DNA from: a virus
Virus record (IMG/VR): IMGVR_UViG_3300025168_000252
Coordinates: 1 to 37,078 of that record
DNA: 37,078 bases
Reading direction: 5' to 3' (one strand)
Part shown: positions 1-37,078 of the stretch, in pieces
Layout of the letters: every line of letters starts with the position of its first letter
Numbering within the stretch: the first letter of the stretch is position 1
Notes under the pieces: model-generated
Databases searched by the model: none
What the model was told of the DNA's origin: nothing
Seen by the model: only the letters and a program-made list of their open reading frames with translations
Program-made: the position numbers and the translations under genes

Positions 1-6
1 TCTAGG

Positions 7-13
7 AAAGGAG
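7..13 (+). promoter_or_regulatory. Shine-Dalgarno site of the major capsid gene
   Basis: The sequence AAAGGAG lies 9 bases before the ATG at 23. It is a near-consensus ribosome binding site, as expected for the most abundant virion protein. It supports the ATG at 23 as the true start. Confidence 0.75.
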
Positions 14-22
14 TAATTAATC

Positions 23-940
23 ATGGCTATTTCACGCGCACAAATGATGAAAGAACTCCTTCCCGGACTCAATGCACTGTTTGGGTTGGAGTACGATACT
101 TACGAAAACGAGCATGAAGACATCTATGATATGGAGTCTTCGGATCGGGCCTTTGAAGAGGAAGTTCAGCTTTCTGGGTTCGGTGCTGCTCCGGTGAAGT
201 CGGAAGGTTCCGCTATCGCTTATGATACGGCACAGGAAGTCTTCACTGCCCGTTACAACCACGAAACGGTTGCAATGGGATTTGCGATTACGGAAGAAGC
301 CGTTGAGGATAACCTCTACGACTCGCTTTCTGCTCGCTACACCAAGGCCCTTGCAAGAGCAATGGCTAGCACGAAGCAGACGAAAGCTGCATTCCCGCTG
401 AACAACGGCCACACTGGTGGAAGTTTTAACAGTGGCGATGGGGTCACTCTGTTTAGTACCGCGCATCCGCTTGTTAATGGCGGAACAAACAGCAACCGAC
501 CGGGCACTTTGTCGGACCTCAATGAGACTTCGCTTGAGCAGGCAGTGATTGATATCGCTGCGTTTACTGATCAGCGTGGACTCAAGATTGCGGCCCGACC
601 GAAGCGCCTGATTGTTCCGCCTGCCAACATGTTTGTTGCGACTCGCGTTCTTGAGTCGGATAAGCGTGCCGGTACTGCGGACAATGATCTGAACGCTCTG
701 CGAACGAACGGCAGTATTCCGGATGGGTGGCGGGTCAACCACTACCTGACGGATCCTGATGCTTGGTATATCATGACCGATGTTCCGAATGGCATGAAGG
801 GTTTTAATCGAACCCCTCTCCAGACGAGCATGGACGGTGATTTTGATACCGGGAATGTTCGCTACAAGTCGCGGGAACGATATTCCTTTGGGGTCAGTGA
901 TCCCCTCGGAATCTACGCTTCCGATGGCAGCGGTAGCTAG
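23..940 (+). CDS. Major capsid protein, Mu gpT-like (HK97 fold)
   Basis: This 305-aa protein probably forms the icosahedral head shell. Seen: an N-terminal helical/acidic segment (residues 25-50), an ARYNHETVAMGFAIT stretch (76-90), the FSTAHP motif at 144-149, and a C-terminal SDPLGIYAS segment. These features are typical of Mu-like major head subunit (gpT) proteins, and the length is usual for that family. A consensus RBS precedes the ATG and a strong terminator follows the stop, which fits a highly expressed structural gene. There is no scaffold or protease gene downstream; these, with portal and terminase, should lie upstream of the window. The assignment rests on recalled family motifs, not on a search. 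The alternative is another HK97-fold capsid family; a non-capsid role is unlikely. Confidence 0.85.
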   Translation: MAISRAQMMKELLPGLNALFGLEYDTYENEHEDIYDMESSDRAFEEEVQLSGFGAAPVKSEGSAIAYDTAQEVFTARYNHETVAMGFAITEEAVEDNLYDSLSARYTKALARAMASTKQTKAAFPLNNGHTGGSFNSGDGVTLFSTAHPLVNGGTNSNRPGTLSDLNETSLEQAVIDIAAFTDQRGLKIAARPKRLIVPPANMFVATRVLESDKRAGTADNDLNALRTNGSIPDGWRVNHYLTDPDAWYIMTDVPNGMKGFNRTPLQTSMDGDFDTGNVRYKSRERYSFGVSDPLGIYASDGSGS

Positions 941-946
941 GTAACT

Positions 947-982
947 GGGCGGGGGCTTTCGGGCTCCCGCCCTTCTTCTTTT
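947..982 (+). terminator. Rho-independent terminator after the capsid gene
   Basis: A GC-rich inverted repeat pairs GGGCGGGGGC (947-956) with GCTCCCGCCC (963-972) around a TTTCGG loop, with one G-T wobble. A pyrimidine-rich tail (TTCTTCTTTTC) follows. It sits 6 bases after the capsid stop codon. It probably ends most capsid transcripts and lets a fraction read through into the next genes. Confidence 0.85.
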
Positions 983-992
983 CGGAGCAAAT

Positions 993-1241
993 ATGGCTAT
1001 CGAATATCGTGGTGAAAAATTTTCGGGTTATAACAAACCCAAGAGGACTCCGGGCAAGAACAAGAAGTTTGCTGTGCTTGCAAAAGAAGGAGAGAGCGTA
1101 AAGCTTGTTAGGTTTGGTGATCCAAACATGACAATTAAAAAAAGTATTCCGGCACGAAGGAAATCCTTTCGCGCTCGGCATAAGTGTGACCAGAAGAAAA
1201 GCAAGCTAAGTGCTGGCTATTGGTCATGCAAGAAGTGGTAA
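993..1241 (+). CDS. Small basic protein of unknown function
   Basis: This 82-aa, Lys/Arg-rich protein has a GGAG ribosome site at 984-987. Seen: KLVRFGDPNMTIKKSIPARR in the middle, then an RARHKCDQKK...GYWSCKKW C-terminus with two cysteines. I recognise this pattern as a small conserved protein common in marine phages, often close to capsid genes, but I cannot name a proven function. Its high positive charge and position between the capsid and decoration genes suggest a nucleic-acid-contacting virion or packaging role. That role is inference. The window shows no partner that would decide it. Confidence 0.8.
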   Translation: MAIEYRGEKFSGYNKPKRTPGKNKKFAVLAKEGESVKLVRFGDPNMTIKKSIPARRKSFRARHKCDQKKSKLSAGYWSCKKW

Positions 1242-1247
1242 ACCAAA

Positions 1248-1308
1248 CTCGTCAGACTTAATCAGACAGTACGCGGACTGACGAGGTAATTGCGTACAAT
1301 GAGGTAAT
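1248..1308 (+). promoter_or_regulatory. Structured leader with interleaved inverted repeats and a doubled SD-like repeat
   Basis: CTCGTCAG (1248-1255) pairs perfectly with CTGACGAG (1278-1285). GTACGC (1269-1274) pairs with GCGTAC (1292-1297). The two stems interleave, so they cannot form together as simple hairpins. The octamer GAGGTAAT occurs at 1283-1290 and again at 1301-1308, and the second copy is placed as the ribosome site of the ATG at 1314. The layout could expose or hide the ribosome site, or act as an operator. No function is proven by the sequence. Confidence 0.45.
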
Positions 1309-1313
1309 ACAAA

Positions 1314-1946
1314 ATGGGTACTACAACTTTTAGTGGTCCGGTTCGATCTGAAAACGGCTTTCAGGAAATTAGTAAGAATGCTTCTACTGGTGCAGTTACT
1401 GTAGTTAGCGGTGACAAGATGGCTGTGGAAGCTGCCAGTAGTGCTGGAATTGAGGGCACCGCTGCTATCTATATCACCCAGGTCGAAAGACTGAAAAGTA
1501 ATGTCAGCACGAATGTTAATATCGTTAAGACATCAATTATGATTGATCTGACAGGACTAAATTCTGGTGGGGCTATAAACGATATTATTGGCAAGAATGG
1601 ATCGGGCGTTGCCTACATTGGGCAGGTTACGACGGCAAATCAAGGTGTTGTTTTTGGTACAACGATGGAATGCTTTGAAACCCCGGCTGGAGGCGATCCC
1701 GATATTAATTTGTATTCCGCGACAGAAGGTACCGGAGTAGAGGATACTCTTATTACTGCTCTGACTGAAACCCTAATCATTGATGGCGATGACGCTGCTG
1801 CCGGTACGAGGGTTGCGAATGAAACTGGTGAAGCCACGATTGCTGCCGACCAATACTTGTATCTCGTATCTGGCGCTGCGACAGCGGGAACATTCACCGC
1901 AGGAAGATTACTGATTACAATTCTTGGTTATGACGTAGCTTCTTAA
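1314..1946 (+). CDS. Probable head decoration or capsid-associated protein
   Basis: This 210-aa protein starts MGTTTFSGPVRSENGFQ and is rich in Gly, Thr, Ala and Val, with predicted beta strands throughout and no cysteine motif or membrane segment. I recognise the N-terminus from structural-region proteins of uncultured marine phages. Its place immediately after the capsid gene, between two terminators, suggests an abundant virion component such as a decoration protein. That role is inferred from position and composition, not from a known domain. The start is fixed by the GAGGT ribosome site at 1301-1305, 8 bases upstream. Confidence 0.75.
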   Translation: MGTTTFSGPVRSENGFQEISKNASTGAVTVVSGDKMAVEAASSAGIEGTAAIYITQVERLKSNVSTNVNIVKTSIMIDLTGLNSGGAINDIIGKNGSGVAYIGQVTTANQGVVFGTTMECFETPAGGDPDINLYSATEGTGVEDTLITALTETLIIDGDDAAAGTRVANETGEATIAADQYLYLVSGAATAGTFTAGRLLITILGYDVAS

Positions 1947-1960
1947 TTAGCTTAGATACC

Positions 1961-1982
1961 GGGGGCACCTTCGGGTGCCCCC
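1961..1982 (+). terminator. Hairpin terminator after the decoration-type gene
   Basis: A perfect 9-bp stem, GGGGGCACC (1961-1969) with GGTGCCCCC (1974-1982), closes a stable TTCG tetraloop. The tail is only moderately T-rich (CTAATTTCCT). It lies 15 bases after the stop codon at 1946. It probably gives partial termination ahead of the long downstream structural operon. Confidence 0.8.
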
Positions 1983-2026
1983 CTAATTTCCTATGCCTTA
2001 CAAAAATACAATTAGGATGTGTTTGT

Positions 2027-2368
2027 ATGCCTGACTCAAAAAAGAAAAAATCGACAACTTCTGAAGAAAGAAGACGCCAAAGAGATATGGCAAAGGCGGC
2101 AAAAGAAACAAGAAAAACAAACGTCAAACTTGGTGCCCGCACAAAAGGTATGAGCGAAGAAGACTTTAATTTGATGGCTCCCCCATGGTCTGACCAAGAA
2201 GTGAAGCATGCCCACAAAATGAGAAGTAAGTACGGTGATACTTATGACGAATCTTGGGGAGAGGTCTTGGAAGACAGGAAGAGGAAGAAAGCTCGCGGAT
2301 GGAAATCCGGCGGATCGGTTCGCGGGGTCGGAAAAGCTCTTCGCGGCTTTGGAAAGGCTATGAAGTAA
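2027..2368 (+). CDS. Small, highly charged basic protein
   Basis: This 113-aa protein has a Lys/Arg/Glu-rich helical N-terminus (residues 1-30, about half charged) and a Gly-rich basic C-terminal tail (GGSVRGVGKALRGFGKAMK). No known domain is recognised. An AGGA ribosome site at 2014-2017 supports the ATG. It is the first gene after the 1961-1982 hairpin and is followed after 1 base by a TTG-start small gene. The charge pattern suggests binding to DNA or packaging intermediates. The function is unknown. Confidence 0.7.
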   Translation: MPDSKKKKSTTSEERRRQRDMAKAAKETRKTNVKLGARTKGMSEEDFNLMAPPWSDQEVKHAHKMRSKYGDTYDESWGEVLEDRKRKKARGWKSGGSVRGVGKALRGFGKAMK

Positions 2369-2369
2369 C

Positions 2370-2519
2370 TTGCCTTACAAGATCAAGAAAACATCTGGCA
2401 GAAAGCCCTATAAGATCGTTGGACCCGATGGGAAGATCGTGGGCAGTTCTACGTCCAAGCGTAGCGCGGAGACATCTATACGCGCACGGTACGCGGGCAA
2501 GGAGGCAAAGCGGAAATGA
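2370..2519 (+). CDS. 49-aa conserved small basic protein (TTG start)
   Basis: Reading from TTG at 2370 gives a 49-residue protein beginning MPYKIKKTSGRKPYKIVGPD and ending ARYAGKEAKRK. Its TGA (2517-2519) overlaps the next gene's ATG as ATGA. The YKIVGPDGKIVGSSTSKRSA type of pattern matches small proteins I know from marine phages, where S/T-S-K-A/R repeats precede an ARYAG-like tail. A GGAAAGG ribosome site lies at 2351-2357 within the end of the previous gene. No ATG is available in frame, so the TTG start is required. The function is unknown; basic charge suggests nucleic-acid contact. Confidence 0.65.
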   Translation: MPYKIKKTSGRKPYKIVGPDGKIVGSSTSKRSAETSIRARYAGKEAKRK

Positions 2520-3460
2520 AATCTACCGGGATGACAGGCATTGAGACATTTTTTCTTACTGGAACAGGTACGGTTGGTCTTCAATCTTTAAGAATACCAA
2601 GACCGTATATGGCCCGTAGTTTTTCAACGTCAGGCGCTCCCTCAACAAGTGCCAATCTTGTGTTATCGGGTCCGGTTACCGGAATCGATGGGTACTCATA
2701 TGACGCTTCTGTTAATGTGGGGTCTGGAAATGCTGTTTCTAGTGTTAGCGATACAAGAGCCTTGTCAAAAAACATGATTGTTTCCAGTGCTTCATCAACA
2801 CCGTGGTCAAATGGTTCAGGACGAGATTTGAATTTAATTTCTGAAATTTCTTCTAGAACCGAACTTACTCTTGATCTTGCAGTGTCTGCTAGTACGGCTA
2901 CTGGTGTTCCTGCGGTATTTACACACTCTGGAAATACTCCAAGAACTGATGGCCCTGGAAATTATCCGGGTAAGATTATAACCCTTCCCCCTCCATCTGG
3001 AAAATTGTATTGTGATTTGAACAATCTTTCTTCACAGTCAATTAATTATTCCAGTTGGGAAATAGATGTTAATACGAAACAATGGAATTTTTACATCACA
3101 GGCACAGACGAATCCTCTATGCCAACTGTGACTAAATATACTGAGTATGTAGTTGCTGGTCATACGACAGGAGATGGACTAGGGCAAAATGTTCGGATTA
3201 TGTGGATGATGTTAGTTTCAAATATACGACCAGAGGATGTTGTAATTTCCATAAAAAGTTGGGAAACGGGACAAACTTTATTTAAACAGAATTCTCCGAG
3301 TTATTATGGAAATAATTCACAGTCAAATTTTCATATAGACATGCCTTCTGGTGGAATATTTTGCGAAGGGGGAGCGGTTTTTGACATTGCAGTGCCAAGC
3401 GGTGGGGCAGCTACTGATCCATTGGCTATCAAGTATATAATGGTGGGGTATCAGATGTGA
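2516..3460 (+). CDS. Putative virion surface protein, first of a tandem paralog array
   Basis: This 314-aa Ser/Thr/Gly-rich, beta-rich protein shows no enzyme motif. The first ~150 residues look like a separate module full of SxS/TxT strands. The C-terminal half carries the array's shared end pattern: a Gly-Gly-Ile-Phe segment (MPSGGIFCEGGAVFDIAVP, about residues 276-294) followed by a short final strand (IKYIMVGYQM). A GGAGG ribosome site at 2501-2505 supports the ATG at 2516, and the next gene starts inside its stop (GTGA). The family pattern and compact arrangement suggest trimeric or oligomeric fibre or spike parts. The function is inferred only from composition and context. Confidence 0.7.
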   Translation: MKSTGMTGIETFFLTGTGTVGLQSLRIPRPYMARSFSTSGAPSTSANLVLSGPVTGIDGYSYDASVNVGSGNAVSSVSDTRALSKNMIVSSASSTPWSNGSGRDLNLISEISSRTELTLDLAVSASTATGVPAVFTHSGNTPRTDGPGNYPGKIITLPPPSGKLYCDLNNLSSQSINYSSWEIDVNTKQWNFYITGTDESSMPTVTKYTEYVVAGHTTGDGLGQNVRIMWMMLVSNIRPEDVVISIKSWETGQTLFKQNSPSYYGNNSQSNFHIDMPSGGIFCEGGAVFDIAVPSGGAATDPLAIKYIMVGYQM

Positions 3461-3804
3461 AAAATATTAATGGCACTCAATTGATTTGCAAATCGTTTAA
3501 TACCGAATCTGCAGATGCAACAATATCTATTTCGGGAAGACTTAGATTGTTTGAATTTCATTCTGTTGGAAATTCCGGAAACCCTAATCTGATTAGTTTT
3601 AAAAACAAAAATAGAAGTGGTAAAGTAATTGCTCCTTTGGTGACTGAAAGAGAAGGTTATTGGGGAGCTTATAAATGTATTTACAATTTTGGCCCTAATG
3701 GAATTTTGTTTCCGGATGGTTTGTTTTTAGACACTAACAACAATTCAAACTCTGGTGGGACTTACTTTATAAGTAATTCTTCTTTTTTTTACGAGGGTGC
3801 ATGA
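3457..3804 (+). CDS. Small tandem-array virion-type protein, copy 2 (GTG start)
   Basis: This 115-aa protein is predicted all-beta and has no signal or membrane segment. The start is GTG at 3457, overlapping the previous stop as GTGA. The shared array motif is visible as GPNGILFPDGLFLDT near residues 80-95, followed by a final aromatic strand (SNSSFFYEGA). Similar ILFxDGI/LFPDGL motifs occur at the same distance from the C-terminus in the neighbouring genes. It is therefore a diverged paralog of the genes at 3801, 4172 and 4527. A surface or fibre-tip role is inferred. Confidence 0.7.
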   Translation: MKNINGTQLICKSFNTESADATISISGRLRLFEFHSVGNSGNPNLISFKNKNRSGKVIAPLVTEREGYWGAYKCIYNFGPNGILFPDGLFLDTNNNSNSGGTYFISNSSFFYEGA

Positions 3805-4169
3805 GTATGCAGTTTAACTCTGTTCGCTCAACGATATTGTCAAATGGAGGTTCTATCAGCGGAAGGGTTTGGCTTCTTGGAATTTCACTTGTTCCCATTT
3901 ACCAGGGTGGGGGTGGTTCGGCAGCACTTGAGGTAAAAGTTGGCGGAACCATAAAGCTTAGTACAGACAGCACATCTGTTGATCCGTTGGTTCAATTTCC
4001 GGTAACAATGACAGATGCTTATCCCGCGGGTGTTGGTTTTAGTTATATTGAGCATCAAGGTTATGTGCTGTTTCCAAACGGTCTTTATGTGACGCAAACA
4101 ACTGCAAGCTCAAAGGAAAGTCCGTTAGATACTAGTTACACAAGCTTTGGCGTTTATTATCAGGTGTAA
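3801..4169 (+). CDS. Small tandem-array virion-type protein, copy 3
   Basis: This 122-aa beta-rich protein overlaps the previous gene as ATGA. An in-frame ATG at 3807 is an alternative start two codons later. The array motif appears as GYVLFPNGLYVTQTTAS (about residues 89-105), followed by a terminal FGVYYQV strand. It has no cysteines and no recognised enzyme motif. The gene is followed two bases after its stop by the next copy. The function is unknown; repeated family membership suggests a variable surface or fibre component. Confidence 0.7.
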   Translation: MSMQFNSVRSTILSNGGSISGRVWLLGISLVPIYQGGGGSAALEVKVGGTIKLSTDSTSVDPLVQFPVTMTDAYPAGVGFSYIEHQGYVLFPNGLYVTQTTASSKESPLDTSYTSFGVYYQV

Positions 4170-4171
4170 TT

Positions 4172-4525
4172 ATGAAGATAATGCAAGCATCCTACAGTGG
4201 TTCTTTATCAAGCCCTCCTGATTCTGGGAATTCATATAAGGCGCAATTGGCAAAAGGTCGATGCGTTTTGCATGGCATTATTATGAGTTCTGACGCTGCT
4301 AACAGTTCTCTTCCTCAGATTAAATTTTCAACCGGAAACGACTACACGGATATACGTTGTCAAATTACGTCTCCTGTAAGTTCTGGAACTTATCATTACG
4401 CAAGTGGTACGACTTTTGATATTCCCGGCGGTGGAATTCTTTTTGAGGACGGAATTTACTTTGAGGGTTTGGCTTCAACAACACAAGTAACCGTATTTTT
4501 TAGCGGCGGTGCAAAGGCTTCTTGA
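4172..4525 (+). CDS. Small tandem-array virion-type protein, copy 4
   Basis: This 117-aa protein has the clearest form of the array motif, IPGGGILFEDGIYFEG at about residues 88-103, followed by a TQVTVFFSGG strand. The N-terminal half is Ser/Gly-rich with alternating strand residues. It has no signal peptide, membrane segment or catalytic motif. It begins 2 bases after the preceding stop and is followed almost at once by copy 5. The paralogous relation is visible in the protein sequence; the structural role is inferred from the location. Confidence 0.7.
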   Translation: MKIMQASYSGSLSSPPDSGNSYKAQLAKGRCVLHGIIMSSDAANSSLPQIKFSTGNDYTDIRCQITSPVSSGTYHYASGTTFDIPGGGILFEDGIYFEGLASTTQVTVFFSGGAKAS

Positions 4526-4526
4526 T

Positions 4527-4922
4527 ATGGGATACTTAAAAAACCAATCAGTACTTATGGATCAAGACAGAACGATTGAGCCTGCAGGTACGCGGTGCAG
4601 GCTTTATGGTATACAGGTAGGGGTTTATAGTACTGATGCGGGAAAAACTTATACTGGCAATTTTAATGAAACAAACGGAAGAAACGTAATATTAAAAACG
4701 GGATCTGCTAGTGGTTCAACGCTGTTTGATGTGGCAATTCCTTTTGTAACCTCTGGGTATTACGTTGGCGAGTTGCCAATTGTTTTTACAATAGATCCCA
4801 ATTATGTTTTGTTTGAAGATGGGATATTCATGAAAGCAATATCTGATGTTTCAAACGACACAGACAACACGCATTTAAACAAAGATACAACTCGCCTTTC
4901 TTTGTTTTACGAGCTTGGCTAA
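4527..4922 (+). CDS. Small tandem-array virion-type protein, copy 5
   Basis: This 131-aa protein is read from the ATG at 4527. A GTG at 4509 would add six residues inside the previous gene, but the AAAGG at 4513-4517 is well spaced for 4527. The array motif appears as NYVLFEDGIFMKA in the last third, with a final RLSLFYELG strand. The first half contains a GTRCRLYGIQVG strand that resembles RLRLFEFHS and GRVWLLGISL in copies 2 and 3, so similarity extends beyond the C-terminal motif. Its stop overlaps the next ATG (TAATG). Confidence 0.7.
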   Translation: MGYLKNQSVLMDQDRTIEPAGTRCRLYGIQVGVYSTDAGKTYTGNFNETNGRNVILKTGSASGSTLFDVAIPFVTSGYYVGELPIVFTIDPNYVLFEDGIFMKAISDVSNDTDNTHLNKDTTRLSLFYELG

Positions 4923-5206
4923 TGGAAAAAGTATCTCCTACCGCATTCTGGTCAATCGTCCCGATTATTGCTGCCTCAATAGGCGGCATTTTTTTTGTAA
5001 TGATGTCTCATGCCAGCGAGGGGAAACATTCCGAGTCTGCTCATGAAGATGATGTTTCGGGTCTTCAGGTTCGTGTGGCTCAGGTAGCAACCAAAGTAGA
5101 CCACAACTCAAGAGTCCTTGAAGAAGTAAAGATGGATTTGCGAGAGCTTCGCATTGAACAGAACAACGCAAACCAAAGAATTTTAGAAGCCATCGGAGAT
5201 CGGTAA
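4922..5206 (+). CDS. Small membrane protein with a coiled-coil tail
   Basis: This 94-aa protein has one hydrophobic segment at residues 9-28 (SIVPIIAASIGGIFFVMM), followed by a charged helical region (about 45-92) with heptad-like spacing of V/L/I. The layout is a single membrane anchor plus a coiled coil outside or inside the membrane. It overlaps both neighbours by one base (TAATG), so it is translated together with the structural genes. It could be a holin or spanin-like accessory, or an assembly factor; a second spanin candidate pair lies at 31566. The family is not identified. Confidence 0.65.
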   Translation: MEKVSPTAFWSIVPIIAASIGGIFFVMMSHASEGKHSESAHEDDVSGLQVRVAQVATKVDHNSRVLEEVKMDLRELRIEQNNANQRILEAIGDR

Positions 5207-5943
5207 TGGCCGTTAATACAATTACAAGTTTTAACCCTGACATAGGGGACATTGTCGAAGAGGCATTTGAACGTGCCGGTCTGGAGATGGTTTCCGGTTA
5301 TGACCTCAGGGGCGCTAGGCGCAGCCTTGACTTGATGTGTATTGAATGGGCAAACCGTGGGATTAATCTTTGGACTGTCGAAGAACAGAAGATTGCAAAG
5401 AAATTTGTGAGCGGTTCCGCATCTGATTTGACTACTAATTTCCTTGAGAAGTCAGTTGCTGAGTACCAATGCGCTGATAACACTATGGCAATAGTAGATA
5501 TGATTTTAAGAACCGATGACACCGACACATCGAAGCAAATAGATTATGTCTTAAACCGGGTGTCAAGAGAAACCTACATGGGAGTTCCTGCGAAGTTGAC
5601 TGAAGCTAGGCCGACTCAGGTTTATGTAGACAGACAACAGGGAAATGTGACTATGACTCTGTGGCCTGTGCCGGATGAGTCCAGCAAATACAAGTTGGTT
5701 TATACAAGAATCCGCCGCATGACAGACTCCGGTCCCGGCGGTACATACAATCCCGATGTTCCGGATCGTTTCTGGCCAGCATTAGTAGCAGGCTTGGCCT
5801 ACAACATTGCATGTAAAAGGCCCGAAGCAGTTAACAGGATTCAGATGCTTAAGCAAAACTATGAAGAGCAGTTTCAGTTGGCGGCAGATGAAGACAGAGA
5901 AAAAGCTCCTATTCGTTTTTATCCTGGGGGATATGCGTTTTAA
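5206..5943 (+). CDS. Probable head-tail connector/adaptor protein
   Basis: This 245-aa protein starts helically: an EEAFERAGLEM helix, then RRSLDLMCIEWANRGINLW (about residues 38-56), and ends IRFYPGGYAF. This order (N-terminal helical pair, central beta part, C-terminal helix of LVAGLAYNIACKRPE type) is what I know from podovirus adaptor or tail-accessory proteins of the P22 gp4 / T7 gp11 type. It is a family common next to the Zn-ribbon virion protein in marine phages. It would dock on the portal and form the top of the short tail. The identification is by pattern, not by search. Confidence 0.6.
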   Translation: MAVNTITSFNPDIGDIVEEAFERAGLEMVSGYDLRGARRSLDLMCIEWANRGINLWTVEEQKIAKKFVSGSASDLTTNFLEKSVAEYQCADNTMAIVDMILRTDDTDTSKQIDYVLNRVSRETYMGVPAKLTEARPTQVYVDRQQGNVTMTLWPVPDESSKYKLVYTRIRRMTDSGPGGTYNPDVPDRFWPALVAGLAYNIACKRPEAVNRIQMLKQNYEEQFQLAADEDREKAPIRFYPGGYAF

Positions 5944-6900
5944 ATGACATCATATGCTCAGGGCAAGAAAGCAATTGGTTACTGCGACCGTTGTGGTTTT
6001 CAGTACCCGTTGCATGAACTCAAGCAGGAAGTGGTTAATCTAAATGTGACCAACATGCTTGTGTGTCCTGAGTGTTGGGATCCGGATCAACCCCAGACTC
6101 AACTGGGTCGGTATCATGTCAATGATCCGCAGGCTTTGCGTAATCCAAGACCTCCGTTGGGGCTAGATGAAAGTCGGCAGTTTATTGATTCTCAGGATGG
6201 TACTCCGCTTAAATATCCAAATTCTCAAAATGTAACAATTGATTTTTCCTCAACTGAAACAACAGGGGGAACTGGAGCTTATGCAGATTCAAGTTTAAAT
6301 GGCTGGTATTATAGAAACAGAGGATCTTTTCCAATAGAGATTGGTCAGTCAAATGCTATATCGCAATCTAGTGGAATACTTAATTGCCCGTGGCCGGATA
6401 ATAGTTCTTTAACAACTAGCTTTACGAATTGGCAATTTTACAGTGGTGGATCTGGACTGAACATAAACATGAGCCAAAACAGATATGTAAGAATGAAAAT
6501 TCGCATAAATAATTTTGGAACATCAAACACAGCTTCTAGTTCGTATTATCCAACCGCATTGCCATGGTTCGGAACTCTTTATTGGGGCGTTTCGGATCCA
6601 TTTTTAATAAACCCATATCCTTTTGGAGCTGATCAAAATAGAACACTTCCAGGCTTAATGAAAATTTCTGATCCAAATTTTGTGTACGGTTCAACTCCAA
6701 CAGATTGGAAAATACTGGAGTGGAAAGTTGGTGACGATAGTGCGGGAGAGTCGAACTCAGCAAGTTCTTGGGTAAATACTGCCGCATTGGGATACAAAGT
6801 TAGGTCTTTAAGATTTGATTTGTGGGCTTATCCTGAAGATGTGGATTCAGAAGATAAGTTGGATTTTGACATTGAATACATCAAAGTAGAAAGTGAATAG
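5944..6900 (+). CDS. Zn-ribbon virion protein with a beta-sandwich-like C-terminus
   Basis: This 318-aa protein carries an N-terminal zinc ribbon with Cys14-x2-Cys17 and Cys41-x2-Cys44, followed by a conserved LGRYHVNDPQALRNPRP stretch. I recognise this N-terminal module from marine phage structural regions. The remaining ~230 residues are Ser/Asn/Trp/Tyr-rich, resembling a lectin-like or carbohydrate-binding beta sandwich. The short homologs I know are mostly just the ribbon, so the C-terminal domain may be an added receptor or glycan-binding module. The stop overlaps nothing; the next ATG with an AGGAG site follows at 6911. Confidence 0.65.
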   Translation: MTSYAQGKKAIGYCDRCGFQYPLHELKQEVVNLNVTNMLVCPECWDPDQPQTQLGRYHVNDPQALRNPRPPLGLDESRQFIDSQDGTPLKYPNSQNVTIDFSSTETTGGTGAYADSSLNGWYYRNRGSFPIEIGQSNAISQSSGILNCPWPDNSSLTTSFTNWQFYSGGSGLNINMSQNRYVRMKIRINNFGTSNTASSSYYPTALPWFGTLYWGVSDPFLINPYPFGADQNRTLPGLMKISDPNFVYGSTPTDWKILEWKVGDDSAGESNSASSWVNTAALGYKVRSLRFDLWAYPEDVDSEDKLDFDIEYIKVESE

Positions 6901-6910
6901 GAGAATTGTT

Positions 6911-7117
6911 ATGCCGAAGGTAGGAATGAAAAGCTTTTCATATGATCAGTCAGGGATGGACAAGGCGAACGAAGAAGCTCGTCGCACGGGTATTCCTGTT
7001 GAATACGAAGACCGAAACTACGCCCAGTACAATGCGGGTGGTCGTGTAAAGACAACTGGCAAGAAGATGTACGGACACGGCGGCTCAGTTAAGGGTGGTC
7101 ACAAGGCGAAGAAATAA
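6911..7117 (+). CDS. Small Gly/Lys-rich protein (MPKVG family)
   Basis: The ATG at 6911 follows an AGGAG at 6899-6903, so I choose it over an upstream ATG at 6893 that lies within the previous gene. The 68-aa product begins MPKVGMKSFSYDQSG and ends in a basic Gly-rich tail (AGGRVKTTGKKMYGHGGSVK). Such MPKVG... proteins with GGxV tails are frequent in marine phages beside adaptor genes. The function is unknown. The tail resembles the GGxV elements in the large proteins at 14870 and 21065, which could point to a shared virion partner. The stop codon overlaps the next ATG. Confidence 0.7.
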   Translation: MPKVGMKSFSYDQSGMDKANEEARRTGIPVEYEDRNYAQYNAGGRVKTTGKKMYGHGGSVKGGHKAKK

Positions 7118-7851
7118 TGGCTTTTAATTACGGTACGCTTATTAATGCAATTAACGACTATACGCAGAATAGTAATTGGGGTTCTTCAAACCCCGATCAG
7201 CTTAATGTCATTATTCAGCAGGCCGAAGAGCGTATTAACCTTGCTGTGAATGTTACCAACTACAACACAAAAACTTACACAGATACACATCACTCAGCAA
7301 ATATTGTGGCTGGAAGTTCGTCTATTGCTATTGCTAGCAGTGGGCCCGGAGTAGCTCCGGATAATGTTACATCTCCAACTTCTCCTCTCTATTTTAAAAT
7401 AAGATCAGGAGATGGAACGGATACAAATCCGTGGGTATACCTTCTTTTGAAGGATTACAATTTTCTTCAGGAGTATGCTCCTTACGATGCAAGCGCAAAT
7501 AGAGATCAGCCCAAGTTCTATAGTTTTTACAACGATGTAAGATCCGATGGGAAAGCAACTTTTGCATTTGCTCCGATTGCAGACGGTACTTATGATTTTG
7601 AAATCTTGTACCTCTTCCAGCCGCCTTCCATTATTACTGACGACTCCGGTACATGGCTAAGTACCCATGGTTCTTCAGCCCTTCTATATGGATGCCTAGT
7701 AGAGGCATACACCTTCATGAAGGGTGAGCCGGATCTAATTCAACTTTATGACGCTAAGTTCAAGGAGGCCCTTCAGATGCTTATTGCATCCCAGGGTGGG
7801 TCATTCCGTAATTCAACTTACCGTGACCAAGCACTAAGGGGCGCTGCGTAA
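7117..7851 (+). CDS. Phage adaptor protein, SU10-type
   Basis: This 244-aa protein shows the pattern of the SU10 adaptor family. It has an N-terminal YGTLINAINDYTQN helix, the QQAEERINLAVN helix (about residues 34-45), a central LLKDYNFLQEYAP segment, a TFAFAPIADGTYDFEILYLF strand pair, and a C-terminal LLYGCLVEAYTFMKGE helix with an LYDAKFKEAL helix. In phages with short tails, this protein links the portal to the nozzle and fibres. Upstream and downstream genes overlap or abut it with no gap. I am fairly sure of the family from these motifs, without a search. Confidence 0.75.
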   Translation: MAFNYGTLINAINDYTQNSNWGSSNPDQLNVIIQQAEERINLAVNVTNYNTKTYTDTHHSANIVAGSSSIAIASSGPGVAPDNVTSPTSPLYFKIRSGDGTDTNPWVYLLLKDYNFLQEYAPYDASANRDQPKFYSFYNDVRSDGKATFAFAPIADGTYDFEILYLFQPPSIITDDSGTWLSTHGSSALLYGCLVEAYTFMKGEPDLIQLYDAKFKEALQMLIASQGGSFRNSTYRDQALRGAA

Positions 7852-10833
7852 ATGGCATCTACATACAGTAGTAATCTCAATATTGAAATCATTAGCTCTG
7901 GTGAGCAGGCTGGTACATGGGGCGACACAACCAACCAGAACTGGAGGCGAATTGAAGAGTCTAGAACTTATGCAACTATAAACATAGAGCTTCCTGTGGC
8001 TGGTAGCGATACTGCTGCTGGGTGGAGAGACTCAACCAATACCTACAATTGGAGACTTTCAGATACTGAAGATGCTTATACAAGCAATTCTGACAGTTCG
8101 GTTGGGTCTGGTGGTCGATCTTCGTTTGTTAAATTTACAGGAACTCCGGAATCTGATGTAACGGTAATAGTTCAAGGTAATGGAGCCACCGATTACCCTA
8201 ATCGTGTATTTTTTGTAAAAAACGGAATTACGGGTGGCGACTATAAGTTGTTGTTTGATGTTGGTGGGACAGATTTTGCGTTGCAAAATGGAGCAACGGC
8301 AATCATTTATTGCACGCCAACAGGCAACGAAGTAGGAAATGTTTTCGACACATTCCAAGTGGGAGGCAATGCTGGTGGCACCACGGGGCTTGTGTTAAGT
8401 GCGGGCTCAATAAAGGATGTTGCTGGCGCGGTTAGTTTTAACGATGGCAACATTACTAACGTCGGCAGCATTGCACTAGATAGCATTGCTGCAGATGATG
8501 GATCTTCGTTTGCTTTTAGCAATAACTGGACTGCTGCAGGAAGAACTTGTGCAAACTTAGGAACAGTAACTACCAGTGGCGCTGTGACCCTGGGCGGTGC
8601 ATTGACTGTTGGTTCTGCTGCTTCCGGTTACGATGTAACTTTTGAATCGGCAACTTCTGGTGACAATTTTCTATGGGATGCAAGTGCAAAGAAATTGGTA
8701 ATTACAGGAACTGATTCCACCAACGCACTGGAAGTTCCCGATGGCAATGTGTCCATTACAGACACCCTGACCGCGACAAACATTGGTGCATTCAATCTAA
8801 CCGGAAAGCTTACTGCTGCTGGCAACGAAATTGAAGGCACGAACTTCGACATTGACGGCGGGTCTATTGACGGAACAAACATTGGGGCAGGCACTAAGGG
8901 TACTGGAGCTTTTACAACACTTATTGCTTCGGGAGACGTAGACTTAGGTGACGCTACGTCAGATACTATCACTGCTACAGGTAGATTTGATAGTGATCTA
9001 ATTCCTTCTTCTGATAATGCAAGAGACTTAGGCGCATCTTCGGCTGAATGGAAAGATCTATACCTAGATGGCACAGCAAACATCGACTCCTTGGTTGCTG
9101 ACACTGCCGCCATTAACGGTGGGTCTATTGATAATGTTACTATTGGAACAAATACTGCCGCAACGCAATTGCAGGTTGACAACATCAATATCAATGCAAA
9201 TACAATCTCATCTACTAACATTGATGGTCATCTAATTATTCAGCCAAATGGTGGTGGTAATGTAAACCTTCAAACAGACACAGTTAAAATCGGAACGGGT
9301 ACCGAAAATAAATATATTACAACATCGGGTACCGGCTGGCTAAAGCTAAACACGAATGGTGGGAGCAGTACGAGTGAAATTGTAATTCAACATCATGCAT
9401 CCGATGCTAATCAAAATCACATTGATATTAATCCAAATGGATCTTCAAAGATCAGAATGTTTGGCGGTGGCGGATCGGGTGACCTCACGCTCAGCGACAA
9501 TGATATTTCTGGAGTCGGAACAATTACGGCCAACAGTCTCGTTGGTAATCTAACTGGCACTGCAACCACGGTTACAACTAACGCAAACCTGACCGGCGAC
9601 GTAACCTCAACAGGTAATGCAACTTCGATAGCCAGTAATGTTATTGTGAACGCAGACATTAATTCGGATGCAGCAATTGCAATTTCAAAGACTGCACTTG
9701 TTGACGGAACAGGTCTTACGCTTTCAACTAATACTCTAAGTGTTGATGCTTCTCAGACTCAAATCACAGCGGTTGGTGCATTAGGAACAGGATCGATCTC
9801 TGCAGGGTTTAGCTCTATTGATGTAGGAAGCAGTCCTATTGATGGTGGAATTATAACTGCTGATACCCATTTTATAGGGACGATTAATACTGGTGCCCAA
9901 AATAGCATTACAAGTGCGACTGCGTTGGTAGCGGTTGGTACGGTGACCACGGGTACTTGGGATGCTCCGATACATGGTACGGGAGGTTTAGGTACTAACA
10001 ATATTGCTATAGGTGCAAATGCAGGAACAAATCTTGCGTCTGGTGGTTCGGAAAATGTTTTTTTTGGAGACGAAGCTGGTAACGACGTAACAACAGGCGA
10101 CGGAAATGTTTTTATTGGTTATGAAGCTGCCCACAAAATGGATACATCTAATAACAATGTTATTATCGGAAAATCAGCCCTTCCTATTGCAACCGGAGGA
10201 TCAAGTAATCAAAATATAGCAATTGGAGGAGGTACTCTTCCTGATTCATCAAGCGGAAGTCAAAATATTGTAATAGGACATGATTCTGGTGGTGTTGTTG
10301 CTACTGGAGGGAACAACATCGCTATTGGGCGAGCTGTTTCATTTAGCGGAACAGGCGCTAGCTATGAGATTGTTCTTGGTAATACTTGTACTGGGATTGC
10401 CGACTCTGTAGTAATTGGCGTAGGTTCATCGGCTATTAAAACCGTATATAATGGAAGTCCGACTTGGGCAACTGTCTCGGATTTGAACATTAAAAAGAAC
10501 ATTGTTCAAGAAACAGTAGGTCTTTCTTTAATAAATGCTTTGAATCCTGTTCGATTTAACTACAAGACCGAAGAAGACTTTGAAGATACAGAAAATGTGT
10601 ATCGCAATATTTCCGTAAATAGGCCAACTGATATTCAGTATGGTTTTATAGCTCAAGAGGTTGAGCAAGCTGTTGAAAATGCGGGACTAGAGCGTTTGGA
10701 TGGTTTATCCAAAGATGAAAATGGCGTTTACAGCCTTGGCCATACTGGTTTTATTCAGCCCATGGTAAAGGCTATCCAAGAACTTTCATCCAAGATTGAC
10801 TCCCTTGAGTCTAGACTGGCGGCGCTTGAGTAA
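7852..10833 (+). CDS. Tail fibre with YadA-like repeats and an S74 chaperone domain
   Basis: This 993-aa fibre recognises the host surface. Seen: an N-terminal virion-anchor module (residues 1-60, SGEQAGTWGDTTNQNWRR), then a long Gly/Thr/Asn-rich repetitive shaft with FTTLIASGDVDLG-type beta repeats. About residues 715-850 carry YadA-head-like repeats (NIAIGANAGTN, NVFIGYEAAH, NVIIGKSAL, NIVIGHDSGG). The C-terminus is an S74 intramolecular chaperone. Its conserved SDLNIKKNI starts at Ser876 and Asp877, where such fibres usually cleave themselves after trimer folding. A closing helix ends the protein. The cleavage is inferred from the family. Starts immediately after the adaptor gene. Confidence 0.85.
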   Translation: MASTYSSNLNIEIISSGEQAGTWGDTTNQNWRRIEESRTYATINIELPVAGSDTAAGWRDSTNTYNWRLSDTEDAYTSNSDSSVGSGGRSSFVKFTGTPESDVTVIVQGNGATDYPNRVFFVKNGITGGDYKLLFDVGGTDFALQNGATAIIYCTPTGNEVGNVFDTFQVGGNAGGTTGLVLSAGSIKDVAGAVSFNDGNITNVGSIALDSIAADDGSSFAFSNNWTAAGRTCANLGTVTTSGAVTLGGALTVGSAASGYDVTFESATSGDNFLWDASAKKLVITGTDSTNALEVPDGNVSITDTLTATNIGAFNLTGKLTAAGNEIEGTNFDIDGGSIDGTNIGAGTKGTGAFTTLIASGDVDLGDATSDTITATGRFDSDLIPSSDNARDLGASSAEWKDLYLDGTANIDSLVADTAAINGGSIDNVTIGTNTAATQLQVDNININANTISSTNIDGHLIIQPNGGGNVNLQTDTVKIGTGTENKYITTSGTGWLKLNTNGGSSTSEIVIQHHASDANQNHIDINPNGSSKIRMFGGGGSGDLTLSDNDISGVGTITANSLVGNLTGTATTVTTNANLTGDVTSTGNATSIASNVIVNADINSDAAIAISKTALVDGTGLTLSTNTLSVDASQTQITAVGALGTGSISAGFSSIDVGSSPIDGGIITADTHFIGTINTGAQNSITSATALVAVGTVTTGTWDAPIHGTGGLGTNNIAIGANAGTNLASGGSENVFFGDEAGNDVTTGDGNVFIGYEAAHKMDTSNNNVIIGKSALPIATGGSSNQNIAIGGGTLPDSSSGSQNIVIGHDSGGVVATGGNNIAIGRAVSFSGTGASYEIVLGNTCTGIADSVVIGVGSSAIKTVYNGSPTWATVSDLNIKKNIVQETVGLSLINALNPVRFNYKTEEDFEDTENVYRNISVNRPTDIQYGFIAQEVEQAVENAGLERLDGLSKDENGVYSLGHTGFIQPMVKAIQELSSKIDSLESRLAALE

Positions 10834-13604
10834 TGCTTAAGAAGATTGTTCTTCAGCCCGGTATTCAGAAGGAAGGAACGCAGTATTCTGCGGAAGGCGC
10901 TTGGTTTGACTGCGACAAGGTCAGATTCAGGCAGGGTCGCCCTGAGAAAATCGGCGGCTGGGAAAGAGCATCTTCTAATACATTCTTGGGCGTGGCAAGA
11001 AAACTTCACAACTGGTCATCTATTAATAAGGATGACTATCTTGCTATCGGTACAAACAAAAAAGTTTATGTAGAACTAGGTGGTGTTTGTTTTGATATAA
11101 CGCCCAAGCGTTACAAGCTTACTACAAGCCTAAAGCCAAACAGTTCTGTGCCAACCACTGTGACAGAGCCAGTCATTTCGTCAAGTGCAACAACTCTGTA
11201 TTCGGTAGATGCGTTGACGGCAGGTTCTATTATTAGAATTAATAATGAATATATTCTTGTAGGTGCTGTAAATTCGGGAGTTACTCCGCCAGAGGCCAGT
11301 TCGCTTACCAGAGCTAAGTATGGAACAACTGCAGTAGGCCACGATTCAGGCGATGCAATATTTGAAATACCGAAAGTTGAAAACCCCATTGGGATAGTAA
11401 ACGGTACAAGCACTGTTTTAATTCATGATAGTGATCATGGAGCTTTTTCTGGAGACTACGTCACATTTCTTGAAATTGAAACAGACCCCGATGCTACATC
11501 TGGCGTGGGTGGAATTACAAGGGATACTCTTTTAACAGTAACGGGAAATAACGAAACAGGTTATTACAAACCGACATCTACACAGGGTTGGGAAATTAAA
11601 AAAATTCTTAACTCTGATTATTATGAGATTGATGTTGGCACAAGCGGGACTGTTACTGGTTCTTCGGCTCTTAACGCTAATATTACAGCGTCCGCAACGA
11701 GTATTGTGATTACCGATGGAAGTAGTATTGATGCTAATGATATTGTTAAAATCGAAACCGAATACATTAAACTTGGAAGTAAGTCTGTAGGAAGTGCGCC
11801 ACATACTTTCAGTAATTGCTTGAGGGGTCAGTTTGGATCTTCTGCCGCTGGCTACGACAGCGCGACACTTGTGCAACTAGTAGGAATTAGCTCATCGCCA
11901 GCCTTGTTGGGCGGTGAGTGTTACATCCTTTATGACGCTCATGCAGCCACTACAGGATACGCCGCTGGTTCCGGATGGAGTGCAGGCAGGTGGAACGGAA
12001 GGCCAGACATTTTTTACGATTCGACTATAAACGAGTCGGGTGGTATAAGTGATTCGGAAAATGATATAACTCTCAATTCAGTAGCTGGATTTGAATCGTC
12101 TGGAACCGCATTGGTAGGTGGCGGCGAAGAAGGTGCCGAGTTGGTTACATACGCCTCTATATCTACCCTTACTCTTATCACAGTAGCCAGAGGTCAACTG
12201 GGCACAATTAAAAAGGCACACGCAGATGGCACTACCGTTTACAGCGTCACTTCAGACTGGCTTGCTTGGGGTCAAGCTGAAACGAGTGAGTCTTCTGACG
12301 CCCTAAGGGTTTGGTCTATTGATAACTTTGGCGAAGATTTAATTCTGGCCCCCAAGGATGGTATTCCATATTACTGGAACAAGTCTTTCAGAACGGACGG
12401 GTCACTGCCTACTTCAATTGTTGACAGTACGAATGGTGTAAATAACGGAATACTTATTGGAAGCGCAGTTCCGTTGTCTAGTATGGGGGTCTCTCCAACT
12501 ATCATTGATCCGGGCGGGGACATTGGTCACGGTGAAGTTCCGGATCAAGTAAGAATACTAATGACTCATCCTACGCAACCATGCATTGTTGCCTTTGGAT
12601 GTACAGATACATTTGGTTCATTTGACCCAATGCTAGTAAGATGGTCTGATGTTATAGACCCAGCCACTTTGGCCGGGCCTGGGTCATGGGCAGTTGAAGG
12701 ATCGAATTTGGCTGGCGGAACGCCGCTACAGACAGGATCAGAAATTATTGCTGCCGCCCGGTCTAAGAGAGAAATTCTGATTTGGACAGACGAAGCTGCT
12801 TATACGATGCGATACGCAGGCGGCAATGCAATTTTCGCTATAGAGGAAGTAGCAAGCGGTGTTTCTATTGCGTCAATGGATGCTTTCGGTGTAGCTGGCG
12901 ACAGAGTTTACTGGATGGGTGATCGAAACTTTTACGTCTACACAGGCTCTGTAACGTTGTTGCAGTGCTCTGTTGTTAACTACGTTTTTGAAGACCCTGT
13001 ATACGGATTAAATTATTCCAAAAGAGAAAAGATTTTTGCAGCCAGAAACACAAGCTTTGGAGAAATTACTTGGTTCTATCCTTCTGGGGATTCTGAATCT
13101 GTAAACCGTTACGTTACATACAACTATATAGAAAATTCTTGGGCGGTTGGAAGCATGAGTCGGACTGCATGGAGTGACTCCGGCATTCGACAGTTTCCTC
13201 AAGCTGCTGCTTCATTAAACGAAACTCAAGAAAACTCTAGATTGTACATCCATGAAAAAGGCTCTGACGATGACGGTAGCCCAATGACCGCGTACATTGA
13301 ATCTGGATTTATAGACATTGACGACGGAGATCATTTTTCTTTTGTTTCTAGAATTATCCCTGATGTTCGATACACCCGAGGTGGGGAAACGGGGATGAGC
13401 ATTGATATTACGCCTAAGGATTATCCAAGTTCAGGTGCCTCAAGTGGAACGACGATCCAAACTTCTGTTACTAGCTCTAGTACAGAAAGCCAGATACGTC
13501 TTCGCGGAAGGCAACTGGCCTTGAAGTTTACATCGACGGGCCAAGGCGTTGGTTGGACACTTGGGGATACCAGGGTAAGCATCAAGCCTGACGGGAGGAA
13601 GTAA
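10833..13604 (+). CDS. P22 gp10-like tail nozzle/DNA-stabilisation protein
   Basis: This 923-aa protein starts LKKIVLQPGIQKEGTQYSAE and carries KVRFRQGRPEKIGGWE (residues 29-44), a widespread start of P22 gp10-like/nozzle proteins of short-tailed phages. Such proteins close the end of the tail and hold in the DNA. Three related inserts are visible at residues about 119-178, 284-348 and 410-471. They share an EYIxxG-type strand and an RGQxG/AKYGT...H/Y-D end. The C-terminal half contains repeated beta-propeller-like blocks with conserved Trp residues. It overlaps the fibre gene by one base (TAATG) and is followed by an overlapping small gene. Confidence 0.65.
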   Translation: MLKKIVLQPGIQKEGTQYSAEGAWFDCDKVRFRQGRPEKIGGWERASSNTFLGVARKLHNWSSINKDDYLAIGTNKKVYVELGGVCFDITPKRYKLTTSLKPNSSVPTTVTEPVISSSATTLYSVDALTAGSIIRINNEYILVGAVNSGVTPPEASSLTRAKYGTTAVGHDSGDAIFEIPKVENPIGIVNGTSTVLIHDSDHGAFSGDYVTFLEIETDPDATSGVGGITRDTLLTVTGNNETGYYKPTSTQGWEIKKILNSDYYEIDVGTSGTVTGSSALNANITASATSIVITDGSSIDANDIVKIETEYIKLGSKSVGSAPHTFSNCLRGQFGSSAAGYDSATLVQLVGISSSPALLGGECYILYDAHAATTGYAAGSGWSAGRWNGRPDIFYDSTINESGGISDSENDITLNSVAGFESSGTALVGGGEEGAELVTYASISTLTLITVARGQLGTIKKAHADGTTVYSVTSDWLAWGQAETSESSDALRVWSIDNFGEDLILAPKDGIPYYWNKSFRTDGSLPTSIVDSTNGVNNGILIGSAVPLSSMGVSPTIIDPGGDIGHGEVPDQVRILMTHPTQPCIVAFGCTDTFGSFDPMLVRWSDVIDPATLAGPGSWAVEGSNLAGGTPLQTGSEIIAAARSKREILIWTDEAAYTMRYAGGNAIFAIEEVASGVSIASMDAFGVAGDRVYWMGDRNFYVYTGSVTLLQCSVVNYVFEDPVYGLNYSKREKIFAARNTSFGEITWFYPSGDSESVNRYVTYNYIENSWAVGSMSRTAWSDSGIRQFPQAAASLNETQENSRLYIHEKGSDDDGSPMTAYIESGFIDIDDGDHFSFVSRIIPDVRYTRGGETGMSIDITPKDYPSSGASSGTTIQTSVTSSSTESQIRLRGRQLALKFTSTGQGVGWTLGDTRVSIKPDGRK

Positions 13605-13780
13605 TGTTTGATTCAAATAAAGGCGTTGTTATTTCAAGCTCTGAGGGAGAACTAGGAAGAGCCTTATATGTTCTCCAGAGCAGAATTGATGAAGTAGAAA
13701 GAATGCGTAGTCAGACTTTTACTTCTGGAGTTGTTCGCGTGTCATTTGTTTTGCCAGCGGTAGGTATTCAAACTTATTAA
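13604..13780 (+). CDS. 58-aa small protein of unknown function
   Basis: The ATG at 13604 overlaps the preceding TAA as TAATG and has a strong GGGAGGAA ribosome site (13593-13600). The product is 58 residues, MFDSNKGVVISSSEGELGRA onward, with a central amphipathic helix (LYVLQSRIDEVERMRSQ) and a C-terminal beta segment ending GIQTY. It is short but bounded by translation overlaps and the next ATG lies 3 bases after its stop. No family is recognised. It may be a small tail or fibre assembly factor, inferred only from position. Confidence 0.65.
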   Translation: MFDSNKGVVISSSEGELGRALYVLQSRIDEVERMRSQTFTSGVVRVSFVLPAVGIQTY

Positions 13781-13783
13781 TCG

Positions 13784-14146
13784 ATGGCTGTTGCGTATAA
13801 AATACTAGGACAAAAACAACCAGCAACTAGTTATGAGACTTTGTACCGAGTTCCTTTAAATCAAGCGGCAGCGTTTGGGTCAAGGGAAGGGAATAAATCG
13901 GTTGTTACTAATATCACGGTTTGTAATTTTAGTTTATTTGTAGATAGGAGCTACTACATAAGGGTGATACCCAACTCCGAAACGTCATCAAATAAAAATT
14001 TAGTTGTAGAAAATAAACCTATATTAAAAACTGATATGCATTTTTTATCTATGAAAATAATGCTTGAAGGCGGAGATGAATTACAAGTTAAATTAGATGG
14101 TTCGGCTGTTGTTGCTATAAGTGCTTTTGGTTTTGAGATTATATAA
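13784..14146 (+). CDS. Small virion-type paralog A of a tandem triplet
   Basis: This 120-aa protein starts MAVAYKILGQKQPATSYETL and ends VVAISAFGFEII. The YKILGQ start, the LYRVPL segment, a central TNITVCNFS strand and the ISAFGxEI end are shared with the next two genes. I know such ~110-aa ILGQ proteins from the structural regions of marine phages, where they look like small jelly-roll fibre or decoration subunits. No catalytic motif is seen. The stop codon overlaps the next ATG. The function is inferred. Confidence 0.7.
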   Translation: MAVAYKILGQKQPATSYETLYRVPLNQAAAFGSREGNKSVVTNITVCNFSLFVDRSYYIRVIPNSETSSNKNLVVENKPILKTDMHFLSMKIMLEGGDELQVKLDGSAVVAISAFGFEII

Positions 14147-14499
14147 TGTCGGAAAGATTTAAAGTTTTAGGACAAGCTCATTTATCTGTTCTCCCTGCAG
14201 TTATATACAAAGTTCCTGAAACTCCAGTAACTCAAAATTCCAGAAAGACTCAAGCCATTGTTAAGGTTATGAATATTTGTAATCAGACTGGATCTTCAAG
14301 TATTATTAAAGAAATAAACGTAGTAAAAAATGGTGAAAATGCGTCTGATAAAAACAGAATTGTTTACTTCTACACTTTTACAGCAAATGAAACAAAGACA
14401 TTTCCGTGTGGCTTTACTCTTGAAGAAGGCGATTCGATTATTGCTTCATCTTTAAGTGGAACAATATCTATTTCACTTTTTGGTGTGGAGATTTACTAG
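14146..14499 (+). CDS. Small virion-type paralog B of a tandem triplet
   Basis: This 117-aa protein has the pattern FKVLGQAHLS...IYKVPETP...VKVMNICNQT...ISLFGVEIY. It aligns by eye with the genes on each side at the start (KVLGQ), the VP strand, the central V(T/M/V)xxCN core and the terminal ISxFGxEx strand. The intervening sequence is strongly diverged, so this is an older duplication, not a recent one. Its TAG stop overlaps the GTG start of the next gene (TAGTG). Confidence 0.7.
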   Translation: MSERFKVLGQAHLSVLPAVIYKVPETPVTQNSRKTQAIVKVMNICNQTGSSSIIKEINVVKNGENASDKNRIVYFYTFTANETKTFPCGFTLEEGDSIIASSLSGTISISLFGVEIY

Positions 14500-14867
14500 T
14501 GGCAGAAGCATTTAAAGTACTTGGTCAAGCAGATATTAGTACGAGTGCGTTTGGAACAACTCTTTACATTGTTCCTTTAAGTTCTCAAGCTGGTTTTGCA
14601 ACAAGAAATATTTTTCAAACACTTGTTGCTTCATTGGTTGTTTGCAATCGACACGCTAGCAATGCTGGTGCTTACTCCGTGAGGGTAATACCTAGCGGGG
14701 AAACAGAAGGAACAAAGCACACTATTTTTTTAAGTACTGCTATTGCATCAAAAGACACTCATGTTATTTCCCTTGGTTTAGGAATGCAGTCGGGTGATAC
14801 AATTAAAGTGAGTGGGGCTAGTGGTGACACAATATCCATGTCCGCATTCGGCATAGAAATGGTTTAA
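14499..14867 (+). CDS. Small virion-type paralog C of a tandem triplet (GTG start)
   Basis: This 122-aa protein is read from GTG at 14499, one base inside the previous stop. It begins AEAFKVLGQADISTSAF and contains LYIVPLSSQAG, a LVASLVVCNRHASNAGAY core and a final ISMSAFGIEMV strand. This copy best matches the general form I know from marine phages (KVLGQ..., VCNR..., ISxxAFGxE). All three copies are likely homologous beta-sandwich subunits of one virion structure. The evidence for a structural role is by family and context. Confidence 0.7.
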   Translation: MAEAFKVLGQADISTSAFGTTLYIVPLSSQAGFATRNIFQTLVASLVVCNRHASNAGAYSVRVIPSGETEGTKHTIFLSTAIASKDTHVISLGLGMQSGDTIKVSGASGDTISMSAFGIEMV

Positions 14868-14869
14868 TT

Positions 14870-16255
14870 ATGAAAAGAAACATCGGGCGTTTTCAGGCAG
14901 TTCCTTATCAGATGGGTGGAGAAGTAGAGGAGCCTGTAATGCCTCCTTTGTCACCCAATAGTTCTCCTATGCAAAAGCCTAAAAACCCTCAGATTATGGG
15001 CGCTCCCATGGTTGATCCGGGAATGAAAAAGGGAATCATGGGTCAGATTGCCGCACCCAAAGAAAGGTTAACGCCTCAGTCTTATGCCGGAGAAATGGCT
15101 GCTCAAAAAAGAATGAAGAAAGCGCCTACCCAATCTCCTTTAGGGCCTATCACGGGTGGCCTTAAGTCAATGGGTCAGGGGATGCAACCTCAAAACCCTG
15201 CAGCTAATCAACCTTCAATGGGTGATGAGTGGATGGGTGAGGTTTGGCAGAAGTTAACTCCGGAAGAAATTCCTGGGATGCAACAAGAAGTAGCTCGTGG
15301 TGTGGGATATGCTGAAGGTGGAGATGTGTATACTCCAATGAGCGTATACAATCAGACCATGCAAGACCTCCAATCGGGTGGTGTGGCGGGTTACGCGCAT
15401 GGCGGCATGGTTGAAAAATCTCAAGAAATTGCATCGATGGGTCGTAATGGCGACACCATGCTCATGCACATACAGCCCGGAGAGCTAGAGGGTCTGCAGT
15501 CTTTGCTTGGTCCTGTAACGATGAACCCTGATACAGGAAATCCTGAAGCATTTGCTTGGTTTGCTGCTCTTCCTTTTCTGGGCAAGCTAGCCACTATGGC
15601 AGCAGCCGGAACTGCAGGTGGTGCTGCTTTGGGCGGCATTATGGGAGGTGGTGAAGGGGCTAAGAAAGGTGCTTTCATGGGATTGGCTATGGGGGCTACT
15701 GCAGGGATTGGTGCGGGGCTAGGAGGAGCCGCTGCTGCTCCTACGGTAGCTGGAACAAAGGCGGCGGCGGCGGCGGGCGTAGTGCCAGCAACGACAAACG
15801 CATGGGCTCTTCAAGCACCTATGAATATTTCAGGAATTTCTCCGTTGGCTAGTACGGTAAAAGCTGCACATGCTGCACCTACGTTTGCACAAACGCTAGG
15901 CCAAGTTGGTACTGGAGCCTCAAACCTTGCTCCGGGTTCCGGAGTCCTTGCCCATGGATTTGGAGGGGGGTTGACTAACGCACAGGTAGCCGCAGCAGGA
16001 TTTGGACCTAAAGCAGGCGGTATTTATGCAGGGAAGAGTGGGTTGGCTTCCATGTTGGATAACAAAGGCCCAGGCATGATGCTTAAGGGACTTGGTCAAG
16101 CAACGGCCAGACCCCAGAGACAAGCGATGGGCTCACCACCCCCGCCGCAAGGGAGGAGTGGACCTATGCAGCCGCCTCCAATGCCGGGACGAGCAGGTAT
16201 TGAACAGTTGAGAAGGTCCGGTAGAAATCTTCCCGGTAACCGAAGGATAGGTTAG
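14870..16255 (+). CDS. Gly/Pro/Met-rich internal virion protein (candidate ejection protein)
   Basis: This 461-aa protein begins 2 bases after the small triplet. Seen: a Pro/Met-rich N-terminal half (residues 20-130), two GGxV/GGDV elements (about 170 and 195), and a segment NGDTMLMHIQPGELEGLQ (about 195-212). A long Gly/Ala-rich hydrophobic region follows (about 228-310, with GGAALGG and GAFMGLAMGATAGIGAGLGG), like glycine-zipper membrane segments. The C-terminus is Pro/Arg-rich. Hydrophobic Gly-zipper parts in large low-complexity virion proteins fit proteins ejected into the host envelope. No catalytic motif is seen. The function is inferred. Confidence 0.6.
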   Translation: MKRNIGRFQAVPYQMGGEVEEPVMPPLSPNSSPMQKPKNPQIMGAPMVDPGMKKGIMGQIAAPKERLTPQSYAGEMAAQKRMKKAPTQSPLGPITGGLKSMGQGMQPQNPAANQPSMGDEWMGEVWQKLTPEEIPGMQQEVARGVGYAEGGDVYTPMSVYNQTMQDLQSGGVAGYAHGGMVEKSQEIASMGRNGDTMLMHIQPGELEGLQSLLGPVTMNPDTGNPEAFAWFAALPFLGKLATMAAAGTAGGAALGGIMGGGEGAKKGAFMGLAMGATAGIGAGLGGAAAAPTVAGTKAAAAAGVVPATTNAWALQAPMNISGISPLASTVKAAHAAPTFAQTLGQVGTGASNLAPGSGVLAHGFGGGLTNAQVAAAGFGPKAGGIYAGKSGLASMLDNKGPGMMLKGLGQATARPQRQAMGSPPPPQGRSGPMQPPPMPGRAGIEQLRRSGRNLPGNRRIG

Positions 16256-16264
16256 GAGACCACT

Positions 16265-19200
16265 ATGTCTAACTCATGGGACTACGACACATTTTCTAAG
16301 TATTTAGGTACTGATAATGAGCAATATGATTTTAACGAAGATAATTTTGTGGGGCAAGATGACTATGCTGATTATCTTGCTGATCAGAATGCAATGGAAC
16401 CAAGCGCAATGTCAGGTTTAAATTCTTTAAACGATGAGAATTTTCCGTTTGACCAAGTTGTTCAAGACAACGAAATGTTGCAGGACATGGAAGCATCTTC
16501 AATGTCTGGCTTAGGAGATATTGATCCGAATTGGAATCCGGACAATATGATTTCTAGAGAAAACGCTTTTATTAGTGAGAATTTTTCTGAGGATTCTTCT
16601 CAGAATTTTTCTGCTGACCAGTCTGCTCCAACAGGGATTGTTGGAACAGGAACTGGGATGGGTCAGAGGGGGCGAAACTTTCGGGGTATTCCTAGTATTT
16701 TTACAGCAGAAGATTATGCTTCCGCAGAGTTCGATCCAGACACAATGTTGTTTGGGTATTCGTTAGACGATCAACCAGAAAATGCAATATATGACGTTGA
16801 TAGAAATAATGTTGTTGATGCTAATGATCTTGCTATTTGGTTAAAGCGTGGATATAACGTAAAAGATACAGATCCAATTACTGATACCGGAAAACCTTTT
16901 TACAAAGGAATAGATCCGAGTGATGCGGCTGCGGCTTCAACATTTATGGGTGATCTGTCTAGAGATGATATTGATTTTCAAGGATATCTTTATGGAGATC
17001 AAATTAATCCGCCCGGATTTGAAAAGATTTTCGGAGAGATTGAAAGAAGTCCATTTAGAGGAGATTGGGATGCGGGTAGGTACGTTCCTTATACATACGA
17101 TATAGATCTTGATGATCCCAAGTTTAAAGCCTATGAGCCTGCCCGAAAGTTTCTTTCTGAAACTTTTGCAAAAGCTGAAGCGGCTGGATTTGACAGCATT
17201 GAAAGATACTTGCTTGATCTAGATAACAATAATGATCCAAACTATGAAACAGAGAGAGATCTTTACAATTATCATGCGGGAAAGTATGAAGAGCTAGCGA
17301 CCGAGTACCAAGCAGCGCAGCAGCAAGCCTTTCAAGAACAGATGCAAGGCAACAACATGCAAGAGTGGCTTGGAACAGATAATGGAATTAAGTACATCAA
17401 TCAAGCCATGGGTATTTTTGCTGCAGCAACAGGCATGAATGTTAGCGAAATAGATCCGAGCATAATTAATCTAATTACGAGTGCTGCTTCTTCGGGTGAA
17501 CTAGCTGCTTTCATTGGCAAATACGGTCTAGGTGCGGGTGAAAGTTGGGCTGCCGCTTTCGCAGAAGAACTAGAAATCTTTAAAGAATTGACAGGAGCGA
17601 CTAACGCAGACGTTTTTGCTAACCCAGAACTTGTAGCCGTGCTTAGAGAAGACGCTACCAAAAGAATCGGAATAGAAGACCCCGGGACCGGGGGCCAGCA
17701 AGAGGGTCCGGATGCAGGTCTAGATGCAGGTCTAGATGAGGGTGACGGTGCGGGTGCGGGTGACGGTGCGGGTGACGGTACTATCACTAGTGCTTTCAAT
17801 CAATACGATACTGTTCCTGACAAATTTAAAAACAATTTAAATTTTGGCGACGACGCAGGTAATGGGAGCGGAAATTACGGGTTGAGTTTTGGTGACTTTC
17901 AATATAACAATGAATATATCAATGGCGTGAACCCCATTATGGGTTACAACCCGGACAAGTCAATCGACTGGGAAACCAAGCAGGTTGTTGCTGGAGATTA
18001 TGTAAAAGAAATTAGTGACATATCTGCAAACACCGCAGATCTAGCGGGTTTTGATACCGATGGAGATAATGTTACCCGTTATCCTAAGTTTCTTGTTGAA
18101 GCAGCCAATAATGAAAGTTCCGAATTGATGCTGGCAAGCGGAGGCGACCCGTTTTCTTGGTGGGATAATCTAAGTCAAACAAACAAGAATACTTTCATTG
18201 AGAATTACAGCACTAAATTTGAAAATATTGGATCCGACAACAATCGCATTCTTAAAGACAAACATTCTTTTGCAATAGACAATCCAAATAAAGATGTTTA
18301 TAAAAGAAATTCAGAAGGGGTTATCACAGATCACTTGATGCCACGTTGGATGATTGAAGAACAATTAAATAGCGGATATGAAATTGATCACAGGGCTTGG
18401 TCAAATCTTTCTGCAGAAGAAAGAAACAGGCTTCAGTCTGAAATATCTAAATCCGTTAAGACGCTTGGTGACGATGGTAGCAATAATCTAGATTTGCTTA
18501 GCGTTACAAAGCTTGTAGATGGAAACGTTGAAATAGCAAGTGAATTCAATACTGCAGGGAATCTTGAATTTGCTCCTAGTGTAGAAGATCGAAGCCCTGA
18601 TTATGTATCATCTGAGAATGATAAATTAACACTTGCAGAATTCGGACAAGTTCTTATTCACGCAGGATTTGATACTGGTGCATATCAAGATGTTACAGAT
18701 TCAAATAGTCGAATAGACAATTTAAGTTCAATGGGTATGGCTGCTTGGGAGAAAGCAGGAGCCACCGAAGAACAGATGGAAAACTATATGGGACGTTCTT
18801 CTGTCTACGGGGAAGATTCTATAGGACTTGGCAATCGTTTTCTATCTTCAAGTCAACAAAATGTAGTTCTTCCACAAGAAGTTCTTTCTTATATTTTTAA
18901 CAACCTTGATGATTACCATGAATTAATGGGTAGTGACAAGTATGCAATACTCTTACCTCCTTCGATTAATGAGAAGACAGCGTTCGACGCTCCTACAGCT
19001 CTTTGGACCGAAAGAGTTGTAAATCCTAAAGGTCTTAACAGGGATGAACCTAGCCATTTTGTTACTAATCATGTAGACGATATTGACATAGGGCTAAAAG
19101 ATATACTTCGTGAACTTATGGGTGGAGAGGTAGGGGCTTATGAAGATATAAAAACATTTGGAGACTTAACTGTAAACGTTGAAGAACTAGATTGGCCAAC

Positions 19201-20128
19201 TTTTTTGGGTGGTGTTCCCTTACCCGATATGGAAGGGGGAGAAGAATATTTCTCTCCAAACGGAGGATTTTTTGAAAGCAATGAGTATGGAATTCCATCA
19301 GCAGATCCATATTTAGATGAAACCCCCGGTAAAGAATGGGGAAACATGTTAAACGCAGCGATGCTTTTTAAAAGTGGAGGGGGTGGAATTCACGAAATGA
19401 TGGCTCAAGTAGGAAAAGCATATGAAACTTATTCACGCGAATTTGATTCAAAACCTGACACTCGCATTGACGTTAATTCGTTTTATGAAAATCAAAGAAC
19501 AAAAGAAAGAGGAGATGTAGATTTTAATTCTATTGTTAATTTGTCTGAAAGATTAAAAGAACAAGAAAGAATAGAAGAATTAATTGATGAATTATATTTA
19601 GATGCACTTGAAACTGCAACTTTTTCGCAACCCTCTGATAAATTCCAACAGGTATTTGAAGATATCGAAGGGCAAATAGTTATGCCTGATGGCAGTCTTA
19701 TGACAATTAACAATGGCGGTTTTTTTGAAGGAGGATCTGTCGGTCCATTTCAAGAAGATGTTCTTTTGAATTACGCATCTTCCTTACCGGGAAATCCAAA
19801 CATGGAAAACAGGTCAGCAGCTTCTTCGATGTACGGAGAAGATTCTGTAAGACAAATAGAAAACTTGTTAGCCGGTGGTGGTTACATAAGAGGCAGGGAT
19901 GGAGGCATGGATGACACTGTTCCTGCTATGACAGATGGAACTCAACCTGCCAAACTTTCTAGTGGTGAATTCGTTATGCCAGCAGATGTTGTTTCTAGTC
20001 TGGGTGATGGGAACAATGAGAATGGCGCACAAAAATTGTACGAAATGATGGATCGAATTAGAGCATTTAAAACAGGAAGCTTGGAACAACCTCCTCCGGT
20101 TGACGACGGCTCTGTAATGCCTGTATAG
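16265..20128 (+). CDS. Large acidic virion protein with dockerin-like calcium sites
   Basis: This 1287-aa acidic protein has two dockerin/EF-like acidic loops. The first is at residues 22-33 (D22, N24, D26, G30, D33) and the second at 177-188 (D177, D179, N181, D185, D188, then LAIWLKRG). A low-complexity GAGAGDGAGDG linker lies near residues 495-510. The C-terminus carries a pattern I know from marine phage virion proteins: GGMDDTVPA...SGEFVMPADVV, then an NGAQKLYEMMDRIRAFK helix. It probably sits inside or at the tail of the virion. The first start is fixed by a GGAGACC site at 16256-16262. No enzyme domain is recognised. Confidence 0.6.
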   Translation: MSNSWDYDTFSKYLGTDNEQYDFNEDNFVGQDDYADYLADQNAMEPSAMSGLNSLNDENFPFDQVVQDNEMLQDMEASSMSGLGDIDPNWNPDNMISRENAFISENFSEDSSQNFSADQSAPTGIVGTGTGMGQRGRNFRGIPSIFTAEDYASAEFDPDTMLFGYSLDDQPENAIYDVDRNNVVDANDLAIWLKRGYNVKDTDPITDTGKPFYKGIDPSDAAAASTFMGDLSRDDIDFQGYLYGDQINPPGFEKIFGEIERSPFRGDWDAGRYVPYTYDIDLDDPKFKAYEPARKFLSETFAKAEAAGFDSIERYLLDLDNNNDPNYETERDLYNYHAGKYEELATEYQAAQQQAFQEQMQGNNMQEWLGTDNGIKYINQAMGIFAAATGMNVSEIDPSIINLITSAASSGELAAFIGKYGLGAGESWAAAFAEELEIFKELTGATNADVFANPELVAVLREDATKRIGIEDPGTGGQQEGPDAGLDAGLDEGDGAGAGDGAGDGTITSAFNQYDTVPDKFKNNLNFGDDAGNGSGNYGLSFGDFQYNNEYINGVNPIMGYNPDKSIDWETKQVVAGDYVKEISDISANTADLAGFDTDGDNVTRYPKFLVEAANNESSELMLASGGDPFSWWDNLSQTNKNTFIENYSTKFENIGSDNNRILKDKHSFAIDNPNKDVYKRNSEGVITDHLMPRWMIEEQLNSGYEIDHRAWSNLSAEERNRLQSEISKSVKTLGDDGSNNLDLLSVTKLVDGNVEIASEFNTAGNLEFAPSVEDRSPDYVSSENDKLTLAEFGQVLIHAGFDTGAYQDVTDSNSRIDNLSSMGMAAWEKAGATEEQMENYMGRSSVYGEDSIGLGNRFLSSSQQNVVLPQEVLSYIFNNLDDYHELMGSDKYAILLPPSINEKTAFDAPTALWTERVVNPKGLNRDEPSHFVTNHVDDIDIGLKDILRELMGGEVGAYEDIKTFGDLTVNVEELDWPTFLGGVPLPDMEGGEEYFSPNGGFFESNEYGIPSADPYLDETPGKEWGNMLNAAMLFKSGGGGIHEMMAQVGKAYETYSREFDSKPDTRIDVNSFYENQRTKERGDVDFNSIVNLSERLKEQERIEELIDELYLDALETATFSQPSDKFQQVFEDIEGQIVMPDGSLMTINNGGFFEGGSVGPFQEDVLLNYASSLPGNPNMENRSAASSMYGEDSVRQIENLLAGGGYIRGRDGGMDDTVPAMTDGTQPAKLSSGEFVMPADVVSSLGDGNNENGAQKLYEMMDRIRAFKTGSLEQPPPVDDGSVMPV

Positions 20129-20137
20129 GAGAATAAT

Positions 20138-21055
20138 ATGGGTGGTGGTGGACCTTCAACAACTACACAAATCGTAAAACAAGAAATACCGGAATGGGCA
20201 AAGCCTTATTACGAGTCTATTGGCCGTCGGGGCATGTCTGAATCTGGAAGGCGATATCAACCCTACGAAGGAGATCGTATTGCCGGATTTACAGGACAGG
20301 AAAAAGCTGCCTTTGGTGCTGCTGAAGACATGTTTAGACAGGGTCCGAGGCCCGAGTTAGCAAAGTCTCAGCAGTATACCGGGGAAGCTTTTCAAAGAGC
20401 TTCAACCCCTGGTTCTTGGAACGCTCAAGCGTTTGATCAATACGCCAATCCTTACAAAACAAGAGTACTTGATCTGCAAAAAGAACGAATGCAAAAAGAT
20501 TATCAAAACATGATTGCGAGAAGCGGTCGCGATATCTCTAGTCAATTTGCACAGTCGGGAACTCGCGGTGGACGCGCAAGTGTTGGAGGAGCAAGGGCTG
20601 CAGCCGAAATGGCTGGAGAGCTAGCGCAAAACATGCGTATGCTTGACGCTGAAGGATTGTCATCTATGTACGATTCAGCACAGGACTCTTTCAGGTCAGA
20701 CGCAGACCGAAGGCAGGCAGGAATTGGGTATCAATTGGAAGCGGCCAGACAGCAACAGGCTTTGGCGCAAACCCAGCAAGATCAAGCAATGCAAAGATTT
20801 GAAACAATGAGATTGACTGGATCTTTAAGAAGGGAAATGGAGCAAGCCGAGAAAGACCAAGCATATGTTGACTTTCTGGCTCAAAGGGATTGGAATAAAG
20901 AACAACTCAATTGGTTTACAGGATTGCTTTCGGGTACTCCTTACAACAGGACAAATCAAAGTAACATTTCTACTGCTCCGGGTGCCTCTCCTATTTCTCA
21001 GGGCGTTGGCTTGGCAACTGCAGGTCTGGGTGCTTACAAAGCATTTACAAGTTAG
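20138..21055 (+). CDS. Helical internal virion protein, MGGGG family
   Basis: This 305-aa protein starts MGGGGPSTTTQIVKQEIPEW, followed by a PYYESIGRRGMS and YEGDRIAGFTGQEKAAF segment. I recognise this start from marine phage internal or ejection proteins. The middle (about 120-260) is a long Gln/Arg/Ala-rich helical region without cysteines, suited to a coiled-coil rod or a protein that leaves the virion. The C-terminus is a small Gly-rich hydrophobic patch (GVGLATAGLGAYKAF). It lies between other large presumed ejection proteins, with a GGAG ribosome site at 20128-20131. Confidence 0.65.
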   Translation: MGGGGPSTTTQIVKQEIPEWAKPYYESIGRRGMSESGRRYQPYEGDRIAGFTGQEKAAFGAAEDMFRQGPRPELAKSQQYTGEAFQRASTPGSWNAQAFDQYANPYKTRVLDLQKERMQKDYQNMIARSGRDISSQFAQSGTRGGRASVGGARAAAEMAGELAQNMRMLDAEGLSSMYDSAQDSFRSDADRRQAGIGYQLEAARQQQALAQTQQDQAMQRFETMRLTGSLRREMEQAEKDQAYVDFLAQRDWNKEQLNWFTGLLSGTPYNRTNQSNISTAPGASPISQGVGLATAGLGAYKAFTS

Positions 21056-21064
21056 GAAAAATAT

Positions 21065-23701
21065 ATGAGTTATTCACTTTTGGAAATGCAAGAGAAGCTT
21101 CGCAACATCCCGATGGATGGAGTGAAACAAGTAGCTTCTGGACAGCATGGCAAAGCCCATCAGATTCTTGGCATGGACGAGATCAAAAGACGGCAAGACA
21201 TGGCCAAGGAAGCTCAGGCAGAAGCTGCAGAAATGGGTGCCCAAGAGCCACCTATGGTTGACCAGTATATGCAAATGGCACAAAAGATTGGTTCTCCTGC
21301 GTTACCTCCTCCGGGTATGCAAGCTCCTATGTCGCCTGGGATGAGACCTCCTATGCCTACACAAGGCCCTCCTATGCAGCCTCAGGGACAGCCCATGGCA
21401 CCCCCTATGGCACCTCCTATGCCGCCTCCCGGCATGGGGTATAACGAAGGTGGAGCTGTGGCTGGATCGATTGGCAGTGCTTTGGGTTCTCCGGGAATGG
21501 CGGGGGGTGCAATGGGTGGCTTAGCCCCTGCGCCTCGGCCCGCTCCACAGCAGAGCAATGATTTGGCAATGGCACAAGCGTTATCTCAGAAGCTTGGGGT
21601 TAGCCTTGAAGAGGCAATGAAAATTATTCAAGAACAGAAGTCTGCGTCTATGGGTGCGATTACAGGTGCGATGGGTTTCCCTGGAATATCAAGTGCCATG
21701 GGTGCCCTAGGTTCTCTTGGAACGGCAAGTGCTATGGGTGCCGCAGCCGCTGCTCCTCCTCCGGGCATGGGATATAACGAAGGTGGAGCTGTAAATCCTC
21801 TTGCAACCTTGAGTCAAATAGGTTCTCCTTTTCTTGCGTCACAGCGTGTAGATGAAGAGAAGATGAAGAAAGCAATGGAGTTTGCTGACAAGCTTGGCAT
21901 AAGTGTCGAAGAGGCGATGAAGATTATTGAGGCTCAGTCAATGGCTTCGCCGGGTCCGGGCATGGGATACAACGAAGGTGGTTCTGTTGGAGTGTTGGAA
22001 AAGGCCAAGAGTCTTTCTAAGAGAATGAACATTCCTTTAGACGAGGCTATTCAGTATCTTGAAAATTTAAAGAACAACGCAAAACTTGGATATGGTGGTG
22101 AGTATTTCTCTGGCGATTTTGACGATTCCCAAAGTGCTTTAAAAAAATATACATCTTCTGATAAAGAAGGTTCCCTTGAAGCTTTTGAAAACTATGAAGA
22201 TGCTTTGAAAGCGGAAGCAATTTCTCTTGGTTATGCAACCCCTGAATCTTTTCCCGGTTCAACTGAAGATGCGATTGCTCTTAATAGATCTCTTCCATTG
22301 CAAGAGCTTTTAAAATCTATTCGGGATAGAAATGAAAGGGAGCAAGGTCTAGTTAACCTAAGTCCTAAAGCTCCTGTTGATCAAAGAATGTATTCGTTCA
22401 AAAGCGGTGGACCTATCGGGACTCATCAGATGCCTGACGGAACTGTGATGCCGGGTCGAACGCATGAAGAATCGATTCAGATGGGCATTGCTAAAGAATA
22501 TCAATATGGTGGACCCGTAAGTGGGCCTAGACCTCCTTATGTGGGTCGCAAGTCAGTTCCTAAAGTATTTAATCCTGAAACGGGAGAATGGGAAGACTAT
22601 CAACCAGAGCAAGGATATGGTTATTTAGATTTTGCCAAGGATGTAGGGACAACTATATTTGATCCTACAGACCCTGTTGATTTAGGTTTGGCTGCACTTG
22701 CTGCTACTGGCGTTGGTGCTGGGCCAGCCGCTTTTGGCAAAGCAGCAAAATTTGTTACTAAAGTTCCCAAGCTTGTAGGCATGGGTAAAAAATTATTAAG
22801 GAGAAAGATTCCTGAAATTAACAAGGGATTAGGATCTTTATTAGGAGCGGGTAAAAAAGTTCCTCCAGTAGATGGATCGTATGCAAATTTGGCAAGAACT
22901 GCAGAGATAGCTCGTAAGCAAGAAAGAGCTGGCAGATTAGCTGTTAGAGCAGGTGTGCCTGCTGCAGCGATAGTTGGCTCAAACTTAATGGGAGTAGACG
23001 AGCCCGGTAAGTTTGGAGAGGGGTTTCCGGTCAGTCAAGAAGAAGCGATGTCTGCACTTGGGGGAGCAGGCTTGGCTTCTGAATACGATGAAGTGTATGG
23101 AAAGTCTCCGGAACAAAAAATGAGAGAACAACTTCAAGACGCTTTATATAAATCGGCTAATGCAGGAGACGTTGAAGTAGATCGCCCGGACAGTCTTTAC
23201 TTGCCGGAAACGGAAACGGAAACTCCCACAGAAGAGTCTAGATTTGATAAAGCTATGTCATCTCCATGGTGGGCGTTGATGCAATCTGGATTGAATATGG
23301 CTGCTGGTGATTCTCCGAATGCAATTAAAAATATTGCGGGCGGCTTGAGTGAAGGCTTTGGGGATTATCAACAAAGGCTTATACAACGTGAGACGATGGA
23401 TCAAGCAAACAAACAACAAAAATCAACAGACGAATTAAATGCTGCCCGTGCAGATTTTGCAAGAGCGCAGACGGAATGGTATCGAAGGGACAAGGGAAAA
23501 TCAGAGTTTACTCTAGCAGATTTTCTAGAAATAGTTCAAGAAGGCGCAGGATTTTCGATGTTAACAACTGAAGAAAAAGCAGAAGAAATCAAAAAAGCAA
23601 AAAGAGCATACTACGAAATGATGCAAAATGGAGATAAAAGATTAGCGGGTAGCAATATTATTTCTCAAGCTCAATTACAAAGAGCTGCTTCGGCTGGTTA
23701 G
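21065..23701 (+). CDS. Repeat-containing Pro/Met-rich presumed ejection protein
   Basis: This 878-aa protein is built in the N-terminal third from three cassettes. The GMGYNEGG element occurs at 123-130, 234-241 and 299-306. A similar helix (KLGVSLEEAMKII type) occurs at 172-192, 273-292 and 316-336. A Pro/Met-rich linker (residues 80-125) precedes them. A YLDFAKDVGTT and ALAATGVGAGPAAFGKAAKF hydrophobic part is near residues 520-565. The C-terminal end is helical and charged. The GGxV elements recall the neighbouring proteins at 6911 and 14870. It likely works with the 2549-aa protein in DNA delivery. This role is inferred from context. Confidence 0.6.
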   Translation: MSYSLLEMQEKLRNIPMDGVKQVASGQHGKAHQILGMDEIKRRQDMAKEAQAEAAEMGAQEPPMVDQYMQMAQKIGSPALPPPGMQAPMSPGMRPPMPTQGPPMQPQGQPMAPPMAPPMPPPGMGYNEGGAVAGSIGSALGSPGMAGGAMGGLAPAPRPAPQQSNDLAMAQALSQKLGVSLEEAMKIIQEQKSASMGAITGAMGFPGISSAMGALGSLGTASAMGAAAAAPPPGMGYNEGGAVNPLATLSQIGSPFLASQRVDEEKMKKAMEFADKLGISVEEAMKIIEAQSMASPGPGMGYNEGGSVGVLEKAKSLSKRMNIPLDEAIQYLENLKNNAKLGYGGEYFSGDFDDSQSALKKYTSSDKEGSLEAFENYEDALKAEAISLGYATPESFPGSTEDAIALNRSLPLQELLKSIRDRNEREQGLVNLSPKAPVDQRMYSFKSGGPIGTHQMPDGTVMPGRTHEESIQMGIAKEYQYGGPVSGPRPPYVGRKSVPKVFNPETGEWEDYQPEQGYGYLDFAKDVGTTIFDPTDPVDLGLAALAATGVGAGPAAFGKAAKFVTKVPKLVGMGKKLLRRKIPEINKGLGSLLGAGKKVPPVDGSYANLARTAEIARKQERAGRLAVRAGVPAAAIVGSNLMGVDEPGKFGEGFPVSQEEAMSALGGAGLASEYDEVYGKSPEQKMREQLQDALYKSANAGDVEVDRPDSLYLPETETETPTEESRFDKAMSSPWWALMQSGLNMAAGDSPNAIKNIAGGLSEGFGDYQQRLIQRETMDQANKQQKSTDELNAARADFARAQTEWYRRDKGKSEFTLADFLEIVQEGAGFSMLTTEEKAEEIKKAKRAYYEMMQNGDKRLAGSNIISQAQLQRAASAG

Positions 23702-23716
23702 GAAATAAATCTGCAT

Positions 23717-26700
23717 ATGTCTACGCAATGGAATCCAAACGAATCTAATTCGGTACAGCTAGATGACGGAACAGTTGTTGAAATTCCTGTTGGTATTTCT
23801 GCAGCGCAAGCTTATAAATTTCTTGTAGAAGCAGGAAGAATTACACCATCTGAGTTGCCCGAAGAAGAAGAAAAGAGCGGGTTTTTTCCCGGCATATCTT
23901 CTAGCATTGAAAATATTAAAGGTACATTTACAGGCGCTTTGCCCGCAACGGCGGCAGGTCTGGAAATTACAGGCACCGAAGATCAAAGGCGTAAATATCT
24001 TGAGTCTTCTCAAGCAATTTACGAAGCATCTAGAGAAGCTCAAATGGAAAAGCTTCCTGATCCTGCATCTGTAGATAGTATTAAAGAAGCTTATGAAGAT
24101 GGTGGTGCTTGGGATGCTCTTTCTGAAACGTGGGATTTTTCAAAAGAAGCAGTAGGGCAACAGGTTCCTATCTTTGGTGGCCTTATGGCTGCTCAAAAGC
24201 TAGGTGGAAGCAAGCTTGTTTCTAACAGTTTAATTGGTAGAGCCGGTACTGCTTTGCTGGGAAGAGCTATCCCTGCTGCTGTAGCTCCTTATGTGGCTGC
24301 AAGTTTTTCAAATCCATGGACAGGAGCAGCCGCTGCGCTGGCCCTTTCTGCTGCCTTTGCTTATTCCAGCATGTTGAGAGACAACGCAGAGTCTGCTGAA
24401 GACCTTGAAGACATTAAGGTTCTTCGTGCAGCAACTGCTGCTGCTCCACATGCAGCTATGGAATATCTAGGCTTTGCTATGACGGGTGCTTTTGGTCCGC
24501 TCAAGCAACAACTAGCCGCAGCCACACTTAAAGACACCTTAGCCGGAGCATCTACGGCTGCGGGTCGAAGTGCTTGGGGAGCTGCAGGGAAACAAGCTGC
24601 TAAGTCTCTTACTGAATTCCCTACTGAACTGGCACAAACAGTAATTGAAAGGGCTCAAGCGGGTGAGTCTATTAGTCTTTCTGATGCTGATTTTGTAAAT
24701 GAAATGATCAATGTTGCTGCTGCGACTGCGCCAGTTGTGGGTGTATTTGGCGGGTACGGTGGTTACCGTTCTTATAAGAACGAAAAAAGTAACAAGAAAG
24801 AGTTTGATAAGAAAACCGATCTTGAAAAAGCACACCGAGCAAGTGTTGCTGAAGCCAGAAGAATTACAATTGAAAAGCAAGAGGCCAATGCGCGGAGGAT
24901 TGCGGATGAAGGCGTTGCTCGTTACGAGGCTGCAGTAGGATTAGCTAACGCAAGAGATGAGGGGATCGCTCGCCAAGTAGAGCGGATGTCTGAAAGAACT
25001 CCAGTTGAGTATGCAGACATTGTGGAAGCATTGGATTCTCGCGGTGTAACTCCAGACAATGTTTTTAACTCTGGAACTGCAGCTTTTATATTTAGAAATA
25101 CAGATGGAAAAGTAAAGAGCTTGCATCAACTTAAAGATAGTCTTTCTTTATCTAAAGCGGAGAGAGATCAGAGAGCTAAGTATAGGCGTAGGATTTACTC
25201 AATTCTTAGCGGTATGGGATCCTTTGAATATGTTGGTGCAAACAAAGACGCACCGCTTACGTTTAACCAGTACACAACAAAACAATTTGACGATGTATTA
25301 AAAGCTACAAGAAAGTTTAAAGGAAAAGCTGAAGGTACACGAATTAATCAAAACAATATTCGCAAGATACTTAAGATGGGAAACTCTGGAGTTGAGCAAA
25401 ATATTGCTTCTGCTATCAAAAAAGATCTTAAGCTTGATGGTTACTCTGAAACAAGTGGAAGCGTTCAGGTAGCAAGAAACCCTGGCTACACTGAAATTCA
25501 ATACAGAGAAATTATGGATCGGGCTAGAGAAAAGGGTCGGATTAGTCAAGAGTTATATGAGCAAGTCACAAACAATTATGGACGAGAATACTATACGCAG
25601 TTTATTCAGGATGTTTCAGTAAGGGGTGGCCTTGACCCCGTTCAGGCAAAGAAAAACATTTACATTCCTATGCGAGCCCAAAAGGGAATTGGTTATGTAG
25701 ACGTTGAAGTGGAGCCTGACACTCCTGGGTTTTTCATTCGACATGAAGGAGAAATTGTAGCTGGAGCGACTACGCGATCTATGGCTGAATCTGTTGTTAG
25801 TTCACTTGAACACAGAAGTCGATCTTATACAGTAACTAAAAACGGTAAAAAGTTTAAGACTTTTAAAAATAAATCTTGGGCAGATCAAATTTCTAAAAAC
25901 GAATCTAAAATAAATCCTGATGATGTCTTTGATGTTGTTACGAATCCTGTCGCGACATTTAACATTGATAAGACTAAGACTACCGGGTTTAAAGTAGTTG
26001 AAAGATTTAGAGATGATGAAGGCAACGTAAAAGATATTTATGAAGATTCCTTTGCGCCAACTAGAGAAATAGCAGAAGGCAGGAAGGAAGTTAGGGAGTC
26101 TGAATACAGCGTAGGCGAATCCGCATGGGATCGAAGGGCTGACAAGAGAAGAGAGCAGGCTATGCAAGATCTTTTCTACGGCCCCCGAGAGCGTGGTCTT
26201 TATCAAGATCCTGTTCTTGAAGATTTTGTTCCCAGGGAACCAGAATTTACTGAGCAAGAAGTAAAGATTATAGACCTTATCGACGCTCAGCTTAAGGATT
26301 TGGGTGTAAGTGATTTTAGAGGAAAGGTAGAAAAAAATATTCGCACCGGAGACAGGTCAGCAGCCGGTGAATTTTCTGCTCTTTTTAAGACAATTTCTGT
26401 TGCTTTGGATCAGTTTGGAAACGCACAGACAGATGCTGAGATTGATCAAGTACTAAAAGAAGTCGTAGACCATGAAGTTATTCATGCAATGAGAGAGCTT
26501 GATTTGTTTTCTCAGAACGAATGGCTTGCTCTTACAAGAAGTGTTTCAAGAATCAAAATTCCAAAGGATCTTCGCAATCGAAACAGAGAACTCTTTAGCG
26601 AAGACACAACGTTTCTTGAGTGGGCAGAAAAAAATTACGATGGGATTCCCAGAGTTGAAGCTCTGAAGAATAGAAAAAATCCTGATGAATATTGGGATTA

Positions 26701-29700
26701 CATTCTTGAAGAGGCTGTAGCTGAACTGCATTCTTCATACAAAAACTCTCCCGAAGTTTCTGATCAGATAGATGGAACTTCTGAAAGTTTGCTTGATAAG
26801 GTGAGGCGTTTCTTTGAGCGCGTTTACAACTCTGTTACAGGAGTTGGTTACGGAGACGCGGGCGATGTGTTTGCTGCGATTGGCAAGGGTACAATCGGTG
26901 GACGGAAGCGGGGAGAAATTCGCACGTTCAAGACTGGCCCTAAGTATGCCAGCGTAGATCAGTTGGCTAGGCCAAGATCGGAAAGGGAAAGAAGAGATTC
27001 TGACCTTAACGAAACTCGCGGTGGCGTTGCGGTAAATGTAGAAGAAGACGAGACTAAGAAATCTCTTGTTCCCCCTCCACTTAAGTACAATTCAAGCGTT
27101 CAGATCAACGGAGACTGGTCGGACATGATATTGAACAGGGAAAAGACTGTTGAAACTTCCGCGCAGTCTATGGTCAAGAACGGTGGCGCTCCGGGATGGG
27201 TCTTATTGAGGAACGAAACTGGTCAATCTTCTGGAGCAGCTTTACTCGGAAGGCGTTTTGAATATAAATCTAAAGATGAGTTTGATTCTGACTTTGAACG
27301 GCATAAAGTTTCTTCTTCAAATGAGTTTGCTTTTGGTAAAAGAAACAGAACCTACGGTTATCCAGTAGAAGATGTGGTTCGTTTTGAAGATCCCGTGCCT
27401 GTCAATACTCCCAGGGGACAGAACAGAAAGAAGAACCTTACCTATTCTGTTATTCCTAACATTGACATTGAGGGAAGTCGTTATTCCCTGTCTCGTAACC
27501 CCGCGACATTCGATGAAGGTACAGGACTTTGGAGTGATGGCGACTTTACTTTCGTTGAAGAATCCGTAAATTCAAATCACTTGATCGAAAGCCAAGACCA
27601 AATACCGACATTAGAAGACTTAAATTTTCAGTCCGGTTTGCTTACTGCAAAGGGAGAACAAGCAAAGCCTCGCTTTACCGGGAAGGTTATGGGTCAGGAT
27701 ATTGACCGGAAGGGAATCGTTGGTAAAACGGTTAGGCTTCGTATAGACATTCCATTTTTTAACAGTTGGAAATCTCAAGACGGCAGAGGTAAATACGTTG
27801 TCACCATACATGACGACAAGACAAAGTCTGGTAAGTATGTAGAGTTTCGCCAAGAAGCGGCATCGTCTCCCGGCGCGGTCATTGGTTACGACTCTATCGC
27901 TCGCTTGTCCGGGCCTGTTCGCTTTGGCTCCAACGGAAAAAAAGCCGCGAAGATATTGAAGGAAGGTGATTCTAAAAACCCCATAGCTGCTGTTGAAGGG
28001 GAGTACATTCAGGATCAATCTATACCGGAAGATATAGATAGTTGGACTCCGGTCGGTTACGACCCCCACAAAGCTACATTCTTTTACGACAAGAGAACAG
28101 GTGATGAAATTATATCTGGACAAGATGCAATTTCTATTGGCAACACTGTGTTTGTAAAAAACGTAGACCCGTGGAATGAAGAAACTTTTCAAAAGTATTC
28201 TGAAGGGTTAAAAATACCGAATCTTTTCCGTCAGCGAAGAAATGTAATGCGCGATCAGGCCGAATGGCGCGAGTATACAGCTTCAATGCGCGAAGCTGGC
28301 GAGGATTTTACTGCATCACTGCCGGAACCCAACGAACAATTTGGTCAGGAGTTTCTTGAGGAAACGCTGGAACAAACGCCGGGTTTCATACCTCGTATTA
28401 GCTCAAGGCCAGAAAAGAATTTGAATCTTCGTCCCGATCTGGATGACCGAAGAGAGCTTAGGCAGAGGTCTATTGATATAGCTAATGGCGTTATTGATCC
28501 TGTTAAATTTTCTCTTGCAGACAAAGAAAACAGCAACCCCAGAAGGCGAAGGCGCTCTGGAAATCTTTCATACGAAGAGCTTAAGGCTAGGACTGTACCC
28601 GAAAGAACAGAGAAAACTTTTATTGATTACATAAAAGAAATATGGCAAGAAAAAAGCTTGGCTATGTTTAGGCAAAAGTTTATTGACAAGTACGATTCGA
28701 TTGCCAAGTTGTCAAAAAGGGCAGCGGCTAAACGAATGGAGCGTGGCGATGATCACATGTTGCTTGCTAATGTAAACGCTGCCTCTGCTGCTTATCTTTC
28801 GGAGAACGCACAAGGTGTGGTTGCTGAATCAATTACTTCGGGGCAACCCGTATACAGTGGGGGAATCGTAAGGGTTGATTACGAAAAGCCCGGTGTATTT
28901 GAGATACTGAAAGATGTTTATCAGCAGGGATTTCTTGAAGACTTTCATCTTTGGGTAATGTCTAAACGATCTCACAGGCTTGGAAAAAATAACAAGTTAA
29001 CGCCTGTTGCTGAGAAAGACATTGCGGAAATTGAAGCTTACATTGATAGCCAGCCCGGTATGCGGGAACTTTTTGAAAGAACTAACGAACAGTATCAAGA
29101 ATGGAATGAAAACCTTGTAAACTTTCTTCGCGACACAGGCGTTATTGATGAGCGATTGGGAGAAGTTCTTAAGTCTTACGGAGACTATGTTCCCTTTTAC
29201 AAGCAGTATGAGGGTGAAGCATACGACGACGAGTCAAGCGCATTAAGTCAATTGATTGGTCAAAGCATTGATCAAATGAAAGAAACAATTGATCCCAGAA
29301 CAGGTGAAACAATCATAGGTGAAGCGCCTATTGGTGGAAGAGATGATGCGCCTAACTCTATGTTTGGATCTTTAGTTGGTGTCAAACCTCCTAAGAGGTT
29401 AAGGAAAGAAGGCAGCGACGAGATGGTTGTGCCGATGCTTGAAGGAATCATGAGAAATCTTCAGGCGGCTGTAAGCTCCGGTGCAAAAAACATTGCTGCA
29501 CAAAGAACCTTGCGGGATGCTTTGGTGTTTGGGGATGACATTGCCGTTAAGCTTGACAAGAAGTCTGACGCTGAGTTTGCCAGTGATGTTGTGACTATTC
29601 GCGAGAACGGGGTTGACCAACACTACCAGCTTAAAGACAAGTTGTTGTTTGATTCTTTGAGCGGAATGATGGAGGGTAAACTTCCTTGGCTTAGTTTCTT

Positions 29701-31366
29701 TTCTTTGCCTTCTGACGTTCTTAGGAATCTTGTTACTAGGTCTCCTGACTTTATCATGGCAAACCTTATGAGAGATAGTATCTCTACATGGGTTACTAGC
29801 GGATCTAACATGACTCCTATGGTCGGTACATTCAGCAACTTTTTCAAGGGAGGCGTTAGCGCGAGCAAAAATCAAGATCCTTCCATGGTTAGCTTGTTAA
29901 GTTCAGGTGTCATTGGTGGGTATGATAACTCTCGGTATCCCAAGGATCTTCAAAAGACATTCGATAAGAGAATGCGAGAAGAAGGACTAACTGTATCTGG
30001 AAAGAAGCGCGGCTTGACAGATAAGGCTGTGTTTAACACGATGCAGAAACTTTGGGATTGGTCTGGCGATGTAACTACGAAATCAGATGCAGCTACAAGG
30101 ATGGCTGTGTACGAAGACGTATACAAGAACATCCTTAACAAGGGACACACCAGAGAAGAAGCGGAAGCTGAGGCTATTTTCCAAGCACAAGAAGTAATTA
30201 ACTTTTCAAGGCGTGGTAATTCGGGAATAGCAAGAGTTGTTACGGCAGCAATTCCGTTCCTGAATGCAAGGGTTCAGGGCTTGGATGTTTTGTGGAGGGC
30301 AGGTAGAGGCAATTATTCTTCGGATTATTCCAAAGCTGGACAGAAATCTTCCATGTATTCTTTCTTAGGTCGCGGAAGCATGTTGGCTGCTATTACTGGA
30401 ATGTACGCCCTCATGGCTCACGATGAAGATGATTGGCTTTCAGCTAGCTCTGCAGAGCAAGACGATAACTGGATTATTCCGGGCTATGGAGTTGTTCCGG
30501 GCTTTAAGATTCCTATTCCGTTTGAAATCGGAATTTTATTTAAAGTAGTTCCGGAACGATTGATGAGAGCTTCTTTGTCCGGTAAAAATTATTTGGGTGT
30601 AGACATACCCGAAGGAGGCAAAACGGACTGGAGACAAGCTGGCAATGCACTTTCAAGGGGTGTGATTAGTTCTTTGAAACTAAATCCTTTTGAAGCTCAA
30701 GTAACAAAGCCCTTTTTAGAGTCGTATGTAAACTATTCTTTCTTTACCGGACAACCCATTGTCCCCATGTATATGGAAGACAGGTTGCCTGAGCAACGAA
30801 AGAGAAATGGCACAAATGCTATGGCCATTGCTCTTGGTGAAACATTTGGCGCTTCACCGCTTAAGATAGAACATATTATGCGCGGCTATACGGGAACCGT
30901 AGGTTCTTGGATACTTTTTGCAAGCGACCACGCAATTAGAAGTATGAGCAACATGCCAGCTAAGCCTGCTTTAAGGATTGACCAATGGCCTTTGCTTAAA
31001 AGATTCTTACAGACAGACTTGGGATCACAAGGACAGCTTGGTAATTTTTATGAGTTCAGAAAGGAAACGAAAAAGTTTGTAAACTCATTGAATCAAGCAA
31101 TAGAAGAAGGCGATGTAGAAACTCAACAGAAAATTCTTGAAAGATATCCACAGGTCGAAGGCATACAAAAATATATGAATGAAATAGATACTGAATTGGG
31201 TAAATTAAGAAATTACCAATCAGAAGTTTATTTAAGTGATATGTCCCCGGAAAAGAAACTTGAGATCATGAACAAAATAGATGAGCAAAGAAAAATAATA
31301 ACGAGAGATGTAAACAAACTAAGATCAAAGATGGACTTGCCGTTTAACCCATTGGCTGATTTTTAA
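23717..31366 (+). CDS. Giant polyvalent protein with HExxH peptidase-like and ASCH-like domains
   Basis: This 2549-aa protein takes one fifth of the window. Seen: hydrophobic Ala/Gly-rich segments near residues 175-220 and 330-355. A zinc-peptidase signature DHEVIHAM follows, with His919, Glu920 and His923, and a downstream ILEEAVAELH glutamate cluster (E998/E999/E1003) that could give the third ligand, as in gluzincins. An ASCH-like fold is suggested at about 1125-1235 (GDWSDMILNREKTVE, E1142-E1146; then YGYPVEDVVRFEDPVPV). A KATFFYDKRTG motif near 1450 and a C-terminal helical LPD38-like part (about 2009 onward, MRDSISTWVTSG) resemble phage polyvalent proteins. It probably enters the cell with the DNA and counters host defence. 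Domain calls are by eye. Confidence 0.6.
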   Translation: MSTQWNPNESNSVQLDDGTVVEIPVGISAAQAYKFLVEAGRITPSELPEEEEKSGFFPGISSSIENIKGTFTGALPATAAGLEITGTEDQRRKYLESSQAIYEASREAQMEKLPDPASVDSIKEAYEDGGAWDALSETWDFSKEAVGQQVPIFGGLMAAQKLGGSKLVSNSLIGRAGTALLGRAIPAAVAPYVAASFSNPWTGAAAALALSAAFAYSSMLRDNAESAEDLEDIKVLRAATAAAPHAAMEYLGFAMTGAFGPLKQQLAAATLKDTLAGASTAAGRSAWGAAGKQAAKSLTEFPTELAQTVIERAQAGESISLSDADFVNEMINVAAATAPVVGVFGGYGGYRSYKNEKSNKKEFDKKTDLEKAHRASVAEARRITIEKQEANARRIADEGVARYEAAVGLANARDEGIARQVERMSERTPVEYADIVEALDSRGVTPDNVFNSGTAAFIFRNTDGKVKSLHQLKDSLSLSKAERDQRAKYRRRIYSILSGMGSFEYVGANKDAPLTFNQYTTKQFDDVLKATRKFKGKAEGTRINQNNIRKILKMGNSGVEQNIASAIKKDLKLDGYSETSGSVQVARNPGYTEIQYREIMDRAREKGRISQELYEQVTNNYGREYYTQFIQDVSVRGGLDPVQAKKNIYIPMRAQKGIGYVDVEVEPDTPGFFIRHEGEIVAGATTRSMAESVVSSLEHRSRSYTVTKNGKKFKTFKNKSWADQISKNESKINPDDVFDVVTNPVATFNIDKTKTTGFKVVERFRDDEGNVKDIYEDSFAPTREIAEGRKEVRESEYSVGESAWDRRADKRREQAMQDLFYGPRERGLYQDPVLEDFVPREPEFTEQEVKIIDLIDAQLKDLGVSDFRGKVEKNIRTGDRSAAGEFSALFKTISVALDQFGNAQTDAEIDQVLKEVVDHEVIHAMRELDLFSQNEWLALTRSVSRIKIPKDLRNRNRELFSEDTTFLEWAEKNYDGIPRVEALKNRKNPDEYWDYILEEAVAELHSSYKNSPEVSDQIDGTSESLLDKVRRFFERVYNSVTGVGYGDAGDVFAAIGKGTIGGRKRGEIRTFKTGPKYASVDQLARPRSERERRDSDLNETRGGVAVNVEEDETKKSLVPPPLKYNSSVQINGDWSDMILNREKTVETSAQSMVKNGGAPGWVLLRNETGQSSGAALLGRRFEYKSKDEFDSDFERHKVSSSNEFAFGKRNRTYGYPVEDVVRFEDPVPVNTPRGQNRKKNLTYSVIPNIDIEGSRYSLSRNPATFDEGTGLWSDGDFTFVEESVNSNHLIESQDQIPTLEDLNFQSGLLTAKGEQAKPRFTGKVMGQDIDRKGIVGKTVRLRIDIPFFNSWKSQDGRGKYVVTIHDDKTKSGKYVEFRQEAASSPGAVIGYDSIARLSGPVRFGSNGKKAAKILKEGDSKNPIAAVEGEYIQDQSIPEDIDSWTPVGYDPHKATFFYDKRTGDEIISGQDAISIGNTVFVKNVDPWNEETFQKYSEGLKIPNLFRQRRNVMRDQAEWREYTASMREAGEDFTASLPEPNEQFGQEFLEETLEQTPGFIPRISSRPEKNLNLRPDLDDRRELRQRSIDIANGVIDPVKFSLADKENSNPRRRRRSGNLSYEELKARTVPERTEKTFIDYIKEIWQEKSLAMFRQKFIDKYDSIAKLSKRAAAKRMERGDDHMLLANVNAASAAYLSENAQGVVAESITSGQPVYSGGIVRVDYEKPGVFEILKDVYQQGFLEDFHLWVMSKRSHRLGKNNKLTPVAEKDIAEIEAYIDSQPGMRELFERTNEQYQEWNENLVNFLRDTGVIDERLGEVLKSYGDYVPFYKQYEGEAYDDESSALSQLIGQSIDQMKETIDPRTGETIIGEAPIGGRDDAPNSMFGSLVGVKPPKRLRKEGSDEMVVPMLEGIMRNLQAAVSSGAKNIAAQRTLRDALVFGDDIAVKLDKKSDAEFASDVVTIRENGVDQHYQLKDKLLFDSLSGMMEGKLPWLSFFSLPSDVLRNLVTRSPDFIMANLMRDSISTWVTSGSNMTPMVGTFSNFFKGGVSASKNQDPSMVSLLSSGVIGGYDNSRYPKDLQKTFDKRMREEGLTVSGKKRGLTDKAVFNTMQKLWDWSGDVTTKSDAATRMAVYEDVYKNILNKGHTREEAEAEAIFQAQEVINFSRRGNSGIARVVTAAIPFLNARVQGLDVLWRAGRGNYSSDYSKAGQKSSMYSFLGRGSMLAAITGMYALMAHDEDDWLSASSAEQDDNWIIPGYGVVPGFKIPIPFEIGILFKVVPERLMRASLSGKNYLGVDIPEGGKTDWRQAGNALSRGVISSLKLNPFEAQVTKPFLESYVNYSFFTGQPIVPMYMEDRLPEQRKRNGTNAMAIALGETFGASPLKIEHIMRGYTGTVGSWILFASDHAIRSMSNMPAKPALRIDQWPLLKRFLQTDLGSQGQLGNFYEFRKETKKFVNSLNQAIEEGDVETQQKILERYPQVEGIQKYMNEIDTELGKLRNYQSEVYLSDMSPEKKLEIMNKIDEQRKIITRDVNKLRSKMDLPFNPLADF

Positions 31367-31377
31367 AAGGAGAACAA

Positions 31378-31566
31378 ATGATTAATTGGATTACGTTGAA
31401 CATTGGAGAAGTTATTCAAATCATCACTCAGGTGGTTGGAGTCTTTGCAATTATTGCAGCTTGGACACCTAACGTTGCAGACAATAAGGTTGCTGCCATG
31501 TTGCTTGAGGGCGTTAACTTTCTGGGTGCAAACCTAGGTAAGGCACGGAATGCACCGGACGCATAA
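31378..31566 (+). CDS. Small membrane protein, holin candidate
   Basis: This 62-aa protein is preceded by an AAGGAG site at 31367-31372. It has a hydrophobic stretch at residues 9-28 (IGEVIQIITQVVGVFAIIAA) and a second, weaker one around 39-51 (AAMLLEGVNFLGA). It resembles small MINWIT-type proteins I know from marine phages near lysis genes. Its position directly before the spanin pair suggests a holin or pinholin that times lysis. No endolysin was recognised nearby, so this role is an inference. The last stop base overlaps the next ATG (TAATG). Confidence 0.6.
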   Translation: MINWITLNIGEVIQIITQVVGVFAIIAAWTPNVADNKVAAMLLEGVNFLGANLGKARNAPDA

Positions 31567-31841
31567 TGATTGCATGGCTTGTAGTTGGATTGGTTATAGT
31601 TGTAATCTTTTTGATTGCCTTGAAGTTGTCTGGAAAGACAGCGGAAGAGTTGGGCCGATCTAATGAGAGGCACGATTACTTGGAGAAGGAAGTACAAAGC
31701 ATCAACATATTTGTGGAAGAGCTTTCAAATCCTCCTCCTGATCGCGCTGATCTTGCTTCTAGATGGTTGCGCCGCATCAAAGAAGCCAAGCGTAAGAACG
31801 ATTCCTCCGTGTCCGATACCGACAATGAAAGCTCTGATTGA
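31566..31841 (+). CDS. i-spanin (Rz-like)
   Basis: This 91-aa protein has an N-terminal membrane segment (residues 2-20, AWLVVGLVIVVIFLIALKL) followed by a charged helical tail (about 30-70), the layout of an inner-membrane spanin that spans the periplasm with its partner. It is shorter than classic Rz (about 150 aa). A second reading frame starting inside it encodes a lipoprotein of the o-spanin type, which is the strongest evidence for the call. Together they would fuse inner and outer membranes after cell-wall degradation in a Gram-negative host. Confidence 0.7.
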   Translation: MIAWLVVGLVIVVIFLIALKLSGKTAEELGRSNERHDYLEKEVQSINIFVEELSNPPPDRADLASRWLRRIKEAKRKNDSSVSDTDNESSD

Positions 31842-31935
31842 ACTTCAAGAAGGTTTAGTTCCGCATGGAGTAGAACAGTTTCTTTCGCGTATAGAAATTT
31901 ATTGTTCAGCTATAGATTCTGTAAGAGATGCGTGA
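31663..31935 (+). CDS. o-spanin lipoprotein (Rz1-like), overlapping the i-spanin
   Basis: This 90-aa reading frame overlaps the i-spanin gene by 179 bases in another frame and extends past its end. It has a hydrophobic stretch ILLLIALILLLDGC with a lipobox-like LDGC (Cys36), a Pro-containing region after it (IPPCPIPT), and an amphipathic tail. The ATG at 31663 gives a long basic N-region. A TTG at 31711 would give a more compact signal starting just before residues WKSFQ. Asp at position -2 of the lipobox is unusual. Overlapping frames are typical of Rz/Rz1 pairs. The start is the uncertain part. Confidence 0.65.
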   Translation: MRGTITWRRKYKASTYLWKSFQILLLIALILLLDGCAASKKPSVRTIPPCPIPTMKALIELQEGLVPHGVEQFLSRIEIYCSAIDSVRDA

Positions 31936-32203
31936 AGGTGTTTACAGGAACAGGTTGAAGAAAACCTCTGAAGAAATAAAGAATGAAGCTGCAGCCGAAA
32001 GGTTTGCAGCTTTACAAAAGATGTTAGGAAATCTTCCGCCTACACCCCATGAGTTGTCTTTAATAAAGTTGAACGGTCCATGGCCAGGGTTTGGTTACCC
32101 AATTAAAGATAAAAATAATAGATACGCCCAAACAGTTTTTAAAAATTCAAGCAGACCACCACACAAATTGCTTGAATGCCCCCCTCCTAAAATTAAAAAC
32201 TAA
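31928..32203 (+). CDS. Small unknown protein after the spanins
   Basis: This 91-aa basic protein overlaps the o-spanin's end by 8 bases. The N-terminal half is helical and charged (KKTSEEIKNEAAAERFAALQ), and the C-terminal half is Pro/Gly-rich (GPWPGFGYPIKDKNN). No signal or membrane segment is seen and no family is recognised. Translation is likely coupled to the upstream genes. Its position between the spanins and an HTH protein gives no clear job. Confidence 0.6.
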   Translation: MREGVYRNRLKKTSEEIKNEAAAERFAALQKMLGNLPPTPHELSLIKLNGPWPGFGYPIKDKNNRYAQTVFKNSSRPPHKLLECPPPKIKN

Positions 32204-32219
32204 AACCCAAGGAGGTTAC

Positions 32220-32483
32220 ATGGAGTCACCTAAGAAAAAAAGTCTTCCTAGTGTTTCTGAAATGAAACAAAAAGGAGGACATAAGAAAGTTACGAATTAC
32301 CTTAGAAACAATCCTGAAGTATCCGAATGGATTATTGAAATGTTTACTTGGAAAGATTCTGGAGATATACATACGAGCCATCAGGACATTGCGGAAGAGT
32401 TGTCAGATTATTCAGGGCTTTTAATTACAGGTGATCACATATCAAGGGCATTTAGAAAATGGAAAAAAAACGGAAAGTTTTAA
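32220..32483 (+). CDS. Small HTH-like protein
   Basis: I choose the ATG at 32220, which follows a strong AGGAGG site (32209-32214); a longer frame upstream (from 32091) lacks such a site. The 87-aa product has a basic start (ESPKKKSLPSVSEMKQKGGH), then helices ending in SHQDIAEELSDYSGL and ITGDHISRAFRKWKKNG. This looks like a helix-turn-helix DNA-binding unit with a DIAEEL...HISRAF pair. It could be a small regulator or a small terminase subunit, but no large terminase is in the window. The next gene starts inside it, so the two are likely co-expressed. Confidence 0.65.
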   Translation: MESPKKKSLPSVSEMKQKGGHKKVTNYLRNNPEVSEWIIEMFTWKDSGDIHTSHQDIAEELSDYSGLLITGDHISRAFRKWKKNGKF

Positions 32484-33367
32484 AGTCAAAAGAACAGATG
32501 GAGACTTTCCTTGATAGTGAAGAAAGGCAAGTCATTGTCAATGCAGTGCATGATTTAAATCCTCCTCCCGCGTATTCCAGGGCTAAGAAAAAACCTGATC
32601 TAGGCCACACTATTTTGGTTGTGCCAGATTCTCACGCAAAACCGGGGGTACCCAACCATCGATATGAGTGGTTAGGTAGGATGGTCACAGATATTCAGCC
32701 AGATTACGTGGTGGACATCGGTGATTGGTTTGACATGCATAGTTTAAATGGGTATGACAAGCCGGGATCTAAATCTTTTCAAGGCGCTAGCTATTGGAAA
32801 GATATTGCTGCTGGTTTAGATGCAAGGCTTCGCTTTCAACAGGAGCTAGATATCTACAACAGGGGCAGAAAAAAGAAATGTAAGCCCGAGCTAGTCTTTT
32901 GTGTGGGCAACCATGAGAACCGAATCAATCGGTTCATTGAAGAAGAGCCTAGGTTTGAGGGAGTTATATCGATCAACGATTTGAAATCGAAAGAACTCGG
33001 ATGGGAGGAGATTGATTTCCTTAAAACAAAAGAAATAGGAGGATGTTATTTCTCTCACTATTTTACGTCTGGTGTAATGTCACGCCCTATATCAGGAATG
33101 CATCAAGCAGCTTCTCTTGTAACTAAAAGATTTGGAACTTGCATTCAAGGCCACACTCACACGTTTGACCACAGTGTCCGCACCGATACAAGCGGTCGCC
33201 ACCTTCATGGCGTTGTTGTCGGTTGTTACTTTGAACACAACGAAGGATGGGCAGGTCCGGCTAACGCCATGTGGAATCGCGGCGTTGCTGTACTTAGAAA
33301 TGTAAAGAACGGCAGCTTAGATCTAGAGTGGTGGGGACTTGAGCGTATCAAGGCCAGATACTCGTAA
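32459..33367 (+). CDS. Calcineurin-like metallophosphoesterase
   Basis: This 302-aa enzyme carries all calcineurin-type metal motifs in order: D57-x-H59 (VPDSHAKP), G88-D89 (DIGDWFD), GNHE (150-153), His200 (YFSHYF) and GHTHTFD (231-237). It would hydrolyse phosphoesters using two metal ions; the substrate cannot be read from the sequence. The N-terminal ~40 residues are a basic, Lys-rich extension. In phages such enzymes may process nucleic acids or nucleotides, or counter host signalling nucleotides; this is inference. It overlaps the HTH gene by 25 bases and the peptidase gene by 29. Confidence 0.85.
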   Translation: MEKKRKVLKSKEQMETFLDSEERQVIVNAVHDLNPPPAYSRAKKKPDLGHTILVVPDSHAKPGVPNHRYEWLGRMVTDIQPDYVVDIGDWFDMHSLNGYDKPGSKSFQGASYWKDIAAGLDARLRFQQELDIYNRGRKKKCKPELVFCVGNHENRINRFIEEEPRFEGVISINDLKSKELGWEEIDFLKTKEIGGCYFSHYFTSGVMSRPISGMHQAASLVTKRFGTCIQGHTHTFDHSVRTDTSGRHLHGVVVGCYFEHNEGWAGPANAMWNRGVAVLRNVKNGSLDLEWWGLERIKARYS

Positions 33368-33725
33368 ATCTCTCAGAACGAAAGAGAGACTTCATCAAGT
33401 AAACCGATTTCTTATAGAGGAATATGGTATAAAGGTTAGGCTTCGTGTGGCCAAAATGCCCAAGGCATTAAAAGATTGTTTGGGATTTATATCATATGAT
33501 AATCCAAATCTTTCACCTCTCATTTGGATAGCATCAGGGTTGTCTACTTCCGAGGCTGTGTCAACTTTGCTTCATGAGTTTGCTCACGCTATAAGTCACA
33601 ACGCGCATGGTCCTTCATGGAAGCGTGCTTATGATGGACATGATAAAGATTTTGCTATTGTTCTGAATCAAGTTGAGAACAGGTTTATCTACGAAAATGG
33701 ATCAACTGAAAGCAAGGAGTACTAA
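33339..33725 (+). CDS. SprT-like zinc metallopeptidase
   Basis: This 128-aa protein has LLHEFAHAISHNAHGPSW, with His79, Glu80 and His83 of an HExxH site and a third His at 90 just before Gly-Pro. This HExxHA...HGPxW pattern is the one of SprT/WLM-type metallopeptidases. The protein may cleave DNA-protein crosslinks or another protein; the target is unknown. The chosen start is TTG at 33339, inside the phosphoesterase gene, with a GGTGGGGA upstream; no in-frame ATG exists before residue 40. The start is therefore uncertain. Confidence 0.75.
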   Translation: MSVSRPDTRKSLRTKERLHQVNRFLIEEYGIKVRLRVAKMPKALKDCLGFISYDNPNLSPLIWIASGLSTSEAVSTLLHEFAHAISHNAHGPSWKRAYDGHDKDFAIVLNQVENRFIYENGSTESKEY

Positions 33726-33994
33726 TGGAAAACGGTATACTACCTAAGGATCCTCCTGTTGAAGAAGCAATTAAAGCTCTTGAAATGGCTAGGGATTATA
33801 CGAATGCTGCCCTAGGCCAAATCAAGAGCAATGATGTTGGTGAATCTATTAGCGAAATGGTTCACATGACGTTGTATATGCAAACTTCAGACACTCTTAA
33901 CGGATTAAACCTTTGCATTGAAACTTTAATAGAGTCTGTCAAGAAAGATCAATTACCCACAACCCATCCTAACTTCTTGAACTTATTGGACTGA
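33725..33994 (+). CDS. Small helical acidic protein, last gene of the plus block
   Basis: This 89-aa protein starts one base inside the peptidase stop (TAATG) and is predicted all-helical (EEAIKALEMARDYTNAALGQ, SISEMVHMTLYMQT). No domain is recognised. Its 3' end overlaps the convergent minus-strand gene at 33949-34179 by 46 bases, with no terminator between the blocks. The function is unknown. Confidence 0.65.
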   Translation: MENGILPKDPPVEEAIKALEMARDYTNAALGQIKSNDVGESISEMVHMTLYMQTSDTLNGLNLCIETLIESVKKDQLPTTHPNFLNLLD

Positions 33995-34179
33995 TTGATT
34001 CCATAGCAAGCGCCTTTATATTCTCCCGGCTGAGTAATGCATACGCAATCTGGCGTGGCGCAAGTGCCATAGCAAGGGAGATCAGGGCAGTAGGCGCAGC
34101 GTGCAGTTGTGGCGTATCCCAAGGCCACTGACACCGAAAATACAAGTGCCATCAGAGTTATCTTTATAGATTGTTTCAT
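33949..34179 (-). CDS. Secreted seven-cysteine knottin-like peptide
   Basis: This 76-aa protein has a clear signal peptide (basic start MKQSIK, hydrophobic ITLMALVFSVSVALG, small residues about 23-27) and then a compact Cys-rich domain. The cysteines are at 28, 31, 36, 40, 45, 47 and 58, giving spacings 2-4-3-4-1-10. The last six follow C-x4-C-x3-C-x4-C-x1-C-x10-C, close to the spacing of inhibitor-cystine-knot peptides (for example, C-x4-C-x1-C near the end in plant albumin-1 and cyclotides). The tail is basic and Gly/Trp-containing. It would act in the periplasm or outside. Target unknown; the fold is inferred from spacing alone. An AAAGGA ribosome site precedes the ATG. Confidence 0.65.
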   Translation of the reverse strand: MKQSIKITLMALVFSVSVALGYATTARCAYCPDLPCYGTCATPDCVCITQPGEYKGACYGINQSNKFKKLGWVVGN

Positions 34180-34349
34180 TAGTTTTCCTTTAGAAAATTA
34201 GAGACAGCTATCCTGACTACTTCGGCGTTAGTTATATTGTTTTCGTCTGCGTATTTTTTGATTGTTTCTATATCTTTTTTAAGGAAAAGAACGTTGTAGT
34301 ATTGAGTTTCTCCTCCCAAACTGGTCTTCATATACTTAGCTCCGGGCAT
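34179..34349 (-). CDS. Ribbon-helix-helix (RHH) DNA-binding protein
   Basis: This 56-aa protein is read from ATG at 34349 (minus strand) to TAA ending at 34179, one base inside the next gene (TAATG). After an MPGAKYMKTSLGGETQ start, it shows the RHH pattern: a strand YYNVLFL, a helix KKDIETIKKYADENN, and a helix NAEVVRIAVSNFLKE with a T-N-A turn. RHH proteins bind DNA as dimers and often act as repressors. It lies directly before the Cys-rich gene and after DUF3310, and overlaps DUF3310 by 14 bases. A GAGG site precedes its ATG. It may control this operon; that is inference. Confidence 0.75.
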   Translation of the reverse strand: MPGAKYMKTSLGGETQYYNVLFLKKDIETIKKYADENNITNAEVVRIAVSNFLKEN

Positions 34350-34569
34350 CTTCAACCTCTTCTTTCCATATTCTTCTGTCTAAATACCAGATAGCTTTCT
34401 TTAAATCGTGAACTAAACTGTTGTTACCTTGTTTGCGACCTGCCCTACTTACATACTTTAAAACCTGACCCAAATGATAATCAAGATTCCAATCTTCGAT
34501 TACTTGAATCGGTTCAATTTCTCTTCCCTCTATGTAATGGGCTGGTTTATTTATAAGATCATTACTCAT
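34336..34569 (-). CDS. DUF3310 protein
   Basis: This 77-aa protein shows the DUF3310 pattern: NKPAHYIEGREIEPIQVIEDW, followed by HLGQVLKYVSRAGRK and a LVHDLKKAIWYLDRRI helix. These conserved parts (PxHY, IE.i.vI.dw, yl.RagrK, DLkKA.wYl) are those of the family, which is found in many phages next to nucleotide-metabolism or replication genes. The exact reaction is not settled; a nucleotide-related role has been suggested. It overlaps its neighbours, so it is part of the minus operon. Confidence 0.8.
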   Translation of the reverse strand: MSNDLINKPAHYIEGREIEPIQVIEDWNLDYHLGQVLKYVSRAGRKQGNNSLVHDLKKAIWYLDRRIWKEEVEDARS

Positions 34570-35023
34570 TGAAGAATGTTTCCTTCATCCGGTTAAACTC
34601 AGCAAGAGCTTCATCATTAGTTATGAGATCTTTTCTTGATTGAATACCAAGAACTTCTTTCATTACCGATACAGTTTCTTCTTCGTTGTCCCCACCAACC
34701 CAACGCTGCCAGTCTTTGTTGCTCCGACAGAGGAGAGAAAATGCAGCAACAGCTTTCTTTCCTTCCTCGGCATCTGGTTGAACAACTGCTTCATCTGTTT
34801 CTTCAGCAAGCTGTACAAGTACACACATGTAACGAGTGCTAGGGCTTTGAGTCATCAAAGATCTGACTCGCCCGTTGGATTTTGCTTGATCAGAACTGAG
34901 GTGTTTACCATCAAGCACATCTTCGGGGTTGACACGCAACGTGACCTTGTGACCACCATTAGCGGTCATGCTGGTGCTTACGAGTTGCGCTTCAAATTTG
35001 ATTGTGATGTCTGCTGTTTCCAT
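34562..35023 (-). CDS. Conserved hypothetical protein of the recombination block
   Basis: The 153-aa product is read from ATG at 35023; a GTG at 35032 would add three residues. It begins METADITIKFEAQLVSTSMT, with a KVTLRVNPED strand and a central VRSLMTQSPSTRYMCVLVQL segment. The C-terminal half is helical with acidic patches. It looks like a conserved marine-phage protein near SSB and HNH genes. No domain name is certain. It may help DNA replication or recombination by location. It overlaps the HNH gene by 46 bases. Confidence 0.65.
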   Translation of the reverse strand: METADITIKFEAQLVSTSMTANGGHKVTLRVNPEDVLDGKHLSSDQAKSNGRVRSLMTQSPSTRYMCVLVQLAEETDEAVVQPDAEEGKKAVAAFSLLCRSNKDWQRWVGGDNEEETVSVMKEVLGIQSRKDLITNDEALAEFNRMKETFFNE

Positions 35024-35286
35024 TCTTTCCACTTTCTTTCAGACCATTCTATTGGATCAACATAGTGCTTGATCCAAAAGGTAAGTTCATCTCCAAACGT
35101 ATGGCACATGGAATGATGGTTCCGGCACAACGGAACCGCTTGATCATCACCGCAAGCACGTTGAGACATTCCTCTAGGAACTCCAGTGACTGATGCCCTT
35201 GGATGGTGAGCATCCACGCCAAAGTTTTTACAAACCAGACATGGATGCTCGCGCACCCAACGAAGATATGGACCTGACTTGATCAA
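34978..35286 (-). CDS. HNH-type zinc nuclease-like protein (TTG start)
   Basis: This 102-aa protein has C16-x2-C19 (CLVC), D26-H27-H28 (DAHH), then GDDQAVPLCRNHHSMCH with Cys54, His57/58 and His62, plus GDELTFW. This is the layout of zinc-bound HNH/DUF968-like nucleases of phage recombination blocks. It could cut branched or single-strand DNA, but activity is not shown. The start is TTG at 35286, overlapping the previous gene's stop as TTGA. Confidence 0.75.
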   Translation of the reverse strand: MIKSGPYLRWVREHPCLVCKNFGVDAHHPRASVTGVPRGMSQRACGDDQAVPLCRNHHSMCHTFGDELTFWIKHYVDPIEWSERKWKEWKQQTSQSNLKRNS

Positions 35287-35624
35287 AGGTCGAATGCATC
35301 CTCATCGTTTTCAGGAGCAGGAGACTTCTTGGCCGCAACCTTGGAGGAGCTATCCTTCTTCCAAGAGTTATCCTCAAGGCAAATTGAAAGATAACTTTCA
35401 CCAGTAGCTTCATCCTTTCGCTTCCAGAGAGCCATGGATAGCCAAGTCTCTCCGTTCTCCTTGAACTCATCGACAATGTTCTTAAGCCAGATAGCGCATT
35501 CCCGATTCTTTTCATCGGCATTGTTACCTGTAAACCCACCCACCTTGAGCGAACCCTTGAAGTCGGGCTTGTTTGAGTTCTTTCCTTCCGGGAAATCAAT
35601 AATTCTTCCGTACATTTTTGCCAT
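35283..35624 (-). CDS. Probable single-strand DNA-binding-like protein
   Basis: This 113-aa protein has a beta-rich core (FKGSLKVGGFTGNN, CAIWLKNIVDEFKENGET, LSICLEDNSW), then a flexible linker and an acidic end (ENDEDAFDL, ending in Phe-Asp-Leu). A short OB-like core with an acidic hydrophobic tip is what SSB-type proteins use to recruit partners. It lies directly next to the Sak3 annealing protein. It has an AAGGA ribosome site. The assignment is by tail and neighbour, not by an assured domain. Confidence 0.55.
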   Translation of the reverse strand: MAKMYGRIIDFPEGKNSNKPDFKGSLKVGGFTGNNADEKNRECAIWLKNIVDEFKENGETWLSMALWKRKDEATGESYLSICLEDNSWKKDSSSKVAAKKSPAPENDEDAFDL

Positions 35625-35634
35625 GGTGTTTTCC

Positions 35635-36360
35635 TTATTTGTTGAGGGTTGCTAGACGTTCTTTAAATGAAGCAACAATTGCTTCGGCTACATCAGGGTG
35701 AGACTCCTTAAGTTTGGCCAACTCTTCCTTGTTGGACTTGAAGTGAGCCTGAAGATCTTCCTTTCTTTTAATTGCCTGAATCACTGTGTCATGGGCAATG
35801 AAGACACCATGTGTCTGTGCGTTGTCTACGACTTCTTTTAGTACTTGATCAATCTCAGCATGATCCTTGATCTTTCCGTTGGGCTTTGCCGAAACACCAT
35901 TTGACTTGGATACTTTGGCCTTAGGCGTTGACTTAGGCGCAACCGAATTGCCTGATGACTCAGAGGGAATGTCCTCTCCGGCATAGATGTAATGACCGAG
36001 GCCAAACATCGCCAAGCATTTGGTCAGGCATCTCATCTTGGCATCAGAGATGTCCCGAGAAGAAGGCGAATCAATTGCCTTGTTCTTGTAGTCCATGACA
36101 GGCAACCACATCGTTCTCTGTATATTATTGATAGAAACAATAACATGAACACTGGCCGTGCCATCGGGGTAGTACATAGCATCCGTGGTCAGTCCAGATG
36201 GGTGATCAAACTGTGTGAAGTGGTACTCAGAATCAGGGAAATGATCTTGAACAATTCCCCATGCCCATGCCCAACTCAAGTAAGTCAGGTTGCCTTTCTT
36301 CTCTGTCTTGTCGTTGCAATCAACGGCAGAAAGAGTCTTCCAAATGTTTTCGCTACTCAT
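35635..36360 (-). CDS. Sak3-type single-strand annealing protein (DUF1071)
   Basis: This 241-aa protein contains the DUF1071/Sak3 core: GNLTYLSWAWAW (residues 23-34), a YHFTQFDHPSG region, and a later SSRDISDAKMRCLTKCLAMFGLGHYIYAGEDIP helix region. The family anneals complementary single strands in phage recombination. After about residue 140 comes a Ser/Lys/Pro-rich linker and a helical C-terminus that may recruit SSB or a nuclease. A GGAGGA ribosome site precedes the ATG. It is placed with SSB-like and Cas4-like genes as in known phage recombination modules. Confidence 0.8.
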   Translation of the reverse strand: MSSENIWKTLSAVDCNDKTEKKGNLTYLSWAWAWGIVQDHFPDSEYHFTQFDHPSGLTTDAMYYPDGTASVHVIVSINNIQRTMWLPVMDYKNKAIDSPSSRDISDAKMRCLTKCLAMFGLGHYIYAGEDIPSESSGNSVAPKSTPKAKVSKSNGVSAKPNGKIKDHAEIDQVLKEVVDNAQTHGVFIAHDTVIQAIKRKEDLQAHFKSNKEELAKLKESHPDVAEAIVASFKERLATLNK

Positions 36361-36452
36361 TTATCCTCCAGTTTATTGTTTTTGATTTTTTCTAGTGCTT
36401 GTAAAAATTCATCGAAGGTTCTAGTGACTGATGCCAAGGCACACTCATTCAA
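36357..36452 (-). CDS. Possible 31-aa small protein (TTG start)
   Basis: From TTG at 36452 a 31-residue frame (NECALASVTRTFDEFLQALE...) ends at TGA 36357-36359. Its stop overlaps the Sak3 ATG as ATGA, and its start overlaps the stop of the previous gene (TTGA). Such overlaps at both ends suggest a real gene, and the product is an amphipathic helix. No good ribosome site is visible. It could also be only a translation-coupling spacer. No function can be given. Confidence 0.4.
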   Translation of the reverse strand: MNECALASVTRTFDEFLQALEKIKNNKLEDK

Positions 36453-36673
36453 TAACCCAACTCAGTAGCCTTAACTGTAAACAGCTTTTTTCTTTCAATT
36501 TCTTTTACTTTAATAGAGTAAATGTGCGTGTCGTCGTCAGATTCCTCAAGAAGGTCACCCACAAGGTGGTCCACATCGTTTTTGTTAGGACGGTATTGCA
36601 GTACCCAACCTCCGTATTTGTTGTCGATTAACCAAAACTTGTTTCCATTGTCATTTTTTCTGTATGCAGACAT
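36449..36673 (-). CDS. 74-aa unknown protein
   Basis: This 74-aa protein begins SAYRKNDNGNKFWLIDNKYG and has an acidic middle (VGDLLEESDDD), then strands and a basic KVKEIERKKLFTVK part. It overlaps the previous gene by one base (TGATG). No motif is recognised. The gene lies between the Cas4-like nuclease and the Sak3 gene, so a recombination or replication accessory role is possible from position only. Confidence 0.6.
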   Translation of the reverse strand: MSAYRKNDNGNKFWLIDNKYGGWVLQYRPNKNDVDHLVGDLLEESDDDTHIYSIKVKEIERKKLFTVKATELGY

Positions 36674-37078
36674 CAGTCATCCTCCTCTTTGACAAATCCC
36701 GGCAACCTACTTGACTGCCAGTCCTTGTATTGATCGCAGTGCCCGGCTATGGGACAGAAGCTTTCACACCTGCGGTACCTCCCGATTACAGGCTCTATCT
36801 CTGAGTCCACAGTGAGAGCAGCGGTGGCGTCCCTCTTCAGGCGGAAGGTGTCAACAAGAGTATTGCCCTCCCATACCTTCCAGTTCTTTCCGCCGGGCCA
36901 GCGTCCCTCGTGACTACACTGAGGGAGGTTTTCGCGAGCATCTAGGTGGGCCTTCAGGCGCTCAGAAACATACGCCTCACGCTCCTCAAAGCTCCACAGG
37001 GGAAGATCTATGGTCACCCCAGGCGTCGGGGGGTAATCCTGACTGCGCTCTGAGGTGGCCATAGACCAGTCCCTGATG
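36673..37078 (-). CDS. C-terminal part of a Cas4-like PD-(D/E)XK exonuclease, cut by the window edge
   Basis: The frame stays open to the end of the window (last in-frame codons read IRDWS before an internal Met at 37062), so the ATG at 37062 is probably not the start. The visible part shows IRDWS, a VTIDLPLWSFEEREAYVSER helix region, Cys49 (PQCSHEGRWP, numbered from Met37062), and a final RRCESFCPIAGHCDQY with three Cys. This is what I know from the Cys-bearing C-terminus of Cas4-like phage nucleases. The catalytic part should lie upstream, outside the window. It would make the single strands used by Sak3. Confidence 0.7.
   Translation of the reverse strand, partial: IRDWSMATSERSQDYPPTPGVTIDLPLWSFEEREAYVSERLKAHLDARENLPQCSHEGRWPGGKNWKVWEGNTLVDTFRLKRDATAALTVDSEIEPVIGRYRRCESFCPIAGHCDQYKDWQSSRLPGFVKEEDD

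What the first reader, a model, noticed from the sequence alone, without database searches (positions are those of the whole stretch)
33949..34179. Phage gene for a secreted peptide with knottin-like cysteine spacing
The product has a signal peptide and seven cysteines at residues 28, 31, 36, 40, 45, 47 and 58. The last six follow C-x4-C-x3-C-x4-C-x1-C-x10-C, which is close to cystine-knot peptides such as albumin-1 or cyclotides and unusual for a phage. It lies at the end of the early/recombination operon, next to an RHH regulator. A secreted disulfide-rich phage protein could act on the host envelope, on competing phages, or on neighbouring cells. The cysteine pattern is seen; the fold and role are inferred.
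Basis: partly seen in the sequence, partly recalled or inferred. Interest (0 to 1): 0.8.

Follow-up and report, generated by a model that had tools for sequence, protein, structure and literature searches.

The report
Phage-encoded exported seven-cysteine miniprotein
An uncultured phage carries a real, selected gene for a tiny exported protein with seven fixed cysteines, spaced as in the cystine-knot peptides of plants and animals; three relatives in other uncultured phages keep all seven cysteines, but whether it is really a knot, and what it does, is not shown.

Summary
The minus strand at 33949-34179 encodes a 76-residue protein with an N-terminal export signal and cysteines at 28, 31, 36, 40, 45, 47 and 58. 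It is a real gene: good ribosome site, start codon overlapping the stop of the upstream RHH-like gene, and dN/dS about 0.08 against its nearest relative. Scans of 2.9 million viral contigs gave three relatives. Two are syntenic (88% and 61% identical). One (43%) lies in a different phage and lacks the C-terminal tail. All keep the seven cysteines and a core CA[YW]C-x4-CYG[TS]C-x4-CVCI-x2-PGE-x2-G-x-C. No relative was found in 50,697 named phages, 72,556 plasmids, Pfam, PHROGs, NCBIfam or the PDB, nor in bacterial genomes by pattern scans. Two six-cysteine frames fit the knottin spacing, and the AlphaFold model (mature pLDDT 83) puts its strands at cysteines II, IV-V and VI, where a knottin has them. 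But that spacing is loose (6-11% of random 7-Cys peptides fit), no solved knottin matches significantly, and the disulfides could not be read. Best reading: an early-expressed, disulfide-stabilised effector in the host envelope, most plausibly blocking superinfection or modulating an envelope protein. Fold plausibly knottin-like; function inferred.

The parts
33949..34179 (-). Gene for the 76-aa exported seven-cysteine miniprotein
   Evidence: ORF and translation; purifying selection; homologs L001, L002, L068
34099..34179 (-). N-terminal export signal: basic MKQSIK then a hydrophobic core about 15 long (residues 7-21), no lipobox before Cys28; likely signal-peptidase-I site after A23 or A26 (inferred)
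   Evidence: Kyte-Doolittle maximum 2.3-2.6 in all four members; h-region varies in sequence (6/18 identical to L002) while the hydrophobic character is kept
34000..34098 (-). Seven-cysteine core, residues 28-60: CAYCPDLPCYGTCATPDCVCITQPGEYKGACYG
   Evidence: 25/33 identical to L002; all Cys plus CYG, CVCI, PGE and G56 invariant in four members
33952..33999 (-). C-terminal tail, residues 61-76, predicted helix plus short strand; absent from the L068 member, so not part of the conserved core
34186..34191 (-). Ribosome-binding site AAAGGA, six bases before the ATG
34179..34349 (-). Upstream RHH-like regulator gene; its TAA stop overlaps the ATG of the peptide gene (TAATG), suggesting translational coupling
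   Evidence: weak PHROG transcriptional repressor match E 8e-4; syntenic in L001 and L002
33725..33994 (+). Convergent 89-codon gene whose end overlaps the last 46 bases of the peptide gene
   Evidence: same arrangement in L001, 15-base gap in L002

Best explanation
The gene makes a small protein that is sent across the inner membrane of the infected bacterium early in infection (Sec signal; inferred from sequence). Outside the cytoplasm its cysteines pair into about three disulfides holding a small three-stranded beta sheet, probably an inhibitor-cystine-knot-like fold using Cys 31 (or 28), 36, 40, 45, 47 and 58; the seventh cysteine is free or links two copies. The invariant hairpin loop (C-V-C-I-x-x-P-G-E-x-x-G-x-C) is the likely contact surface. 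It most likely binds an envelope or periplasmic target of the host to protect the infected cell from superinfecting phages or to modulate an envelope protein. Shown: real gene, export-type N-terminus, conserved cysteine core, occurrence in two phage lineages. Inferred: export in fact, expression time (from operon position), disulfides, knot, target, superinfection role. My split: exported disulfide-rich miniprotein 0.85; true cystine knot 0.45; superinfection or envelope-modulating role 0.3.
For: Purifying selection, dN/dS about 0.05 over residues 24-61. Seven invariant cysteines over four members down to 43% identity. Hydrophobic N-terminus kept while its sequence drifts. Mature model pLDDT 82.6, pTM 0.59, strands at residues 35-36, 45-49 and 56-60, i.e. 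at Cys II, IV-V and VI, as in the knottin cystine-stabilised beta-sheet described in PMC2984590. Two Cys frames fit the ICK spacing. Present in a different phage lineage (L068; its terminase matches named phages at only about 22-27% identity in the rows shown), again beside DNA-metabolism-type genes (read by eye), and absent at the syntenic place in the L010 relatives, which is how accessory interaction genes behave. Mature net charge -3 to +2, unlike a cationic membrane-killing peptide.
Against: No significant fold or family match. The best structural alignments (FlhA fragment, Z 2.3-3.4) are not knottins and are themselves insignificant. Seven cysteines is an odd number. The model rests on four sequences, and two of its five runs were below pLDDT 50. 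Nothing ties the gene directly to superinfection; no target or host is known.
Confidence: 0.35

Rival explanations
1. It is exported and disulfide-bonded but not a cystine knot: some other three-disulfide fold, perhaps a disulfide-linked dimer through the seventh cysteine.
For: Odd cysteine number, conserved in all members; no significant knottin match; an FlhA fragment is the best, though insignificant, alignment.
Against: Strand positions and spacing both agree with the knottin pattern.
Confidence: 0.35
2. It is an exported disulfide-rich inhibitor of a periplasmic or secreted protease (knottins often are), protecting phage envelope proteins or setting lysis timing.
For: Compact cysteine scaffold with one strictly conserved loop (PGE); early operon; a lysis cassette with spanin-like genes lies about 2 kb away on the other strand.
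Against: No match to any inhibitor family; no recognised inhibitory signature; no protease partner is linked.
Confidence: 0.17
3. It is released from the cell and acts on neighbouring cells, as a bacteriocin-like or anti-competitor peptide.
For: Signal sequence, disulfide-rich, small.
Against: Mature charge near neutral to acidic; no immunity-like partner conserved beside it; release beyond the outer membrane before lysis would need another step.
Confidence: 0.1
4. It is a membrane-anchored or cytoplasmic metal-binding small protein (CxxC and CxC as zinc or Fe-S ligands) rather than a disulfide protein.
For: CxxC at 28-31 and CxC at 45-47 can bind metal; the N-terminus could be an uncleaved anchor (sequence).
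Against: Export-type N-terminus directly before the cysteines in all members; no zinc-ribbon or ferredoxin family match above cut-off.
Confidence: 0.1
5. The RHH protein and the peptide form a toxin-antitoxin pair.
For: TAATG overlap of the two genes in the window.
Against: A different 115-codon gene separates them in L001; no RHH gene stands beside the L068 copy; a cytoplasmic antitoxin and an exported peptide would be in different compartments.
Confidence: 0.03

Closest known systems
Knottins / inhibitor cystine knot miniproteins (KNOTTIN database, PMC2984590)
   Same: Six cysteines in ICK-compatible spacing including a C-x-C, signal peptide, small size, predicted strands at Cys II, V and VI
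   Different: Seventh conserved cysteine, C-terminal helix-strand tail in three of four members, bacterial-virus origin, no sequence match to any knottin family; disulfide connectivity unknown
Plant albumin-1 (PA1b) and cyclotides
   Same: Run of loops ending in C-x4-C-x1-C (general knowledge of these families)
   Different: No Pfam match; other loop lengths differ; no evidence of cyclisation; no plant link
Baculovirus conotoxin-like proteins (knottin proteins of insect viruses; described in PMC7407490)
   Same: A virus-encoded small knottin-type protein
   Different: Insect virus; no sequence relation found here
Exported phage superinfection-exclusion or lysis-control proteins (for example T4 RI and Sp, T5 Llp, phi80 Cor; general knowledge)
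   Same: Small, exported or envelope-targeted phage accessory products
   Different: None is known to me as a seven-cysteine miniprotein; ours is not a lipoprotein (no lipobox)

Membership tests
Knottin / inhibitor cystine knot | Six cysteines with ICK loop lengths (about x3-7, x3-6, x0-5, x1-4, x4-10; ranges from general knowledge) | tested here: met
   Frames 28/36/40/45/47/58 and 31/36/40/45/47/58 both fit; but 6-11% of random seven-Cys placements fit too
Knottin / inhibitor cystine knot | Disulfides I-IV, II-V, III-VI with one threaded through the ring of the other two | not testable with these tools
   Model coordinates are not given; needs mapping or NMR
Knottin / inhibitor cystine knot | Cystine-stabilised beta-sheet with strands at Cys II, V, VI | tested here: inconclusive
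   Predicted strands at 35-36, 45-49, 56-60 agree; Foldseek hits to 6i31 and 8uwf are weak, E>3
Knottin / inhibitor cystine knot | Secretory signal before the cysteine domain | tested here: met
   Hydrophobic N-terminus in all four members; no signal-peptide predictor was available
Plant albumin-1 / cyclotide | Match to the family's sequence model | tested here: not met
   No Pfam hit to either with E limit 10; HMMER's filters drop most hits above about 0.1
Bacterial lipoprotein (as in phage Llp/Cor-type exclusion proteins) | Lipobox directly before the first cysteine | tested here: not met
   TTAR-C in the window, KPAT-C in L068
Type II toxin-antitoxin with RHH antitoxin | Conserved adjacent partner gene | tested here: not met
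   Separated by another gene in L001, RHH absent beside the L068 copy
Hepadnavirus surface antigen (Pfam vMSA, the only Pfam hit) | Score above the curated cut-off | tested here: not met
   16.9 and 14.1 bits against a cut-off of 29.1; read as chance similarity in a Cys-rich stretch

The most novel reading that the evidence does not exclude
A first family of true cystine-knot miniproteins encoded by bacteriophages, exported into the infected host's envelope as an interaction effector and shared between distant phage lineages.
Probability: 0.35. Interest if true: 0.75.

Novelty: new variant of a known kind. Interest (0 to 1): 0.5.

Why it matters
Cystine knots are known mainly as plant and animal defence or venom peptides. 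A phage family with the same architecture would show that knottin-like scaffolds evolved, or travelled, in bacterial viruses, and would point to an undescribed way in which phages act on the host envelope. Even if not a knot, this is a small family of exported seven-cysteine phage proteins that none of the annotation libraries used here recognises.

Tried and rejected
Pfam, PHROGs and NCBIfam scans: only sub-threshold noise. PDB sequence searches: nothing meaningful. tblastn against named phages with the full peptide, the L068 member and the core alone and against plasmids: no convincing relative. Bacterial genomes: a back-translated peptide scan and a cysteine-pattern scan of 84,980 species gave 62 pattern stretches; those whose translation showed the pattern were inspected by eye and look like low-complexity or out-of-frame stretches without a signal peptide. 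Profile searches of six related named phages and of the L005 and L007-L012 records gave no convincing member (three matches of 11.7 bits, E 0.005-0.007, in G005-G007 were judged noise; G007 was retested with the mature profile and gave none). Absence from the VIA-align lists is not taken as evidence. A random-placement check showed that the ICK spacing class alone is weak evidence. Paper searches found no phage-encoded knottin in the open library; absence there is not proof. The PADLOC library was not searched.

Full report
What is there. The minus strand of 33949-34179 encodes a 76-residue protein with Cys 28, 31, 36, 40, 45, 47 and 58; the plus strand of the same interval has stops. The start codon overlaps the TAA of the upstream RHH-like gene (TAATG) and is preceded by AAAGGA, so the gene is probably translationally coupled. 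It is the last gene of the leftward operon that holds the Sak annealing protein, a DUF968 protein, DUF3310 and the RHH-like protein. The convergent rightward operon overlaps its last 46 bases. Cysteine is 0.43% of residues in the other genes counted, so seven in 76 is not chance.

Is it a real gene? Yes. A pattern-and-tblastn scan of viral contigs found L001 (88% identical) and L002 (61%), both with conserved synteny. Between the window and L001 about half of synonymous sites differ but only 6% of non-synonymous ones; dN/dS is about 0.08 overall and 0.05 for residues 24-61. Scanning viral contigs for the cysteine pattern added L068, a member 43% identical, in a phage whose terminase has no close named relative; there the gene follows a 732-codon helicase/methyltransferase-looking gene and has no RHH neighbour (read by eye). 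Three more specific scans recovered the same three contigs. The four sequences share A-x-C-A-[YW]-C, C-Y-G-[TS]-C, C-V-C-I, P-G-E and G-x-C. The C-terminal tail (helix and strand in the model) is missing in L068, so the core ends shortly after Cys58.

How far does it spread? No convincing relative was found by tblastn in 50,697 named phages or 72,556 plasmids, and two pattern scans of 84,980 bacterial and archaeal species gave none either. The collection scans needed near-exact peptide or cysteine patterns, so members with other spacing could be missed. Related phages of the L010 group have a different small gene at the syntenic place. The window's capsid protein is 54-69% identical to those of phages from Pelagibacter, Roseobacter and freshwater cyanobacterial cultures; six of these records were searched with the mature profile and none has a detectable copy. 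The gene therefore looks like a patchily distributed accessory gene. The window's own host is unknown.

Is it exported? All four members begin with basic residues and a hydrophobic stretch (best 15-residue Kyte-Doolittle mean 2.3-2.6), followed by plausible signal-peptidase sites; there is no lipobox. Sequence in the first 18 residues drifts (6 of 18 identical with L002) while the cysteine core does not (25 of 33). No signal-peptide predictor was available, so cleavage is inferred.

Is it a knottin? Spacing: with Cys31 or Cys28 as the first, the six-cysteine frame fits the usual inhibitor-cystine-knot ranges (ranges from general knowledge), but 6-11% of random seven-cysteine arrangements would too; a narrower albumin/cyclotide-like frame arises in 0.6%. 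Model: AlphaFold on the mature parts of four sequences gave pLDDT 82.6 and pTM 0.59 for the best model, but two of the five were below 50. Strands fall at residues 35-36, 45-49 and 56-60, matching Cys II, IV-V and VI, where PMC2984590 places the knottin beta-sheet. Fold searches gave only weak matches, among them the knottins Evasin-3 (6i31; full-length model only) and Hc3a (8uwf), and an FlhA fragment with slightly better but still insignificant scores; viral models gave nothing significant. So a knottin-like fold is plausible, not shown. The seventh cysteine suggests a free thiol or a dimer.

What does it do? The best-supported part is: an exported-type, probably early, probably disulfide-stabilised miniprotein under purifying selection. 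From there I infer an interaction role in the host envelope; superinfection exclusion and modulation of envelope proteins are common jobs of such phage products (general knowledge). In HTVC023P-type pelagiphages, whose capsid is related to this one, phage-encoded Curli components were proposed to protect infected cells from competing viruses (PMC9599517), a parallel in kind only. Rivals are a protease inhibitor, a released anti-competitor peptide (less likely given near-neutral charge), a non-knot disulfide fold, and a metal-binding protein. A toxin-antitoxin pair with the RHH protein is disfavoured because the partnership is not conserved.

Verdict. Observation confirmed; interpretation partly supported. 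This is a new small family of exported seven-cysteine phage miniproteins with knottin-compatible architecture; the knot and the function need bench work.

Noticed in passing
window 31566-31841 and 31663-31935 (+): Two overlapping ORFs in different frames, one with an N-terminal membrane segment and one with a lipobox-like LLDGC, look like an embedded Rz/Rz1 spanin pair, after a 62-codon holin-like ORF at 31378-31566.
   Followed up: no
window 31366-31378 against L002:7572-7895: L002 has a 107-codon peptidase-like (M15-type endolysin-looking) gene between the giant protein and the holin-like gene; the window goes directly from one to the other.
   Followed up: no
window 23717-31366 (+): A 2549-residue protein, apparently a giant multi-domain virion or polyvalent protein.
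   Followed up: no
L001:4111-4458: A 115-codon gene, by eye GIY-YIG-like but without a Pfam match, lies between the RHH gene and the peptide gene.
   Followed up: partly
named phages OQ594354, OL906435, PP438419: Three phages reported from Synechococcus, Planktothrix and Planktothricoides have the same record length (65,014 bases) and the same capsid match (69.4%), so they may be one virus reported from three cultures.
   Followed up: no
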